Below, in pieces: positions 1 to 64,000 of a stretch of 64,000 bases of DNA. Origin of the DNA: Oceaniglobus ichthyenteri (GTDB lineage: Bacteria > Pseudomonadota > Alphaproteobacteria > Rhodobacterales > Rhodobacteraceae); assembly GCF_003057885.1 (NCBI RefSeq), contig NZ_QAGK01000012.1, positions 1-64,000 on the forward strand, given 5' to 3'. Each line of letters opens with the position of its first letter. The stretch's first letter is position 1. Made by a program: the position numbers and the translations under genes. The notes under the pieces were generated by a model, which saw nothing but the letters and a program-made list of their open reading frames with translations, was not told the origin of the DNA and did not search any database.

Positions 1-183
1 GCCCCTGACAATTACAACGCCAGATGCGCTGAAGCTGGCCTGCGAGCGAATTGCCGACTGCAACCGATATGACAACTTGAGGAGAACACAGGATGGAACG
101 CTCAGACGTGATCGACGCGATGGGGAAGCTGCGGCTCTACGGGATGAGGGCCGCCTATGACGAGGTGCTGACCACTGCCGTCA
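1..183 (+). mobile_element. IS21-family remnant (istB 5' end)
   Basis: From the ATG at 93, behind a GAGGAG-like ribosome site, the first 29 codons (MERSDVIDAMGKLRLYGMRA, then AYDEVLTTA) match the start of IstB, the ATPase helper of IS21 transposition. The match stops near 180-186, where the other strand becomes aldehyde dehydrogenase, so more than 85% of istB is missing. Upstream, frame 2 stays open from base 2 to about 158 and could be the 3' end of istA, but I cannot confirm that. The element cannot move by itself. Its full extent to the left lies outside the window. Confidence 0.75.
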
Positions 184-1217
184 ACCAGAACGGTCGCGGG
201 GTAATAAGCACCCTTGCGGTTGGGAACCTCACCACCGACCACGGCGCGCGCGCCCTTCTCGACGCTTTCATTGACCTGATCTGCCAACTTGTCGCGCAGA
301 TCGGCCCGCGACATGGGCCCGAGACCGGTGTTTTCATCCGTTGGATCACCCATCTCGATCGCTTTCATCTTGGCAATGTAACCTTCGACAAATGTGTCGT
401 AATTCTTTGCCGTAACAATGAACCGTTTCCCGTTCACGCAGGTCTGGCCGTTGTTATAAATTCGCGCGGCAACGCATGCCTCGACCGCTGTATCAATATC
501 GGCATCGTCCAGAACCAGGTAGGCATCGTTCGAACCCAGTTCGAGCACGGTTTTCTTGAGCTGTTCAGCCGCCTTTTTGGCAACCGTTCGACCGGCGGTG
601 TCACTGCCCGTCAGGGTTACACCGCGCACCAGATCATTTTCGATGATCAGGTCGGATTGGTCATGATCGACCAACAGAACGGTGAACAGGTTCTTGGGCA
701 GGCCCGCACGCTCCATCAGGTCACGCAGGAACAATCCGGAACCGGTGCAAATTTCCGCGTGCTTCAAAAGAACGCCATTGCCGGTCATCAGGTTGGCAAT
801 TGCGTAACGCACGACCTGATAACACGGGAAATTCCAGGGCTGGATGCCATAGATGACCCCGATAGGGGCATAATGAACAATGCCTGTTCCGCCAGGGATT
901 TCACGCTCTTCATCGGCCAAGGCGTCGGGGCCGGTATCTGCGGTAAACTTGCAGATTTGCGCGCATAAATCGATTTCCTGACGACCGTCGCCGATCAGCT
1001 TGCCAACCTCGCGGGTCATAAGTTGGGCAAAGTCTTCCTTGCTGTTCGTCAGCTCTTCTCCGATTGCCCGAATGATCTCGGCGCGGTCATTGACCGACCG
1101 CTTTCGCCAGTCGAGAAACGCATCGTGACAGCCCTGAACAGCGTCGCGCGCCTCTTCGTTGGTCATGAGGGTGTAGGTTTCCAGCTGTTCTTCCGTCGCT
1201 GGGTTGATGGTGGTGAC
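184..1217 (-). pseudogene. Truncated NAD(P)-dependent aldehyde dehydrogenase (succinate-semialdehyde dehydrogenase type)
   Basis: Read on the minus strand from about 1217 (VTTINPATEE), the frame has the conserved ALDH blocks in order: the PWNFP substrate/NAD region, GNGVLLKHA, VTLTGSDTAGR, the glutamate block LELGSNDAY and the catalytic cysteine block NNGQTCV. The match ends after YYPATVLVD near base 184, where IS21 sequence begins, so roughly the last quarter of a family protein of about 455 residues is missing. At the 5' end the frame runs straight into IS3-derived sequence with no convincing start of its own. Without the C-terminal part it should not fold into an active enzyme. The frame stays open through both junctions, giving a misleading 490-codon chimaera (102-1574). 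Confidence 0.85.
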
Positions 1218-1234
1218 CAGCGCGCGCCCCGATG

Positions 1235-1552
1235 CGCGGCAACCGGCATAGGTGTCCTTGTTCCGCGTGCCCGTTTCCGGCCGCGGCGCCGTTTTACCGA
1301 CAACCCTTCCTCGCGGTAGATACGATACAGCTTCTTGTGGTTCATGATCATCCCCTTGCGTTCCAGCAGGACACCGATCCGGCGGTAGCCGAACCGGCGT
1401 CGCTTGCCAGCGATCTCCTGCATCTTTTTGCGGATATCGACACTGTCTGGCGGGCGTTCTCGCCGGACTGTCTTGGGATCGACACCGACCAGCCGACACG
1501 CCCTGGACCTGTCGCGGATTTGTTCCGCTCCTTTGACTTGGTATTTTGCCAC
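1235..1552 (-). pseudogene. IS3-family transposase OrfB, N-terminal fragment
   Basis: The minus-strand frame from about 1540 down to 1235 encodes a typical IS3-group OrfB N-terminus: RACRLVGVDPKTVRRERPP, then a KRRRFGYRRIGVLL helix block, NHKKLYRIYREEGL, and a basic RRRGRKRA stretch. This is the DNA-binding part before the integrase core. The DDE catalytic domain is absent, because the match stops where the aldehyde dehydrogenase fragment begins in another frame. It points away from the plus-strand IS3 orfA at 1568, so the two are probably parts of different elements or a rearranged one. Confidence 0.8.
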
Positions 1553-1567
1553 AAAGGAGAGACATCG

Positions 1568-1843
1568 ATGGCATCGAACCCTACCCTGGAATTCCGCGCT
1601 GAGGCAGTGCGTGTCGCGTTAACCAGCGGGCTGCCGCGTAAGCAGGTAGCCGCCGATTTTGGCATCGGCTTCTCGACGTTAAGCCGTTGGATCCAGCAGG
1701 ATCGGCGCAATCCTGAGAAACCTACAGCCCAGTCTGATCTTGAACGCGAGGTCGCCGAGCTGCGGAAAGAGAACCGCTTGCTTCGGGAGGAGAGGGAAGT
1801 GTTAAAAAAGGCCACCCAGTTCTTTGCGGAGCGAAGCAAATGA
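1568..1843 (+). CDS. IS3-family transposase OrfA
   Basis: This encodes a 91-residue protein with the usual OrfA layout. An N-terminal helix-turn-helix (VADFGIGFSTLSRWIQQ at about 27-44, after an alanine-rich helix) is followed by a leucine-zipper-like coiled coil rich in Glu, Leu and Arg (about 57-85) ending in KKATQFFAERSK. OrfA binds the terminal repeats of its element and is normally made together with OrfB. An AAAGGAG ribosome site precedes the ATG by about 6 bases. The frame looks intact, but its orfB partner, which overlaps by ATGA, breaks off after about 30 residues, so the element is inactive. Confidence 0.85.
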   Translation: MASNPTLEFRAEAVRVALTSGLPRKQVAADFGIGFSTLSRWIQQDRRNPEKPTAQSDLEREVAELRKENRLLREEREVLKKATQFFAERSK

Positions 1844-1950
1844 GGTTTGCTTTCATTGAAAAGAACGCGGACATGCTGCCGGTTGATCGTCTGTGCCAGA
1901 TCATGGAAGTGAGCCCGCGAGGGTACGATAACAGTCGATTCCACGGGTAA
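1840..1950 (+). pseudogene. IS3-family transposase OrfB, 5' fragment
   Basis: This frame starts with the ATGA overlap at the end of orfA. It encodes MRFAFIEKNADMLPVDRLCQ, then IMEVSPRGY, the standard N-terminus of an IS3-group OrfB. After that the family match ends, and the frame reaches TAA at 1948-1950 after 36 codons. The HTH_21 and DDE integrase domains are missing. The break lies about 40 bp from the 3' end of the tRNA-Ala gene, the likely edge of an old insertion. Confidence 0.75.
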
Positions 1951-1990
1951 CAAAAAATAGGAATCTAACCGGCGCGTCTTAAAAAGGAAA

Positions 1991-2066
1991 TGGTGGAGCC
2001 TAGCGGGATCGAACCGCTGACCTCCTGCATGCCATGCAGGCGCTCTCCCAGCTGAGCTAAGGCCCC
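1991..2066 (-). tRNA. tRNA-Ala (anticodon GGC)
   Basis: The reverse complement starts GGGGCCUUAGCUCAGC and ends in GGCUCCACCA. It folds as a 76-nt cloverleaf: acceptor GGGGCCU/AGGCUCC (with a wobble pair), a D arm with AGCUCAGCUGGGAGAGC, anticodon stem CCUGC/GCAGG around the loop AUGGCAU (anticodon GGC), and a T arm with GGUUCGAUCCC. CCA is encoded. The anticodon reads GCC and GCU alanine codons. Its 3' end faces the IS remnants at 1-1950, a common arrangement at integration sites. Confidence 0.96.
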
Positions 2067-2159
2067 GTTGTGACCGCTTGCGATCACAAGGCGCGGTCTA
2101 TGGGATGAAGCGGGGCAGTTCAAGCGAAAAAAGCATCCACCCCGCATCTATTTTTTGGT

Positions 2160-2486
2160 TCAGGAATCGTCCTCTACGGGGACGTCGGCGATTTCGTCCA
2201 GCGAGACATCATCATCGTCGTCATCGTCTTCCAGAACGTCATCGCCCAGATCCACATCGGTGTCGTCATCATCGTCCAATACGACATCGGCGTCATCGTT
2301 CACGTCATCGTCTTTTGCGCTGGCCTTGTCGGCCTTGTCGGCCAGCATGGTGCGCGAGCCTTTGCCCGTGTCCAGCACGACGACTTCACCGGTATAGGGG
2401 CTGACGATGGGCGATTTGCCCAGGTCGTAAAACCGTTTGCCGGTGGTTGGGCATACACGTTTGGTGCCCCATTCTTCCTTGGGCAT
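2160..2486 (-). CDS. TIGR02300 family acidic protein
   Basis: This 108-residue protein begins MPKEEWGTKRVCPTTGKRFY, followed by DLGKSPIVSPYTGE. That is the conserved N-terminal FYDL block of TIGR02300, an alphaproteobacterial family of unknown function with a treble-clef-like zinc-ribbon remnant. The second half is extremely acidic, with several runs of four to seven aspartates (about residues 60-100), and is probably disordered. It is a single gene next to tRNA-Ala and divergent from the metallopeptidase at 2629. No enzymatic role can be read from the sequence. The acidic tail suggests binding to a basic partner or metal, but that is inference. Confidence 0.85.
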   Translation of the reverse strand: MPKEEWGTKRVCPTTGKRFYDLGKSPIVSPYTGEVVVLDTGKGSRTMLADKADKASAKDDDVNDDADVVLDDDDDTDVDLGDDVLEDDDDDDDVSLDEIADVPVEDDS

Positions 2487-2628
2487 AAGATCCCCTTTCC
2501 TGTACCATCGATGATATAAATTTGCTGTCCCATGCCACAGGTGTCACGCCGTGTCAAAGCCCGCTTTTGCACTGGCCGTTCCGGTGGCGCGCGCGATAGA
2601 CTGCGCCAACCCTGTCAGCAGAGGAAAC

Positions 2629-3321
2629 ATGGATATGGCCCAGGCGGTGCTGCCCGGCAACCCCCCGATCGATATTACCTTGCGCCGCTCGCCCCGCGCC
2701 CGGCGTATTTCGCTGCGTGTGTCGGGGTTGGACGGGCGGGTCACGCTGACCTTGCCGCGCCGGGGCACCGAGGCCGAGGCGATGGGATTTGCCCGCCAGA
2801 AAGAAGACTGGATTCGCCAGCAATTGTCGCGTCAGCCCGAAACGGTTGATGTGACTTTGGGCGCGCGCGTTCCGGTGGCCGGGCAGATGTTGCAGGTTGC
2901 GGTGGGGGCAGGGCGTGCGCCCCGGGTTGTGGGGGCGCGTCTGGAGGTGCCGCCGGGCACCGTCGGGCCAAAGGTTGAGGCCTATGTGAAACAGGCAGCC
3001 CGTGCCGCGCTGAGTGCGGCGTCGGATCGCTACTGCGCAATGTTGGGGCGGTCTTATGGGCGGATCACCTTGCGCGATACGCGGTCACGCTGGGGATCTT
3101 GTTCGTCGGCGGGGGATCTGATGTATTCTTGGCGCCTGGTCCTGGCGCCGCCTGAGGTGTTGGACTATGTCGCGGCCCATGAGGTGGCGCATCTGGCCCA
3201 TATGGATCATTCGCCCGCGTTCTGGGCTGTGGTCGCTGATCTGATGCCCGATTACGCCACGCCGCGCGGTTGGCTGCGCCGTGAGGGGGCCAGCCTGCAC
3301 CGTTGGAATTTTCGCCCGTGA
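2629..3321 (+). CDS. M48-family (YgjP/DUF45) metal-dependent hydrolase
   Basis: This 230-residue protein has the YgjP layout: an N-terminal beta-rich region with RSPRARRISLRVSG, a central RDTRSRWGSCSS motif, and the zinc site HEVAHLAHMDHSPAFW (HExxH plus a downstream His). Family members are predicted SprT-like metallopeptidases whose substrates are not known. I chose the ATG at 2629 because AGAGGAAA lies just upstream. An in-frame GTG at 2551 would add 26 residues without a good ribosome site. The stop overlaps the next gene's GTG start (GTGA), so it is co-transcribed with the GntR regulator. Confidence 0.87.
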   Translation: MDMAQAVLPGNPPIDITLRRSPRARRISLRVSGLDGRVTLTLPRRGTEAEAMGFARQKEDWIRQQLSRQPETVDVTLGARVPVAGQMLQVAVGAGRAPRVVGARLEVPPGTVGPKVEAYVKQAARAALSAASDRYCAMLGRSYGRITLRDTRSRWGSCSSAGDLMYSWRLVLAPPEVLDYVAAHEVAHLAHMDHSPAFWAVVADLMPDYATPRGWLRREGASLHRWNFRP

Positions 3322-3968
3322 TCGTGCCTGCCCGCCCCTCGGACCCGACATTGGCCGCCCATGACAGGGTGTACCGCAGCCTGCGCAGCCAGATCATGCA
3401 TGGTGAACTGCCCCCGGGCCAGGCGATGACGCTGCGCGGTATCGGCAAGACATTTGACGTATCAATGACCCCGGCGCGCGAGGCGGTGCGCCGTTTGGTG
3501 GCCGAAGGCGCGCTGACGCTTTCGTCATCGGGACGGGTTTCAACCCCCGAACCCACCAATGAGCGGATAGAAGAATTAAGCGCGCTGCGTGCATTGTTGG
3601 AGGTTGAACTGGCCAGCCGCGCCTTGCCCCGCGCGCATATCGCGTTGATCGACCGATTACAGGTCATCAACGGCACCATGGCCGAGGTGATCGCCCGTCA
3701 CGATGCCGTGGGGTATATTCGGGTGAACCTGGAATTTCACCGCACCCTGTATTTGCGCGCCCAGGCCCCCGCCATGCTGGCCATGTGCGAAACGGTCTGG
3801 CTGCAACTGGGGCCAACGATGCGCAAGTTATATGGCCGTCTGCGCCGCACAGAGGTGCCCCAGGGGCACAGGTTGATCGTTGCCGCCCTGCGTGCAGGGG
3901 ATGAACCTGGCCTGCGCCTGGCGGTACGCACCGATGTGACACAGGGGCTGCGCCTTTTGCTGGCGTAG
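3318..3968 (+). CDS. GntR-family transcriptional regulator (FCD type)
   Basis: This protein of about 216 residues has two domains. The N-terminal winged helix-turn-helix contains VYRSLRSQIMHGELPPGQ and VSMTPAREAVRRLVAEGAL. The C-terminal all-helical FCD ligand domain includes the metal-binding-type histidine stretch NLEFHRTLY and ends near residue 216. FCD regulators sense small organic acids, but the ligand is unknown here. The GTG at 3318 overlaps the metallopeptidase stop codon. A TTG at 3303 is a less likely start. A GC-rich hairpin follows the stop. Confidence 0.88.
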   Translation: MIVPARPSDPTLAAHDRVYRSLRSQIMHGELPPGQAMTLRGIGKTFDVSMTPAREAVRRLVAEGALTLSSSGRVSTPEPTNERIEELSALRALLEVELASRALPRAHIALIDRLQVINGTMAEVIARHDAVGYIRVNLEFHRTLYLRAQAPAMLAMCETVWLQLGPTMRKLYGRLRRTEVPQGHRLIVAALRAGDEPGLRLAVRTDVTQGLRLLLA

Positions 3969-4026
3969 GTGGGGGGCTGTCTGCCCCCCTTGCCTGCGGC
4001 AATTCCCCCCGAGGATATTTTTACAA
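3969..4026 (+). terminator. GC-rich hairpins followed by GATATTTTT (terminator-like intergenic repeat)
   Basis: After the GntR stop come a strong hairpin (GGGGGGC, loop TGTCT, GCCCCCC), a smaller one (TTGCC/GGCAA), then CCCCCCGAGGATATTTTT. A related arrangement occurs at 24806-24840. It probably ends the 2629-3968 transcript, and perhaps lpd transcripts from the other side. Confidence 0.55.
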
Positions 4027-4039
4027 CGGAAATTTGGCG

Positions 4040-5425
4040 TCAGGCATGGATTGCGCCGTCTCCACAGGCCAACGCCGCCTCGCGCACGGCCTCGGAATAG
4101 GTGGGGTGGGCGTGACAGGTGAGTGCGAGATCCTGTGCTGAGGCACCGAATTCCATGGCGACGCAGATTTCGTGGATCAGATCGCCCGCCATCGGCCCAA
4201 TGATATGGGCGCCCAAAATCCGATCGGTTTCCTTGTCGGCGAGTAATTTCACAAACCCGTCAGCGGCGAAATTTGCCTTGGCGCGGCCATTGCCCATGAA
4301 CGAGAATTTTCCAACCTTGTATGCTCTGCCGGCTTCTTTCAGTTGCTCTTCGGTTTGGCCGACTGTGGAAACTTCGGGGTGGGTGTAAATCACGCTGGGG
4401 ATCACGCCGTAATTCACATGCCCCTGTTTCCCGGCGATGGTTTCGGCCACGGCCATGCCTTCGTCTTCGGCCTTGTGGGCCAACATCGGGCCCTCGATTG
4501 CGTCGCCAATGGCGTAAATGCCGGAAATGTTGGTGGCCCAATGGGCATCGGTTTCGATCTGGCCGCGTTTTGTGGTGGCGATGTTGAGCGCGTCAAGGCC
4601 CAGACCATCGGTGAATGGTTTGCGCCCCGTGGCCAGCAGCACGATATCGGATTCGAGCGTGTGTTCGCTGTCGTCCTTGCGCAGTTTATAGGTGGTTTTG
4701 GCCTTGGACTTGGTTGCGCTGACGCCCTGAACCGCCGCACCCATGACGAATTTGAGGCCCTGTTTTTCCAGTAACCTCTTGAAGGATTTCTGCACCTCGC
4801 TGTCCATGCCGGGGGTGATGGCATCAAGGTATTCGATCACCGTGACCTCGGCGCCCAAACGCGCATAGACGCTGCCCATTTCCAGACCGATCACGCCTGC
4901 GCCGATCACGGTAAGCGTTTTGGGGATCTTGTTGAGCGTCAGCGCACCGGTGGAGGACACGACGATTTTTTCATCAACCTCGACACCGGGCAGAGTGGCC
5001 ACTTCGGACCCGGATGCGATGACGATATTCTTCGTCTCGTGGATATCATCGCCGACCTTGACCTTGCCTGCCTCGGGGATGCTGGCCCAGCCCTTGATCC
5101 AGTCTACCTTGTTCTTTTTGAACAGAAATTCGATGCCCTTGGTGTTGGCGGCGATGGTTTCTTCCTTGTATTTCTGCATCTGTGGCCAGTCCACGCTGGG
5201 CGATTTGCCCTTCAGCCCCATGGCGGCGAAATTATGCTCGGCCTCGTGCAACATATGGGTCGCGTGAAGCAGCGCCTTGGACGGGATACAGCCGACGTTC
5301 AGACAGGTGCCGCCCAGGGTTTCACGCCCCTCGACACAGGCGGTTTTCAGGCCCAGCTGGGCGCAACGAATGGCGCAGACATATCCGCCGGGGCCGGACC
5401 CGATTACGATGACATCATAGCTCAT
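4040..5425 (-). CDS. lpd: Dihydrolipoyl dehydrogenase (E3)
   Basis: This 461-residue flavoprotein re-oxidises the dihydrolipoyl groups of 2-oxoacid dehydrogenase complexes with NAD+. The FAD-binding GSGPGGY is at residues 9-15, the redox-active disulfide block [16 protein letters not shown] at about 38-53, the NAD-binding [11 protein letters not shown] near 175, a second FAD motif YAIGDA near 307, and the C-terminal active-site HAHPTYSE near 440. It is the last gene of the sucC-sucD-sucA-sucB cluster, so it most likely serves 2-oxoglutarate dehydrogenase. It follows the MAPEG gene by 63 bp, which may hold an extra promoter. Length and motifs are normal. Confidence 0.97.
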
Positions 5426-5488
5426 TTCAGTCTCCTTTTGGGGCGAAATTGTATGTTTTTTACAAGATCGCGCCTGAATCGTACAGTT

Positions 5489-5878
5489 TCAAATCAATGC
5501 GGCGATCAGCATGATGACCGTGGCGGCAAAGCCGACGATCCAGATCACGCTGCGCCCCGGCGTCCAGGCTTGGGTGTAGGCCGGAATATAAAGAATGCGC
5601 GCGGCCAGATAGGCATAGGCGCAGTATTGCGTGACGGTTGTGGATTGGTTCGACAGAGTGATGACCACCACCGCGATGGTGAACAGGATCAGCCCCTCGA
5701 AATGGTTGTTCATGGCACGCTGCAACCGACCCGCCGTGCCGGTCAGTTCGATCTTTTCATCACGCGGGCCTGCGGCAACGTCCGGCCCGACCTGCCGGTT
5801 GGCCGCAACCGAATAGAGCACGAATTGAACCACTTGCAGCAGGGCGGAAAGGGTGAGGACGGTGAGTTCTGGGGTCAT
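5489..5878 (-). CDS. MAPEG-family membrane protein
   Basis: This 129-residue protein begins MTPELTVLTLSALLQVVQF. It has four predicted membrane segments (about residues 5-25, 55-75, 80-100 and 108-128) and the family's cytoplasmic-loop features GRLQRAMNNHFEGL, typical of MAPEG proteins (glutathione S-transferase-like and related). The start at 5878 forms an ATGA overlap with the stop of the upstream unknown gene. A start at 5911 would add 11 unrelated residues. Its place inside the 2-oxoglutarate dehydrogenase operon is common in Rhodobacterales. The substrate is unknown. Confidence 0.87.
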   Translation of the reverse strand: MTPELTVLTLSALLQVVQFVLYSVAANRQVGPDVAAGPRDEKIELTGTAGRLQRAMNNHFEGLILFTIAVVVITLSNQSTTVTQYCAYAYLAARILYIPAYTQAWTPGRSVIWIVGFAATVIMLIAALI

Positions 5879-6435
5879 GGATCTGGGTTCCAGTGCTGCT
5901 CGATACGCCACAATCTTCCCGCCGTGATTTGACGGATTCCATCTATGGCAGTTTGGTAGTCCGTTTCAGCAAAAGATTTCCATCCTTGGTGTTCGAGATG
6001 TCGCCAAGCTGCCCCATGGGTGCCGTACGCTTTGCCTAGGGCCCCGAGCAAAAGCCGATCCACGGGCGGGTGGATTGCGTTGAGTTTCGATCTTTGCATT
6101 GGATCCTTTTCATTTCCAAAGTGCGATAAATAAATCGCCTTCAAGAATACGTTGATGATCTTGGCCGCTAACCCATGTGTTAACATGACATCTCCATTCA
6201 GTTTTGTAGTGGCGACTAAATCGCGCCTTATGTTGAGATGCCAACGATCAAAATCTCCCGCTTCTGGCAGTCCGTTGAACTGTGTCGCAACTGCCAGCGC
6301 GGGATGATGCGAGATTAGCTCTCGCACAGTGGCGTTTGTTAACCCCTTCACCCCCCGCGACGACGCGCGCGCTGCAGCCCAAGCCGCAAAGCGCAAGCAA
6401 TGCTCAGCGGAGGAGTAGGATGCGCCGATATGCAT
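5875..6435 (-). CDS. Hypothetical protein in the sucB-lpd interval
   Basis: This 186-residue protein belongs to no family I recognise. It has no signal peptide or obvious membrane segment. The N-terminal half is rich in Ala and His with a helix-like LRFAAWAAARASSRG. The C-terminal half has NAIHPPVDRLLLGALGKAYG and ends WRIEQHWNPDP. It starts 5 bp after the sucB stop and overlaps the MAPEG start by ATGA, so it is translated within the operon. Its middle is clearly A+T-richer than its neighbours (51 G+C of 120 bases in 6121-6240), which suggests later acquisition. Confidence 0.7.
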   Translation of the reverse strand: MHIGASYSSAEHCLRFAAWAAARASSRGVKGLTNATVRELISHHPALAVATQFNGLPEAGDFDRWHLNIRRDLVATTKLNGDVMLTHGLAAKIINVFLKAIYLSHFGNEKDPMQRSKLNAIHPPVDRLLLGALGKAYGTHGAAWRHLEHQGWKSFAETDYQTAIDGIRQITAGRLWRIEQHWNPDP

Positions 6436-6440
6436 TTGGT

Positions 6441-7961
6441 TTACAAATCCATCAACAACCGACGCGGATCTTCCAGCGCTTCTTTCACCCGCACAAGGAA
6501 CGTCACAGCCCCCTTGCCATCGACAATGCGGTGATCATAGCTCAGCGCCAGATACATCATCGGGCGGATGACAACCTGACCGTTGATCGCCATTGGGCGG
6601 TCTTGGATTTTGTGCATCCCCAAAATGCCCGATTGCGGCGGGTTCAGGATGGGGGAAGACATCAACGACCCATAGACGCCGCCGTTGGAAATGGTGAACG
6701 TACCGCCCTGCATTTCGGCCATCGACAGTTTGCCATCGCGGGCCTTGGCGCCCATTTCGGCGATGGATTTTTCGATCGTGGCGAATGACATGGCATCGGC
6801 GTCGCGGATCACCGGTACGACAAGGCCACTGGGGGTGCCCGCCGCGATGCCCATGTGGACAAAGTTTTTGTATACCACATCGGTGCCGTCAATTTCGGCA
6901 TTCACTTCGGGCACTTCACTCAACGCATGCACACAGGCCTTGGTGAAAAACGACATGAAGCCCAGTTTCACACCGTGCTTCTTGAGGAACAGGTCTTTGT
7001 ATTCATTGCGAAGCGCCATCACCTCGGTCATGTCCACCTCGTTGTAGGTGGTCAGCATGGCCGCGGTGTTCTGACTGTCTTTCAACCGCTTGGCGATGGT
7101 TTGGCGCAGGCGCGTCATCTTGACCCGTTCTTCGCGGTCGGCATCCTTCGCGGCGACAGGGGCGCGCTGTTGGGCAGGCTGGGCGGGCGCGTTCTGCGCA
7201 GCAGACGGGGCCGTGCCTGCCAGGGCTTTCATCACATCTTCTTTCATCACCCGGCCATCTTTCCCTGAACCGGTGACCGCGTCGCGCGATACACCTTTTT
7301 CCGCCATCATCTTCTTGGCTGATGGGGCGTCTTCCACGTCTTTACCGCCCATACCACCGGGCTTTTCGGTGGTTTCGGGGGTGCCTTCATCGGCCGAATG
7401 GGCCTGGCCTTCGCCGCCCCGGGTCATGACGGCCAATTTGCCGTTGGCCTGTACCGTGTCGCCTTCTTTGGCCAGGATTTCACCCAATACACCGGCGGCG
7501 GGGGCGGGCACCTCGACCGATACCTTGTCGGTTTCCAGTTCGCACAGCATTTCATCGGCTTGCACCGTGTCGCCCGATTTCTTGAACCAGGTCGAAACAG
7601 TGGCCTCGGTCACGGATTCGCCCAGCGTGGGCACCATGATGTCAACGGTTTGTGCTGCTTCCTCTTTGGCGGGCTTGGGGTCAGGTTCGGCGCGCGGCTT
7701 GGTTTCTTCGGGTCCGGCGTTGCCCTCTTCGGCAATCGTTGCCAACAGGGCGTCAACCCCAACGGTGTCACCTTCGGCCGCAACCAGTTCGGCCAGTTTG
7801 CCCGCCACGGGCGATGGCACCTCGACGGTGACCTTGTCGGTTTCCAATTCGCACAGCATTTCATCCACCGCCACGCTATCGCCGGGTTTCTTGAACCAGG
7901 TGGCGACGGTGGCTTCGGATACGGATTCGCCCAGGGTGGGAACACGAACTTCAGTGGTCAT
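6441..7961 (-). CDS. sucB: 2-Oxoglutarate dehydrogenase E2, dihydrolipoyl succinyltransferase
   Basis: This 506-residue core subunit transfers the succinyl group from the E1-loaded lipoyl arm to CoA. It has two N-terminal lipoyl domains, each with the lipoylated lysine in ELETDKV (about residues 43 and 145). A charged Ala/Pro linker follows, then a peripheral E1/E3-binding domain ([12 protein letters not shown], near 220), an Ala/Pro/Gln linker, and the catalytic acyltransferase domain ending with the active-site [13 protein letters not shown]. The ATG at 7961 has AAGGATA upstream and lies 4 bp after sucA. Two lipoyl domains instead of the single one in the E. coli enzyme are found in some alphaproteobacterial E2o proteins. 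Confidence 0.97.
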
Positions 7962-7965
7962 AATC

Positions 7966-10926
7966 TTATCCTTCCAGGCCAAGTGCTGCATTCACCAGCG
8001 CGGCTTGTTGTGCTTTGTGCTGAGAGGCCAGGCCCGTCGCGGGCGAGGCTGAGGTGGCGCGCCCGACATATTCGGGGCGGGTTTCTTTGGCTTTGATCCG
8101 CGACAGAACCCATTCGATGTTCGGTTCGATAAACGTCCAGCCGCCTTGGTTTTTCGGTTCTTCCTGGCACCAGATCATATGGGCATTCTTGAACCGTTCC
8201 AGTTCGGTCACCATGGATTTGGCCGGGAACGGGTAAAACTGTTCAACCCGCAGGATATAGGTGTTGTCCAATCCCTCGGCGTCGCGTTTTTCCAACAGAT
8301 CGTAATACACCTTGCCCGAACACATGATGACGCGTTCGATTTCGGCGTCGGGTTTCAGGGTCAGTTCCGAATTGCCATATTGCGCATCATCCCAAAGCAC
8401 CCGGTGAAAGCTGCTGCCGGTCTGAAAATCTTCGGCCTTGTTGACCGCCAGCTTATGGCGCAACAGAGATTTCGGCGTCATCAGGATCAGCGGTTTGCGA
8501 TAGCTGCGGTGCAATTGGCGGCGCAGAATGTGGAAATAGTTGGCCGGCGTGGTGCAGTTGGCCACGATCCAGTTGTCCTGACCGCACATCTGCAAAAACC
8601 GTTCCAGCCGTGCGGATGAGTGTTCGGGCCCTTGCCCCTCATATCCGTGGGGCAACAGACACACCAGGCCCGACATCCGCAACCATTTGGATTCGCCCGA
8701 CGATATGAACTGATCAAACATGATCTGCGCGCCGTTTGCGAAATCGCCAAACTGCGCCTCCCACAGGGTCAGCGCATTTGGTTCGGCCAGGGAATAGCCA
8801 TATTCAAACCCCAGCACCGCGTATTCCGACAGCATGGAATCGATGGCTTCGAAATTGGCCTGCCCCTCGCGAATGTTGTTCAGGGGGTAATACCGGTCTT
8901 CGGTTTTTTGATCGACCAGCCCGGAATGGCGTTGGGAAAACGTGCCGCGCGTGCTGTCCTGGCCCGACAGGCGTACGGGATACCCTTCGGTCAGAAGTGA
9001 TCCAAAGGCCAAAGCCTCGGCTGTGGCCCAATCAAAGCCTTCGCCGGTTTCGAACATCTGCTTTTTCGCTTCAAGCAGGCGGTCGATGGTTTTGTGGGTG
9101 GTGAAATCCTTGGGCGATTGCGTCAGCGCGCGGCCGATTTCATCAAAGGTTTCCTTTTTGATCGCGGTTTTACCCCGCTGATATTTGCTGCCTTGCTTGT
9201 CCAGATGCGACCAACGACCATCCAGCCAATCGGCCTTGTTGGGGCGAAACTCTTTGCCTGCTTCGAATTCCTGGTTCAAATACGCCTGAAATTCGGCCTT
9301 TGCGTCTTCAATCTCGCCCTCGGGAATCAGCCCGTCGCGGATCAGCCGGTCGGTGTACAGGGTCAGCGTGGTTTTTTGTTTTTTGATCTTCTGGTACATC
9401 TGAGGGTTGGTGAACATCGGTTCATCGCCCTCATTGTGGCCAAACCGGCGATAACAGAAAATGTCGATCACCACGTCCTTGTGGAATTTCTGACGAAATT
9501 CCGTGGCCACCTTGGCGGCGTGGACCACTGCCTCGGGATCGTCACCATTCACATGGAAAATCGGTGCTTCCACCACCAGCGCATTGTCGGTGGGATAGGG
9601 GGACGAACGTGAAAAATGCGGTGCCGTGGTAAACCCGATCTGGTTGTTCACCACGATATGGATAGTCCCGCCCGTGCGGTGCCCGCGCAGGCCCGACAGC
9701 GCGAAACATTCGGCCACGACGCCCTGACCGGCAAAGGCCGCATCGCCGTGCAACAGGATCGGCAGAACCTGTGTGCGATCTTCATCGCCCAGCTGATCCT
9801 GTTTGGCGCGGGCCTTGCCCAACACAACCGGGTTCACCGCCTCAAGGTGGCTGGGGTTTGCCGTCAGCGACAGGTGGACCGAATTGCCGTCAAATTCGCG
9901 GTCGGAACTGGCGCCAAGGTGATATTTCACATCGCCCGATCCATCGACATCTTCGGGTTTGAAGCTGCCGCCCTGAAATTCGTTGAAAATCGCGCGGTAA
10001 GGTTTCTGCATCACATTGGCCAGCACCGAAAGACGGCCCCGGTGCGGCATGCCCACGATAATATCGCGCACGCCCAGATTGCCACCGCGTTTGATGATCT
10101 GTTCCATTGCGGGAATCAGCGATTCACCACCATCCAGCCCAAACCGTTTGGTGCCCATGTATTTGACATGAAGAAACTTTTCGAACCCTTCGGCCTCGAC
10201 CAGTTTGTTCAGGATCGCTTTGCGGCCTTCGCGGGTAAAGGCGATTTCCTTGCCATACCCCTCGATCCGCTCTTTCAACCACGATGCCTGTTCGGGGTCG
10301 GAAATATGCATGTATTGCAGGGCGAATGTGCCGCAATAGGTGCGGCGCACGATATCAACAATCTGGCGCATGGTGGCAATTTCCAGCCCCAGCACATTGT
10401 CGATGAAAATCGGCCGATCCATATCGCTTTCCTTGAACCCATAGGATGCGGGCTCAAGCTCGGGGTGGGGGGTTTCATCGCGCATGTCCAACGGATCAAG
10501 ATCGGCGGCCAAATGGCCCCGGATCCGGTAGGCCCGGATCATCATCAGCGCGCGGATACTGTCCAGAACGGCACGTTTGATTGCATCATCGCTGACCTTG
10601 ATGCCCTTTTCTTCGGCTTTGGCTGCGATTTTTTGCGCGGCGGCCTTGGGTTCGGCGGCGGCCATCGGCCATTGTCCGTCCAATGCGGCGGTCAGTTCAT
10701 CACTTGGTTGTGGTGGCCAATCGGTGCGCGCCCAGGACGGGCCTGCCGCTTCGGCCTTGGCATCGGCGGGGGCGTCGCCAAGGGCGTTGAAGAACACTTG
10801 CCAGCTTTCATCAACCGCAGACGGATCATTGGCATAGCGCGCATACAACTGTTCAAGGTACTCGGCATTGTGCCCTTGCATGAAGCTTGAGGCATGAAAC
10901 AGGTCATTGGGGGACTGGTCGGTCAT
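7966..10926 (-). CDS. sucA: 2-Oxoglutarate dehydrogenase E1 component
   Basis: This 986-residue thiamine-diphosphate enzyme decarboxylates 2-oxoglutarate and succinylates the E2 lipoyl arm. The N-terminus ([20 protein letters not shown]) is the family's E2-binding tail. [26 protein letters not shown], the ThDP/Mg segment [14 protein letters not shown] with NNQIGFTT, and the C-terminal transketolase-like pyrimidine domain ([20 protein letters not shown]) are all present. Length is normal. Its start overlaps the DUF805 gene by ATGA, and it is followed closely by sucB. Confidence 0.98.
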
Positions 10927-11441
10927 TTTAACACCTCATGAGGATTGGGACCGTAGGGATTGGCGCCCGGCTGGCTGGGTCGGGTCAGCCACCAAAGCAC
11001 GAGCAACGGAGAAATCGAGAGAATGATCAGCGCGGGAAACAGGATGAGCAGGGCGAGCCCTTCGCCGGGGCCACCGTTTAGTGCGCCGATGCCACCAAAA
11101 AATGCCATAGCCGTTCCCAAACCCACCGTCACGATCAGCGGATACAGCAGGTACAGACCACTGCGCCCGGTGTCGTGCATCCGCCGCCAACCAACTGATA
11201 ACATGGGGATGACCATCGCCAGATTAAACACCTGGGCCAGCGGACCGTTGGATTCGGCCACAATCATGCCGTCGTCGGTTTCGATCATTGATGTGCCAAA
11301 CAGCGCCATGTCAATCACACCCAGCACGACAATGCCCAACACGACAAACAGGATGAACCACCAATATTCCGACCGCGGCGCACGGCCTTTGAAGGTGGCA
11401 TATTTGCGTAAACATACCCGTATAGCGGCGGCAAACGTCAT
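10923..11441 (-). CDS. DUF805 family membrane protein
   Basis: This 172-residue protein has the DUF805 pattern: an N-terminal FKGRAPRSEYWWF motif just before the first membrane helix, the central WRRMHDTGRSGLY motif, and about four membrane segments. The C-terminus ends in a Pro/Asn-rich [12 protein letters not shown] tail. Family function is unknown. It overlaps both neighbours by 4 bp (FkbM upstream, sucA downstream), so it is tightly coupled to expression of the 2-oxoglutarate dehydrogenase genes. Confidence 0.9.
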   Translation of the reverse strand: MTFAAAIRVCLRKYATFKGRAPRSEYWWFILFVVLGIVVLGVIDMALFGTSMIETDDGMIVAESNGPLAQVFNLAMVIPMLSVGWRRMHDTGRSGLYLLYPLIVTVGLGTAMAFFGGIGALNGGPGEGLALLILFPALIILSISPLLVLWWLTRPSQPGANPYGPNPHEVLK

Positions 11442-12226
11442 TGTTGCACGGCCTTGGGTTGGGCAATATAGTTGAACGCCAGAAACGGATAGGTGCGATA
11501 GGACACAAACGCCGTCAGATCAATCGGCGCGCGCCCATAATACACATCGAACACGGCGCGCACGTCGTAATCGAACGTTTCCGTCAGAAGGCGAAACAAT
11601 TTGATGTAACTTTCCGGTGAAATATCAACATCATCATGGGCGCCCGCCTCGAACAGAATGATCGGATGACAGCGCGCGATCATCCCTGACGCGGCCGAAA
11701 GCGCCGCAAATTCGTGACCTTCGACATCGATCTTGATAAAATCGAAATCTGTGTCCGGAAACAAATCGTCCAGACGCACGGATTTCACGTTGATTTCGGT
11801 CACCGCACCGCGAACAGAGCGGTTGGTGAGCGATGAATAACCGGGCGCGTCGGCGTTTTCAAAAAATGTGACCTGACCCGCGGTATCGCTGACCGCGACC
11901 TCGTGAACCGTATGGTCGGGAAAGCGTTTGCGCAGCATGGCCGCCTTGGTCGGACTGGCCTCGATCACCGTGACGCTGCCCCGGCGGGCAAGGGACGCCA
12001 GTTTATAGGTCACCGACCCCACATGTGCGCCAATGTCGAGACAGCGAAAATCCGGTTTCACCAGGCGGCCCAGCACGGCATCCATCATTGCGTCTTCGGC
12101 CCGCAACAACCCCAGTTCGGGCCGTTGCACACCGCGCAGTCGGTTCAGCATCGCGCGCGCCGCCCCGACGGGGTGGGACAGCGCCGATGTGGCGATGCGG
12201 TGACGCAATGATAGGTTGGCAGCCAT
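11438..12226 (-). CDS. FkbM-family SAM-dependent methyltransferase
   Basis: This 262-residue protein has a Rossmann methyltransferase fold: SAM-binding motif I CLDIGAHVGSVTYKLA (about residues 83-98), the acidic residue at the end of beta-2 in VTVIEASP, and the FkbM signature FIKIDVEGHEFAAL near 180. FkbM proteins O-methylate sugars or polyketide hydroxyls. The target here is unknown, and nothing in the surrounding TCA operon suggests one. It starts 20 bp after sucD and overlaps the DUF805 gene by 4 bp. Confidence 0.87.
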   Translation of the reverse strand: MAANLSLRHRIATSALSHPVGAARAMLNRLRGVQRPELGLLRAEDAMMDAVLGRLVKPDFRCLDIGAHVGSVTYKLASLARRGSVTVIEASPTKAAMLRKRFPDHTVHEVAVSDTAGQVTFFENADAPGYSSLTNRSVRGAVTEINVKSVRLDDLFPDTDFDFIKIDVEGHEFAALSAASGMIARCHPIILFEAGAHDDVDISPESYIKLFRLLTETFDYDVRAVFDVYYGRAPIDLTAFVSYRTYPFLAFNYIAQPKAVQQ

Positions 12227-12246
12227 GCCAGGCCTCCTGCCGGGGG

Positions 12247-13128
12247 TTACCCGATCGCCTTCAGCACGGCCTCGCCCAATCCGGCGGGGCTGTCGGCGAC
12301 AACGATTCCGGCGGCTTTCATCGCTTCGATCTTGTCGTCGGCGCCGCCTTTGCCACCGGCCACAATGGCGCCGGCATGGCCCATGCGACGGCCCGGAGGG
12401 GCGGTGCGCCCGGCGATGAAACCTGCGGTGGGCTTCCAGCGGCCGGCCTTGCGTTCATCGGCCAGGAACTGCGCGGCTTCTTCTTCGGCTGAACCGCCGA
12501 TTTCGCCGATCATGATGATCGAATGGGTTTCGGGATCGGCCAGAAACATTTCCAGAATATCGATATGTTCGCTGCCTTTGATCGGATCGCCGCCAATACC
12601 CACAGCAGTGGATTGGCCCAGGCCCGAATCCGACGTCTGTTTCACCGCCTCATAGGTCAGCGTGCCCGACCGTGACACAACCCCGACGCTGCCGCGTCTG
12701 TGGATGTGGCCGGGCATGATGCCGATCTTGCAGGCATCGGGCGTGATCACGCCAGGGCAGTTTGGCCCGATCAGACGTGATTTCGATCCGTCCAAGGCGC
12801 GCTTGACCTTCATCATGTCAAGTACGGGAATGCCCTCGGTGATGCAGATAATCAGCGGAATTTCAGCATCCACAGCTTCGAGAATTGAATCAGCGGCAAA
12901 GGGCGGCGGCACATAGATCACCGATGCATTGGCGCCGGTTCTTGCCACCGCTTCGTGGCAGGAATTGAACACCGGAAGATCCAGATGGGTCTGCCCACCT
13001 TTGCCGGGCGTCACCCCGCCGACCATTTTGGTGCCATATGCGATGGCCTGCTCTGAGTGGAACGTGCCTTGCGAGCCTGTGAAGCCCTGACAGATGACTG
13101 TGGTGTTTTCGTCTACGAGAATGGCCAT
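12247..13128 (-). CDS. sucD: Succinyl-CoA ligase (ADP-forming), alpha subunit
   Basis: This 293-residue subunit binds CoA and carries the phosphohistidine intermediate when succinyl-CoA is converted to succinate with ATP formation. It shows the CoA-binding Rossmann start [35 protein letters not shown], the [10 protein letters not shown] segment, and the active-site histidine in [13 protein letters not shown] near residue 245. It works as an alpha2beta2 or alpha-beta complex with SucC, from which it is separated only by a small membrane protein gene. Confidence 0.97.
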
Positions 13129-13186
13129 TTTGATTCCTTGGTCGGTTTTGGGTCAGGCGCGCGGCGGCGCCGGGTGTCAGAGTGTA

Positions 13187-13480
13187 TCAGAAAAGCGAAT
13201 CGTCATCCTCAACCAGGAGGTCCAGCGCGCGGATGGCGATCAGGCCTGCCCCCGCAAGAATCAGAGATCGCCCGATCGAGCCGGTCAGATTGCCGGGCAA
13301 AACCGTTGCCACTCCGTTTCGTGTATGACGTACGGCGCGGGTCAGGCCGGTATCGCGGCCGTTGGGCCGCGAACGGTTCGGCATCGTCAAAACTGCAGGC
13401 TGCCAGCGGCGCAGCAACAGGCCAAACCCCAACATTGCCAAGCCGGAAAGCAGAGGGTTGTTTTTTGGTTCCGGTTTCAT
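13187..13480 (-). CDS. Small hypothetical membrane protein between sucC and sucD
   Basis: This 97-residue protein starts [20 protein letters not shown], with AAGGAG correctly placed upstream of the ATG at 13480. There are two hydrophobic segments (about residues 9-25 and 70-88) around a basic Arg/Asn-rich middle. The C-terminus is acidic (VEDDDSLF). I know no family for it. It sits in the sucC-sucD gap, 58 bp before sucD, and is probably transcribed with them. An upstream ATG at 13567 is possible but has no ribosome site I can see. Confidence 0.65.
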
Positions 13481-13722
13481 CGCACTGTCTCCTTGGGTCT
13501 GGATTGTACGAAAGCAATCTGGCGGATAAGACGGAAGTTTCTTCGCCGGATTTTGGACATTCGCCATTCTGATGGGTGCAGCCCCAAAAAACGCCGTGGG
13601 GCAGGCGTTTCGACTGTGGCGGTTCTGTCAGGTACGTGCGCCACGGCCAACGACATACCGATCACGTCACTGAACGTGCCTGTCAGGCCAAGCCCTGCAA
13701 GAGAAAACCGCCACATCACGGT

Positions 13723-14916
13723 TCAGCCCTTAACCGCCTTCACGATCTTTTCGGCACCATCGCGCAGATCATCGGCGGCGATCACGTCAAGGCCGCTTTC
13801 GTTGATGATGCGCTTGCCTTCCTCGACATTCGTGCCCTCAAGACGGACAACCAATGGCACCTTCAGGCCGACTTCCTTAACGGCGCTGACCACGCCTTCG
13901 GCGATCACGTCACACCGCATGATGCCGCCAAAGATGTTGACGAGAATGCCTTTTACATTGGGGTCAGAGGTGATGATTTTGAACGCTTCGGTCACCTTTT
14001 CCTTGGTTGCGCCGCCGCCCACATCCAGAAAGTTGGCCGGTTCTGCACCATAGAGTTTGATGATATCCATCGTCGCCATGGCAAGGCCGGCGCCGTTGAC
14101 CATACAGCCGATTTCACCGTCCAGCGCGATATAGTTCAGGTCATATTTTGACGCGGCCAGTTCTTTGGCGTCTTCCTCGGTTTCGTCGCGCAGGGCGGCG
14201 ATGTCGGGTTGGCGATACATCGCGTTGCCATCGAATGATACTTTGGCATCCAACACCTTGAGATCACCACTATCGGTGACGATCAATGGGTTGATTTCAA
14301 GCATTTCCATGTCTTTTTCAACAAAGGCTTTGTAAAGCTGACCCATCAGCGTCACGCATTGTTTCACCTGCTGGCCTTTCAGGCCAAGGGAAAATGCGAT
14401 GCGGCGACCATGATACGCCTGATACCCGGCAGCGGGATCAACCGAAAATGACAGGATTTTTTCGGGCGTTGCTTCGGCCACCTCTTCGATGTCCATGCCG
14501 CCTTCGGTGGAACAGACAAAGGAAATGCGGCTGGTCTGACGATCAACCAACAGGGCAAGGTACAGTTCGGTTTCAATGCCGGACCCGTCTTCGATATAGA
14601 TCCGGTTCACCTGTTTACCGGCGGGGCCGGTCTGATGGGTGACCAAGGTGCGGCCAAGCATCTTTTTGGCTTCTTCTGCGGCTTCGGCCACGGATTTGGT
14701 CAGGCGCACGCCGCCTTTGTCGCCAGCGTCGGCTTCCTTGAAGCTGCCCTTGCCGCGTCCGCCGGCGTGAATTTGCGCCTTGACCACCCAGAGCGGGCCA
14801 TCAAGTTCGCCAGCGGCGGTTTTTGCATCTTCGGCGCGCATTACCGGGCGACCATCGCTGACGGGTGCACCGTATGTCCGCAGCAGAGCCTTGGCCTGAT
14901 ATTCGTGGATGTTCAT
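13723..14916 (-). CDS. sucC: Succinyl-CoA ligase (ADP-forming), beta subunit
   Basis: This 397-residue ATP-grasp subunit starts [16 protein letters not shown], the family N-terminus, so I use the ATG at 14916 rather than one 16 codons earlier. The ATP-grasp region has [19 protein letters not shown]. The C-terminal CoA-ligase domain has [16 protein letters not shown] and [10 protein letters not shown]. It binds nucleotide and succinate and pairs with SucD. It is the first gene of the operon after the mdh terminator. Its 250-bp leader carries the paired TGTGATCACA palindromes at 15029-15059. Confidence 0.97.
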
Positions 14917-15028
14917 GGCGGTCAGTCCCTTGTCATGGCTTTCAGTTGCCTTACTGCATGGCACGAGTTTAAAAAGTGTTTAAGTGCTTTTTGACGGAAT
15001 GCGATGAATGAGCGGAAAATCGAACATT

Positions 15029-15059
15029 TGTGATCACACGATTGAGGGGTGTGATCACA
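15029..15059. promoter_or_regulatory. Paired TGTGATCACA palindromes upstream of sucC (candidate operator)
   Basis: Two perfect 10-bp palindromes TGTGATCACA lie at 15029-15038 and 15050-15059, centres 21 bp (two helical turns) apart. Together they form a larger dyad with 13-nt arms (15027-15039 and 15049-15061). The proximal site ends 113 bp before the sucC ATG. The same pair with the same spacing precedes sdhC. This is a likely binding site for a dimeric regulator of TCA genes. The protein is not identifiable from the sequence. Confidence 0.75.
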
Positions 15060-15119
15060 AATCTAGGCGCTCTGACATGGGCGACGATGACGGGTGATTC
15101 GGTTTCATCCTGCGCCCAT

Positions 15120-15146
15120 AAAAAAGGGCGCCGAAATTGGCGCCCC
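15120..15146 (-). terminator. Intrinsic terminator after mdh
   Basis: On the minus strand, GGGGCGCC and GGCGCCC-type arms form a stem around AATTT, followed directly by TTTTTT. It lies 23 bp beyond the mdh stop codon and separates mdh transcription from sucC. Confidence 0.88.
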
Positions 15147-15168
15147 TTCTGTTTGCTGATTGGTTGGC

Positions 15169-16248
<1,080 letters not shown>

Positions 16249-16259
16249 TCACTAAAGCG

Positions 16260-17036
16260 TTGTTGGATCAGGGGGAACGCGGGTTGGAGCTTGGCGTTAC
16301 ATTCTTTGCCTTTGCAATTCCCGCGGTGCTGTTTGCGGGGATTTCAAAAGGCGGATTCGCCGCAGGCGCGGCTTTTGCGGCCTCGCCGTTTCTGGCGCTG
16401 ATTCTCGAACCGGCGGCGGCGATCGGGCTGATGCTGCCGCTGTTGATGGTCATGGATATTACTGCACTGCGCGTATTCTGGCGCCGGTGGGATTGGCCTG
16501 TCGCGCGACGGCTGATGATCGGCGGGCTGCCCGGTGTGGTGGCGGGTGCGGCGCTTTATACCGCGGCCAATGCCGATGTCTTGCGGTTCATGATCGGGGT
16601 CATCGCATTGGGATTTGTCGCTTATCAGATTGCGCGCGCCCGGGGCGTGCTGCGATTTGAGGGGTGGCGGGCGTTCCCGGGTGCCGGATATTTCTGGGGG
16701 GCGATGGCCGGATTTACCAGTTTCATCAGCCATGCGGGTGGCCCGCCTGCCGCTGTGTATCTGTTGACCCGGGGATTGGACAAAACGACGTATCAGGCGA
16801 CCACCGTGATCGTGTTTTTCGCCATCAATATATTCAAGGCGGTCTTTTATGCAGGCTTGGGCATTTTCACCGCAGAAACCCTGTGGGCCGGGATGTTTCT
16901 GATACCTGTGGCATTTATCGGGGTTTTTCTGGGGGTCTGGTTGCACCGCACTGTGTCACAGCGGCTGTTTTTCGGGCTGACCTATGTGTTTTTGACAGCG
17001 ACAGGCGGCAAGCTGATATTTGACGCGCTGACCTAG
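16260..17036 (+). CDS. TSUP-family (TauE/SafE) membrane exporter
   Basis: This protein of about 258 residues has roughly eight membrane segments and two TSUP repeats. The first repeat has FAGISKGGFAAGAAFAASP (about 21-40). The second has GFTSFISHAGGPPAAVYLL (about 150-168). Family members export sulfite, sulfoacetate and related organic anions. The substrate here cannot be read. The start is uncertain: a TTG at 16260 is used and no ATG gives a full first helix. It is divergent from mdh. Confidence 0.85.
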   Translation: MLDQGERGLELGVTFFAFAIPAVLFAGISKGGFAAGAAFAASPFLALILEPAAAIGLMLPLLMVMDITALRVFWRRWDWPVARRLMIGGLPGVVAGAALYTAANADVLRFMIGVIALGFVAYQIARARGVLRFEGWRAFPGAGYFWGAMAGFTSFISHAGGPPAAVYLLTRGLDKTTYQATTVIVFFAINIFKAVFYAGLGIFTAETLWAGMFLIPVAFIGVFLGVWLHRTVSQRLFFGLTYVFLTATGGKLIFDALT

Positions 17037-17053
17037 GCCAGCGCGCCGTTGTC

Positions 17054-17371
17054 TCAGGCCGGTTTGCCACTGGCTGGCAGGCGTTCAGCCAGATTTTCAA
17101 ACGCCTGCCCGGCTGCGACAACACAGGAAACGCCGGCAGGGGTGGACACCACGATTGTCCAACTGCCCGATTCCGCGCTGGCGAACACCTCGACCACCTG
17201 GTTGTTGGCGGCAAGGCCGATGGATTGCCGGGTTTCGCCAAAGGTGGTTCCCAACCGTTCGACCACCACATCGCGGGGCGCACAGTTGCGGTTTTGTTGC
17301 GCCTGCGCGTGACTGGTTGCCAGAAAAAATCCACCCAGAACAAAGGCCGATGCGATCAATTGACGTGTCAT
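17054..17371 (-). CDS. Hypothetical periplasmic protein
   Basis: This 105-residue protein has a clear signal peptide (MTRQLIASAFVLGGFFLA, cleavage probably after SHAQA). The mature part of about 80 residues has two cysteines (NRNCAP and GVSCVVAAG) that could form a disulfide, and predicted beta-strands around NQVVEVFASAESGSWTIVVS. I know no named family, though similar short exported proteins occur widely in Rhodobacterales. It converges with the TSUP gene. Confidence 0.75.
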   Translation of the reverse strand: MTRQLIASAFVLGGFFLATSHAQAQQNRNCAPRDVVVERLGTTFGETRQSIGLAANNQVVEVFASAESGSWTIVVSTPAGVSCVVAAGQAFENLAERLPASGKPA

Positions 17372-17566
17372 AAATCATCCCCTTGGTGTGATGCCCATGC
17401 GCCCGGATATTGCCGGGACATGCATGAAACCTGTGCCAATTCTGCGGACCGGATGCCAAAAACCGGTTAACCCACCGTACGCAGCGATGCCGCAGTGCGG
17501 CGGATTTGGGGTTGCGCGATGGTGCGAAATCGGGCCTATCTGCGCAATAAAATTACGGAGATTGCC

Positions 17567-18433
17567 ATGACAGCCCGCCCCCTACGTTCAGTTTTGTATA
17601 TTCCCGGCGACAAACCCCGCGCGCTGGAAAAGGCGCGTGGCCTGCCAGTGGATGCGATAATCTTTGATCTGGAAGACGCCGTCGCCCCGGATGCCAAAAG
17701 TGGCGCGCGCGAAACACTGGTTGCGGCACTGGGGCAGGGATATGGCGCGCGGGCCTGTTTGGTGCGGATCAACGGATTTGATACCGAATGGGGCGAGGGC
17801 GATCTTGACGCAATCGCCGCCGCTTCGCCTGAGGCGGTGCTGTTGCCCAAGGTGAACGGGCCGGGCGATGTCGCCGATCTGGCCGACAGGCTGGCGGCGC
17901 GGCCCGAAACCGCCAATACGCAAATCTGGGCGATGATGGAAACCTGTGAGGGTGTATTGAATGCCGCCGCCATCGCGCGCGCACCGCGGATGGCCGGGTT
18001 TATCCTGGGCACCAATGATCTGGCCAAAGAAATCGGTTGTGCCACGGGCGGTGACCGCATGGCGATGATGGTGGCCTTGCAAACCTGCCTGATGGCAGCG
18101 CGGGCAGCGGGGATTGCCTGTGTTGACGGGGTGTATAATGCGTTCAAGGATGACGACGGGCTGGCCAGCGAATGCGAACAGGGGCGGGCCCTGGGCATGG
18201 ACGGCAAGACGTTGATTCACCCCGCACAGGTGGCCACCGCGAACGCGGCTTTTGCCCCCACCCCCGAGGCGGTGGAATTGGCCAACCGGCAAATCGCCGC
18301 CTACGAGGCTGCACTGGCGGCCGGGCAGGGGGTTGCCGTGCTGGATGGTCGCATCGTTGAGAACTTGCATATCGTGACCGCACGCGCGACCTTGGCGAAA
18401 GCCGCAGCAATTGCCACTTTGGAGACACAATGA
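17567..18433 (+). CDS. mcl2: (3S)-Malyl-CoA thioesterase / CitE-like lyase
   Basis: This 288-residue TIM-barrel protein belongs to the HpcH/HpaI-CitE family. It shows SVLYIPGDKPRALEKA, the IIFDLEDAVAPDAK block, metal ligands in AMMETCEGVLNA and FILGTNDLAKE, and GKTLIHPAQV near the end. In Rhodobacter sphaeroides the Mcl2 member hydrolyses (3S)-malyl-CoA to malate and CoA in the ethylmalonyl-CoA pathway. The neighbouring mch gene favours this role over citrate lyase, although malyl-CoA lyase activity cannot be excluded. The ATG at 17567 has CGGAG six bases upstream. It overlaps nnrU by ATGA. Confidence 0.87.
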   Translation: MTARPLRSVLYIPGDKPRALEKARGLPVDAIIFDLEDAVAPDAKSGARETLVAALGQGYGARACLVRINGFDTEWGEGDLDAIAAASPEAVLLPKVNGPGDVADLADRLAARPETANTQIWAMMETCEGVLNAAAIARAPRMAGFILGTNDLAKEIGCATGGDRMAMMVALQTCLMAARAAGIACVDGVYNAFKDDDGLASECEQGRALGMDGKTLIHPAQVATANAAFAPTPEAVELANRQIAAYEAALAAGQGVAVLDGRIVENLHIVTARATLAKAAAIATLETQ

Positions 18434-18975
18434 TCCTGATTATTCTTGGCCTGGCCCTTTGGGCGGGTACACATTTCTGGAAACGTATTTCGCCCGACAG
18501 CCGCGCGCGCGCCGGTGACAAGGGCAAGGCGATTGTCGCCGCCGGTTCGGTCATTGCGATTATTCTGATGGTGATCGGCTATCGCGGTGCCGATGTTCCG
18601 GTATATTGGGGCCGCAATTCCGCGACCACCGGCATCAACAATTTGTTGATGATTTTGTCGTTTTATCTGTTTGCCGCCTCGGGTGCGAAAACCTGGATCA
18701 CCACCAAAGTGCGGCATCCGCAGCTGACGGCGGTAAAGGTGTGGGCGGTGGCGCATTTGCTGGTGAATGGCGATCTGGCCAGCATCGTGTTGTTTGGCGG
18801 CATGTTGGCCTGGGCCGTGGCCGAGGTGATAGTACTGAACCGGGCGCAACCCGTCTGGACCCCGGCGCATCCCGTGCCGGTGAAAAAAGAAATCACCGCG
18901 GTGATTGCCACTGTTGTGGTGTATGCCGTGGTGTCGTTGATCCATCTCTGGTTGGGGGTAAGTCCGTTTGGCTGA
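18430..18975 (+). CDS. NnrU-family membrane protein
   Basis: This 181-residue protein has about five membrane segments. It starts MILIILGLALWAGTHFWKRI and includes HLLVNGDLASIVLFGGMLAWAV, both typical of the NnrU family. NnrU is associated with nitrate/nitrite respiration in some alphaproteobacteria, but most members have no proven role. No nitrogen-oxide genes are nearby. It is embedded in the mcl2-mch operon by 4-bp and 8-bp overlaps. Confidence 0.88.
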   Translation: MILIILGLALWAGTHFWKRISPDSRARAGDKGKAIVAAGSVIAIILMVIGYRGADVPVYWGRNSATTGINNLLMILSFYLFAASGAKTWITTKVRHPQLTAVKVWAVAHLLVNGDLASIVLFGGMLAWAVAEVIVLNRAQPVWTPAHPVPVKKEITAVIATVVVYAVVSLIHLWLGVSPFG

Positions 18976-19180
18976 GCATGTTTTATACCGATTGCTGACA
19001 GGCGATGACACGCAAGAGTTCTGTCACAAGGTGTCAGCGGCGATGGCAAAGGGCTGGGTTTTGCACGGCGCGCCCGCTTATGCATTTGATCAGGCCAACG
19101 GTGTCATGCGCTGTGCCCAGGCGGTGACAAAGGCGGTCGATCGCCCCTATGCGCCGGATATGAAGTTGGGAAACCAATGA
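18968..19180 (+). CDS. DUF1737 domain protein
   Basis: This small 70-residue protein matches the DUF1737 pattern: LYRLLTGDDTQEFCHKVSAA, GWVLHGAPAYAFDQANGVM and CAQAVTKAV. The fold is predicted as a short beta-alpha-beta unit, and the role is unknown. It starts with TTG at 18968 inside the nnrU stop region and ends overlapping the mch ATG, so it is translated between them. It is probably a small accessory protein of this operon, but that is only context. Confidence 0.85.
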   Translation: MAEHVLYRLLTGDDTQEFCHKVSAAMAKGWVLHGAPAYAFDQANGVMRCAQAVTKAVDRPYAPDMKLGNQ

Positions 19181-20202
19181 GCAAAACAAATTCAGGCCGG
19201 TTTTTCGAAGATTACCGCATTGGCGAGGTTATCGAGCACGCCGTTCCACGCACCGTTGGCGCGGGCGAACGGGCGCTGTATCACGCGCTATATCCGGCGC
19301 GCGGTGCGCTGTATTCATCAGATGAATTTGCCCGTAATTGCGGGCTGAGCGCATCGCCATTGGATGATCTGATCGCCTTTCATGTGGTGTTCGGCAAAAC
19401 GGTTCCCGATATTTCCCTGAATGCAATTGCCAACCTTGGTTATGCCGAGGGGCGTTGGCTGGCTCCGGTCTGGTCGGGCGACACGCTGCGCGCATCGTCA
19501 GAAGTGATCGGGCTTAAGCAGAATTCAAACGGCAAATCCGGCGTTGTGTGGGTGCGCACCACCGGGGTGAATCAGCACGGCGTGGCGGTGCTCAGCTATG
19601 TTCGGTGGGTCATGGTGAAACGGCGCGCCGACGGCGCGGCACCCGAAACCGTGATTCCCACCTTGGCTGATGGTGTGCTGGCCCGCGATCTGATCGTGCC
19701 CGATGGGTTGGATTTCACCGACTACGATTTCACCCAGGCGGGCGAGCCGCACCGGTTGGGCGATTATCAGATCGGTGAAGTGATCGACCATGTGGATGGC
19801 GTGACCGTGGAAGAGGCCGAACACATGCTGGCCACCCGTTTGTGGCAAAACACCGCCAAGGTGCATTTCGATGCCACCGCGCGAGCCGATGGCACCCGGC
19901 TGATTTATGGTGGCCATGTCATTTCGCTGGCGCGTGCGCTCAGCTTTAATGGTCTGGCCAATGCACAGATGATCGTGGCGCTGAATGGCGGTGCCCATGC
20001 CAATCCGTGTCTGTCGGGCGATACGGTGCGCGCCTGGTCCGAAGTGTTGGATATGGCCCCGACCGACGCGCCGGGCGTTGGCGCGATTCGCCTGCGGCTG
20101 GTGGCCGTGAAGGGCGGTGGTGAGGGGCTGAAGGATGCCAACGGCAAATATCTGCCGCACGTCTTGCTGGATCTGGATTACTGGGCGCTTGTTCCCACCT
20201 GA
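19177..20202 (+). CDS. mch: Mesaconyl-CoA hydratase
   Basis: This 341-residue protein contains two MaoC-like hot-dog domains. The first begins FFEDYRIGEVIEHAVPRTVG. The second begins LGDYQIGEVIDHVDGVTVEEAEH and holds the hydratase-type stretch IYGGHVISLARALSFNGLAN. In the ethylmalonyl-CoA pathway the enzyme hydrates mesaconyl-C1-CoA to beta-methylmalyl-CoA. Length and layout match the known Rhodobacter enzyme. It shares the operon with mcl2 and precedes sdhC by 233 bp. Confidence 0.93.
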   Translation: MSKTNSGRFFEDYRIGEVIEHAVPRTVGAGERALYHALYPARGALYSSDEFARNCGLSASPLDDLIAFHVVFGKTVPDISLNAIANLGYAEGRWLAPVWSGDTLRASSEVIGLKQNSNGKSGVVWVRTTGVNQHGVAVLSYVRWVMVKRRADGAAPETVIPTLADGVLARDLIVPDGLDFTDYDFTQAGEPHRLGDYQIGEVIDHVDGVTVEEAEHMLATRLWQNTAKVHFDATARADGTRLIYGGHVISLARALSFNGLANAQMIVALNGGAHANPCLSGDTVRAWSEVLDMAPTDAPGVGAIRLRLVAVKGGGEGLKDANGKYLPHVLLDLDYWALVPT

Positions 20203-20261
20203 CCCTTGAATGTCGCGGCGTGTAGCTTGAAAATGTCTTGGAAGCTGCGGGACAACCGGGT

Positions 20262-20292
20262 TGTGATCACATGTTTTAAGTGTGTGATCACA
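20262..20292. promoter_or_regulatory. Paired TGTGATCACA palindromes upstream of sdhC (candidate operator)
   Basis: Perfect TGTGATCACA palindromes lie at 20262-20271 and 20283-20292. The centres are 21 bp apart, exactly as before sucC. The downstream copy ends 3 bp before a candidate -35 element. That position fits either an activator contacting RNA polymerase or a repressor blocking it. Confidence 0.75.
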
Positions 20293-20295
20293 AAT

Positions 20296-20325
20296 TTGGC
20301 GAAAAGTGACGCAGTCTGGTAAAAT
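20296..20325 (+). promoter_or_regulatory. Candidate sdh promoter
   Basis: TTGGCG (20296-20301) and TAAAAT (20320-20325) are 18 bp apart and resemble sigma-70 -35 and -10 boxes. They lie directly after the paired palindromes and about 110 bp before the sdhC ATG. Confidence 0.45.
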
Positions 20326-20435
20326 GTGATTGGAATTTCCGCCAGCGGGCGTGACTTGTCATCAGGTTCGCGCGTATGGTGCGCCAAAGGCAACGATCGC
20401 ACCCTTGCCGGGGTGCCTGGAACAAGGAACATCCC

Positions 20436-20810
20436 ATGGCTGATGCCAACCGGCCCCTGTCGCCGCATCTAAGCATTTATCGCCCGCAGCTGACCTCGAT
20501 CACATCCATCCTGACCCGGATCACCGGCAACGCGTTGTTGGTTGGTGCCTTGCTGATTGTGTGGTGGTTTCTGGCGGCGTCCACGTCGCCCGAACATTTC
20601 GCAACCGCCGACGGCGTATTGACGAGTTGGTTTGGCGATTTAGTTATGTTTCTGTCGGTCTGGGCGCTGTGGTATCATTCATTGGCGGGGTTGCGGCACC
20701 TGTATTGGGATACGGGCCGCGGCATGGACGTTGACACAGCGGAAAAGCTGGGCTGGGCCTGTATCGGCGGTTCGGTTCTGTTGACACTGATTACCGTCGT
20801 TGTGGTTTAG
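20436..20810 (+). CDS. sdhC: Succinate dehydrogenase cytochrome b556 subunit
   Basis: This 124-residue membrane anchor of complex II has three membrane helices. The family motif RPLSPHLSIYRPQLTSITSI precedes helix 1. The heme-ligand histidine is in YHSLAGLRHLYWDTG. It binds heme b and ubiquinone together with SdhD. The ATG at 20436 gives the normal N-terminus (MADANRPLSPH). It is first in the sdhC-sdhD-sdhA-(three small genes)-sdhB operon. Confidence 0.96.
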   Translation: MADANRPLSPHLSIYRPQLTSITSILTRITGNALLVGALLIVWWFLAASTSPEHFATADGVLTSWFGDLVMFLSVWALWYHSLAGLRHLYWDTGRGMDVDTAEKLGWACIGGSVLLTLITVVVV

Positions 20811-20821
20811 GAGGGTTTGGT

Positions 20822-21193
20822 ATGGCATTTCTGACAAATCGCAAACGGACCATGGGCCTGGGATCGGCCAACAAAGGCACCGATCATCATTGGGCGATGA
20901 CGGTTTCGTCCTTTGGGCTGTTGTTTCTGGTTCCTTTGTTCGTGTTCACCTTTGGCCCGATGCTGGGCAAACCCCACCCTGAGGTGCTGGCGTATTTCTC
21001 ACGGCCGTTTCCGGCGATTGTGGCGGCGCTGACCATTGCGGTGGGATTCATGCATTTCAAGAAGGGCGCGCAGGTAATGATCGAGGATTATTCCGACGGT
21101 CTGACCCGCAAGGTTCTGATCTTGTGCGTTATTTCTTTGTCTTATGCGGCTGCGGCGACCGGGCTTCTTGCCATCGTGCGCATCGCGATTTGA
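20822..21193 (+). CDS. sdhD: Succinate dehydrogenase hydrophobic anchor subunit
   Basis: This 123-residue protein has three membrane helices. It has the alphaproteobacterial SdhD features: a basic N-terminus, HHWAMTVSSFGLLFLVPLFV, and GFMHFKKGAQVMIEDYSDG, whose histidine probably ligates heme. It anchors the SdhAB catalytic head and forms the quinone site with SdhC. It lies 11 bp after sdhC, with AGGAGGG before the ATG. Confidence 0.95.
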   Translation: MAFLTNRKRTMGLGSANKGTDHHWAMTVSSFGLLFLVPLFVFTFGPMLGKPHPEVLAYFSRPFPAIVAALTIAVGFMHFKKGAQVMIEDYSDGLTRKVLILCVISLSYAAAATGLLAIVRIAI

Positions 21194-21211
21194 GTTTTGG
21201 GAGCAACCTAA

Positions 21212-23017
21212 ATGGCAGCTTATGATTATGAGACCCATGAATACGATGTTGTGGTCGTGGGGGCCGGGGGGGCCGGTTTGCGCGCGACATTGGGCATGGC
21301 GGAACAGGGGTTGCGCACAGCCTGTGTAACCAAGGTCTTTCCAACCCGCTCACACACCGTTGCGGCGCAAGGGGGCATCGCGGCCTCCCTGTCGAACATG
21401 GGGCCCGACAATTGGCAGTGGCATATGTATGACACGGTCAAAGGGTCGGATTGGTTGGGCGATACCGATGCGATGGAGTATCTGGCACGCGAAGCCCCCA
21501 AGGCAGTTTACGAGCTGGAACATTACGGCGTGCCGTTTTCGCGCACCGAAGAGGGCAAGATTTACCAGCGTCCCTTTGGTGGCCACACCACAGAGTTCGG
21601 CGAAGGCCCGCCAGTGCAACGCACCTGCGCCGCCGCCGACCGCACAGGCCACGCGATTTTGCACACATTGTACGGCCAGTCGCTGAAGCAAAAAGCGCAG
21701 TTCTATATCGAATATTTCGCCATTGATCTGATCATGTCCGATGATGGCGTGTGCCAGGGTGTGTTGTGCTGGAAGCTGGACGATGGCACGTTGCACCTGT
21801 TTTCGGCGAAAATGGTGGTTTTGGCCACCGGCGGTTATGGCCGGGCCTATTTTTCGGCCACCTCGGCCCATACCTGCACCGGTGACGGTGGCGGGATGAC
21901 TGCGCGGGCGGGTTTGCCGCTGCAGGATATGGAATTCGTGCAATTCCACCCGACCGGTATTTATGGCGCGGGTTGTCTGATCACCGAAGGCGCGCGCGGC
22001 GAAGGCGGATATCTGACCAACTCCGAGGGCGAGCGTTTCATGGAACGCTATGCACCCACCTACAAGGATCTCGCGTCGCGTGATGTGGTCAGCCGATGCA
22101 TGACCATGGAAATCCGTGAAGGGCGCGGTGTGGGTAAAGATGGCGATCATATCCATTTGAACCTGAACCACCTGCCAAAAGAGGCATTGCACGAACGCCT
22201 GCCCGGTATTTCGGAAAGCGCGCGCATTTTCGCCGGTGTCGATGTGACGAAAGAGCCGATTCCGGTCTTGCCCACCGTACATTATAATATGGGCGGTATT
22301 CCGACCAATTACTGGGGCGAAGTTCTGGCGCCCACCGCCGACAAACCCGACAATATCTCTCCCGGTTTGATGGCCGTGGGCGAGGCGGGTTGTGCCAGTG
22401 TACATGGGGCGAACCGGTTGGGTTCAAACTCGCTGATTGATCTGGTGGTGTTTGGTCGTGCGGCCGCAATCCGCGCGGCACAGGTGGTTGATCCGACGAC
22501 GGCTGTTCCGACTCCTAACAAACGGTCTATCGAAGCGGCGCTGTCGCGGTTTGATGGGCTGCGCTATGCCAAGGGGCATGTCGCAACCGCCGAGTTGCGG
22601 TTGGAAATGCAACGCACCATGCAGCAAGACGCCGCCGTTTTCCGCACCGACAAAACCTTGGCCGAAGGTCAAGAAAAGATGGAACACGTCGCCAGCAAGC
22701 TGAGCGATATCAAGGTGACCGATACCTCCATGGTCTGGAATTCGGATCTGATGGAGACGTTGGAATTGGCAAACCTGATGCCAAACGCCGTTGCCACCAT
22801 CACCGCCGCGGCAGCGCGCAAGGAAAGCCGGGGTGCCCATGCCCACGAAGATTACCCCGATCGCGATGATGAGAACTGGCGCAAGCACTCGTTGATCTGG
22901 TTCAAGGGTCAGGAGGCGACCTTGGGTTTCCGCGGCGTTCATCTTCAGCCGCTAACCAGCCACAATGAAGGCGGGATCGATCTGAAAAAGATCGCGCCGA
23001 AAAAGCGGGTGTATTGA
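21212..23017 (+). CDS. sdhA: Succinate dehydrogenase flavoprotein subunit
   Basis: This 601-residue catalytic subunit oxidises succinate to fumarate. The FAD-binding [17 protein letters not shown] is at about 18-34. The histidine that carries covalent FAD is in [11 protein letters not shown]. The substrate site includes [20 protein letters not shown], and the catalytic arginine region has [12 protein letters not shown]. The C-terminal domain is complete and ends in [10 protein letters not shown]. Length is normal. A small exported protein gene starts at its stop codon (TGATG). Confidence 0.98.
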
Positions 23018-23334
23018 TGGGCAAGTACGGCCTTGCGTTTGTTGTTGCGGGCAGCTGTGCCTTGTTTGCCGTGCCTGCCCTTGCGGGCGGGCGGCTGACC
23101 GGCACCTGTCCGGCGGGCTATGCGGTGACATATGACAATCGCGGGGCCGCATCTTGCCGGTTGATCCGGCCGGTCAACCCCGGCAGCCAACAACATGTTG
23201 GCGAAATTCGCAGCGAAAGGCGCCGGTTCGGCGTGTTTTGCCCCTATCCGCACCGCGCCTCGGATGCAGTGTTCAGTGGTGGATCGGGCTATGTCATCAA
23301 AGATGATGTGCGCCGGGCGAATGGCTGTTTATGA
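23017..23334 (+). CDS. Hypothetical exported protein inside the sdh operon
   Basis: This 105-residue protein starts [20 protein letters not shown], with a signal peptide probably cleaved after ALAGG or nearby. The mature part has four cysteines (GTCPAGYAV, ASCRLIRP, FGVFCPYP and NGCL) that could form two disulfides. It is translationally coupled to sdhA (TGATG) and to the following lipoprotein. I recognise no family. Location suggests a periplasmic protein made together with complex II, but no functional link is shown. Confidence 0.72.
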   Translation: MGKYGLAFVVAGSCALFAVPALAGGRLTGTCPAGYAVTYDNRGAASCRLIRPVNPGSQQHVGEIRSERRRFGVFCPYPHRASDAVFSGGSGYVIKDDVRRANGCL

Positions 23335-23609
23335 TGCGGATTGTTTTGGGTCTTGTGCTGTTGCTTGGGGTATCCGCCTGTGGGCCGATTTCCCCTGAAA
23401 TCGCCGCGCGTCAGTGCGAAGAGCGGGCGCGCCAGGCGCAGGGCGTGCATGGCAAGATCGAAGTCGGGGTTGGCAATCGCGGCGCGCGGTCGCGCGTTGA
23501 ATTGGGTGTGACCAGCGATTTCATTCAGGGCCGCGATCCCTATGAGGTGTATGAAACCTGTGTGCGCGAAAAATCAGGGCAGGGGCCGATCCGGCCCTTG
23601 ATTCTGTGA
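23331..23609 (+). CDS. Hypothetical lipoprotein inside the sdh operon
   Basis: This 92-residue protein has a lipoprotein signal: MMRIVLGLVLLLGVSACGPI, with the lipobox VSAC. The mature domain has two further cysteines (ARQCEERARQ and YETCVREKS) and a strand-like KIEVGVGNRGARSRVELGVT segment. The predicted mature size is about 75 residues. It overlaps the previous gene by 4 bp. Related small lipoproteins occur in Rhodobacterales sdh regions as far as I recall. The function is unknown. Confidence 0.75.
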   Translation: MMRIVLGLVLLLGVSACGPISPEIAARQCEERARQAQGVHGKIEVGVGNRGARSRVELGVTSDFIQGRDPYEVYETCVREKSGQGPIRPLIL

Positions 23610-23682
23610 TGTATCGGTTGGATGCCGCTTTCCCTGATCGCGCCGCTGCCAAGCATGGCGAAACGCAATGGAAGATTTTCCA

Positions 23683-23997
23683 ATGATGAGAATGTTGTCT
23701 CTTTGCCTTTTCGTGGCACTGACGGCCTGCACCCCCGCCACCCGCGAAGATTTGACGCGCAGCGCGGCCAAAACCGCGGTGCGCCCTATTTTGGCCAATA
23801 AGCTGCCCGGCGTGCCGGTTGAACCGGCCACAAATTGTGTGATCGATAATGCAAACTCTAATGAACTGCTTTCACTGGCCGCAGATGCGGTGACCGGCCC
23901 CACCGCCAGCACCGTGAAAATCGTGACCGATATCGTGTCCCGTCCCGGGACGATTCAATGTTTGGCGACCCAAGGGTTGCCAGCCCTGTTAAGATAG
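23683..23997 (+). CDS. Hypothetical lipoprotein between sdhA and sdhB
   Basis: This 104-residue protein has the lipobox LTAC after [12 protein letters not shown]. The mature chain has two cysteines ([11 protein letters not shown] and [10 protein letters not shown]) and a helix-rich [13 protein letters not shown] segment. I place the start at the double ATG at 23683, because the extra N-terminal residues from 23668 would precede the signal peptide. It ends 10 bp before sdhB, so it is in the same transcript. Function unknown. Confidence 0.72.
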
Positions 23998-24007
23998 GAG
24001 CCTTGCC

Positions 24008-24787
24008 ATGGTTCAACTGACCCTGCCGAAAAACAGCCGTATCCGCACTGGCAAAACCTGGCCCCGGCCCGAAGGTGCGAACAATATTCGTAAATTCAGC
24101 ATTTACCGTTGGAACCCGGATGATGGCGAAAACCCCCGCGTCGATACCTATTTCGTCGATATGGATACTTGCGGGCCAATGGTTCTGGACGCGCTGATCA
24201 AGATCAAGAACGAAATCGACCCCACGCTCACCTTCCGGCGGTCCTGCCGCGAAGGAATTTGCGGATCTTGCGCGATGAATATTGACGGGATCAATACGCT
24301 GGCCTGTATCTATGGCATGGATGAGATCAAAGGCGATGTTAAGATCTATCCACTGCCGCACCTTTCCGTGGTCAAGGATCTGGTGCCCGACCTCACCCAT
24401 TTCTACGCCCAGCATGAAAGCGTGATGCCCTGGTTGGAAACCACGACACCGCGCCCGGCGAAAGAGTGGAAGCAAAGCATTGAGGACCGCAAAAAGCTGG
24501 ATGGTTTGTACGAATGCGTGATGTGCGCGTGCTGCTCCACTTCTTGCCCGTCCTATTGGTGGAATGGCGATCGGTATTTGGGGCCTGCCGCGCTGTTGCA
24601 TGCGTACCGCTGGATTATCGATAGCCGCGATGAGGCAACAGGCGAGCGGTTGGACGAATTGGAAGATCCGTTCAAACTGTACCGCTGCCACACCATCATG
24701 AACTGCGCCAAAACCTGCCCGAAAGGGTTGAACCCGGCCAAGGCAATCGGTGAAATCAAAAAGCTGATGATCGAACGGACTGTTTGA
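24008..24787 (+). CDS. sdhB: Succinate dehydrogenase iron-sulfur subunit
   Basis: This 259-residue electron-transfer subunit passes electrons from FAD to quinone. The [2Fe-2S] cluster cysteines are in [14 protein letters not shown] with a later TLACIY. The [4Fe-4S] and [3Fe-4S] sets are in [15 protein letters not shown] and [17 protein letters not shown]. It is separated from sdhA by three small exported-protein genes. Length and motifs are normal. Confidence 0.98.
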
Positions 24788-24805
24788 ACAAAACAGCGGG
24801 TGAAT

Positions 24806-24840
24806 CCGGGGCGCTGCCCCGGACCCCGGGATATTTTCAG
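24806..24840 (+). terminator. GC-rich hairpin followed by GATATTTT (terminator-like intergenic repeat)
   Basis: GGGGC-GCT-GCCCC forms a hairpin, followed by GGACCCCGGGATATTTTCAG. The layout (a G/C hairpin, then a C-rich stretch and GATATTTT) matches the element at 3969-4026. It follows sdhB by about 20 bp and probably ends sdh transcription. Confidence 0.55.
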
Positions 24841-24898
24841 CAGGAAAAACGAGGGCGTGAAATCGCCCGGTTTGGATCAGGGTTTCAGGGGATTGACC

Positions 24899-26311
24899 AT
24901 GTTGAAATCGGCGGGTTGGCGATTTTTGATTGTTGGCCTGCTGGCCCTGTTCATGTTCATCCCTTTGTTTTTTGTCGGTGAAATTGTCGGTGAGCGGGCG
25001 AATTATTCGCGCGACACCATCGAAACCGTGGGGCAGGAATGGGGCGGGCAACAGGTGATTGCCGGTCCGCGGTTGATATTGCCGCTAGAAGGGCCGCAAA
25101 CCCGGGTGGAGCGGCGCGAAGTTGTTGATCCGCAAACCAATGAAACGCGGATCGAACAGGTGAACGTGACCGAAGTGGTCCGGCGCGGTGCAATCTACGT
25201 TTATCCACAATCCTTTGAGGTATCCGCAAATAGCGAAAGTGAAATACGCCAGCGCGGCATTTTCGAAGTGCCGGTGTATAGTGCCGTTGTCGATATGGCG
25301 TTTGATTTCGATGTAAGCGGTTCGGCGGCCTATCTGGGCGAGGATGAGCGGATTTTGTGGGATCAGGCGTCGCTGGACCTGAGCCTGAGTTCAAATCGCG
25401 CCCTGCGCGGCGCGGCCGAATTGACGGTTGGTGGCGCGCCGGTGCCTTTGGAACCCCGTGCCAGTGGCGAAACCGGGGGCATCATCGCAGGGGTGGGCGA
25501 CCCGCGGGCCTTGGGCGATATGCGCCTGGTGCTGGGACTGAATGGGGCAGAACGTTTGTTGATTGCGCCGGTGGGGCGCAACAGCGTGATTGAAATGAGC
25601 AGCGATTGGCCCCACCCAAGCTTTACCGGCGCGTTTTTGCCCGATGGGTCTGAGGTTAGCGAAAATGGCTTCAGCGCCCGTTGGACCATCCCGCATCTGG
25701 CGCGCAATCTGCCGCAGGTGTCGCGCGACGATAATGAATTCGTCGCCCGATCCGAAGCGTTGGGTGTTCGTTTCTTTCAGCCGAACGATTTTTACCAAAA
25801 GGCCTATCGCGCCGCACGCTATGGAATTTTATTTATCGCCTTAACGTTTCTTTCAGTGTTGTTGATTGAAAATCGCCAAGGCGCACCGGCGCATCCGGTG
25901 CAATATATCCTGATCGGTTTGGCGCAATCGGTTTTTGTGCTGCTGATGGTGGCCTATGCCGAACAGATCGGATTTGGCGCGGCCTATGCGCTTTCAGCTG
26001 GGGCGACTGTGGTGCTGTTGGTGATGTTTGGCGCGTGGGGCTTGAAATTGGGGCGGCGTACCCTGGTTTTGGGGCTGACCTTGGCGGTTTTATATGGCGT
26101 GTTGTACCTTATCTTGCAGAGTGCGGATTACGCATTGCTGGCGGGTTCAACTTTGGCCTTTGGTGCGCTGGCGGGCACCATGTATGCCACCCGAAACGAA
26201 GATTGGTATGGCCCGCCTGGTGCTGTAAGAAAATCGCGATTGTCCGGCCTGTTTGGCGGAGCAAAGGCCGCGCAGGAGCCGGAAAGCGTGCCGCCCAAGA
26301 AGGTAAAATAA
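24899..26311 (+). CDS. creD: CreD-family inner membrane protein
   Basis: This 470-residue protein has an N-terminal membrane helix (MLKSAGWRFLIVGLLALFMF), then a large periplasmic region of about 270 residues, then about five C-terminal helices starting near AARYGILFIALTFLSVLLIE. This is the CreD layout, and the family motif KAYRAARYGILF is present. In E. coli creD is regulated by CreBC. No two-component system lies near this gene. I use the ATG at 24899 because AGGGGA precedes it and the membrane helix starts there. Role: envelope protein of unclear biochemical function. Confidence 0.87.
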   Translation: MLKSAGWRFLIVGLLALFMFIPLFFVGEIVGERANYSRDTIETVGQEWGGQQVIAGPRLILPLEGPQTRVERREVVDPQTNETRIEQVNVTEVVRRGAIYVYPQSFEVSANSESEIRQRGIFEVPVYSAVVDMAFDFDVSGSAAYLGEDERILWDQASLDLSLSSNRALRGAAELTVGGAPVPLEPRASGETGGIIAGVGDPRALGDMRLVLGLNGAERLLIAPVGRNSVIEMSSDWPHPSFTGAFLPDGSEVSENGFSARWTIPHLARNLPQVSRDDNEFVARSEALGVRFFQPNDFYQKAYRAARYGILFIALTFLSVLLIENRQGAPAHPVQYILIGLAQSVFVLLMVAYAEQIGFGAAYALSAGATVVLLVMFGAWGLKLGRRTLVLGLTLAVLYGVLYLILQSADYALLAGSTLAFGALAGTMYATRNEDWYGPPGAVRKSRLSGLFGGAKAAQEPESVPPKKVK

Positions 26312-26399
26312 CGCGCAATTTCGACACGGCAGGTCATGCCGTGTCATCGGGTTAGTCAGGATTGGATCGGTGCGACGGATCTGCCGACAGTTGCGAACC

Positions 26400-27104
26400 C
26401 TACGCGAAGGCGGCGGTCAGGGCGATTTCGACCATATCGGCAAAGCTGCGTTCGCGCTCTTGCGATGGTAACGCTTCGCCGGTGATGAGGTGATCGGAGA
26501 CGGTCATCACCGCAAGGGCGCGACGACCATAGCGCGCGGCGAGATTGTAAAGTTCGGCCGCTTCCATTTCAACGGCGAGAATGCCGTGTCGGGTCAGTTG
26601 TTCGTTCAGATCGGGCCGTTCATCGTAAAACACGTCGGATGAGTAAATTCCGCCCACATGAGGTGTCAGATCCATGTTTCTGGCGGCAGACCAGGCATGG
26701 CGCAGCAATCCGAAATCGGCGCAAGGCGCAAAATTCAGTTCGCGAAACACACCCATCGAAGGTGAGGATAGCGTACTGGCGGTCTGCGCCAGAATAATAT
26801 CGCGCAGTTTTACCTGAGGCTGCATTCCACCTGCTGAGCCAATTCGGATCAGCGTTTGGACGTTGTAATCGCGGATCAATTCATTTGCGTATATCGACAT
26901 GGACGGCATTCCCATGCCCGATCCCTGAATAGTAACGCGGTGCCCGTTCCAGATGCCGGTAAACCCCAGCATTCCGCGCACACGGTTAACGCAAACAACA
27001 TCGCTGAGAAAAGTTTCGGCGGCCCACTGCGCACGCAGTGGATCACCGGGCATCAAAACGGTTTCAGCAATCTGGCCGGGTTCGGCGCCAATGTGAATTG
27101 TCAT
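26400..27104 (-). CDS. deoD: Purine nucleoside phosphorylase, DeoD type
   Basis: This 234-residue enzyme cleaves purine nucleosides with phosphate to free base and (deoxy)ribose-1-phosphate. It has the phosphate site [34 protein letters not shown], the substrate-binding [17 protein letters not shown], and [10 protein letters not shown] near the end with the catalytic Asp. Length is typical of the hexameric bacterial type. It lies 19 bp after the H-NS-like gene and may be co-transcribed with it. Confidence 0.95.
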
Positions 27105-27123
27105 ATAACGCGCCTTATTCAGC

Positions 27124-27438
27124 TTAGATTTCGAACATATCCAATGACTTGTTGTCGGCCAGCGCGTCCTTGATCCAAGCCGGTTGACGCCCGCGACCTG
27201 TCCAGGTTTGCGAAGGGTCGGCGGGATTGCGATATTTCGGGGGGTTTTTCTGCCCCTTTTTCTTTCCTGATTTATCGCTGCTTAAAAGTTCGCTGAGGTT
27301 AAAACCGTGTTCTTTTGCAATGGCTTCAGCGGCGGCGCGGGCTTCTGTTTTGCGCCGGGCCTCCAAATTATCCAAGGCCACATCCACATCACTGCGCAAC
27401 TTCAACAGTTCCGCACGTGAGAGCTGATCAAGATTCAT
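27124..27438 (-). CDS. H-NS-family nucleoid-associated protein
   Basis: This 104-residue protein has an N-terminal helical dimerisation region ([20 protein letters not shown], then [10 protein letters not shown]) and a C-terminal DNA-binding motif [21 protein letters not shown], the H-NS core sequence. It resembles HvrA/H-NS-like regulators of Rhodobacterales, which silence A+T-rich DNA and affect energy metabolism genes. The ATG at 27438 has GGAAA upstream. A further in-frame start at 27522 would add residues outside the family pattern. Confidence 0.92.
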
Positions 27439-27582
27439 ATCGTTTCCAATCATCCAAATTGCCCGGTAATTGAGCACGTTCCAGCCGCTTTTTTTGACAA
27501 ATTTGTCAGGTTTGCAAGACAAATTTCAAATGGGCTCGGAATTGGCGTACAATCGCCTTAAAGACAAAAAAGAATGAATACC

Positions 27583-29547
27583 TTACTCTGCGGCAACTGT
27601 TGTGGGTTCGGCAATTAATACGATATCTGACATGATCCGGTTCAGTTCGAAATCCTTCGGCGTATATATGCGCGCGACACCCATTTCACTCAGCTTAAGT
27701 GCATCATCTTCTGGAATAATTCCCCCGACGACCACGGGAATATGGCCCAGACCGGCCTCGTGCAAAAGGTCGATCAATTCCCCCACCAATGGAATATGAC
27801 TGCCCGACAGGATCGAAAGACCGATTACATGGGCATCTTCATCATGGGCCGATCGCACGATTTCGGCCGGAGTCATGCGAATCCCGTCATAGGTGATGTC
27901 CATGCCGCAATCGCGCGCGCGGCTGGCAATTTGTTCGGCGCCGTTTGAATGGCCATCCAGCCCCGGTTTGCCGATCAATATTTTCAATCGACGGCCCAAA
28001 CGCGTTGAAACCGCATCTACCGCGGCGCGAATTTCTTCCAACCCTTCGGTGCGGTTTGACGGGTTGCGTGACACGCCGGTGGGGCCGCGGTATTGGCCGA
28101 ATGCAGTGCGAATCATATCGCCCCATTCACCCGTTGTGGCGCCCGCGCGGGCGGCTTTGATGCTGGCAGGCATGATATTGGCGCCAGAGCGGGCTGCGGC
28201 GCGCAGTTCGTCCAATGCGGCGTTCACGGCCCGTGTGTCGCGTGCGTCGCGCCAGGCGGTAAGACGGTTAAGCTGATCGGCCTCGGCCTCGGGGTCGGCG
28301 ACCATGATCGCCTCGTCGCCGGCGGTCAGCGGCGAGGGTTCACCATTCTGAAACCGGTTCACGCCTACGACAGTGGTGGTGCCGGTTTCGATGCCATCAA
28401 TGCGCGCGGCGTTGGAGTCAACTAGCCGCATTTTCATATATTCAATCGCCTGCACGGCGCCGCCCATGCCATCAATCGTATCCAATTCAGCCCGGGCACC
28501 GCTTTTCAGCGCTTCGACTTTGGCGGTGATTGTCGGATTGCCGTCAAACAAATCGCCATATTCCAAAAGATCGGTTTCATAGGCAAGAATTTGCTGCATC
28601 CGCAGGGACCATTGCTGATCCCATGGTCGGGGCAGGCCCAAAGCCTCGTTCCAGGCTGGCAATTGCACGGCGCGCGCGCGGGCATTTTTAGAGAGCGTCA
28701 CAGCCAGCATTTCAATCAGAATACGATAGACATTGTTTTCGGGCTGTTGTTCGGTCAGGCCCAAAGAATTCACCTGCACCCCATAGCGAAAGCGGCGGAA
28801 TTTCGGGTCTTCGACGCCATAACGTTGGACGCAGATTTCATCCCATAATTCGACAAAAGCGCGCATTTTGCACAGCTCGGTAACAAACCGAATGCCCGCG
28901 TTTACAAAAAACGAAATGCGCCCGACCATTTGTGGAAAATCCTCGGGCGCGACTTTGCCTTGCAAATCATCCAGAACTGCGGTGGCCGTGGCCAAAGCAA
29001 AGGCCAATTCCTGTTCCGGCGTCGCGCCGGCCTCTTGCAGATGATAGGAACACACGTTCATCGGGTTCCATTTTGGCAAATGTTCGCGGGTATAGGCCGC
29101 GACATCGGTGATCATCCGCAGGCTGGGTTCGGGGGCGGTGATATAGGTGCCGCGCGACAGATATTCCTTGATGATGTCGTTTTGCACCGTCCCCTGCAGG
29201 GTTGCGGGATCGACGCCCTGTTCCTCGGCCACGGCGATGTACAGCGCCAACAACCATGGCGCAGTGGCGTTGATAGTCATTGACGTGTTCATCTGATCCA
29301 ATGGAATATCTTTGAACAACGCGCGCATATCGCCCAGATGCGCCACCGGCACGCCGACCTTGCCCACTTCGCCCCGGGCCAGAACATGATCGCTGTCATA
29401 TCCGGTCTGGGTGGGCAGATCAAAAGCCACCGACAGGCCGGTTTGCCCCTTGGCCAGGTTTCCACGGTACAATGCATTTGACGCGGCGGCGGTGGAATGC
29501 CCGGCATAGGTGCGGAAAAGCCAGGGGCGATCTTTGGTTTGGGTCAT
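27583..29547 (-). CDS. ecm: Ethylmalonyl-CoA mutase
   Basis: This 654-residue adenosylcobalamin enzyme converts (2R)-ethylmalonyl-CoA to methylsuccinyl-CoA, the defining step of the ethylmalonyl-CoA pathway. The N-terminal TIM-barrel part has YAGHSTAAASNALYRGNLAK and FDLPTQTGYDSDH. The C-terminal B12 domain has the cobalamin-ligating motif DGHSNG after LKILIGKPGL. The single-chain form and lack of a small subunit fit Ecm better than heterodimeric methylmalonyl-CoA mutase, and mch and mcl2 nearby support this. A methylmalonyl-CoA mutase role remains possible. Confidence 0.9.
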   Translation of the reverse strand: MTQTKDRPWLFRTYAGHSTAAASNALYRGNLAKGQTGLSVAFDLPTQTGYDSDHVLARGEVGKVGVPVAHLGDMRALFKDIPLDQMNTSMTINATAPWLLALYIAVAEEQGVDPATLQGTVQNDIIKEYLSRGTYITAPEPSLRMITDVAAYTREHLPKWNPMNVCSYHLQEAGATPEQELAFALATATAVLDDLQGKVAPEDFPQMVGRISFFVNAGIRFVTELCKMRAFVELWDEICVQRYGVEDPKFRRFRYGVQVNSLGLTEQQPENNVYRILIEMLAVTLSKNARARAVQLPAWNEALGLPRPWDQQWSLRMQQILAYETDLLEYGDLFDGNPTITAKVEALKSGARAELDTIDGMGGAVQAIEYMKMRLVDSNAARIDGIETGTTTVVGVNRFQNGEPSPLTAGDEAIMVADPEAEADQLNRLTAWRDARDTRAVNAALDELRAAARSGANIMPASIKAARAGATTGEWGDMIRTAFGQYRGPTGVSRNPSNRTEGLEEIRAAVDAVSTRLGRRLKILIGKPGLDGHSNGAEQIASRARDCGMDITYDGIRMTPAEIVRSAHDEDAHVIGLSILSGSHIPLVGELIDLLHEAGLGHIPVVVGGIIPEDDALKLSEMGVARIYTPKDFELNRIMSDIVLIAEPTTVAAE

Positions 29548-29685
29548 CTAAGCCTCGTGCGCAATAATCTTACCTTAATACGGTGATAGGGGAAATTTTA
29601 TACCAATGTCAATCGCTGCGCTGCGGCAAGTTACAAGATGGCTGGTTTGACGTGAAATTCATTGTCGGTGATTTCGAACAGCCAT

Positions 29686-29717
29686 AAAAAAAGGGCGCCG
29701 ATCACTGATCTGCGCCC
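29686..29717 (-). terminator. Intrinsic terminator after frmA
   Basis: On the minus strand, a GGGCGC/GCGCCC stem encloses a loop with its own GATC-AGT-GATC mini-stem, followed by seven Ts. It lies 27 bp after the formaldehyde dehydrogenase stop. Confidence 0.85.
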
Positions 29718-29743
29718 CCAACCATTCTGATCATGCGGCACAA

Positions 29744-30856
29744 TCAGTAAACAACAACCGCGCGAATGCTTTTACCTTCGTGCATCAGGTCAAACCCTTT
29801 GTTGATGTCGTCCAACCCCATGGTGTGGGTGATCATCGGGTCAATCTCGATTTTTCCGTCCATGTACCAATCAACGATTTTTGGTACATCTGTCCGGCCT
29901 CGCGCGCCGCCAAACGCGGTGCCGCGCCAGGATCGCCCCGTTACCAATTGAAACGGCCGGGTCGAAATTTCGGCACCTGCGGGCGCAACGCCGATGATGA
30001 TGGATTCGCCCCAGCCTTTGTGCGACGATTCCAATGCGGTGCGCATCACATCCACATTGCCGGTGGCATCGAACGTGTAATCGGCCCCACCGCGGGTGAG
30101 TTCGACCAGATGCCCCACCAGATCGCCTTTGACCTCGGATGGATTGACGAAATCGGTCATGCCGAACCGGCGTGCCATGTCAACCTTGCTAGGGTTCAGA
30201 TCGACGCCGACGATCTGATCGGCCCCGGCCAGGCGCAAGCCCTGAATCACGTTCAATCCGATTCCGCCAAGCCCGAAGACAATGGCGCGGCTGCCGATTT
30301 CAACCTTGGCGGTATTGATCACCGCGCCGATGCCGGTGGTTACGCCACAGCCGATATAACAGATTTTATCGAATGGTGCATCCTTGCGCACCTTGGCCAG
30401 TGCGATTTCAGGCAGAACCGTATGGTTGGCAAAGGTGGAACAGCCCATGTAATGCAGGATCGGCGTACCATCCAGCATGGAAAACCGCGATGTTCCATCG
30501 GGCATCACACCGGCCCCTTGGGTGGTGCGGATCGATTGGCAGAGGTTGGTTTTCGGGTTCAGACAGTATTCGCAAGTCCGACATTCGGGCGTATAAAGCG
30601 GGATCACATGATCGCCTGGCACCAGGCTGGTCACGCCTTCGCCCACCTCAAGCACGACGCCGGCACCCTCATGGCCAAGAATCGCGGGAAACGCGCCTTC
30701 GGGGTCGGCACCGGATCGGGTGAATTCATCGGTATGGCAAAGGCCGGTGGCCTTGATTTCTACCAAAACCTCTCCGGCGCGGGGGCCATCGAGGTTGACC
30801 TCCATAACTTCAAGCGGTTTTCCGGCCTCTAATGCAACGGCAGCACGGGTTCTCAT
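29744..30856 (-). CDS. frmA: S-(hydroxymethyl)glutathione dehydrogenase (class III alcohol dehydrogenase)
   Basis: This 370-residue zinc enzyme oxidises the glutathione adduct of formaldehyde. The catalytic zinc ligands are in [14 protein letters not shown] and [10 protein letters not shown]. The structural zinc loop is [17 protein letters not shown]. The NAD-binding [12 protein letters not shown] is near residue 195. Full length, ending in IRAVVVY. It detoxifies formaldehyde from methylated compounds. The GSH-adduct-forming and S-formylglutathione hydrolase genes are not in view. Confidence 0.93.
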
Positions 30857-30911
30857 AACAATCCTCTCAAGTTATAGCGTTATGAGGACTTTGGGCCAAA
30901 AGGAGAGTGAA

Positions 30912-31184
30912 ATGCAACTCAAGACCGTGATCGTCAGCAGCGTTATGATTTGGGGGCTTGCGGGGTGCGCCGCCCAAGACCCCGCACAACCGGGTACCGA
31001 TGCCTGTGGCGCGTCAACCCAACAAAGCCTGATCGGCCAGGCCTTGAGTGATGTGACAATACCCAGCACACAAGACGTGCGGATCATCAAGCCCGATACC
31101 TTGGTGACATTGGATTATGTGCCCACCCGAATGAACATCAAAGTGGGCAACACAGGATTGATCGAAACCGTATATTGCGGCTGA
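30912..31184 (+). CDS. Peptidase inhibitor I78-family lipoprotein
   Basis: This 90-residue protein starts MQLKTVIVSSVMIWGLAGCA, with lipobox LAGC and AGGAGAG upstream. The mature part matches the I78 inhibitor pattern: DACGASTQQSLIGQALSDV, then VRIIKPDTLVTLDYVPTRMN and a terminal ETVYCG. The two cysteines probably form a disulfide. I78 proteins inhibit serine peptidases and act in the periplasm or at the cell surface. Inhibition here is inferred from the family. It ends exactly where the convergent cytochrome gene ends. Confidence 0.85.
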   Translation: MQLKTVIVSSVMIWGLAGCAAQDPAQPGTDACGASTQQSLIGQALSDVTIPSTQDVRIIKPDTLVTLDYVPTRMNIKVGNTGLIETVYCG

Positions 31185-31619
31185 TTATTTCTTCAGACGG
31201 TAATCTTCGTGGCAGGCTTTGCAGGCCCCGCCGATCTGGCCCATCGCGGCGCCCAGCGTCGCGGTATCGGTCGCGTCCATTGCGGATTTTGCGGCAACTT
31301 CCAACGCCATGGCTTTGTCTTTGAAATCATCGAAGTTTTCCCAGATTGCGGGCAGTGCTTCGGATTTTTCGGTCATTTCATTGGCTTCAAATTTGGCGGG
31401 AATCTGTTGCGCGTCCGCATGCAGCGCAGATGCGGCAGCCTGAACCGCGTCAGCATCAAAATCGGCTTTTGCAATTGTGCCAAGGATCTTGGTCTGTGCG
31501 CCAACGTCCTTCATCAATTCCATCCGCGCCGCCACCGGATCGGCGTGAGATTCGGCAAATGCCTGGGGCACCGTGGCGACAACGCCCAGGGCGATGAGGG
31601 CTGCAAGTGTCGATTTCAT
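31185..31619 (-). CDS. Cytochrome c' family protein
   Basis: This 144-residue protein has a signal peptide (MKSTLAALIALGVVATVPQA, cleaved near FAESHA). The heme motif CKACH sits at the C-terminus (ACKACHEDYRLKK), with a four-helix-bundle chain before it (VAARMELMKDVGAQTKILG). These are the hallmarks of class II cytochromes c (c' or c-556). It is periplasmic, and a role in electron transfer or NO binding is inferred. A TGTGATCACA site lies 88 bp upstream of the start. Confidence 0.93.
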   Translation of the reverse strand: MKSTLAALIALGVVATVPQAFAESHADPVAARMELMKDVGAQTKILGTIAKADFDADAVQAAASALHADAQQIPAKFEANEMTEKSEALPAIWENFDDFKDKAMALEVAAKSAMDATDTATLGAAMGQIGGACKACHEDYRLKK

Positions 31620-31706
31620 GGGCAGTGTCCTTTAACAATGATAAAAATCAAAGCTTAGAGTGCCACAATCCCCTGTCTAGGTCAAAAGCCTTGGGTGCCA
31701 CGATGG

Positions 31707-31716
31707 TGTGATCACA
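31707..31716. promoter_or_regulatory. Single TGTGATCACA palindrome upstream of the cytochrome c' gene
   Basis: This is the same 10-bp palindrome found in pairs before sucC and sdhC. Here there is one copy, with no second copy 21 bp to either side. It lies 88 bp before the cytochrome start and 21 bp upstream (minus strand) of a TTGACC that could be a -35 box. Confidence 0.5.
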
Positions 31717-31730
31717 TTTAAGGGAATTGG

Positions 31731-31797
31731 CCCGGTGCCGTGCATTGGTGGGGGCAATGAAACACGGCACCGGGCAAAGCGATCTGTCGCTCTGCTG
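31731..31797. ncRNA. Two-hairpin element, copy 1 (candidate structured RNA)
   Basis: CCCGGTGCCGTG (31731-31742) pairs perfectly with CACGGCACCGGG (31763-31774). Inside is a second stem CATTG/CAATG with a GTGGGGG loop and an AAA bulge. A second hairpin AGCGA-TCTG-TCGCT follows (31778-31791), then CTG. Copy 2 at 31934 keeps the shape with compensated changes. The region has no gene. Strand and function are unknown. It could equally be a palindromic DNA repeat. Confidence 0.5.
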
Positions 31798-31933
31798 ACC
31801 GTGATACCGGGCAAGGGCGGCAATGACAGGGCGCAAACGGGCAATCGCCAAGGTGATTGCATGGCAAAATTGGGGCAATGGACGATACAGCATGCGCCCC
31901 GGTTCTGTTCAAAGATAAAGGATAAGAACAGGC

Positions 31934-31997
31934 CCCGGTGCTGTGAACTGGGTGGGGGCAAAGTTTACACAGCACCGGGCAAGCGTTGATCGCTCTG
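31934..31997. ncRNA. Two-hairpin element, copy 2 (candidate structured RNA)
   Basis: CCCGGTGCTGTG (31934-31945) pairs perfectly with CACAGCACCGGG (31968-31979). An inner AACT/AGTT stem frames the conserved GGTGGGGGCAA. A following AGCG/CGCT hairpin (31982-31994) and CTCTG match copy 1. The stem pair C-G of copy 1 is T-A here. The rest of the 432-bp gap (31620-32051) holds no gene that I can support. Confidence 0.5.
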
Positions 31998-32051
31998 ACA
32001 CGGTTGTGACAGCCGATTGTGGCGATTTCGCGGAACAATAGGGGGAAAGAG

Positions 32052-32474
32052 ATGATGATTGTGCGGCCAGCGCACCGCAATCTGAACCGCTTGCCTTTGT
32101 GGGGCCAACTGGGCAAGATCGGTGTGATGAACATGCAGCCGCCCACCCCCTTTCCCCAACGCTCGGACCCGAATGATCGGGTGGCGTTTGACCGGCGCGA
32201 ATTGGCGGCGATCCTGACCCTGTATGGGCGCATGGTGGCCGCAGGTGAATGGCGCGACTATGGCATGTCGTTCCTGCGCGATGTGGCGGTGTTTTCTGTT
32301 TTTCGACGTTCGGCGGAAAATCCGATTTACCGGATTGAAAAGCGGCCAAAACTGCGCGGCCGCCAGGGGCAATATGCGGTCATTGCCATGGACGGGCAGA
32401 TTTTGAAGCGTGGCGCAGACCTGCCAACAGTGCTCAGGGTGTTAGAGCGTAAGCTGATCCGCGCTGTGGACTAG
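32052..32474 (+). CDS. DUF2794 family protein
   Basis: This protein of up to 140 residues has the conserved DUF2794 core: VAFDRRELAAILTLYGRMVA, GEWRDYGMSFLRDVAVFSVF, NPIYRIEKRPKL, and the C-terminal RGADLPTVLRVLERKLIRAV. It is found almost only in alphaproteobacteria and has no known function. I use the ATG at 32052 because a GGGGGAAAG ribosome site precedes it. An internal start at 32127 (MNMQPPTPF) matches the length of some relatives. Confidence 0.87.
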   Translation: MMIVRPAHRNLNRLPLWGQLGKIGVMNMQPPTPFPQRSDPNDRVAFDRRELAAILTLYGRMVAAGEWRDYGMSFLRDVAVFSVFRRSAENPIYRIEKRPKLRGRQGQYAVIAMDGQILKRGADLPTVLRVLERKLIRAVD

Positions 32475-32566
32475 GTTGCTTTTCGGCCTGATGTTTGAAA
32501 AGTGATAGTATACTGCCCGATCCCTGTTTCAGATCGGCCGTTTTGTTCGATAAGTGAAGGCCGATA

Positions 32567-33313
32567 ATGTCAGAATATCTTGTGTTTTTTGTCTCCGGCA
32601 TCCTGGGCGGTGCGGTGAATGCGGCGGCGGGCGGCGCGAAATTGTTTGTTTTTCCGATGCTCGTGGCCACAGGGCTGCCGCCACTTGCGGCCAATGCCAC
32701 CGCGGCGGTCGGGCTGTGGCCTGCACAGCTCAGCGCGGTTTGGGCCAATCGGCAGGGGTTGTTTGCAAACCCACGCGCGCTGTTTTTGCAAATGTTGCCA
32801 GCGATGCTGGGCGCGCTTGCGGGCGCATTTGCACTTATCTTTTCAACTGAATCTGCGTTTCTTGCGGTGATTCCGGCGCTTTTATTCGTGGCCGTCGCGG
32901 CGATTTTGATGGGCCGTCGGTTAAGCGCGGTTTTGCAACGGCTGTTTCCCGGTGGAGCGTTGCAAAAAGTAACCCATGTGCTGATGTTTGCGGTCGGGTT
33001 TTATGGCGGATATTTTGGCGCCGGACTGGGATTCATGCTGATCGCGGTGTTGACGGCGGCAGGCGGTTTGGCGATTCAAAAAGCCAACACATTGAAAAAC
33101 TTGACAGCATTTTCAATTTATTCGGTGGCGGTGATCCCGCTTTCGTTTTCGGGGTTGGTGGTGTGGGACGCCGCAATGGCGGTTCTGGTGGGCGGATTGA
33201 TCGGCGGATATGTCGGCGCGCGGGTGGTGAAACACCTTCCCGACACGCCTATGCGGGTCGCTGTGGCCGGATTGGGCTGTGTTTTGGTTGGGGCCTATCT
33301 GTTTCGGCTGTGA
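32567..33313 (+). CDS. TSUP-family (TauE/SafE) membrane protein
   Basis: This 248-residue protein has about eight membrane segments and the two TSUP repeats: GILGGAVNAAAGGAKLFVFP near the N-terminus and GGYFGAGLGFMLIAVLTAAG near residue 150. The family exports or imports sulfur-containing or C2 anions. Nothing nearby tells the substrate. It differs clearly from the TSUP protein at 16260. It converges with the ABC permease gene, with a 2-bp gap. Confidence 0.87.
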   Translation: MSEYLVFFVSGILGGAVNAAAGGAKLFVFPMLVATGLPPLAANATAAVGLWPAQLSAVWANRQGLFANPRALFLQMLPAMLGALAGAFALIFSTESAFLAVIPALLFVAVAAILMGRRLSAVLQRLFPGGALQKVTHVLMFAVGFYGGYFGAGLGFMLIAVLTAAGGLAIQKANTLKNLTAFSIYSVAVIPLSFSGLVVWDAAMAVLVGGLIGGYVGARVVKHLPDTPMRVAVAGLGCVLVGAYLFRL

Positions 33314-33315
33314 CC

Positions 33316-34260
33316 TTACCGTTCGCCGCGCCGATAGGGTTTCATCAACGCCTGTGGCACCCGGGCGCGGCGCGACATCAGCACCAGTGCGACAATCGAC
33401 AGAACATAGGGCAGCATCAGAAACAGCTGATAAGGCACCGCCTTGCCCACCACGGTTTGCAGCCGCAATTGATAGGCATCAAACAATGCAAACAGCAGCG
33501 CACCAAGAAGCGCGCGCAGGGGCATCCACATGGAAAACACCACCAGCGCGATACAGACCCAACCGCGCCCCTGAACCATGGTTGGGAAAAAGCTGTTGAA
33601 TGCGGCAAGGGTCAGAAAACTGCCGCCTACTGCCATCAACGCCGATCCGACCATGATACATCCGATGCGAATACGGATCGGATCAAGGCCCTGCGCTTCG
33701 GCGGCATGGGGGTTTTCGCCGGTGATCCGAATGGCCAGCCCCAGCGGCGTGCGCGCCATCACCCACGCCAAGATCACAACACAGGCAATCGCCAGATAGG
33801 TCAGCGGAGTTTGGGTGAACAGGGTTGGCCCCAGGATCGGCACATCCGACAAAAACGGAATGGGATAGTTTTCAAACGCCTCAACCGTCGGTGGGCTGCC
33901 TTGCACAGGCACCGCCAAACGGAAAATATAATAGCTGAACGAGGCGGCGAACAACGTGATGCCCAGTCCCGTCACGTGCTGTGACAGCCCCAGATTCACC
34001 GTCAGCACCGCATGGAGCAGGCCAAACAGCGCGCCGCAAACGGCCGCCGCAATCACCCCCGACCATAAATCGCCGGTAAAAAACACGGTGAGCCAGCCGA
34101 TCATCGCGCCAAAGGTCATGATCCCTTCGATGCCCAGGTTCAAAACTCCGGCCCGTTCGCACAATAGCGCGCCCAAAGTGCCAAAGATCAACGGTGTGGC
34201 GATCCGCAAGACCGAGGCCCAAAGCCCGACAGTGAACAAGATTTCGATTAATTCGGTCAT
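33316..34260 (-). CDS. Nucleoside/base ABC transporter permease (second)
   Basis: This 314-residue membrane protein of the BPD_transp_2 family has about eight helices. It shows LCERAGVLNLGIEGIMTFGA near residue 35, the family hallmark, and AAGIRITGENPHAAEAQGLDP-like coupling-loop residues (RITGENPHAAEAQGLD) near 178. With the next permease it forms the membrane channel of a BMP-dependent importer for nucleosides or bases. It overlaps that gene by 4 bp. Confidence 0.9.
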   Translation of the reverse strand: MTELIEILFTVGLWASVLRIATPLIFGTLGALLCERAGVLNLGIEGIMTFGAMIGWLTVFFTGDLWSGVIAAAVCGALFGLLHAVLTVNLGLSQHVTGLGITLFAASFSYYIFRLAVPVQGSPPTVEAFENYPIPFLSDVPILGPTLFTQTPLTYLAIACVVILAWVMARTPLGLAIRITGENPHAAEAQGLDPIRIRIGCIMVGSALMAVGGSFLTLAAFNSFFPTMVQGRGWVCIALVVFSMWMPLRALLGALLFALFDAYQLRLQTVVGKAVPYQLFLMLPYVLSIVALVLMSRRARVPQALMKPYRRGER

Positions 34261-35303
34261 CGCGCGATCCGGTATTGGGTGAAAAACAGCGCCACCAACA
34301 TGGCCAAAAGGGCGAGTGAGGTAGTGACGTCCGCGATAAAGCTGGGCACGTCCAAGGCGCGGCTCATCCCGTCGGCCCCAACAAACATCGCGGCAACGAA
34401 AAGCGCGGCGAATATCACCCCGAGGGCCGATAGATTGGCCAGCATCGCCACGACGATCCCGGTATATCCAAACCCCGGCGACAGGGCGGTGGACACGTGG
34501 CCTTTGACGCCCATTACCTCAATCGCGCCGGCCAGTCCGGCCAATCCGCCCGACAAACACGCCACCTTGAACAAGGTTTTCGTGATCGGCACGCCGGCAA
34601 ATTCCGCCGCCTTGGGGTTGGCCCCCGCCGCCGCCGATTGCAGGCCGAACACCGTAAACCGGTGGATGGCCCACACCAATACTGCAACGACAACGGCCAC
34701 AATCAGCCCGGTGTGCAACCGCGATTTCGCAACCAGCTTATCCAACCGCGCCTCGGGCGGAACGGGAATGGATTGTGGCCAGCCAAAGGCCAGCGGATCA
34801 CGCAAAAAACCCTCAATCGCCAAGGAAACGAACAGCACCACGATGAAATTCAACAACAGCGTCGTTACCACCTCATCCACCCCGAACCGCAGCCGCAACA
34901 GCACAGGAATGACCAACAGGATCACACCCGCCAACGCGCCGACGATCATCAACGCCGGGATGGCGATGACGCCGGGCACCACAGAGCCAAACGCCGCCAC
35001 GGCCAATGCGCCCAGGTAAAACTGCCCTTCGGCGCCGATATTCCACACTTTGGCGCGAAACGCGACGGCGGCGGCCAGCCCGGTCAGGATAAGCGGTGTG
35101 GCGCGGGTGAGGGTTTCGGTGATCGCCAATTGCGATCCAAATGCACCAATAAAGATTCGCCGATAGGCCTCAAACACCGGGGCACCCGACAGCGCGATCA
35201 AACCGCCCGCCACGATCAGCGCAAACAAAAGCGCCAGAATTGGCGCGCCGATGGTCAACAGGGGCGGGCGTGTGGCGCGACGTTCAAACCGCATGCAGCC
35301 CAT
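34257..35303 (-). CDS. Nucleoside/base ABC transporter permease (first)
   Basis: This 348-residue BPD_transp_2 family protein has about nine membrane helices. It includes VWNIGAEGQFYLGALAVAAF, the partner of the NLGIEG motif in the other permease, and ANPKAAEFAGVPITKT as the likely ATPase-coupling loop. Its start overlaps the ATPase gene by 20 bp. Gene order (BMP protein, ATPase, two permeases) is typical of purine/pyrimidine nucleoside importers. Confidence 0.9.
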   Translation of the reverse strand: MGCMRFERRATRPPLLTIGAPILALLFALIVAGGLIALSGAPVFEAYRRIFIGAFGSQLAITETLTRATPLILTGLAAAVAFRAKVWNIGAEGQFYLGALAVAAFGSVVPGVIAIPALMIVGALAGVILLVIPVLLRLRFGVDEVVTTLLLNFIVVLFVSLAIEGFLRDPLAFGWPQSIPVPPEARLDKLVAKSRLHTGLIVAVVVAVLVWAIHRFTVFGLQSAAAGANPKAAEFAGVPITKTLFKVACLSGGLAGLAGAIEVMGVKGHVSTALSPGFGYTGIVVAMLANLSALGVIFAALFVAAMFVGADGMSRALDVPSFIADVTTSLALLAMLVALFFTQYRIAR

Positions 35304-36819
35304 CCCATTCGCCAGCCATCATCAGCCCCAAACGGCGCGCATCCAACCCGGTGCTGGCCACCGGCGGGGACAGGCGGCCCTTGACGATGGCCTGTATTCT
35401 GTCGGCCAAGGCCAAGGTTTCATCCAGATCCTCGGAGATCAACAAAACAGCGCACCCCTTTGATCGGGCTGCTAAAATTTCGGAATGTACGGCGGCAATT
35501 GCGCCCTCGTCCAACCCGCGGGTGGGCTGTGCCGCGATCAGTATCGCAGGACCATCAAGCAGGTTGCGACCAAAAATCAGCTTTTGCATATTGCCGCCCG
35601 ATAGGTTGCGGGTGGCGGTATCGGGGGTGCCACCGCGCACATCGAACCGCGCGATAATCTTATCGCAAAACGCGCGGGCGGGGCGCGAACGCACAAACCC
35701 CCAGCGTGAAAACCGCGAATCGCCCAACCGTTCCAGAACCGCATTTTGCCACAGGGTGAAATCACCCACTGCGCCTTCGGTGTTGCGGTCTTCGGGGATG
35801 CGGCCAATGCCCTTGGCGATAAGGTGCGACGGCGTTGCCCGGCCCAAGGGTGCGCCCAGCACCGTCAGGGTGCCCGCGCCGGGATGGGCCAGGCCCGACA
35901 GCAGATGAGCAAGCACCGTTTGGCCGTTGCCAGAAACGCCGATAATGCCCAACACCTCTCCCCGGTGCAGAGAAAAATCTATATCTTGCAGTACCTTGAT
36001 GCTTTTGACGGTTACATCAACACCGCGCGCCTCAACCACGGTCGGCCCGCGTAGGGCATCGCCGCGCTTGGGCCGTTCGACCCGGCGGCCCACCATCAGC
36101 GCGGCCAACTCATCCTTGTCGGTGGCCGATGTGGCGCGTTCTGCGGTCACCCGCCCGCCGCGCAAAACCACCACGCGGTCGGCGCTCTCCATCACTTCGT
36201 TCAATTTGTGGGAAATAAAGATAATCGAAAGCCCTTGCGCCGCCATCGTCCGCAACACTTGAAACAGCTTTTCTGCCTCAGGGCGGGTCAAAACGGCGGT
36301 GGGTTCATCCAGAATCAGGATTTCGGCGTCGTTATACAGCGCCTTTAAAATCTCGACCCGCTGCTGTTCACCCACCGAAAGATCGCTGACCCGCGCATCG
36401 GGGTTGGCGGCCAGACCGAAGCGTTTGCAAAGTGTGGCCAATTTCGCGCGGGCCGCCCCGGTGCGGGCGCGCAGGGCGAACAACGGCTCGGTTCCGGTCA
36501 TAATGTTTTCAAGCACGGTCAGGTTTGGCGCCAGGGTGAAATGCTGATGCACCATCCCGACGCCCGCATTGATCGCATCGCGGGGCCGCCCCATGGTCAG
36601 GCAGGTATCCTTAACCGTGACCGAGCCTGAATCGGGCATATAATGGCCGAACAGAATGTTCATCAGCGTGGTTTTGCCCGCGCCATTTTCCCCAAGCAGG
36701 GCCAAAACCTCGCCTTTGGCCAGGGAAATGGACACGTCTTCATTGGCCACAACCGGGCCAAACCGTTTGCTGATCCCCACAAGGGACAGGACAGGGGATG
36801 ATGGTGCAGGGCTGTTCAT
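35284..36819 (-). CDS. ABC transporter ATP-binding protein (two ABC domains)
   Basis: This 511-residue protein has two ABC cassettes in tandem. The first has Walker A GENGAGKTTLM, signature LSVGEQQRVEILKAL and Walker B ILILDEPTAVL. The second has a degenerate Walker A (GVSGNGQTVLA, lacking the usual Lys) and signature LSGGNMQKLIFGR. This asymmetry is normal in the sugar/nucleoside (RbsA-like) class. It drives uptake by the two permeases encoded downstream. Confidence 0.93.
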   Translation of the reverse strand: MNSPAPSSPVLSLVGISKRFGPVVANEDVSISLAKGEVLALLGENGAGKTTLMNILFGHYMPDSGSVTVKDTCLTMGRPRDAINAGVGMVHQHFTLAPNLTVLENIMTGTEPLFALRARTGAARAKLATLCKRFGLAANPDARVSDLSVGEQQRVEILKALYNDAEILILDEPTAVLTRPEAEKLFQVLRTMAAQGLSIIFISHKLNEVMESADRVVVLRGGRVTAERATSATDKDELAALMVGRRVERPKRGDALRGPTVVEARGVDVTVKSIKVLQDIDFSLHRGEVLGIIGVSGNGQTVLAHLLSGLAHPGAGTLTVLGAPLGRATPSHLIAKGIGRIPEDRNTEGAVGDFTLWQNAVLERLGDSRFSRWGFVRSRPARAFCDKIIARFDVRGGTPDTATRNLSGGNMQKLIFGRNLLDGPAILIAAQPTRGLDEGAIAAVHSEILAARSKGCAVLLISEDLDETLALADRIQAIVKGRLSPPVASTGLDARRLGLMMAGEWDGLHAV

Positions 36820-36874
36820 TTCAACATAACCAATGGGCGCAAAGGGGCCGATGTTTTACCGGCCCCCGTGCGAT

Positions 36875-37852
36875 TTATGTCGGTTCTTCCATGTTTACAG
36901 GAACCTCAAACGTGCCGGCCTTGATTGCGGCGCGTGCTTCTTCCATTGCGCCGATTGCTTCGGCGGGCACCATGGATTCGCTGTATTTAATGTCGTTTCC
37001 GCCCTCTTTCATCAGGTTGTAAGGCGTGTAATCGCGCCCGGTCGGGTCACCGGCCTGTGTGTCGGCGACGGCCGCCATCAAAAGCGGTTTGAAATACCAC
37101 ATCGCATTGGCAAACACCGTTTCGGGATAGCGCGGCGTGTAATCGATCAGGGATCCGATCGCCATGATCCCGCGTTCCTTGGCCGCGTCGGCGGTGCCGA
37201 TCCGTTCGCCAAACAGGATATCGGCGCCGGCGTCGATCTGCGCCAATCCCGCCTCGCGCGCTTTGGGTGGATCAAAGAACGTGCCAATAAAACCAACCAG
37301 ATGTTCGGCATCCGGGCGCACGGCTGTGACACCGGCACGATAGCCGTTGATCAGCATATTCACCTCGGGGATCGGAATCGCCCCGACGGCACCGAAAATG
37401 CCAGATTTGCTCATCGGGGCGGCCAACATGCCGGCCAGATACGCCGCCTCGTGATTCCAGGTCCCGAAAGTGCCGAAATTATCGCCCATTGGCCCACCCG
37501 AACTGCCCATGAGATAGCCAACATTGGGGTAATCGGCGGCAATTTCGCGGGCCTCTTGTTCAACGGCATAGGATTCGCCAACGATCAGATCGACGCCCTG
37601 TTCGCCATATTCCCGCATCGCGCGGCCATAGTCGGTGCCGCTGACACCTTCGGAGAAAACATAGTCAATCGCGCCCTCATCGGCAGCTTCCAAAAGCGCG
37701 CCGTGCAATCGGCTGTTCCAGGCGTTTTCAACCGGGCTGGCGTGAATGCCGGCGACTTTTACCTTGGCTTGACCGATGGCGGCAGGGGCATAGAGGCCCG
37801 TGGCGGTGATGGCGGCGGTGGCTTGTAAAAAGCTGCGTCTTTTCAATCTCAT
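36875..37852 (-). CDS. BMP-family substrate-binding lipoprotein-like protein of the ABC importer
   Basis: This 325-residue protein has an N-terminal twin-arginine-like signal (MRLKRRSFLQATAAITATGL). The mature chain is of the BMP/PnrA type (VAGIHASPVENAWNSRLHGA, DLIVGESYAVEQEARE, YLMGSSGGPMGDNFGTF). No lipobox cysteine is visible, so it is probably a soluble periplasmic protein. It should deliver a nucleoside or nucleobase to the permeases. The adjacent cytosine deaminase supports a pyrimidine/purine base substrate. Confidence 0.9.
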   Translation of the reverse strand: MRLKRRSFLQATAAITATGLYAPAAIGQAKVKVAGIHASPVENAWNSRLHGALLEAADEGAIDYVFSEGVSGTDYGRAMREYGEQGVDLIVGESYAVEQEAREIAADYPNVGYLMGSSGGPMGDNFGTFGTWNHEAAYLAGMLAAPMSKSGIFGAVGAIPIPEVNMLINGYRAGVTAVRPDAEHLVGFIGTFFDPPKAREAGLAQIDAGADILFGERIGTADAAKERGIMAIGSLIDYTPRYPETVFANAMWYFKPLLMAAVADTQAGDPTGRDYTPYNLMKEGGNDIKYSESMVPAEAIGAMEEARAAIKAGTFEVPVNMEEPT

Positions 37853-37871
37853 GGCGTTTCCTCTCTGTTTG

Positions 37872-39155
37872 TTATGTTTTTGGGGCGTAATCGGCAGGGT
37901 TCACATGATCGGGCCGCCCGGTCAGCGACAATTGGGTGATTTGCGGCGCTGTGCGGGCAATGATGCGCCCGCCTTTGATCACCGCCAAACGGGTGGGGCG
38001 CAGGCGCACCGCCTCAATCGCCGAGGTTGCCTGTAACAGCACCAGATCGGCGGGGTTGCCCAAGGCGATGCCGTAATCGGGCAGGCCCAGTATTTTCGCC
38101 GGATTCGCGGTGACGGCATCGAACGCTTGCCCAATCGCGGCGCGCGATGTCATCTGCGCCACATGCAGGCCCATCGACGCCACCTCTAACATGTCGCCCG
38201 ATCCCAGGCTGTACCACGGGTCCATCACGCAATCATGGCCAAAGGCCACGGTCAGCCCCGCCGCCATCAATTCAGGCACACGGGTTTGGCCCCGGCGTTT
38301 GGGGTAACTGTCGTGCCGCCCCTGAAGGGTGATGTTGATCAACGGGTTGGCGATCACGCGAATATCCGCCTCAACCATCAGGGCGATCAGCTTGGTGGCG
38401 TAATAATTATCCATCGAATGCATCGAGGTCAGGTGACTGCCGGTCACGCGCCCTTGCAATCCAAAACGCACGGTTTGTTGCGCCAGGGTTTCGATATGGC
38501 GCGACATCGGATCATCGCTTTCGTCGCAATGCAGATCCACGGGCAACCCCCGGTCGGCGGCAATGCGGCACAGTTGTTCAACCGAGGCGGCGCCATCGGC
38601 CATGGTCCGTTCAAAATGTGGAATACCGCCGACGATGTTCAAACCCATATCCAAACTGCGGTTCAACAGATCAACCGCGCCGGGGCTGCGCAAATACCCA
38701 TCCTGGGGAAAGGCGACAAGTTGCAGATCGATATAGGGTTTGACCAGGCGCTGCACCTCTAACATCGCTTCGGCGGTGCGCAATGTCGGGTCAGACACAT
38801 CTACATGGCTGCGGATTGCCAAAAGGCCCCGGGACACGGCCAGATCGCAATAGCGCAGCGCGCGTTCAACCATTCCTTCAACGGTCAGTTGCGGTTTGAG
38901 TTCGCCCCAAAGCGCGATCCCCTCGAGCAATGTACCGCTGACGTTCATGCGCGGCATGCCAAGGGATAGAGTGGCATCCATGTGGAAATGCGCGTCGACA
39001 AACGGAGGCGTGACCAATTGCCCGGCGCATTCGACCACCTCGTGCGAATCGCCGCCAACATTTTGTTCCAGCGCGGTAATTTTCCCATCCGCGATGCCGA
39101 TATCGGTGTTTGAACCATCCTTCAGGGTGGCATTGCGCAGGATCAGATCGAACAT
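37872..39155 (-). CDS. codA: Cytosine deaminase-type amidohydrolase
   Basis: This 427-residue metal-dependent hydrolase has a TIM-barrel amidohydrolase fold. Metal ligands are in FVDAHFHMD (HxH), the central VDLHCDESDD, SHLTSMHSMDNYY and GHDCVMDPW. The pattern fits bacterial cytosine deaminase, which converts cytosine to uracil and ammonia. Related members deaminate isoguanine or creatinine, so the exact substrate is uncertain. It is the first gene of the importer operon, so imported base is probably deaminated straight away. Confidence 0.85.
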   Translation of the reverse strand: MFDLILRNATLKDGSNTDIGIADGKITALEQNVGGDSHEVVECAGQLVTPPFVDAHFHMDATLSLGMPRMNVSGTLLEGIALWGELKPQLTVEGMVERALRYCDLAVSRGLLAIRSHVDVSDPTLRTAEAMLEVQRLVKPYIDLQLVAFPQDGYLRSPGAVDLLNRSLDMGLNIVGGIPHFERTMADGAASVEQLCRIAADRGLPVDLHCDESDDPMSRHIETLAQQTVRFGLQGRVTGSHLTSMHSMDNYYATKLIALMVEADIRVIANPLINITLQGRHDSYPKRRGQTRVPELMAAGLTVAFGHDCVMDPWYSLGSGDMLEVASMGLHVAQMTSRAAIGQAFDAVTANPAKILGLPDYGIALGNPADLVLLQATSAIEAVRLRPTRLAVIKGGRIIARTAPQITQLSLTGRPDHVNPADYAPKT

Positions 39156-39302
39156 GTTGGGCCGCCTGAGTGATTCATCATGAATTTGACCATACAGAAA
39201 AAGTTACAAATGCCGACTCTTTGTAAGCTGATTCTTTGTCTGGATGCACGGGCTGCCTGTCATTTAATCAGTTGAAAATAATCTGCCGTTGGATGGGGCA
39301 GG

Positions 39303-40091
39303 TTACGCCGAACCATGGCCGATTTCATTCAGGAATTCAGTCAGGGTTGCGGCAAATTCTTGGGGTTTTTCCACACTGGGCAAATGCCCTGCGCCGCGGA
39401 TCAGATGAAACCGCGCGCCGTTGATCAGGCCCGCCGTTTCGCGCACCATGTCGGGCGGCGTCGAGCCATCTTCGCTGCCCGCGATGGCCAGAGTGGGCAG
39501 GGTGAGCGTGGCGGTGGTGGTCAAAAAATCACTGCCCGATATTGCGGCGCTGCATCCGGCATATCCCTGTTGCGGGGTGCGGATTAACATGTTGCGCCAT
39601 TTCACCACCTCGGGTGTGGCGCGGAACGATTTGGAAAACCAGCGTTCGATCACCCCATCGGCGACAGCGTCAACTCCGCCCTTTGTCACCTTTTCAATCC
39701 GCTCGGCCCACATTTGCGGGGTGCCAATGCGCGCGGCCGTGTTGGACAGGACCAGCGCGCGCACCTGATCCATGCGTTTCACAGCCAGGCCCTGGCCGAT
39801 CATGCCACCGATGGAACAGCCCACAAAAACGCAATCCTGGATGTTCAGATGATCCAAAAGGCGTTCGGCATCACCAATCAACGCGCCCATGGAATAGGGC
39901 GCAGGCGGCGCATCAGTCAGGCCATGACCGCGTTTATCATACTGAATATATTGCAGGTTTTTAGGAAGCAGCGGAATGATATCATCCCACAACCGCATAT
40001 CGGTACCCAGTGAGTTGCAAAACACCACCGGCGCGCCGTGGCCGGTGATTTTATAATGAACGTTCAGGTCGGGCAGGGGGGCGATGGGCAT
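39303..40091 (-). CDS. Alpha/beta hydrolase, 3-oxoadipate enol-lactonase-like
   Basis: This 262-residue alpha/beta hydrolase has an HG-type oxyanion region (GAPVVFCNSLGTDMRLWDD), the nucleophile elbow VGCSIGGMIG, acid near IAGSEDGSTPPD and the catalytic histidine in RGAGHLPSVEKP. The sequence is close to PcaD, which opens 3-oxoadipate enol-lactone in the beta-ketoadipate route. No other pca genes are visible here, so I do not assign the symbol. The start at 40091 follows GAGGTG. The gene lies 12 bp after the dehydratase stop. Confidence 0.83.
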   Translation of the reverse strand: MPIAPLPDLNVHYKITGHGAPVVFCNSLGTDMRLWDDIIPLLPKNLQYIQYDKRGHGLTDAPPAPYSMGALIGDAERLLDHLNIQDCVFVGCSIGGMIGQGLAVKRMDQVRALVLSNTAARIGTPQMWAERIEKVTKGGVDAVADGVIERWFSKSFRATPEVVKWRNMLIRTPQQGYAGCSAAISGSDFLTTTATLTLPTLAIAGSEDGSTPPDMVRETAGLINGARFHLIRGAGHLPSVEKPQEFAATLTEFLNEIGHGSA

Positions 40092-40103
40092 TTTACACCT
40101 CAA

Positions 40104-41090
40104 TCAGGCAAAGCGGGACAGGGCGGTGGCAAACACGGCGGCGTCCACATTCCCGCCCGATGCCACGGCGATGATCGGCCCGTCGCCCCGTGCCTCCGGG
40201 TGAAACAGGGCGGCAGCCAGAGCAACCGCGCCGCCCGGTTCCAGCACCAGTTTCAACCGTTGAAAGGCCAATGCCATGGCATGGAGCGCCTGATCGTCGC
40301 TCACGCTCAGGGGGGCGGCGCAATGTTCGTGCATGATCGGAAAGGTCAATTGGCCCGGTGCGGGGGTCAGGATTGCATCGCAGATTGATCCGGTGGCGCG
40401 CGGATTGCTTTGGATCGTTCCGGCCTTCAACGAGCGTTTCACATCGTCAAACCCATCGGGTTCAACCGGGCGCACCCGCAGGCCCGGCGCACGATCGGCC
40501 AGCGCCAAAGCAATGCCTGAGGTCAGGCCACCACCGCCGCAGCACACCAATACATCGGCCTTGGTAATGCCAAGCGTGGCGGCCTGTTCGGCGATTTCCA
40601 GACCGGCGGTGCCTTGTCCGGCAATCACCTGTGGGTCGTCGAATGGTTTGATCAGGGTCAGCCCCCGCTCGGCTGCCATGCGGGCGCCGATTTCATCACG
40701 GTCTTCACTGCTGCGATCATACAGCACCACTTCGCCGCCCAAGGCGCGGGTGTTGTCGATTTTCATCTGTGGCGCATCTGCGGGCATGATGATCACGGCG
40801 GTGGTGCCATGGGCGGCGGCGGCGCGCGCCACCCCTTGGGCATGATTGCCACTGGAAAATGCAATCACCCCTTTGGCGCGTTGATCGGGAGGCAGGGCCG
40901 ACAGCGCCGCCCAACCACCGCGCGCCTTGAAACTGCCGGTGTGTTGCAAACACTCGGCCTTCACCCACACGGGCCGCCCGGCGATGTCATCCAGAAATGG
41001 CGAAGACAACAGCGGCGTTTTGCGAATGTGGCCTTTCGCGCGCGCTGCGGCGGCGGTGATCATTTCGATGTTCAAAACTGGGTGCTCCAC
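40104..41090 (-). CDS. Threonine/serine dehydratase-like PLP enzyme
   Basis: This 328-residue fold-type II PLP enzyme has the Schiff-base lysine in HTGSFKARGGW (near residue 54), a phosphate-binding glycine loop VCCGGGGLTSGIAL, and FSSGNHAQGVARAAAAHG. These features are typical of threonine ammonia-lyase, serine dehydratase and serine/aspartate racemase relatives. There is no C-terminal ACT regulatory domain, so it is the catabolic, non-IlvA form. It overlaps the neighbouring hydrolase by 19 bp. Confidence 0.87.
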   Translation of the reverse strand: MEHPVLNIEMITAAAARAKGHIRKTPLLSSPFLDDIAGRPVWVKAECLQHTGSFKARGGWAALSALPPDQRAKGVIAFSSGNHAQGVARAAAAHGTTAVIIMPADAPQMKIDNTRALGGEVVLYDRSSEDRDEIGARMAAERGLTLIKPFDDPQVIAGQGTAGLEIAEQAATLGITKADVLVCCGGGGLTSGIALALADRAPGLRVRPVEPDGFDDVKRSLKAGTIQSNPRATGSICDAILTPAPGQLTFPIMHEHCAAPLSVSDDQALHAMALAFQRLKLVLEPGGAVALAAALFHPEARGDGPIIAVASGGNVDAAVFATALSRFA

Positions 41091-41890
41091 TGGGCAAGGG
41101 CGCTGCGCGCTTCGGGTTCGTCCAAAAACGGAATATGGCCGCGATCGGGAACTTCGGCAAAGATCATATCGGGGCGGCGGGCGCGCATTTCTGCGGCGGT
41201 TTCGCGCGATAACAGATCGGAGTTCGCCCCCCGGATCAGCGCCAAAGGCAGGCCATCCATGGCATCAAACAGCGGCCAAAGATCAGGCGCAGGTTGCGCA
41301 CCAGAGGCCGCGACCGACTTTGCCAAAGCCGGATCATAGTTGATTTTCAGCCCGTCAGCGGTGGCGATATAATGCTTGGCCGCTTCTTCGGCCCAGCGGG
41401 TGGCGGGCACATTTGCAAAGCCGGTGATCCGGCTTGGCATCAGCGCGGCGGCCTCGGCGTGGGTTTTGACGCTGGGATTGCGGCCAATATAGCCTTTGAT
41501 GGTTTCCAACCCGGATGGCGCGATTTCAGGGCCGATATCGTTTAACGCAACAGCGGTAAGCCGGTGTTTTGCCGTGGCCGCCAGAACCATGGCAATCAAA
41601 CCGCCGCGCGATGTGCCCAAAATCGCCGCCCGTTTCAGCCCCAGATGATCAAGCAGTTCCAGCGTATCGCGTGCCTCAACCGGGATTGTGTAATCTTCCC
41701 ACTGGCCCCATTCGGATTGGCCCCGCCCACGATAATCAAGCCGGATCAACCGGTTATTGGTCAGATAGGGTAGAACATAATCGAAATCGGTGGTGTTGCG
41801 GGTCAGCCCCGCCAGACAGACAAGCGGCGCGCCGTCGCCCTGATCGTCATAATACAGCGACAAGCCATCGGAGGTGGTGAAATGAGGCAT
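41072..41890 (-). CDS. Alpha/beta hydrolase
   Basis: This 272-residue alpha/beta hydrolase begins MPHFTTSDGLSLYYDDQGDG. The nucleophile motif is LGTSRGGLIAM (near residue 94). The catalytic histidine is probably in VPDRGHIPFLDEPE near 250. The family includes esterases, lactonases and haloalkane dehalogenase relatives, and I cannot name the substrate. The start overlaps the stop of the haloacid dehalogenase gene by ATGA, so the two are coupled. Confidence 0.85.
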   Translation of the reverse strand: MPHFTTSDGLSLYYDDQGDGAPLVCLAGLTRNTTDFDYVLPYLTNNRLIRLDYRGRGQSEWGQWEDYTIPVEARDTLELLDHLGLKRAAILGTSRGGLIAMVLAATAKHRLTAVALNDIGPEIAPSGLETIKGYIGRNPSVKTHAEAAALMPSRITGFANVPATRWAEEAAKHYIATADGLKINYDPALAKSVAASGAQPAPDLWPLFDAMDGLPLALIRGANSDLLSRETAAEMRARRPDMIFAEVPDRGHIPFLDEPEARSALAQWSTQF

Positions 41891-42567
41891 CAGAGTAAAC
41901 CTAAAAGATTGGAAAGATCGGGCAAGATATGGTGCGGTTTGGCGGGCAACCGATCAACCGGATCGCCCGCGCGGTTAACCCAGACCGTGGTGAACCCGTA
42001 TCCCGCAGCGGCGGCCGCATCCCACCCATTGGACGACACGAACAGCACTTCGGATTTGGAACAGCCGAACCGTTGGCCCACCAAATTATAGACCCGCGCA
42101 TCGGGTTTGAACACGCCAACCGACTCTACCGATAGTATATCGTCCAACAACTCCGACAGATTGGCCGAGCCGACCGCCCCCGCCAACATATCGGGCGACC
42201 CGTTTGACAGGATCGCGGTGGTCATACCCATCGCGCGCAGTGATCCCAGGCTTTCGGGCACCTCGGGATAGGCATCCAACGCCCAATACAGCGCCAAAAG
42301 ACGTTCGCGCAGGGCCGGATCGTCAATCTCGGCCGCCTCAAGCGCCCAATCCAGCCCATCCTGTGTGACCTGCCAAAAATCGCAATATTCGCCGGTGATT
42401 GCCCGCAACCACGTATATTGCAGCTGTTTCGCCCGCCAGTCTGCGGCCAGTTTCGGCCAGATGCGGCGCAGGGCGTGATTGCCCGGTTCCTGTGCTGCGG
42501 CGCGGGCGGCGGCGGTGACATCGAACAAGGTGCCATAGGCGTCAAAGATACAGGTGGTGATGGCCAT
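41890..42567 (-). CDS. Haloacid dehalogenase, type II
   Basis: This 225-residue HAD-superfamily hydrolase has the nucleophile aspartate in CIFDAYGTLFDV (near residue 8), motif II ILSNGSPDM, the lysine in KPDARVYNLVG, and motif III SSNGWDAAAAAGYGF, the signature of L-2-haloacid dehalogenases. It would hydrolyse L-2-haloacids to D-2-hydroxyacids, although some close relatives act on phosphates. The ATG at 42567 starts at the first beta strand. It is the first gene of the 42567-39303 run and is divergent from the FKBP gene. Confidence 0.87.
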   Translation of the reverse strand: MAITTCIFDAYGTLFDVTAAARAAAQEPGNHALRRIWPKLAADWRAKQLQYTWLRAITGEYCDFWQVTQDGLDWALEAAEIDDPALRERLLALYWALDAYPEVPESLGSLRAMGMTTAILSNGSPDMLAGAVGSANLSELLDDILSVESVGVFKPDARVYNLVGQRFGCSKSEVLFVSSNGWDAAAAAGYGFTTVWVNRAGDPVDRLPAKPHHILPDLSNLLGLL

Positions 42568-42678
42568 GGGGTGCCTTTTGTTTGGTCGTCGCGTGATCGT
42601 GACACAGCCGCAGGACAAGGGAAAGCCCCGGGGGTTTACTTGGGCGGCAGGGTTTGACAGGATGTCGGGGATTTTTTG

Positions 42679-42703
42679 GCGCGCCGCTCCTGGCGCGCTT
42701 TTT
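42679..42703 (+). promoter_or_regulatory. Terminator-like hairpin in the leader of the FKBP gene
   Basis: GCGCGCC (42679-42685) pairs with GGCGCGC (42692-42698), loop GCTCCT, followed by TTTTT. It lies 24 bp before the FKBP start on its own strand with no plus-strand gene upstream. The loop CTCCT is complementary to the ribosome site AGGAG (42710-42714). It may act as an attenuator or a translation switch. Confidence 0.5.
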
Positions 42704-42721
42704 AATTTAAGGAGAACTGCA

Positions 42722-43150
42722 ATGGCTGAGGCACAATCAGGCAATAAAATTCAAATGCACTATACCGGATCGCTGGAAGACGGCACCGTATTCGACAGCT
42801 CTGAAGGCCGCGACCCGTTAGAGTTTGAATTGGGTTCGGGACAGATCATCCCCGGATTGGATGCCGCAGTGACAGGCATGTCCGTGGGCGATGAAAAGAC
42901 GGTAACAATTCCGGCTGACGAAGCTTACGGCGCGCATCACCCCGAGCGGGTGCAGGCCGTGCCGCGCGATCAATTCCCCGATCACATTCCGGCCGAGGTT
43001 GGCACCCAATTGCAGGTGCAAACCCCCGATGGTCAGGCGATGCCAGTGGTGATTGCCGATGTGACGGATGAGGCAATCACGATTGATGCCAATCACCCCT
43101 TGGCCGGCAAAGATCTGACCTTTGCGGTTTCGGTTGTGGATATTTCCTAA
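42722..43150 (+). CDS. FKBP-type peptidyl-prolyl isomerase (SlyD-like)
   Basis: This 142-residue cytoplasmic isomerase begins MAEAQSGNKIQMHYTGSLED. It has the FKBP strands VFDSSEGRDPLEFELGSGQI, then IPGLDAAVTGM, and the inserted IF domain (ADEAYGAHHPERVQAVPRDQ) of the SlyD/FkpB class. It speeds proline isomerisation during folding and acts as a chaperone. The His-rich nickel-binding tail of E. coli SlyD is absent. AAGGAG precedes the ATG, and a terminator follows. Confidence 0.93.
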   Translation: MAEAQSGNKIQMHYTGSLEDGTVFDSSEGRDPLEFELGSGQIIPGLDAAVTGMSVGDEKTVTIPADEAYGAHHPERVQAVPRDQFPDHIPAEVGTQLQVQTPDGQAMPVVIADVTDEAITIDANHPLAGKDLTFAVSVVDIS

Positions 43151-43171
43151 GCCAAGGCTTGCTGAGATTTC

Positions 43172-43205
43172 AAAGGCCAGGGTGGTGCGCCGCCCTGGCC
43201 TTTTT
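43172..43205 (+). terminator. Intrinsic terminator after the FKBP gene
   Basis: AAAGGCCAGGG and its complement CCCTGGCCTTT form a stem around a GC-rich loop, followed by TTTTT. As the flanks are A-rich on one side and T-rich on the other, it can also stop the convergent serine hydrolase transcript. Confidence 0.88.
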
Positions 43206-44212
43206 CATGTCATTTCGCGCTGGGCAATCGGCAGGATCGCGCCCGACACCAGCGCGTGCAGCGTTTTCAAATGGCCATTGATCGGCGCGGGCCTGCCCGG
43301 ATTGCTGGTCATCACCACGGTCAGGGCGCGTTCGGGCACGACGTATATCATCTGCCCGCCATAGCCGCGGGCATAATTGACCCGTACACCATTGGTATCC
43401 CATAAAAACCAGGTCAGCCCGTATCGGTGCTCGGGCACATCGGCCATGGTGCGCGGTTGCCAACAGATTTCAATCCAGCCGGGGCTGGTCAGGGTTTCAT
43501 CCTGCCAGGTGCCGTTGGTGCGATACGCCTCGCCATAGCGAAACATGCCGATGGGCGAAATGTGCATATCATTGCCGCCCAGATAATTGCCTTGGGGGTC
43601 GCGCGTCCAAGGGGGAAAGGATATGTCGAGCGGATCGCCGACGCGTTCATTGGCCAGTTCCAACAGGGATTTGCCCGCCGCAGTGGCCAAAGCCACGCCC
43701 AGAATATGGGTATTGGCCGTGGAATAAAGCCGCGTGGTGCCCGGATCGGCGAGCATCGGTGCCTCATAGGCCTCATAAATCCAGTGTTTGCCCGATACCC
43801 ATGCGCCATACGTGCGGCCCGCGAATGGCGTCAGGCCCGATTGCATCGCCAACAGATGCTCCACCGTGATCGATTTGGCCCGCCTGTCGGCGCGCCGGGG
43901 GATGACGCGTTTGAGATAGGGGGCGACGGGGCTGTCAAGTGACGGGATTTCACCGCGTTCGATGGCTGCGCCCGCCAAAGTTGAAAGCAAGGATTTGCTA
44001 ACCGATTTCACGTTGACCGGCGTGTTCAGATCGGGGCCGCGAAAGGCGCGGGCGTCGATGATTTTGCCGTGCTGCGCGATAAGCAGAGTGTTAAGCTGCT
44101 CGACCTCGCGCGCCAAGGTGAACACATCTTCAAAGACGGTGGGGGCGGCATGGGCGGGCAGGGCGCAGCCCGCCGCCAACATGGCCAGAACGGTGCGGCG
44201 ATCCTGCCGCAT
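43205..44212 (-). CDS. Exported serine hydrolase (beta-lactamase/esterase class C type)
   Basis: This 335-residue protein has a twin-arginine-like signal peptide (MRQDRRTVLAMLAAGCALPA, cleavage after AHAA). The class C beta-lactamase-type SxxK motif is in KSVSKSLLSTLAG near residue 70. The tyrosine motif is in RLYSTANTHILG. Family members include esterases, D-aminopeptidases and penicillin-binding hydrolases. Beta-lactamase activity is not implied. I use the ATG at 44212, since sequence upstream is the other frame of fabI. The gap to fabI is 4 bp. Confidence 0.85.
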   Translation of the reverse strand: MRQDRRTVLAMLAAGCALPAHAAPTVFEDVFTLAREVEQLNTLLIAQHGKIIDARAFRGPDLNTPVNVKSVSKSLLSTLAGAAIERGEIPSLDSPVAPYLKRVIPRRADRRAKSITVEHLLAMQSGLTPFAGRTYGAWVSGKHWIYEAYEAPMLADPGTTRLYSTANTHILGVALATAAGKSLLELANERVGDPLDISFPPWTRDPQGNYLGGNDMHISPIGMFRYGEAYRTNGTWQDETLTSPGWIEICWQPRTMADVPEHRYGLTWFLWDTNGVRVNYARGYGGQMIYVVPERALTVVMTSNPGRPAPINGHLKTLHALVSGAILPIAQREMT

Positions 44213-44216
44213 CGCG

Positions 44217-44999
44217 TTACAGGTTTTCGGGCTGGGGCATTCCCAACACATGGTATCCGCCATCAACGCGGATGATTTCGCCCGTGGTACAGGCCCCGGC
44301 ATCAGAGGCCAGATAAACCGCCGTGCCGCCCACCGCCTCAAGCGTGGCATTGCCGCCCAAGGGGGCGTTGGTATCGGTGTGTTTAAATGTCTTGCGCGCC
44401 CCGCCAATCGCCGCCCCGGCCAAGGTTTTCATCGGGCCCGGCGAAATCGCATTCACCCGAATGCCATCGCGGCCCAGATCATTGGCCAGATAGCGCACCG
44501 AAGATTCCAGCGCCGCCTTGGCCACGCCCATGACGTTATAAAACGGCGTAACCCGGTTTGACCCCTGATAGGTCAAGGTCAGCAAGGTGCCGCCATTTGG
44601 CATCAGTTCAGAGGCGCGGCGCGCCACATCGATAAAACTGTAACAACTGATTGCCAGCGAGTTTTTGAAATTCTCGCGGCTGGTGTTGATGAAACGGCCC
44701 GTCAGTTCGTTCTTATCGGAAAACGCGATGGCATGGACCAGAAAATCAATACTGCCCCAGGTGTCTTTTAACGTATCAAACGCCAGATCAAGCGAGGCAT
44801 CATCACTCACGTCAACATCAATCAACGTGGTGCTGCCAACAGAGGCGGCCAGGGGTTCAACCCGTTTGCCGAACCCTTCACCCTGATAGGTAAAGGCCAA
44901 TTCCGCACCCGCCCCGGCCATGGCCGACGCAATGCCCCAGGCGATGGAGCGTTCATTTGCCACGCCCATGATCAGGCCGCGTTTTCCCTTAAGATCCAT
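44217..44999 (-). CDS. fabI: Enoyl-ACP reductase (NADH)
   Basis: This 260-residue short-chain dehydrogenase fold enzyme reduces trans-2-enoyl-ACP in fatty-acid elongation. It has MDLKGKRGLIMGVANERSIAW, the FabI-specific SIAW motif, and the active-site YNVMGVAKA (Tyr-x6-Lys) near 156-163. The order fabA-fabB-fabI on the minus strand suggests one operon for unsaturated fatty-acid synthesis and elongation. The C-terminus MPQPENL is 4 bp from the serine hydrolase start. It is the target class of triclosan-type inhibitors. Confidence 0.96.
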   Translation of the reverse strand: MDLKGKRGLIMGVANERSIAWGIASAMAGAGAELAFTYQGEGFGKRVEPLAASVGSTTLIDVDVSDDASLDLAFDTLKDTWGSIDFLVHAIAFSDKNELTGRFINTSRENFKNSLAISCYSFIDVARRASELMPNGGTLLTLTYQGSNRVTPFYNVMGVAKAALESSVRYLANDLGRDGIRVNAISPGPMKTLAGAAIGGARKTFKHTDTNAPLGGNATLEAVGGTAVYLASDAGACTTGEIIRVDGGYHVLGMPQPENL

Positions 45000-45008
45000 A
45001 ATCGCGCC

Positions 45009-46238
45009 TTATCCTTGATATTTGCTTAACAACATCGACCCATTGGTGCCGCCAAAGCCAAAGCTGTTGGTCATCACCGTATCAAGGCCGGCATTTTCCA
45101 CCAATTTTGTGGCGATTTCTTCGGGTTTCAACGCCGGATCCAATGTTTCAACGTTGATTGATGGCGCAATGAAATCCTGATCCAGCATCAACAGGCAAAA
45201 GATCGCCTCAAGCGCGCCAGCGGCCCCTTGGGCATGACCGGTCATGGATTTTGTGCTGGATACCGGCGGTGTTGTACCATCGCCAAACACCCGGCGCACG
45301 GCCTCAATCTCACCCACATCGCCCACCGGTGTGCTGGTGCCATGGGCATTGATATAGCTGACTTTGCGCCCTTCGGGCAGGGTTTTGAGCGCGCCGCGCA
45401 TGGCCCGTTCGCCGCCTTCGCCCGAGGGGGCCACCATATCGGCACCGTCGCTGGTGGCGGCAAATCCGGTGACTTCGGCATAGATTTTCGCACCCCGCGC
45501 CAAGGCATGATCGAGCGATTCCAAAACCACGATGCCACCGCCGCCCGAAATCACAAATCCATCGCGGGTGGCGTCGAATGCGCGCGAAGCGGTTTCGGGC
45601 GTGTCGTTATATTTGCTGCTCATCGCGCCCATGGCATCAAACAGGCATGACAGGGTCCAATCCAATTCTTCGCCGCCGCCGGCAAACATCACATCTTGTT
45701 TGCCCATCATGATCTGCTCAGACGCCGACCCGATACAATGCAACGATGTGGAACAGGCCGAGGTGATCGAATAATTGATGCCTTTGATCTTGAACGCTGT
45801 CGCCAGATTGGCCGAAATCGTCGATGACATGGTTTTTGGCACGGCAAACGGGCCGATCCGTTTGGTTGCACCGGATTTCAGTACCGTTTGGTGCGCGGCG
45901 AACATCGCGCTGGTGGAGGGCCCGCCCGACCCGGCAATCAACCCGGTCATCGGGTTGACGATCTGATCTTCGCTCAATCCTGCATCGGCAATCGCCTGGC
46001 TCATCGCGATATGGGCATAGGCGGCACCCGGCCCCATGAACCGCAAGGTGCGTTTGTCGATATGTTCGGACGGGTCGATTTTCAGCGTTCCGGCGATTTG
46101 GCTGCGAAATCCGTGTTCGGCCATTTCAGGGCTGGCCACGACGCCGGATTTCCCTGCCTTAAGCGATTCAGCCACCTCTTTGGCCGAGTTTCCAATAGAC
46201 GATACGATGCCCAATCCGGTGATAACGACGCGGCGCAT
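45009..46238 (-). CDS. fabB: 3-Oxoacyl-ACP synthase I
   Basis: This 409-residue condensing enzyme elongates unsaturated acyl-ACP intermediates. The nucleophile cysteine is in [14 protein letters not shown]. The catalytic histidines are in [11 protein letters not shown] and [15 protein letters not shown]. The glycine-rich [12 protein letters not shown] lies near the C-terminus. It starts [21 protein letters not shown]. FabB together with FabA is the classical anaerobic route to monounsaturated fatty acids. The gap to fabA is 13 bp. Confidence 0.96.
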
Positions 46239-46251
46239 TGGCTGATCCTTC

Positions 46252-46761
46252 TTAGCTGGCGGTGGCCAGGCCCACCTTCATGTCTTTTACGACATAAATC
46301 TCTTCGCCATCGGCCACAACCCGCCCGTCGGCCACGCCCATCTTTAACCGCCGGTCGATGACACGGGTGAAATCAACATAATAGGTCAGCATTTTGCGAT
46401 CGGGCTTGACCATTCCGGTCAGTTTCACCTCACCCACACCCAAGGCCATGCCCTGACCTTGCCAGCCGCGCCAGCCCAGGTTGAAGCCGGTCAATTGCCA
46501 CAGCCCATCCAGGCCCAGACAGCCGGGCATGATCGGATTGCTGGGAAAATGGCACTCAAAAAACCACAGATCAGGGGTGATATCGAATTCGGCCACGATA
46601 TGGCCTTTGCCATGCGCGCCGCCATCGGCGGACACATCGGTGATGCGATCCATCATCAACATCGGCGGCAGCGGCAATTGCGCATTGCCGGGGCCGAACA
46701 ATTCGCCCTTGGCGCATTTAATCAGGTCGTCTTTGGTGAAGGAGGTCGGATAATCGGCCAT
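46252..46761 (-). CDS. fabA: 3-Hydroxydecanoyl-ACP dehydratase/isomerase
   Basis: This 169-residue hot-dog enzyme makes the cis-3 double bond of unsaturated fatty acids. The active-site histidine is in [21 protein letters not shown], which also holds the catalytic aspartate. The N-terminus [20 protein letters not shown] fits the family, so the ATG at 46761 is used. It is the first gene of fabA-fabB-fabI and is divergent from irr, so iron could influence membrane lipid genes, though I see no iron-control motif. Confidence 0.96.
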
Positions 46762-46940
46762 GGGGCGCCCTTTTTCGGTCAATGTTGGTGCTTTATGGCG
46801 TAGCACCGTCTTTTATATGCTGTCCAGCCAAAGGGATGTCGTTCTTGCGATTGATACGCAATCGCGGATAGCCCTATGGTAACGCTGTGCACAGATGTTA
46901 TATATAATTCAAACACCCACCAAGAGAGCGAGGGAACCAA

Positions 46941-47357
46941 ATGAACACCCAAGCCATCACGCGCGGCACTGCATGGTTGACGGATGCCGGATTGCGACCC
47001 ACCCGCCAGCGGGTTTCTTTGGCCGCCCTGCTGGTTGGCGACGGGCAGAATCGCCATGTCACCGCCGAAAGCCTGTTTGACGCCGCCTCATCCGCCGGAG
47101 AGGGTGTTTCGCTGGCGACAGTGTACAATACTTTGCGCGCATTCTGTGAGGCAGGATTGATGCAAGAGGTGACCGTGGATGGATCGAAATCGTATTTCGA
47201 CACCCGCATGGATGACCACCCGCATTTCTATTGGGAAGACACCGGGCGGTTGACCGACGCGCCGGCAGACGCGCTTGAGATTTGTTCACTGCCGGACGCC
47301 CCCGAAGGCACCGAAATTTCCAAGGTTGATGTCGTTATACGGCTACGAAGGGTCTGA
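46941..47357 (+). CDS. irr: Fur-family iron response regulator
   Basis: This 138-residue protein has a Fur-type winged helix (GLRPTRQRVSLAALLVGDG, VTAESLFDAASSAGEGVSLA, TVYNTLRAFCEAGLM). The metal-site region DDHPHFYWEDTG is of the Irr type. Irr in alphaproteobacteria accumulates under iron limitation and represses iron-rich pathways, responding to heme status. Rhodobacterales place it beside fabA, as here. The GAGGGAACC ribosome site precedes the ATG. The iron-control element TTTAGAA-type palindrome was not seen in the 46762-46940 gap. Confidence 0.9.
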   Translation: MNTQAITRGTAWLTDAGLRPTRQRVSLAALLVGDGQNRHVTAESLFDAASSAGEGVSLATVYNTLRAFCEAGLMQEVTVDGSKSYFDTRMDDHPHFYWEDTGRLTDAPADALEICSLPDAPEGTEISKVDVVIRLRRV

Positions 47358-47363
47358 GCGGGG

Positions 47364-48236
47364 TTAAAACCACTGCCCGGGCTCCATCAATCCCAGATCC
47401 AGTAATTGCTGTGGTCGCCAGGTAAAGGCCACCGAATTGCGCCATTTGAAAGCAACGATGTCAGGCGCGCTGCCCGGATTTGCCTTCAGCGCCTTGGCGG
47501 TGCGAAACGAACAGATCGCCGCAGTCAGGTTGTTGTGCCACGGGCAGGCATAGGTGTTATATTCGGCGATGTTGAAAGTGTGATCGGGCCGCAATTCCAG
47601 CCCGCGCGCGGCGCGAAACAGCGATATCCGGTCAATCTTGCGTTTTTTCCATGGAATATGCTCCTCAAACCGCCAGCGCAGACCGCCGAAGAAATCCAAT
47701 TGCCGTTCCATCGGCGCCCAATTGTTTGCCGCATCACCACGCGCCTGCGCGTAATAACCCGATTTATCAAGCCAGGCATCGCCAAGCGACACAGCCGTGG
47801 GATGCGCGTTCAAATCCGCGGCATACAGATCGACAACATAGGTCAGCATGGCATCGCGGCGTTCTTCGGCGTGAAATACCAACATTTCACCAACACTGCG
47901 CGTTTCGCCAAAAGGGTGGAGCAGGTATTCGGCGTTGAAACAATAATAGAGCCATGTTCCGGGGCGGGCCGCCTGAATCACGGCATTCACCGCGGGCACA
48001 AAAGCGTCAGCCGTTTTCGTGTTGTATGAAACGTATAACGCATCCGCCATCAGATCGGTTGGCAAAGTGATGTCGGCGGGGGCGAACACGACCAATTGCG
48101 CAAAGCCCCGGTCAAGATGATGGCGCAGGGTGCTGGCCACTTCGACAGGGTCTTCAACAATGATGATGGCCACAGGGCCCTTGCCCAACGCGCCCGGCCC
48201 ACGCGCCGCGAAATCGGAAAGAGAGTTGAAACGCAT
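47364..48236 (-). CDS. Glycosyltransferase family 2-like protein
   Basis: This 290-residue protein begins MRFNSLSDFAARGPGALGKG. It has conserved blocks EYLLHPFGETRSVGEMLVFH, ERQLDFFGGLRWRFEEHIPW, NTYACPWHNNLTAAICSFRT and the C-terminus LGLMEPGQWF. I know this as a Rhodobacterales family with weak similarity to glycosyltransferase family 2 (PF13704-like). The donor, acceptor and cellular role are unknown. It lies 6 bp from irr, which it converges with, and is divergent from miaB. Confidence 0.75.
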   Translation of the reverse strand: MRFNSLSDFAARGPGALGKGPVAIIIVEDPVEVASTLRHHLDRGFAQLVVFAPADITLPTDLMADALYVSYNTKTADAFVPAVNAVIQAARPGTWLYYCFNAEYLLHPFGETRSVGEMLVFHAEERRDAMLTYVVDLYAADLNAHPTAVSLGDAWLDKSGYYAQARGDAANNWAPMERQLDFFGGLRWRFEEHIPWKKRKIDRISLFRAARGLELRPDHTFNIAEYNTYACPWHNNLTAAICSFRTAKALKANPGSAPDIVAFKWRNSVAFTWRPQQLLDLGLMEPGQWF

Positions 48237-48346
48237 CGCACCGCACCATCGGACAGAAAGGTTAACATCCAATGAAACGGGGGGCGATTGCAAGCGCGCC
48301 AATCATCGGATACCACGCAGTCAAATTTCAAGACAGGATCGGCGAT

Positions 48347-49654
48347 ATGAACAAGGCAAAAAAGCTGTTCATCAAAACCTATGGCTGCCAGATGAACGTG
48401 TATGACAGCGAACGCATGGCCGAGGCGCTGGGCGGGCAGGGGTATGAAACCACAGATCGCGCCGATCAGGCCGATATGATCCTGTTGAACACCTGTCATA
48501 TTCGCGAAAAAGCGGCCGAAAAAGTATATTCCGAACTGGGCCGGTTGAAACCGCTGAAGGCCGACAATCCCAATCTCAAGATTGGGGTGGCAGGCTGTGT
48601 CGCCCAGGCCGAGGGCGAAGAGATCATGCGCCGCGCGCCGGTTGTCGATCTGGTGGTGGGGCCGCAAAGTTATCACCGGTTGCCCCAGATGGAGGATGCG
48701 GTGCGTCAGGGCCAGCGCGCCCTGGATACCGATTTTCCCGAAGAGGACAAATTTGAACAGCTCAGGGCGCGGCCAAAAATGGCCCGTGCCCCGTCGGCGT
48801 TTCTGACTGTGCAAGAGGGCTGTGACAAATTCTGCGCCTTTTGCGTCGTGCCCTATACCCGGGGCGCAGAAGTGTCGCGCCCCGCCGATCGTGTGCTGGA
48901 CGAAGCGCGCGATCTGGTTGAACGGGGCGTGCGCGAAATTACGTTGCTGGGCCAGAATGTGAACGCCTATCATGGCCACGAAGGCGGATTGGCCGGGCTG
49001 ATCCGTGATCTGGATCGCATCGAGGGGCTGGCGCGTATTCGATACACCACCAGCCATCCCAACGACATGGACGACGCTTTGATTGCCGCCCACGGCGAAT
49101 GCGAAAAGCTGATGCCATATCTGCACCTTCCCGTTCAATCGGGCAGTGACCGGGTGCTAAAGGCGATGAACCGCAAACACACGGCCCAGGAGTATCTGCG
49201 CGTGATCGACCGGGTGCGCGCGGCGCGCCCCGATATCATGTTGTCGGGGGATTTTATCGTTGGGTTTCCGGGAGAAACCGATCAGGATTTCGAAGATACC
49301 CTGGCGTTGGTAGAGGCCGTGGAATACGGCCAATGCTACAGCTTCAAATACTCGACCCGCCCCGGCACCCCCGCCGCCGAACGCGCACAAGTGGCCGATG
49401 ATGTGGCAACCGACAGGTTGCGGCGGTTGCAAGCGTTGCTGGGCGCGCAACAGCGCAAGATTCAAGATTCAATGGTCGGGCGCGACGTGTCGGTTTTGTT
49501 TGAAAAGCCCGGGCGCCTTCCCGGCCAGATGAGCGGCAAGTCAGAATATCTTCATGCGGTTCATGTGCATGCGCCGATGGGCAAAGCAGGCGAGATGGCG
49601 CAGGTGCGGATCGTGGAAAGTGTGACCAATTCTCTGGCAGGCGTTCTGATATAA
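48347..49654 (+). CDS. miaB: tRNA-2-methylthio-N6-dimethylallyladenosine synthase
   Basis: This 435-residue radical-SAM methylthiotransferase modifies A37 of tRNAs that read UNN codons. The N-terminal UPF0004 domain has [20 protein letters not shown] and NTCHIREKA (cluster cysteines). The radical-SAM CxxxCxxC is in [18 protein letters not shown]. The C-terminal TRAM domain starts near [21 protein letters not shown] use the ATG at 48347 (MNKAKKLF); the upstream in-frame starts would add residues outside the family. Overlap with the divergent gene at 48236 is avoided by this choice. Confidence 0.96.
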
Positions 49655-49949
49655 ATTACGCCGCGGTCACAATTTACGCCATTTATGCCGTAAGGGGAAA
49701 CAGTCACGCTGAACTGGGTCGGCTGTTTCCGGGGCATGGTTAATGAACCCTTTATAATTCTTCACAACTTTGAAAAAACCTTTAACCTGAGGTGTATCAG
49801 AGGTGATGTCTGGCCCGTCTGCACCGGCACACGGGCACGGGGCGCGACCACCGCACAATGCGGTGTAAAATATTCAGAACGGGTAAAACACGCGCGTTCC
49901 AACAGGTAATCTTCCGCTGCTATGATCGCAATCACTTGGGGTGAGAACC

Positions 49950-50303
49950 ATGAAACGCGCACTTTTTCTGGCCACGGCGGTGGCACTGGCAACGGCGATG
50001 CCTGCATTCGCCCATCAAAAACACTATAATACCGGCCATTCCGGTGGTGTGAATTACGGCGGGACTGTCACGGTCAGCTGCTATCGTGGTCCTTGGAACG
50101 ATGTCATCTGGGATCGGCCCAACGGCGTGTTCATCGACAGCCTTGTTGCTGTTGGATACGATTTGCCCACGGCGCATGCCATTGGTGAACGGATTTGCCG
50201 TGATCCGGCGCTGGTTTACAATCCTGACCGTCTGCGCGCCGAGGCGATTCGCGTTTTGCGCAATTCGCCCGCGCGGCGCGGCAAATATCACCGCAATCAT
50301 TGA
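49950..50303 (+). CDS. Hypothetical exported protein
   Basis: This 117-residue protein has a signal peptide (MKRALFLATAVALATAMPAF, cut after AHA). The mature part has histidine/tyrosine-rich residues (HQKHYNTGHSGGVNYG) and a C-terminal helical stretch (AEAIRVLRNSPARRGKYHRNH). Two cysteines are present (VSCYRGPWND and ERICRDPAL). I recognise no family. A GGGGTGAGAACC ribosome region precedes the ATG. The 295-bp gap before it (49655-49949) has a 7-bp GAAACAG/CTGTTTC hairpin that could end miaB, and otherwise nothing that I can name. Confidence 0.7.
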   Translation: MKRALFLATAVALATAMPAFAHQKHYNTGHSGGVNYGGTVTVSCYRGPWNDVIWDRPNGVFIDSLVAVGYDLPTAHAIGERICRDPALVYNPDRLRAEAIRVLRNSPARRGKYHRNH

Positions 50304-50308
50304 TCACG

Positions 50309-50339
50309 CGCCCCCGGTTTGTATGACCGGGGGCGTTTT
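50309..50339 (+). terminator. Intrinsic terminator after the exported protein gene
   Basis: CGCCCCCGG (50309-50317) pairs perfectly with CCGGGGGCG (50327-50335), followed by TTTT. It lies 5 bp past the stop of the exported protein at 49950-50303. Confidence 0.88.
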
Positions 50340-50573
50340 GCATTGGCGGGCATAACCCGGATTTCATCGGGTGATTGGCGCCAGATAAAATGCACTTTCT
50401 GGTTTTGAAATTTACGATTCGGCATGGAGCGGCTTTCATTTGCGCCTGCGCAATTTTCAGATTTATTCTTCACAATCGGGTGAAAGTTGTTAAAGTTTCG
50501 AGAGACATAACAACCGGGGGATGCGTCGGTGCTGCCAATTGCCAACGCACTCGTATTTCGAAGGAGACTGAGT

Positions 50574-51122
50574 GTGTTGAACTTTTCCAACGCAATGCGT
50601 GCTGCGCTGGGCGGTATCGTGATTGCCGCCGCGGCCACGTTTGGCGCGGGCGCGGCACAGGCGCAGGCGTCGTATGTGCCGGGCATCTGGGTTGATCCGG
50701 ATGGCTGTGAACATTGGGTTATGGACGATGGTTGGGAGGGGTATATGAGCCCGCACACCAACCGGCAGGGCATTCCGGTTTGTCGTCGCGGCAACACCTG
50801 TGCGGTGATGAACAGCGATCAGTTGTTCGCCACGGACAGCTATAAAATTAGCGCGCAGGGCCGGGCCATGCTGGCCAATTTTTTCGCCTCTGCGGGTGCG
50901 ACAAGTTACATCATCGCCGGTCATACCGACAGCCGGGCGTCTGACGAATATAACATGCGGCTGTCGATCAACCGCGCCAATTCGGTGGCCCGTGTGGCCC
51001 AATCCGCCGGTGCGCGGATCGCTGATGTGCGCGGATACGGCGAACGGATGCCAAAGGCATCAAACAGCACCCACGCCGGCATGGCGGTGAATCGCCGGGT
51101 CGAAATCATCTGCATTCGCTAA
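50574..51122 (+). CDS. OmpA-family protein with an N-terminal GIWxDPxGC module
   Basis: This 182-residue exported protein has a signal peptide (about residues 1-34, ending near AAQAQA). A short module follows (VPGIWVDPDGCEHWVMDDGW, then EGYMSPHTNRQGIPVC), and then an OmpA-like peptidoglycan-binding domain with YIIAGHTDSRASDEYNMRLS and NRANSVARV, ending NRRVEIICIR. The OmpA domain would bind peptidoglycan and hold the module in the periplasm. GTG at 50574 with AAGGAG upstream is the best start. The same module recurs in the next gene. Confidence 0.85.
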   Translation: MLNFSNAMRAALGGIVIAAAATFGAGAAQAQASYVPGIWVDPDGCEHWVMDDGWEGYMSPHTNRQGIPVCRRGNTCAVMNSDQLFATDSYKISAQGRAMLANFFASAGATSYIIAGHTDSRASDEYNMRLSINRANSVARVAQSAGARIADVRGYGERMPKASNSTHAGMAVNRRVEIICIR

Positions 51123-51133
51123 GGAGAGCGATT

Positions 51134-51436
51134 ATGAAGCTTACCAAAATCGCTCTTGTCGCCGTGGCGGGTTTCGCCCTTGCTGCCTGCGATATCGACG
51201 ACAAACAGGATAAAACCGTTGATCGGTTCATCGACAGCAAAGATCTGTCGCAACTGAAGGCCGGTATCTGGATCGATCCAAACGGTTGTGATCACTGGAT
51301 CATTGACGATGGCATCGAAGGATATCTTTCGCAGCGTCTGGATAAGTACGGCAAACCCGTGTGTTCCGGCGCGGGCGCGCCCAATACGGCGATTGGCCCG
51401 TTCAACAAGGGCACGTCGATTCCCGATCCGATCTGA
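51134..51436 (+). CDS. Lipoprotein carrying the GIWxDPxGC module
   Basis: This 100-residue protein starts MKLTKIALVAVAGFALAACD, with lipobox LAAC. The mature part has a short acidic linker and then the same module as the previous gene (AGIWIDPNGCDHWIIDDGIE, then GYLSQRLDKYGKPVC), with a Pro-rich C-terminus. It lacks the OmpA domain. It is 11 bp after that gene, so the pair is probably co-transcribed. The module's function is unknown, but its two conserved cysteines could form a disulfide. Confidence 0.8.
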   Translation: MKLTKIALVAVAGFALAACDIDDKQDKTVDRFIDSKDLSQLKAGIWIDPNGCDHWIIDDGIEGYLSQRLDKYGKPVCSGAGAPNTAIGPFNKGTSIPDPI

Positions 51437-51470
51437 TCGTGAAACGACGTTCGGTCAAACGCAAGATATC

Positions 51471-51496
51471 GGGGCGCGCGGGGAACTGCGCGCCCC
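51471..51496 (+). terminator. Hairpin after the module-protein pair
   Basis: GGGGCGCGC (51471-51479) pairs perfectly with GCGCGCCCC (51488-51496). There is no clear T run, so it is a weak or Rho-assisted terminator candidate. Confidence 0.5.
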
Positions 51497-51574
51497 ATTC
51501 ACGTGTTTGTGACTAAACAATCCGGGTCAAACGTTTGGGCGGATACGCCGAACGAAAACAGGAAAGGGAACAGC

Positions 51575-52009
51575 ATGCTGTGGGTTGAGGACATTCTTGA
51601 AAGTGCGGTGATGTGGTTTCTGGCCCGGGTGCTGGCCACGTTTTTCTTCTGGTGGGCGGGTCTGGGTTTTATTCTTGATCAGGACACCGCGCGCGCGACG
51701 ATGGATGCCTTGGGGTTTCAGCCTGCCTGGCTGTTTGCCATTTTGGTGCCTGCGGTGCAGATCATCGGCTCGCTGATCGTGATTTCCGACCGATTCGTAT
51801 GGTTCGGGGCGGGAATGTTGGGCGTGTTCACGATTGGCACCATTTTCATGGTGCATGATTTCTGGAACATGTCCGGCCCGGCGCGACAGCAGAATTATTT
51901 GTCGGCACAAGAACATATCACCGTGATTGGCGGGCTGATTGTTGTGGCCATTGCCAGCCACATTCGCCATCTTTGGATCGAACAGCGGCGGCGGCATGGT
52001 TTTCTGTGA
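51575..52009 (+). CDS. DoxX-like small membrane protein
   Basis: This 144-residue protein has four predicted membrane segments: about residues 10-30 (FLARVLATFFFWWAGLGF), 52-70 (LFAILVPAVQIIGSLIVI), 75-95 (WFGAGMLGVFTIGTIFMV) and 118-135. The arrangement and motif VPAVQIIGSLIVI are like the DoxX family. It ends in a basic tail RRRHGFL. DoxX proteins are linked to quinone-dependent or stress functions, but nothing specific is visible here. GGAAAGGGAA precedes the ATG. Confidence 0.8.
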   Translation: MLWVEDILESAVMWFLARVLATFFFWWAGLGFILDQDTARATMDALGFQPAWLFAILVPAVQIIGSLIVISDRFVWFGAGMLGVFTIGTIFMVHDFWNMSGPARQQNYLSAQEHITVIGGLIVVAIASHIRHLWIEQRRRHGFL

Positions 52010-52104
52010 AATGACGGGTGTGTGGGGGCAGGGCGCAATCTCCCCTTGCACAGCGCGCCCCGCATCACCACCCTATAGCTGAGCAGTTATTTTCGGAGTA
52101 GTCA

Positions 52105-53106
52105 TTGGGCCTTTCCCCACCACCCCCCGCACACGCCACATTACCGGCCGCCGAAACGGTGGTTGAATTTCCCGATAACCGGTTGTTGATTGACCTTTGC
52201 GGTGAATACGACCGCAATCTTGCCCGTATTGAACAGGGGCTGGATGTTCAGATCACGCGCCGGGGCAATGCCCTGTCGGTCACCGGCGACGCGGCAGAGC
52301 GCGCCATGGCGATCCTGCAGGCGCTGTATACCCGGCTTGAGGCGGGGCGCGCATTGGAAACCGGCGATATCGACGCCGCCATTCGCATGGGCCCCAGCCG
52401 ACGCGCCGATGGCCCGCCTGCGGGGGATCGGGTGCAATTGGTTCAAGGCAATCGGCTTGAAATCAAGACCCGCAAAAAGATGGTCGAACCCCGGACCGAG
52501 GCACAAAAGGCCTATGTCAAATCCCTGTTCAAGAATGAACTGGCGTTTGGTATTGGCCCGGCGGGCACTGGCAAAACCTATCTTGCCGTGGCCGTTGGGG
52601 TGAACCTGTTTATAGAAGGCCATGTTGACAAGATCATACTGTCACGCCCAGCGGTCGAAGCGGGTGAAAAGCTGGGTTATTTGCCCGGTGACATGAAAGA
52701 CAAGGTCGATCCGTACATGCAACCGCTGTATGATGCATTGAATGATTTTTTGCCGGGCAAACAGGCGGCGAAACTGATCGAGGAAAAGCGTATCGAAATC
52801 GCTCCGCTAGCGTTCATGCGCGGGCGCACATTATCAAACGCGTTTGTGGTGTTGGATGAGGCGCAGAATGCGACGTCGATGCAGATGAAGATGTTTCTCA
52901 CCCGGTTGGGCGAAGGATCGCGCATGGTCATCACCGGCGACCGCACGCAGATCGATCTGCCGCGCGGTGTGCAATCGGGCCTGCATGATGCAGAACGCCT
53001 GTTGAAACATATCGACAAGATATCGTTCAACTATTTCACCTCCAAAGACGTGGTGCGCCATCCCCTGGTTGCCGCCATCATCGAGGCATACGAGGCCGAT
53101 GGCTGA
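52105..53106 (+). CDS. ybeZ: PhoH-like P-loop protein
   Basis: This 333-residue ATPase has a small N-terminal domain (about residues 15-95, KH-like) and a PhoH core with Walker A GPAGTGKTYLAVAVG (near 150), Walker B FVVLDEAQNATSMQ, and ITGDRTQIDLPRG. PhoH/YbeZ partners YbeY in rRNA processing and ribosome quality control. The TTG start at 52105 has GGAG upstream. It overlaps ybeY by 8 bp, so the gene pair is coupled in the usual way. Confidence 0.93.
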   Translation: MGLSPPPPAHATLPAAETVVEFPDNRLLIDLCGEYDRNLARIEQGLDVQITRRGNALSVTGDAAERAMAILQALYTRLEAGRALETGDIDAAIRMGPSRRADGPPAGDRVQLVQGNRLEIKTRKKMVEPRTEAQKAYVKSLFKNELAFGIGPAGTGKTYLAVAVGVNLFIEGHVDKIILSRPAVEAGEKLGYLPGDMKDKVDPYMQPLYDALNDFLPGKQAAKLIEEKRIEIAPLAFMRGRTLSNAFVVLDEAQNATSMQMKMFLTRLGEGSRMVITGDRTQIDLPRGVQSGLHDAERLLKHIDKISFNYFTSKDVVRHPLVAAIIEAYEADG

Positions 53107-53611
53107 GATTATTTGCGACGTCAGCGTCGAAGACCCAAGGTGGGCAAAATTCGGGCTTGAGGCATTGGCGACCCGCGTCATCACCGCCGCCCTGGCGCAT
53201 TTGCCCGCCGCCCGGTGGGAAGTCAGCATTCTGGCCTGTGACGACAAACGCATCGCCACCCTGAACGCCGATTTTCGGGGCAAACCGGTGGCCACGAACG
53301 TGCTGTCCTGGCCCAGCGAAGAGCGGGGCGCACAGACCCCGGGTGCGACGCCCGAACCGCCAGACCCGAAAGGCGACACCGAATTGGGTGATCTGGCCAT
53401 CGCATTCGACACCTGTCAGGCCGAAGCGGCGGCGGCAGGTATTGCAATGTCTGATCATGTTAGCCATTTGTTGATACATGGCACATTACATTTGTTGGGC
53501 TATGATCACGAAGATGATGCCGATGGCGATTTGATGGAATCGTTCGAAACACAGATTCTTGATAAGCTGGGGATCGCCGATCCCTATGGGCCAAATACGA
53601 TTGGGGGGTGA
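53099..53611 (+). CDS. ybeY: Endoribonuclease YbeY
   Basis: This 170-residue metal-dependent RNase matures the 3' end of 16S rRNA. The zinc-binding motif HLLIHGTLHLLGYDHEDD (HGxxHLxGYDH) is complete. The beta-rich N-terminal half includes TLNADFRGKPVATNVLSWP. It overlaps phoH by 8 bp and is followed 66 bp later by the CorC-type gene, the common phoH-ybeY-ybeX order. Confidence 0.96.
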   Translation: MAEIICDVSVEDPRWAKFGLEALATRVITAALAHLPAARWEVSILACDDKRIATLNADFRGKPVATNVLSWPSEERGAQTPGATPEPPDPKGDTELGDLAIAFDTCQAEAAAAGIAMSDHVSHLLIHGTLHLLGYDHEDDADGDLMESFETQILDKLGIADPYGPNTIGG

Positions 53612-53677
53612 CGCGGCGCGCACCCTGATCATATAGTATTCATCCGCAAGAATGCGGCGCAACACCGGAAAGGGACA

Positions 53678-54592
53678 ATGGGCGAGAGTGACGACGGGCC
53701 GAGTGAGGCCATAGAGGACGACAGTAACGACTCGTCCCAAAAACGCGGCCTCTTTGGACGGCTGATTGATGCATTCAACCCCGGCGAAGGGGAGGCGGAA
53801 GAGGGCGGAGCCGCGTGTTTTGGCCCGGCAGGTACGCATCTTCCCGGCTTGTCAAATCTGCGACGGATGCGGGTGGATGATGTTTCGATCCCCACCGTTG
53901 AAATCGTTTCCGTTCCCCATGACATCAGCCAGCAGGATTTGGTGCGCGTTTTCCGCGAAAGCGGGATGACACGATTGCCGGTTTACCGCGATACGTTGGA
54001 TCAACCGATTGGTATGATTCACCTCAAGGATTTCGCGCTGCAACATGGTTTCAACGGCACAACCGCACAATTTGACCTGCAGACGATGCTGCGGCCATTG
54101 ATTTATGCGCCGCCCTCAATGCCGATCGGTGTGCTTTTGCAGAAAATGCAAAGTGACCGGATGCATATGGCATTGGTCATTGATGAATACGGCGGTGTCG
54201 ATGGGTTGGTCACGATCGAGGATTTGATCGAACAGGTGATCGGCGAAATCGAAGACGAACATGATATCGACGAAGGCCAATACTGGACCGAGGAAAAGCC
54301 CGGCGTGTTTCTGGCGCTGGCCAAAACCCCGCTTGACGAGCTTGAGGCGCGCATCGGGCTGCGCCTGGTCGACCCCGAAGAGGAAGAGGAAATCGATACT
54401 TTGGGCGGTGTCGCCTATGTGTTGACCGGCCGCATTCCCGCGCGGGGCGAGGTTATTTCACATCCGTCGGGTGCCCAGTTGGAAATTGTCGATGCCGATC
54501 CACGGCGGATCAAGCGTATTCGCGTGCGTCTGGCCGGGGCCGAACGCCCGGTTGAACGGGGCGCAGAAAAGGCCGCTGCCAGCAGTGTCTAA
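53678..54592 (+). CDS. ybeX: CorC/HlyC-family CBS-domain protein
   Basis: This 304-residue protein has two CBS domains (about residues 60-190; MRVDDVSIPTVEIVSVPHD marks the first, and GVLLQKMQSDRMHMALVIDE the second) and a C-terminal CorC_HlyC domain with GGVAYVLTGRIPARGEVI. YbeX is linked to ribosome metabolism and magnesium homeostasis. There is no DUF21 membrane domain, so it is the soluble form. It precedes lnt with an 8-bp overlap. Confidence 0.92.
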   Translation: MGESDDGPSEAIEDDSNDSSQKRGLFGRLIDAFNPGEGEAEEGGAACFGPAGTHLPGLSNLRRMRVDDVSIPTVEIVSVPHDISQQDLVRVFRESGMTRLPVYRDTLDQPIGMIHLKDFALQHGFNGTTAQFDLQTMLRPLIYAPPSMPIGVLLQKMQSDRMHMALVIDEYGGVDGLVTIEDLIEQVIGEIEDEHDIDEGQYWTEEKPGVFLALAKTPLDELEARIGLRLVDPEEEEEIDTLGGVAYVLTGRIPARGEVISHPSGAQLEIVDADPRRIKRIRVRLAGAERPVERGAEKAAASSV

Positions 54593-56075
54593 GCTACACG
54601 GTTGGCGATTGTGGGCGGTGTGCCTTGGCGCGGGGGCGATGGCGGCCTTGGGTCAGGTGCCGTTTTCATTGGTGCCTGTTGCCCTGATCGCCCTGGCGTT
54701 CTGCTGTGCCCTGTTCATGACGGCGGCAAACTGGCGCCGTGCCGCGCTGATCGGGTGGATATGTGGCGCGGGCTATTTCGCGGTGACCCTGCATTGGATC
54801 GTTGAACCGTTTCTGGTGGATGCGCCGCGCCATGGCTGGATGGCCCCGTTTGCGTTGATATTTTCGGCCTTCGGGTTTTCGCTGTTTTGGGCGTTTGGCT
54901 TTGGGCTGGCCCATGGTATCGCCCGCCCCGGATGGTGCCGTGCCGTGGCCTGGGCCGTGGCCATGACCATGGGCGAAATGCTGCGGGGGTATATCCTCAC
55001 CGGATTTCCCTGGGCGATGCTGGGCTATATCTGGAGCGAGGGGCGCGGCGCACAGATCGTGGCGGTGATCGGGCCTTACGGGCTGACCCTTGTTACGCTG
55101 CTGGGCGTTGCGATTGCCGCGCATCTGGATCGGCGGCGCAGCGCAGCGTTGGTTTTGGTGGGGCTTTGGGGTTGGATCATCGGCACCGGGCATCTGTTGC
55201 TGGACCCCGCCCAACCCGCGCCCGCCGACGCCGCCACACTTCGGCTGGTCCAACCCAATGCGCCGCAAAACGAAAAATGGGATCCCGACCGCGCGATGGT
55301 GTTTTTCAACCGCCAGCTTGATTATACCGCCGCGCCCGGTGCGCCGGATCTGACCATCTGGCCCGAAACCGCCATTCCGTGGTTGGCCGAACCGGGCCAC
55401 CCGGCGTTGGAGCAAATTGCCTTTGCCGCGCAGGACCGGCCGGTGATCATCGGTGCGCAACGTCTGGAAGGGTTCCGCGCGTTCAACAGCCTGCTGAGAT
55501 TGGGTGTTGGCGGCGAAATCAACGCAACTTACGATAAACATCATCTGGTTCCACTGGGCGAATATATCCCATTCGGTCAGGTCACATCATGGATGGGGCT
55601 GCAAAGTTTCGCGGCCCAGGATGGCTATGGATTTTCGGCCGGGCCGGGGCCGGAGTTGTTGGATCTGGGGCCATTGGGCCGCACATTGCCGTTAATCTGT
55701 TACGAGGCGGTGTTTCCACAGGATTTGCGCGGCACCGCACGCCCCGATTGGATCGTGCAGATCACAAATGACGCGTGGTTCGGCACATTTGCCGGCCCAC
55801 AACAGCATCTGGCACAGGCGCGGTTGCGCGCGATTGAACAGGGGCTTCCGTTGGTGCGGGTGGCCAATACCGGTATTTCCGGCCTGATTGATGCCCGGGG
55901 GCGGCTGCGCGATCATATCCCGCTGGGCCAAGCGGGGTATATTGATGTGCGCCTGCCCAAGGCGCGGGCCGCGACGCCCTATTCCAAAACCGGCGATTTG
56001 CCTTTGGCCCTGTTGCTGTGTGTATTTGCCGCGGCGCTATTACCGGGGCGGAGCGCTAAGGTAATTGATCCTTAA
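54585..56075 (+). CDS. lnt: Apolipoprotein N-acyltransferase
   Basis: This 496-residue membrane enzyme adds the third acyl chain to lipoproteins. It has about six N-terminal membrane helices (VCLGAGAMAALGQVPFSLVP onward) and then a periplasmic nitrilase domain with the catalytic triad: Glu in IWPETAIPWLA, Lys in YDKHHLVPLGEYIPFG, and Cys in LPLICYEAVFP. A final helix ends the chain. The start GTG at 54585 overlaps the ybeX stop. The N-terminal residues before it are the other frame of ybeX. Confidence 0.94.
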   Translation: MSKLHGWRLWAVCLGAGAMAALGQVPFSLVPVALIALAFCCALFMTAANWRRAALIGWICGAGYFAVTLHWIVEPFLVDAPRHGWMAPFALIFSAFGFSLFWAFGFGLAHGIARPGWCRAVAWAVAMTMGEMLRGYILTGFPWAMLGYIWSEGRGAQIVAVIGPYGLTLVTLLGVAIAAHLDRRRSAALVLVGLWGWIIGTGHLLLDPAQPAPADAATLRLVQPNAPQNEKWDPDRAMVFFNRQLDYTAAPGAPDLTIWPETAIPWLAEPGHPALEQIAFAAQDRPVIIGAQRLEGFRAFNSLLRLGVGGEINATYDKHHLVPLGEYIPFGQVTSWMGLQSFAAQDGYGFSAGPGPELLDLGPLGRTLPLICYEAVFPQDLRGTARPDWIVQITNDAWFGTFAGPQQHLAQARLRAIEQGLPLVRVANTGISGLIDARGRLRDHIPLGQAGYIDVRLPKARAATPYSKTGDLPLALLLCVFAAALLPGRSAKVIDP

Positions 56076-56104
56076 CCCCAGACAGTGTACCCCGCGCCAT
56101 CACA

Positions 56105-56151
56105 CCCGGCGCAACGGCTTCCTGGCGCGTCGGGCTCATTTGAATGGAGCA
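56105..56151 (+). promoter_or_regulatory. SAM/SAH riboswitch in the metK leader
   Basis: CCCGGCGC (56105-56112) pairs with GCGTCGGG (56127-56134, one G-U pair). The loop is the conserved AACGGCTTCCTGGC (56113-56126), and TGGAGCA follows at 56145-56151. This matches the Rhodobacterales SAM/SAH motif, where the loop forms a pseudoknot with the GGAGC that also contains the ribosome site of metK (ATG at 56159). Ligand binding should hide the ribosome site and lower MetK synthesis. Confidence 0.88.
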
Positions 56152-56158
56152 CGTCCCA

Positions 56159-57340
56159 ATGACCCGCAAGAATTATGTATTCACTTCGGAATCCGTGTCC
56201 GAAGGCCACCCTGACAAGGTGTGCGACCGGATATCAGATGCCATCCTCGATGCGCTGCTGACCGAAGAACCCGAAGCGCGGGTCGCCTGTGAAACCTTTG
56301 CCACAACAAACCGCGTGATCATCGGCGGCGAGGTGGGGCTGAGCGATCCGACCAAGTTGAAAGAATATATGGGCCAGGTTGAGGGAATCACCCGGGCCTG
56401 CATCAAAGACATCGGATATGAGCAGGATAAATTTCACCACGCCACCTGTGAGATCACCAACCTTTTGCATGAACAATCGGCCCATATTGCCCAGGGCGTG
56501 AATTCGGCCGTGGACAAGGATGAGGGCGCCGGCGATCAGGGCATCATGTTTGGCTTTGCCACCCGCGAAACCCCTGAATTGATGCCGGCACCGATTCATT
56601 ATGCCCACGCGATTCTGAAACGTCTGGCCGAAGTGCGCAAGGATGGCACCGAGCCCACTTTGCGCCCCGACGCAAAATCACAGCTTTCGGTGCGCTATGA
56701 AGATGGCAAACCTGTCGGGGTCAGTTCGATCGTGTTGTCGACCCAACATTCTGACGAACGCCAGACCAGCGCCGATATTCGCGCCATCGTCGAACCCTAT
56801 ATTCGCGATGTCCTGCCCCAGGGCTGGATTGACGACGAAACGGTGTGGCACGTGAATCCCACCGGCGTTTTCGTGATCGGTGGCCCGGATGGCGATGCCG
56901 GTCTGACCGGACGCAAGATTATCGTCGATACTTATGGTGGTGCGGCACCCCACGGGGGCGGTGCGTTTTCCGGCAAAGATCCGACCAAGGTTGACCGTTC
57001 CGCCGCCTATGTGGCGCGGTATCTGGCAAAAAATGTGGTTGCGGCGGGCATGGCCGACAAGTGTACGATTCAGCTGTCCTATGCCATTGGCGTGGCGCGG
57101 CCTTTGTCGATTTACGCCGATACCTTTGGCACCGGCGATGTGGCCCCCGCCGAAATCGAGCGCGCCATCGATCAGGTGATTGATCTGACACCGCGCGGTA
57201 TTCGCGAACATCTGGGTCTGAACCGCCCGATTTACGCCCGCACCGCCGCCTATGGCCATTTCGGCCGCGCACCCGAATCCGATGGTGGTTTTTCATGGGA
57301 GCGGACAGATCTGGTGGATGCGCTGAAAAAGGCAATCTGA
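56159..57340 (+). CDS. metK: S-adenosylmethionine synthetase
   Basis: This 393-residue enzyme makes SAM from methionine and ATP. Conserved blocks are [53 protein letters not shown] and the P-loop-like [20 protein letters not shown] choose the ATG at 56159, because the earlier ATG at 56144 overlaps the riboswitch ribosome site and would place translation inside it. It is controlled by the SAM/SAH riboswitch in its leader. No terminator is evident after it. Confidence 0.97.
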
Positions 57341-57436
57341 CAGCTGCGAGATGTTTTTTGGATGAACGCGCTCTTGTGCGTCAGGGTTTTGCGCGGCTTG
57401 GACTGCCGCGCATAACCACAACAAAGAGGGGGCCCC

Positions 57437-57766
57437 ATGGTAGGCGTGAATTTCCCGCGTTCGCGCGACGGCGAACCGTTTGCCTGGGGTCTCTCCGGGC
57501 CCGAACCTGTCGAGATCTGGGAAAGGTTTTCTCCGGCCTATGAGGCGCAACTTGAGCGGTTGGTGTCCACCCTGCAAGAGCTTGGGTTCGCCCCAGCGGT
57601 CGGTGGGGCCGGGTCGGAGGATGGCGAATATGTTCGGGCTGAATATCTGGCCAACAGCCGCGTTGTGTTTTTTTACCACCTCGAAGATCCCGCCGACGCA
57701 CGGTTTATTGCCGCGCTAAACGACGATGATCTGCGCAGATGGATTATCGAATCCTGGGGCGTTTAG
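57437..57766 (+). CDS. Hypothetical protein
   Basis: This 109-residue protein is acidic and apparently soluble, with no signal peptide. It contains EPVEIWERFSPAYEAQLERL, a helix-like segment, then EYVRAEYLANSRVVFFYHLE and a C-terminal DDDLRRWIIESWGV. I recognise no family. It is 96 bp after metK with a GAGGGGG ribosome site. In many Rhodobacterales trmB is next to metK, but no trmB is here. Confidence 0.65.
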   Translation: MVGVNFPRSRDGEPFAWGLSGPEPVEIWERFSPAYEAQLERLVSTLQELGFAPAVGGAGSEDGEYVRAEYLANSRVVFFYHLEDPADARFIAALNDDDLRRWIIESWGV

Positions 57767-57805
57767 CGGGGCGTTTCCCTTTACCCCACACCGCCATTTC
57801 CCTGA

Positions 57806-58861
57806 TCAGATCGCGCGCAACCCGGTCGCCGGTTCAAGGGTGTGTGGCGGCGGCGCCAAAGTGTCGCGCATAACCAGCGACGTGCCAAGTTCGATTGATT
57901 TCAACGGCTTATCGTCTTTCAATAGCCCAACCAGCGCCAAGGCCGATTGTCGGCCCATTTCACGGTGGGGGACATGAACACTTGTCAGCGCCGGGATGGT
58001 AATCTGGGCAAGCTGCATATCGTCAAACCCGGTGATTGAAACATCGGCGGGCACTTTGATTCCCATCTCATGGGCCCGGCGTAACGCTCCCACCGCCAGC
58101 ACATCATTGCCGCAAAAAACCGCGGTGGGGCGCGGCGTTGATTGCATCAGGGTTGCAAACGCAACAGCGCCCTGTTCGATGCCATATGTCGTTGTGACCA
58201 TTTGCAAATCTTTCGGGTCCAAACCGGCGGATTTCAGAGCATTGCGAATGCCCGTCAGACGCCCTGATGCACGGTCGTTGGTGGATGTGTCAGCCGAAAT
58301 CAGCGCCAGACGTTTGTGGCCCAAATCAATGACCGCATCGGCCATCTTTTGCATTGCCGCCACGTTGTCAAACCCGACTGATGGCTGTTTCAACGCAGGT
58401 TCATAGGCCCAGGTGACAAGCGCCGGAACGCCTTGGGTTTCCAAAAACTGATATATCTCGGGGGCGCGGGCATGGCCGATCAATAACAGGGCATCAGCCC
58501 CGCGCGCCACCAAAGACCTGATCTGTTCCTCTTCGATATCCTGGCGGTACGAGGTGCTGGCGACGAGCATGGTATAGCCGTGGCCGCGCAACTCTTCCTG
58601 AAACGCTTGCAGGGCGCGGGCGAAAATCGCATTTTCCATGGTGGGGATGATTGCGCCGATGGTGTTGGTGCGACGCGATGCCATCGCCTTGGCGCCGAAA
58701 TTCGGCGAATATCCCAGTTCCGCCACAGCGGCCATCACCCGTTCGCGGGTTGGTTTGGCAACCTGTGTGGGAAAGTTGAGACACCGCGATACCGTCGCAG
58801 TCGACACACCTGCCATTTGCGCGACATCATGCAAGGTCGGTATCGAGTGGCGTTGCGGCAT
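57806..58861 (-). CDS. LacI-family transcriptional regulator
   Basis: This 351-residue protein has an N-terminal LacI helix-turn-helix (IPTLHDVAQMAGVSTATVSR, with the hinge FGAKAMASRRTNTIG) and a periplasmic-binding-like effector domain (IGAIIPTMENAIFARALQAF, DALLLIGHARAPEIYQFLE, CGNDVLAVGALRRAHEMG). It probably controls the divergent TRAP transporter operon and senses its substrate or a derivative. The substrate is not evident. The 153-bp gap to the next gene has promoters for both. Confidence 0.93.
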   Translation of the reverse strand: MPQRHSIPTLHDVAQMAGVSTATVSRCLNFPTQVAKPTRERVMAAVAELGYSPNFGAKAMASRRTNTIGAIIPTMENAIFARALQAFQEELRGHGYTMLVASTSYRQDIEEEQIRSLVARGADALLLIGHARAPEIYQFLETQGVPALVTWAYEPALKQPSVGFDNVAAMQKMADAVIDLGHKRLALISADTSTNDRASGRLTGIRNALKSAGLDPKDLQMVTTTYGIEQGAVAFATLMQSTPRPTAVFCGNDVLAVGALRRAHEMGIKVPADVSITGFDDMQLAQITIPALTSVHVPHREMGRQSALALVGLLKDDKPLKSIELGTSLVMRDTLAPPPHTLEPATGLRAI

Positions 58862-58946
58862 ACAAATCCTGAGTATTCACGTCTGAGAAAATATCGGTTT
58901 GTCGTCTTACCAGCATAACAGATGATAAAACAGTCGATGTAAAGGC

Positions 58947-58975
58947 TTGCATTTCGAAAATATCACGGTTTAAAT
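58947..58975 (+). promoter_or_regulatory. Candidate promoter of the TRAP operon
   Basis: TTGCAT (58947-58952) and TTAAAT (58970-58975), 17 bp apart, resemble weak sigma-70 boxes 40 bp before the first ribosome site of the operon. Confidence 0.3.
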
Positions 58976-59014
58976 AAAAAAGGGAATTGGCGTAGCGATC
59001 GGGAGGATACGCAG

Positions 59015-59188
59015 ATGCCGCTTTACGGAGCACTCATCTTGTTTACGATTTTTGCAGCAAACGTGGTGCTTGGCGCCATGTCCAATGCCGCATTTCTAAG
59101 CGATGTGGGCGAAATGCTCGTGTTGTGGGGTGTCGCGGTGCTGTTCGTTATCGTGGTTCTCAAGAAAGAGGCCGACGCCAGGAAATAG
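59015..59188 (+). CDS. Small membrane protein at the head of the TRAP operon
   Basis: This 57-residue protein starts MPLYGALILFTIFAANVVLG. It has two predicted membrane helices (about residues 4-24 and 33-50) separated by SNAAFLSDVGEM, and a charged end KKEADARK. GGGAGGAT lies 6 bases before the ATG. The stop is 29 bp before dctP. It is not part of the known three-part TRAP system. It may be an accessory subunit, but no family is known to me. Confidence 0.7.
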   Translation: MPLYGALILFTIFAANVVLGAMSNAAFLSDVGEMLVLWGVAVLFVIVVLKKEADARK

Positions 59189-59217
59189 GCCTAATTCAAC
59201 AGATCAGGGAGGATCGA

Positions 59218-60366
59218 ATGATGGATCAAGAGAACGAAATCAAATCCGCCGAACGGCGCAATTTTCTGAAGCTGGCCGGCATGGGCAGCTTTACCGCAGC
59301 GGTTGTTGCGGGTGCGGCCGGAACGCTTTGGTCATCCGAGGCCGCGGCCCAGACGGCGAACGAAGAGCGTGACCGCGAAGCGGCCGCCGATCATGTGATG
59401 ACGTTGGCCACAGAATATGTCATCGGCACAACGCGCAGCTATCCGGTGATGCAGCTGGACGTGAAAGAAAACCTGCAAAACGCATCCAATGGCAAAATTT
59501 ACGTCAAACTTGCACCGGGTGGGCAACTTGGCACCGGGTCTGCGCTGGCGCAAAAGGTGCAGGGCGGCACCGTTAATGCAGGGCAGTTTTCCCTTTCGAA
59601 CTTTGCGCCCTTTGCCCCGGCTGTCGATCTGATCAACATGCCGTATTTCTGCGGTGCGAATCAGCGTTTCGTGAACCTGGTCACATCCGACATCTGGAAA
59701 ACCGAAGTCGACGCCATGGTTGAACAGCGCGGGTTCAAGCCGATGTTCTATTTCTGCATTGATCCGCGCGTCATGGCCGTGCGCAAGGGCGGCGCCGGGG
59801 CGATCATGACACCGGGCGATCTGCAGGGGGTCAAATTCCGCGTGCCCGGCTCGCAGATGTTGCAACAATTTTACCGTATGGCCGGGGCCAACCCGACGCC
59901 TGTGGCCTGGGGTGAAACATCATCGGCCATCAAACAGGGCGTTGCCGATGCGTTGGATCCGGCTGTTGGCGCGCTCTATGCCTTTGGTTTCAAAGACATC
60001 CTTAGCCATGTGACCTTTACACAGGCGGTGCCTGACAGTCAGGTCTACGCCTGCAACCTGGAATGGTACAACACCCTGCCGGGCGACGTGCAAGAGGCCA
60101 TCACATGGGCATCCGAGATGAGCTTTCATCAAAACCTTGCCAAGGTTCCGTCGTCGCGCGCCTTTGCCATGGCGGAAATGGCCAAGAGCGGCGTTGAATT
60201 CCACTCGCTCAGCGACGACCAGCTTGCCGAATGGAAAGACACGGTTGGCTATCAGCGGTCGGAATGGGACGGGTTCAAGACCGAACTTGCCGGGTCGATG
60301 GACACGTTCGAAAAACTGGTCGAAGCGGCCGGAACCCGTGGGCAATTTTACGTTCACGACGCCTGA
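59218..60366 (+). CDS. dctP: TRAP transporter substrate-binding protein
   Basis: This 382-residue periplasmic protein has a twin-arginine signal (ERRNFLKLAGMGSF) with cleavage near AAAQTA. The mature DctP fold includes GGQLGTGSALAQKVQGGTVN, PGDLQGVKFRVPGSQML and VAWGETSSAIKQGVADALDP, with the conserved arginine in KFRVPG that salt-bridges a carboxylate. The substrate is probably an organic acid, keto acid or amino-acid-like carboxylate. It works with the DctQ and DctM proteins encoded downstream. Confidence 0.92.
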   Translation: MMDQENEIKSAERRNFLKLAGMGSFTAAVVAGAAGTLWSSEAAAQTANEERDREAAADHVMTLATEYVIGTTRSYPVMQLDVKENLQNASNGKIYVKLAPGGQLGTGSALAQKVQGGTVNAGQFSLSNFAPFAPAVDLINMPYFCGANQRFVNLVTSDIWKTEVDAMVEQRGFKPMFYFCIDPRVMAVRKGGAGAIMTPGDLQGVKFRVPGSQMLQQFYRMAGANPTPVAWGETSSAIKQGVADALDPAVGALYAFGFKDILSHVTFTQAVPDSQVYACNLEWYNTLPGDVQEAITWASEMSFHQNLAKVPSSRAFAMAEMAKSGVEFHSLSDDQLAEWKDTVGYQRSEWDGFKTELAGSMDTFEKLVEAAGTRGQFYVHDA

Positions 60367-60480
60367 TCGACACAGATCGGCGGGCGCTGAATGCGGCGCC
60401 CGCCACATTCCAAACATTCAAAGCGCTGCTTTTTCCGGCCATTCCGGAGCATTTGTCGCGTGATGTCTCCGGGGGGACAG

Positions 60481-60993
60481 ATGGAAACTTTGCGCAATAT
60501 CGACCGCAACGCCGAAAGATGGCTGCTGTTGGTCTTTTATGTCATGCTTGTCATCACGATGGCGATCGAGGTGCTGCGGCGCGAGGTGTTTTCCTATTCC
60601 TCGGTCTGGGGCGAAGAGATCGTGCGCTATTCCTTCATTTATCTTGCCTGGATCGGGGCATCGGCGGCGATCCGGGATCGCGCCCATATCCGCATTGACG
60701 TGATCATGCATTATATCGGGCCACGGCCAAAGGCACTGCTGTATATCTTTGGCGATATCGTGATGTTTCTGGTCGCTGTGATCGCGCTTTACTGGTCGTT
60801 CGAAACGGTTCTGGTTTCGGCAAAATTCGGGTCGGTCACCGCCGGGCTTCGCATTTCGCAAATCTGGTTTCTGATGGCCGTTCCGGTCGGATTTACGCTG
60901 ATGATCTGGCGGCTCATTCAATCTTTTCTTCGTGATGTCAAAGCCCTGAAAGACGGGACTGACGTTTACGAAGGCAATACTCTGTTCGATTGA
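60481..60993 (+). CDS. dctQ: TRAP transporter small membrane subunit
   Basis: This 170-residue protein has four membrane helices (AERWLLLVFYVMLVITMAIE, then FIYLAWIGASAAIRDRAHIR, FGDIVMFLVAVIALYWSFE and IWFLMAVPVGFTLMIWRLIQ), the DctQ layout. The ATG at 60481 has GGGGGG nearby. It pairs with DctM to form the sodium-coupled membrane unit. The gap from dctP is 114 bp and that to dctM is 12 bp. Confidence 0.92.
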   Translation: METLRNIDRNAERWLLLVFYVMLVITMAIEVLRREVFSYSSVWGEEIVRYSFIYLAWIGASAAIRDRAHIRIDVIMHYIGPRPKALLYIFGDIVMFLVAVIALYWSFETVLVSAKFGSVTAGLRISQIWFLMAVPVGFTLMIWRLIQSFLRDVKALKDGTDVYEGNTLFD

Positions 60994-61005
60994 GGAAATA
61001 CTTAA

Positions 61006-62331
61006 ATGTGGCAACAAATCAATCAGACAGTGGAACTGGGCTGGGATTTCCACCTGCCGGTGATCTTGTTTGTATCGCTGATCGCGCTGGCGGTTCCGGT
61101 CTGGGCGGCGATCGGGGCTGGCGCGATCGTCATGCTGGTCATGTCGGGCGACATGCCGCTGAGTGCGGTTGGCGAAACGCTGTTCAGCGGCATCGATTCC
61201 TTTGCGCTCACGGCGGTGCCGTTGTTCATTCTGACCGGTGATGTTTTGGTGCGCACCGGTTTGTCGCGCAAATTTCTTGACGTCGCCGAGGCCCTGACCA
61301 GCTTTGCCAAAGGCGGGTTCGGATCGGCGACAGTTCTGGTGTGCGGCATGTTCGCGGCCATTTCCGGGTCGGATGCGGCGGGTGCGGCGGCGGTGGGGCG
61401 AATGACAATCAGCCGTCTTGTCGAATCCGGTTATCCGCGGCCCTATGCCTGTGCGCTGGTTGCGGCGGGGGCCTGTACCGGCATTCTGATTCCGCCCTCC
61501 ATTGCCTATATCATCATCGGTCTTGTTCTGGGAATTTCGGCATCAACCCTGTTTCTGGCCGCACTGATCCCCGGCCTTGCGATCCTTACATCGATCCTGA
61601 TTACAAATATCATCGTCAACCGTATCTATAATTACGAAGGCGGCGGCATGCTCAGTTTCGCAGAGTGGTTCACAAATCTGGGCCGCTCGCTGAAATCGGG
61701 GTGGTATGCGTTCATCGTGCCGGGCATCATTTTTTACGGCATCTTCTCGGGGCGTCTGACCCCGACTGAGGCGGGCGCCACCGCGGTTGTTGTCACGATC
61801 ATCATGGGGTTCATTCTGCGCACGCTGAAGTTTGCAGATTTTCCCGCGATGCTGCTCAGCTCGGCCAAAGTGAACGGTGTGATCCTGCCGATCATCGCAT
61901 TTTCGGCGCCTCTGGCCGAAGCCCTGGCAATCATGGGTGTTCCGCAGGGGTTTGTGAATTCTGTCACTTCATTGACGGACGAACCCTGGGTGCTGATCCT
62001 GTTGATGATCGCGATTCTGATCGCGGCGGGCTGTGTGATGGAGACGACTCCAAATATCGTGATCCTCGCGCCGATCCTGAAACCGTTGGCCGACAATATC
62101 GGCATGAATGAAATTCAGTTTTGTATCATGATGGTCACGGCGTTGGGTGTCGGATTTATCACGCCGCCCCTTGGGCTGAACCTGTTTGTGGTGGCCGGGA
62201 TCACGGGCGAATCCATTCTGCGGATTGCATGGCGTGCGATACCATTTGTTCTGGTCATGTTGATTGTGGTTCTGCTGATCGCATATATCCCGGCCATTTC
62301 CACGACCCTGTTGCCGGATATTTACAAATAG
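61006..62331 (+). CDS. dctM: TRAP transporter large membrane subunit
   Basis: This 441-residue protein has about twelve membrane helices. DctM signatures include AISGSDAAGAAAVGRMTISR, GACTGILIPPSIAYIIIGLV, PGIIFYGIFSGRLTPTEAGA and GVGFITPPLGLNLFVVAGIT. Together with DctQ it imports the solute delivered by DctP, using the sodium gradient. It is complete and ends in LLPDIYK. Confidence 0.95.
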   Translation: MWQQINQTVELGWDFHLPVILFVSLIALAVPVWAAIGAGAIVMLVMSGDMPLSAVGETLFSGIDSFALTAVPLFILTGDVLVRTGLSRKFLDVAEALTSFAKGGFGSATVLVCGMFAAISGSDAAGAAAVGRMTISRLVESGYPRPYACALVAAGACTGILIPPSIAYIIIGLVLGISASTLFLAALIPGLAILTSILITNIIVNRIYNYEGGGMLSFAEWFTNLGRSLKSGWYAFIVPGIIFYGIFSGRLTPTEAGATAVVVTIIMGFILRTLKFADFPAMLLSSAKVNGVILPIIAFSAPLAEALAIMGVPQGFVNSVTSLTDEPWVLILLMIAILIAAGCVMETTPNIVILAPILKPLADNIGMNEIQFCIMMVTALGVGFITPPLGLNLFVVAGITGESILRIAWRAIPFVLVMLIVVLLIAYIPAISTTLLPDIYK

Positions 62332-62376
62332 GCCGGGTCTGTCAGGGTGGGGGCATAAATCCAGGGGACACACGGG

Positions 62377-63504
62377 ATGCAAACTGATCGAACTGACCTT
62401 GAAGGATTGGCAACACCCGCCTTGGTGCTGGATACGGCCAAGATGACGCGCAATATCGACCGACTGGCGGCGCGCGCCAGTGATCTGGGCGTGACGTTGC
62501 GGCCGCATATGAAAACCGCCAAATCGGTTGATGTTGCCAAGCGTCTGACCGGTGGTGACACCACCGGGCCGATCACCGTGTCGACCTTGAAAGAGGCCGA
62601 GGTGTTTCATGGGGCGGGCTACACCGATATTCTGTATGCCGTTGGTATCGCGCCGCAAAAACTGCCGCATGTGCAGGAACTGCGGGGCAGGGGCTGCGAT
62701 CTGGTTGTGATCCTTGACAGTGCGGCGCAGGCGGTCGCGGTGGCCGATGCGGGCGTGCCGGCATTGATTGAAATTGACAGCGACGGGCATCGCGGCGGGC
62801 TGTCTGCGGATGATCCCGACTTGATCAAGGTTGGCCGTATTCTGCACGATCACGGGCTGCTGCGCGGGGTGATGACCCATGCAGGCGAAAGTTACGGCGC
62901 CCGCGGTCAAACCGCCCATGCCGCATTTGCCGAACGCGAACGCGATGCGGTTGTTGGCGCGGCTGAAAATTTGCGGGCGGGCGGGCTCGATTGTCCTGTT
63001 GTGAGCGTCGGATCAACACCCACCGCCCATGCCGCGCGCGATCTTACAGGCGTCACTGAAATGCGCGCCGGCGTTTACATGTTCTTTGATCTGGTGATGG
63101 CAGGGATTGAGGTGTGCCGCGTGGACGACATCGCGCTCAGCGTGCTGACCACGGTAATCGGGCACCAAAATGCCAAGGGTTGGGTGATGATTGATGCGGG
63201 CTGGATGGCCATGTCACGCGACCGTGGAACAGCAGCGCAAAGTGTGGATCAGGGATATGGAATTGTCTGCGATGCCCAAGGGGCGGTGATTCCCGATCTG
63301 ATCGTGATCAGCGCCAATCAGGAACACGGCATCATTGCCCTGCGGCCGGGCGCGAATGGCACGGTGCCTGATCTTCCTGTGGGAACACGATTGCGCATTC
63401 TGCCCAACCATGCCTGCGCGACGGCCGCACAACATGACCGGTATCACGTGCTGCCTGCGCAGGATGGAACGATGGCGGTTTGGCATCGCTTCAACGGCTG
63501 GTAA
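62377..63504 (+). CDS. D-threonine aldolase / D-serine dehydratase-like PLP enzyme
   Basis: This 375-residue fold-type III PLP enzyme has an alanine racemase-like N-terminal barrel with the lysine in LRPHMKTAKSVDVAK (near residue 47) and a C-terminal domain with the metal-ligating PNHACATAAQHD (His and Cys). Members act as D-threonine aldolase, D-serine dehydratase or 3-hydroxy-D-aspartate aldolase. The last step of this operon could therefore cleave a D-hydroxyamino acid brought in by the TRAP system. It starts 45 bp after dctM. Confidence 0.87.
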   Translation: MQTDRTDLEGLATPALVLDTAKMTRNIDRLAARASDLGVTLRPHMKTAKSVDVAKRLTGGDTTGPITVSTLKEAEVFHGAGYTDILYAVGIAPQKLPHVQELRGRGCDLVVILDSAAQAVAVADAGVPALIEIDSDGHRGGLSADDPDLIKVGRILHDHGLLRGVMTHAGESYGARGQTAHAAFAERERDAVVGAAENLRAGGLDCPVVSVGSTPTAHAARDLTGVTEMRAGVYMFFDLVMAGIEVCRVDDIALSVLTTVIGHQNAKGWVMIDAGWMAMSRDRGTAAQSVDQGYGIVCDAQGAVIPDLIVISANQEHGIIALRPGANGTVPDLPVGTRLRILPNHACATAAQHDRYHVLPAQDGTMAVWHRFNGW

Positions 63505-63602
63505 GCGGGCGGACCGGCAGAACCCTTTCATGTCGTTCTCAACCTTGACTTACCGGGCGCCTCGGTGCTTCGGTCGGCGTTAGATCAATCACGGAGGCTG
63601 CC

Positions 63603-64000
63603 ATGCGCCATCTATCAATTCTTGCCCTTGCCATCATGCCGACAATGTCGGCCGCCGAAATGCTGGACGACACACCGCGCATCGCCCTGATGTCGGCATT
63701 CCCGCCCGAATGGGTGGCGTTGCAGGAAGGGTTGGAAAACCCGTCCGAACATGAATTGAATGGCGTCACCTTCATCACCGGCCAGATGGGCGGCAAGGAT
63801 GTGGTGATTTTTCTGTCGGGCGTTTCGATGGTGAACGCGGCCATGACCACGCAACTTGCGCTTGATCATTTTGACATTACGACCATCGCGTTTTCCGGTA
63901 TCGCGGGCGGTGTCGATACCAGCCTTTCGATTGGCGATGTGGTGGTTCCGGCGCAATGGGGCAAATACCTCGAAGGTGTGATGGCCCGCGAAACCGATGG
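63603..64000 (+). CDS. Exported nucleoside phosphorylase/nucleosidase-like protein (partial)
   Basis: This protein begins MRHLSILALAIMPTMSAAEM, with a short signal peptide, and then the PNP_UDP_1-type start RIALMSAFPPEWVALQEGL, FITGQMGGKDVVIFLSGVSM and TIAFSGIAGGVDTSLSIGDV. The catalytic glycine-rich segment SGIAGGV is like that of MTA/SAH nucleosidases. The window ends after about 132 residues, so the C-terminal half is missing from view. A periplasmic location is unusual for this family. Confidence 0.8.
   Translation, partial: MRHLSILALAIMPTMSAAEMLDDTPRIALMSAFPPEWVALQEGLENPSEHELNGVTFITGQMGGKDVVIFLSGVSMVNAAMTTQLALDHFDITTIAFSGIAGGVDTSLSIGDVVVPAQWGKYLEGVMARETD

Follow-up and report, generated by a model that had tools for sequence, protein, structure and literature searches.

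The locus and its paired hairpins

The stretch of DNA analysed here (the window) comprises 64,000 nucleotides of Oceaniglobus ichthyenteri contig NZ_QAGK01000012.1 and contains a pair of hairpin elements in an intergenic region, which is bordered on one side by a gene for cytochrome c' (PF01322; 31185..31619, minus strand, with its start at 31619) and on the other by a divergent gene for a DUF2794 protein (PF10984; 32127..32474, plus strand, with its most likely ATG at 32127). On the minus strand, copy 1 lies at 31723..31796 and copy 2 at 31926..31999, matching the covariance model R2 with 72.6 bits (E 2e-14) and 60.7 bits (E 2e-11), respectively. The spacing between the copies is 204-205 bp, and no recognised gene overlaps either of them, as the first-pass annotation had already stated. 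Near cytochrome c' there is a zinc-dependent gene (29744-30856, minus strand) resembling glutathione-dependent formaldehyde dehydrogenase, and this neighbourhood recurs at several of the loci termed T1 below. Elsewhere in the window there is a SAM/SAH riboswitch aptamer (RF01727; 56103-56151, plus strand, 53.7 bits).

Read on the minus strand, each copy consists of a short 5' hairpin (HP2) followed by a main hairpin (HP1) of 12-14 bp, whose C-rich loop, AGCCCCCACCCAGU, is almost invariant in the family. For copy 1, HP2 (31774..31795, minus strand, placed from the fold) reads GCAGAGCGA-CAGA-UCGCUUUGC, and HP1 (31730..31773, minus strand) has the stem arms CCCGGTGCCGTG and CACGGCACCGGG, which lie within 31727-31742 and 31763-31778, and the conserved C-rich sequence in its loop as GCCCCCACC, equivalent to plus-strand GGTGGGGGC, at 31747-31755. 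For copy 2, the 5' hairpin (31982..31994, minus strand) is formed by AGCG and CGCT, and HP1 (31934..31979, minus strand) has the fully complementary (100%) arms CCCGGTGCTGTG and CACAGCACCGGG at 31934-31945 and 31968-31979, with the loop sequence GCCCCCACCC, or GGGTGGGGGC on the plus strand, at 31950-31959. A shared core, GGTGGGGGCAA, is located at 31747 in copy 1 and at 31951 in copy 2. On both strands, each copy folds better than its dinucleotide-shuffled versions (z from -2.6 to -5.9), and no more than 1 shuffle in 200 reaches an equally good fold. The duplicated element described in the first-pass annotation is thus real in its particulars, including the stems, the core, the small AGCG/CGCT hairpin with CTCTG after it and the exchange of a C-G pair for T-A between the copies.

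Distribution and genomic setting

When the DNA of relatives was searched, the element turned up ahead of DUF2794 both within the genus and further afield. A first covariance model (R1), built from nine sequences, matched 271 of the 395 genomes scanned in the taxonomic family. With the improved model R2, matches extend to 304 of 396 genomes of the Rhodobacteraceae (GTDB) and to 278 of 352 genera, with one to three copies in each genome, and in a class sample of 387 alphaproteobacterial genomes none is found among the roughly 380 outside the Rhodobacteraceae. A degenerate pattern of the core was also run over a 257 Gb GTDB collection, where, among the records listed, all are Rhodobacterales or MAGs placed there, bar one labelled only 'Proteobacteria bacterium'; loci selected by this pattern carry the core by construction, whereas those selected by the model do not. 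No plasmid copies of the element were seen. In these genome surveys the predicted sRNA family is restricted to the sampled Rhodobacteraceae (GTDB). The earlier remark that no known RNA family has this pattern holds for Rfam 15, since neither the window's element nor 20 related loci score above the gathering threshold of any family there. The RNA is therefore uncatalogued in Rfam 15, yet it may be among the unnamed sRNAs of RNA-seq studies of Paracoccus, Ruegeria or R. sphaeroides.

The elements occupy two genomic settings. Among 159 elements, 47 are beside DUF2794 (T1), 109 are between ggt and rbaW/rbaV (T2) and 3 are unassigned, such that every member with a readable neighbourhood is either on the DUF2794 side, as in the window, or between rbaVW and ggt. 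At its T1 locus the window has two copies in tandem, and with one further copy on contig 37 its genome has three in all. In two genomes (L026 and L038) the order ggt-T2-T1-DUF2794 is found side by side, which is taken as the ancestral arrangement. Tandem duplications of two to three adjacent copies, of the T2 type in those with a readable context, are seen in L016, L012, L028 and L107, and in G341 at C11:408889-409384; their presence in several genera indicates that tandem amplification happened more than once. Together, the family-wide conservation and the two paralogous loci strongly support one of the possibilities raised in the first-pass annotation, that of tandem or paired small RNAs.

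Conservation of structure and loop

The extent to which selection has acted upon the structure can be judged from an alignment of 34 diverse sequences. Within HP1, pairing is kept in 97% of cells, and both partners have changed at 10 of the 14 pairs. The whole structure has 75 doubly changed cells where shuffles have 26, and 0 of 500 shuffles reach that number. All covariation measures in this alignment exceed those of 500 shuffles and of all slid controls. The pairing of HP2 is weaker (67% of cells), partly through misalignment of T1 against T2 sequences; the small hairpin reads AGCUGCAUAUGGCU in T2 and UAGCG....CGCUA in T1. Selection on structure, which had been proposed from the two copies of the window, is thereby strongly supported. 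The inner stem that was described with it is, however, not conserved in the family and its place is taken by a large loop of conserved sequence. This loop has 20 nt with the consensus UUAACAGCCCCCACCCAGU, within which AGCCCCCACCCAG is nearly invariant, and AGCCCCCACCCAGU varies little across the 34 aligned members. A small ORF within the hairpin was considered and rejected, since the reading frames shift between species because the loop length varies.

Strand and ends of the predicted RNA

The strand can be read from the non-Watson-Crick positions of 109 distinct stems. Written as plus strand, 96 of these positions are A-C or C-A and 11 are G-T or T-G. As an A-C mismatch on one strand is a G-U pair on the other, the RNA corresponds to the window's minus strand. 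Terminators support this strand independently: a strong hairpin and T-run follow shortly after the main hairpin on the RNA strand in 28 of 44 T1 loci, and in 0 of 44 after shuffling. The plus-strand reading implied by the first-pass annotation is accordingly wrong, and on the minus strand the small hairpin becomes the 5' one, with the 'CTCTG' at or before the RNA start.

The opposite arrangement is a plus-strand RNA, or a 5' leader of the DUF2794 mRNA, in which the G-rich loop is paired with CCCACCCCC at the start of the ORF. This would be in keeping with the position of the element just upstream of that gene on the same strand and with the complementarity to the ORF start in several genomes of the genus. 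It is nevertheless contradicted by the wobble ratio, by a terminator and an operator that are both on the other strand and by the T2 copies, which are not near DUF2794. It is also at odds with the predicted DUF2794 promoter (32091..32119, plus strand; TTGCCT-N17-CAAGAT), which ends 7 nt before the ATG at 32127 and has the family consensus TTGATT-N17-CANNNT, ending about 6 nt before the ATG in the alignment. From the predicted position of this promoter the DUF2794 mRNA is apparently near-leaderless across the family, which puts the element outside its 5' UTR. The plus-strand reading is largely refuted and retains only a very slight probability. Equally improbable is an element without RNA function, either a DNA repeat of palindromic form or a cruciform bound by protein, which would explain perfect inverted repeats in intergenic DNA but not the low copy number (one to three per genome, and three in that of the window), the two fixed loci, the strand-specific wobble pairs or the conserved loop and promoter; the palindromic repeat family suggested in the first-pass annotation is rejected on the same copy numbers, fixed loci and strand-specific G-U pairs.

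A further alternative is that the hairpins are cis-regulatory leaders of mRNAs, in T2 for ggt and in T1 for whichever gene is downstream, which in the window is cytochrome c', the first gene to follow copy 1 in the direction of the RNA. T2 indeed always precedes ggt by about 100 nt, shares its strand and lacks a terminator, and no clear intrinsic terminator was found at the T2 copies or at the two copies in the window. Against this, the T1 loci have the terminators described above and their downstream genes vary, with cytochrome c' an inconstant neighbour across the family, and in 53 of 76 T2 loci (3 in shuffles) a sigma-70-like promoter for ggt itself follows the hairpin. The leader explanation is consequently improbable, although clearly less so than the plus-strand RNA or the DNA repeat. 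What is found for the minus-strand element is what is expected of a trans-encoded sRNA, namely its own predicted promoter, a conserved structure and a position outside genes, with its own terminator for T1 only.

The control region

ChvG-ChvI is a conserved alphaproteobacterial two-component system associated with envelope and acid stress. Upstream of copy 1, GCC half-sites recur every 11 bp (31819..31876, minus strand). This array represents a putative ChvI operator/promoter and appears on the plus strand as GGC at 31819, GGC at 31830, GGT at 31852, GGC at 31863 and GGC at 31874. A weaker putative operator of phased half-sites precedes copy 2 (32021..32067, minus strand), with GGC at 32021, GGA at 32032, GGG at 32043 and GGC at 32065 on the plus strand. 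Thus, five of six half-sites are in phase at copy 1 and four of five at copy 2. The same periodicity is apparent in the family, where plus-strand guanines recur every 11 bp past the small hairpin, at 26, 37, 48, 59, 70 and 81 in T1 and at 26, 37, 48 and 59 in T2. Across 40 T1 upstream regions there are 39 GCC pairs at spacing 11 (GCC-N8-GCC), where other spacings have 2-14 and shuffled sequences 4.4, and the 103 T2 loci have 55 pairs against 7.6. Counted by upstream region, the motif is present in 34 of 40 for T1 and 48 of 103 for T2 (shuffles 4.4 and 7.2), and there is no comparable excess on the opposite strand of these T1 and T2 upstream regions. Closer to the RNA, a -10-like CATA or CAAA precedes the small hairpin (at about -14 to -9) and a conserved -35 is absent, a combination that would fit an activator-dependent promoter.

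The motif equals the S. meliloti ChvI consensus, N-GCC-N8-GCC, as cited from Ratib 2018 in PMC9731502. The genome of the window has a chvI-chvG-hprK-rapZ locus. Its chvI promoter has no obvious GCC array and GCC triplets are barely above control genome-wide (234 against 178), and so ChvI is named as the regulator from the motif alone; the use of genome-wide GCC arrays as a test of a ChvI regulon was abandoned, the arrays being mostly coding noise.

Could the same stand-alone minus-strand sRNA instead be activated by another OmpR-type response regulator reading GCC-N8-GCC? Direct repeats at 10-11 bp are bound by many OmpR-family regulators, and known ChvI-type targets did not stand out in the genome-wide scan, both of which leave some room for this. 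It is nonetheless unlikely, at perhaps the level of a serious outside chance, given the identity of the motif with the published consensus as cited. CenR was considered as one such regulator and rejected, for the R. sphaeroides CenR motif, TGA-N8-TGA, does not match the GCC-N8-GCC found here.

Relation to known sRNAs

By analogy, the RNA would be comparable in role to ChvR and in form to the rhizobial EcpR1. ChvR of Caulobacter crescentus is a stand-alone sRNA under ChvI-ChvG that pairs with its target via stem-loops, is reported to be specific to C. crescentus and has its gene by recF/gyrB (PMC6237742). The Rhodobacterales sRNA is alike in its stand-alone form, with ChvI control here suggested by the operator, but it is set apart by the description of ChvR as confined to C. 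crescentus, whereas the present family extends across Rhodobacterales genera. In the Rhizobiales, EcpR1 (SmrC10, SmelC291) has a conserved GC-rich loop that pairs near start codons (PMC4414408). The likeness extends to a length of about 100 nt, two stem-loops, the strong conservation of the GC-rich loop, an intrinsic terminator, order-wide conservation and conserved synteny (PMC4414408). Yet the SL1 loop of EcpR1 is UCCGCCGCAUCU and not the AGCCCCCACCCAGU of the 34 aligned members, and EcpR1 lies downstream of divK-pleD rather than next to DUF2794 or rbaVW/ggt. The best relevant weak match in Rfam was to Atu_C10, at 21 bits for copy 1 where 60 are needed, with none listed in the 20 other loci. 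This family (RF02497) is, to judge by its name, presumably the Agrobacterium homologue of EcpR1. Identity with EcpR1/Atu_C10 was rejected, as loop and locus both differ.

Closer in taxonomy are the CcsR1-4 'cuckoo' RNAs of R. sphaeroides, which are homologous tandem sRNAs from the same order. The CcsR RNAs have C-rich loops and carry the motif CCUCCUCCC. They are, however, co-transcribed with ccaF1, and both their loci and their loop differ from those of the present family. UpsM and StsR of R. sphaeroides are likewise conserved Rhodobacteraceae sRNAs but are distinguished by locus and inferred control, UpsM being the dcw/mraZ leader and StsR being RpoHI/HII-dependent. The main texts on UpsM, StsR and other R. 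sphaeroides sRNAs have no locus or sequence link to the element, and those accompanying the sRNA lists of P. denitrificans and R. pomeroyi have no sequence or neighbour information for the T1 or T2 loci.

Proposed function and significance

The explanation that best accommodates these features, and one that is reasonably probable, is a stand-alone minus-strand sRNA, probably activated by ChvI, whose loop pairs with and represses mRNAs, the two copies in the window being two tandem genes. Each gene (31723-31796 and 31926-31999) would yield an RNA of ~80-130 nt, with phosphorylated ChvI, as the motif suggests, binding the GCC array and activating a promoter whose start is near the 5' hairpin. 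The rigid main hairpin would then present the near-invariant C-rich loop for pairing with G-rich stretches near the ribosome-binding sites of target mRNAs, leading to their repression. The probable induction by stress, the invariant C-rich loop on a rigid stem, the T1 terminators and the two loci are most simply accounted for by such a loop-pairing, trans-acting repressor.

In the genome of the window, GGGTGGGGG, which is complementary to the loop, is not enriched (78 against 81 for the reversed pattern), and only one promising intergenic site was seen. A possible target is marked by GGGTGGGGGCATAA at 62346-62354 (plus strand), complementary to the sRNA loop and 32 nt before the ATG of an ORF that starts MQTDRTDLEGLATPALVLDTAKM and resembles an enzyme of the D-threonine aldolase/alanine racemase type.

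Among model Rhodobacterales few sRNAs have a known regulator and the outputs of ChvG-ChvI are little studied. More tentatively, and with rather less confidence than the sRNA itself, the family may be under direct ChvG-ChvI control and would then be the first sRNA family of such wide conservation to be so. It would be a Rhodobacterales counterpart of the sigma-E sRNAs MicA and RybB, with an envelope-stress two-component system using paired paralogous C-loop RNAs to shut down envelope mRNAs across the order. A covariance model would be supplied for an uncatalogued family that is abundant in marine bacteria, and an order-wide sRNA family supported by its structure gains a strand, a predicted start, a loop and a likely regulator that can be tested in model Rhodobacterales.
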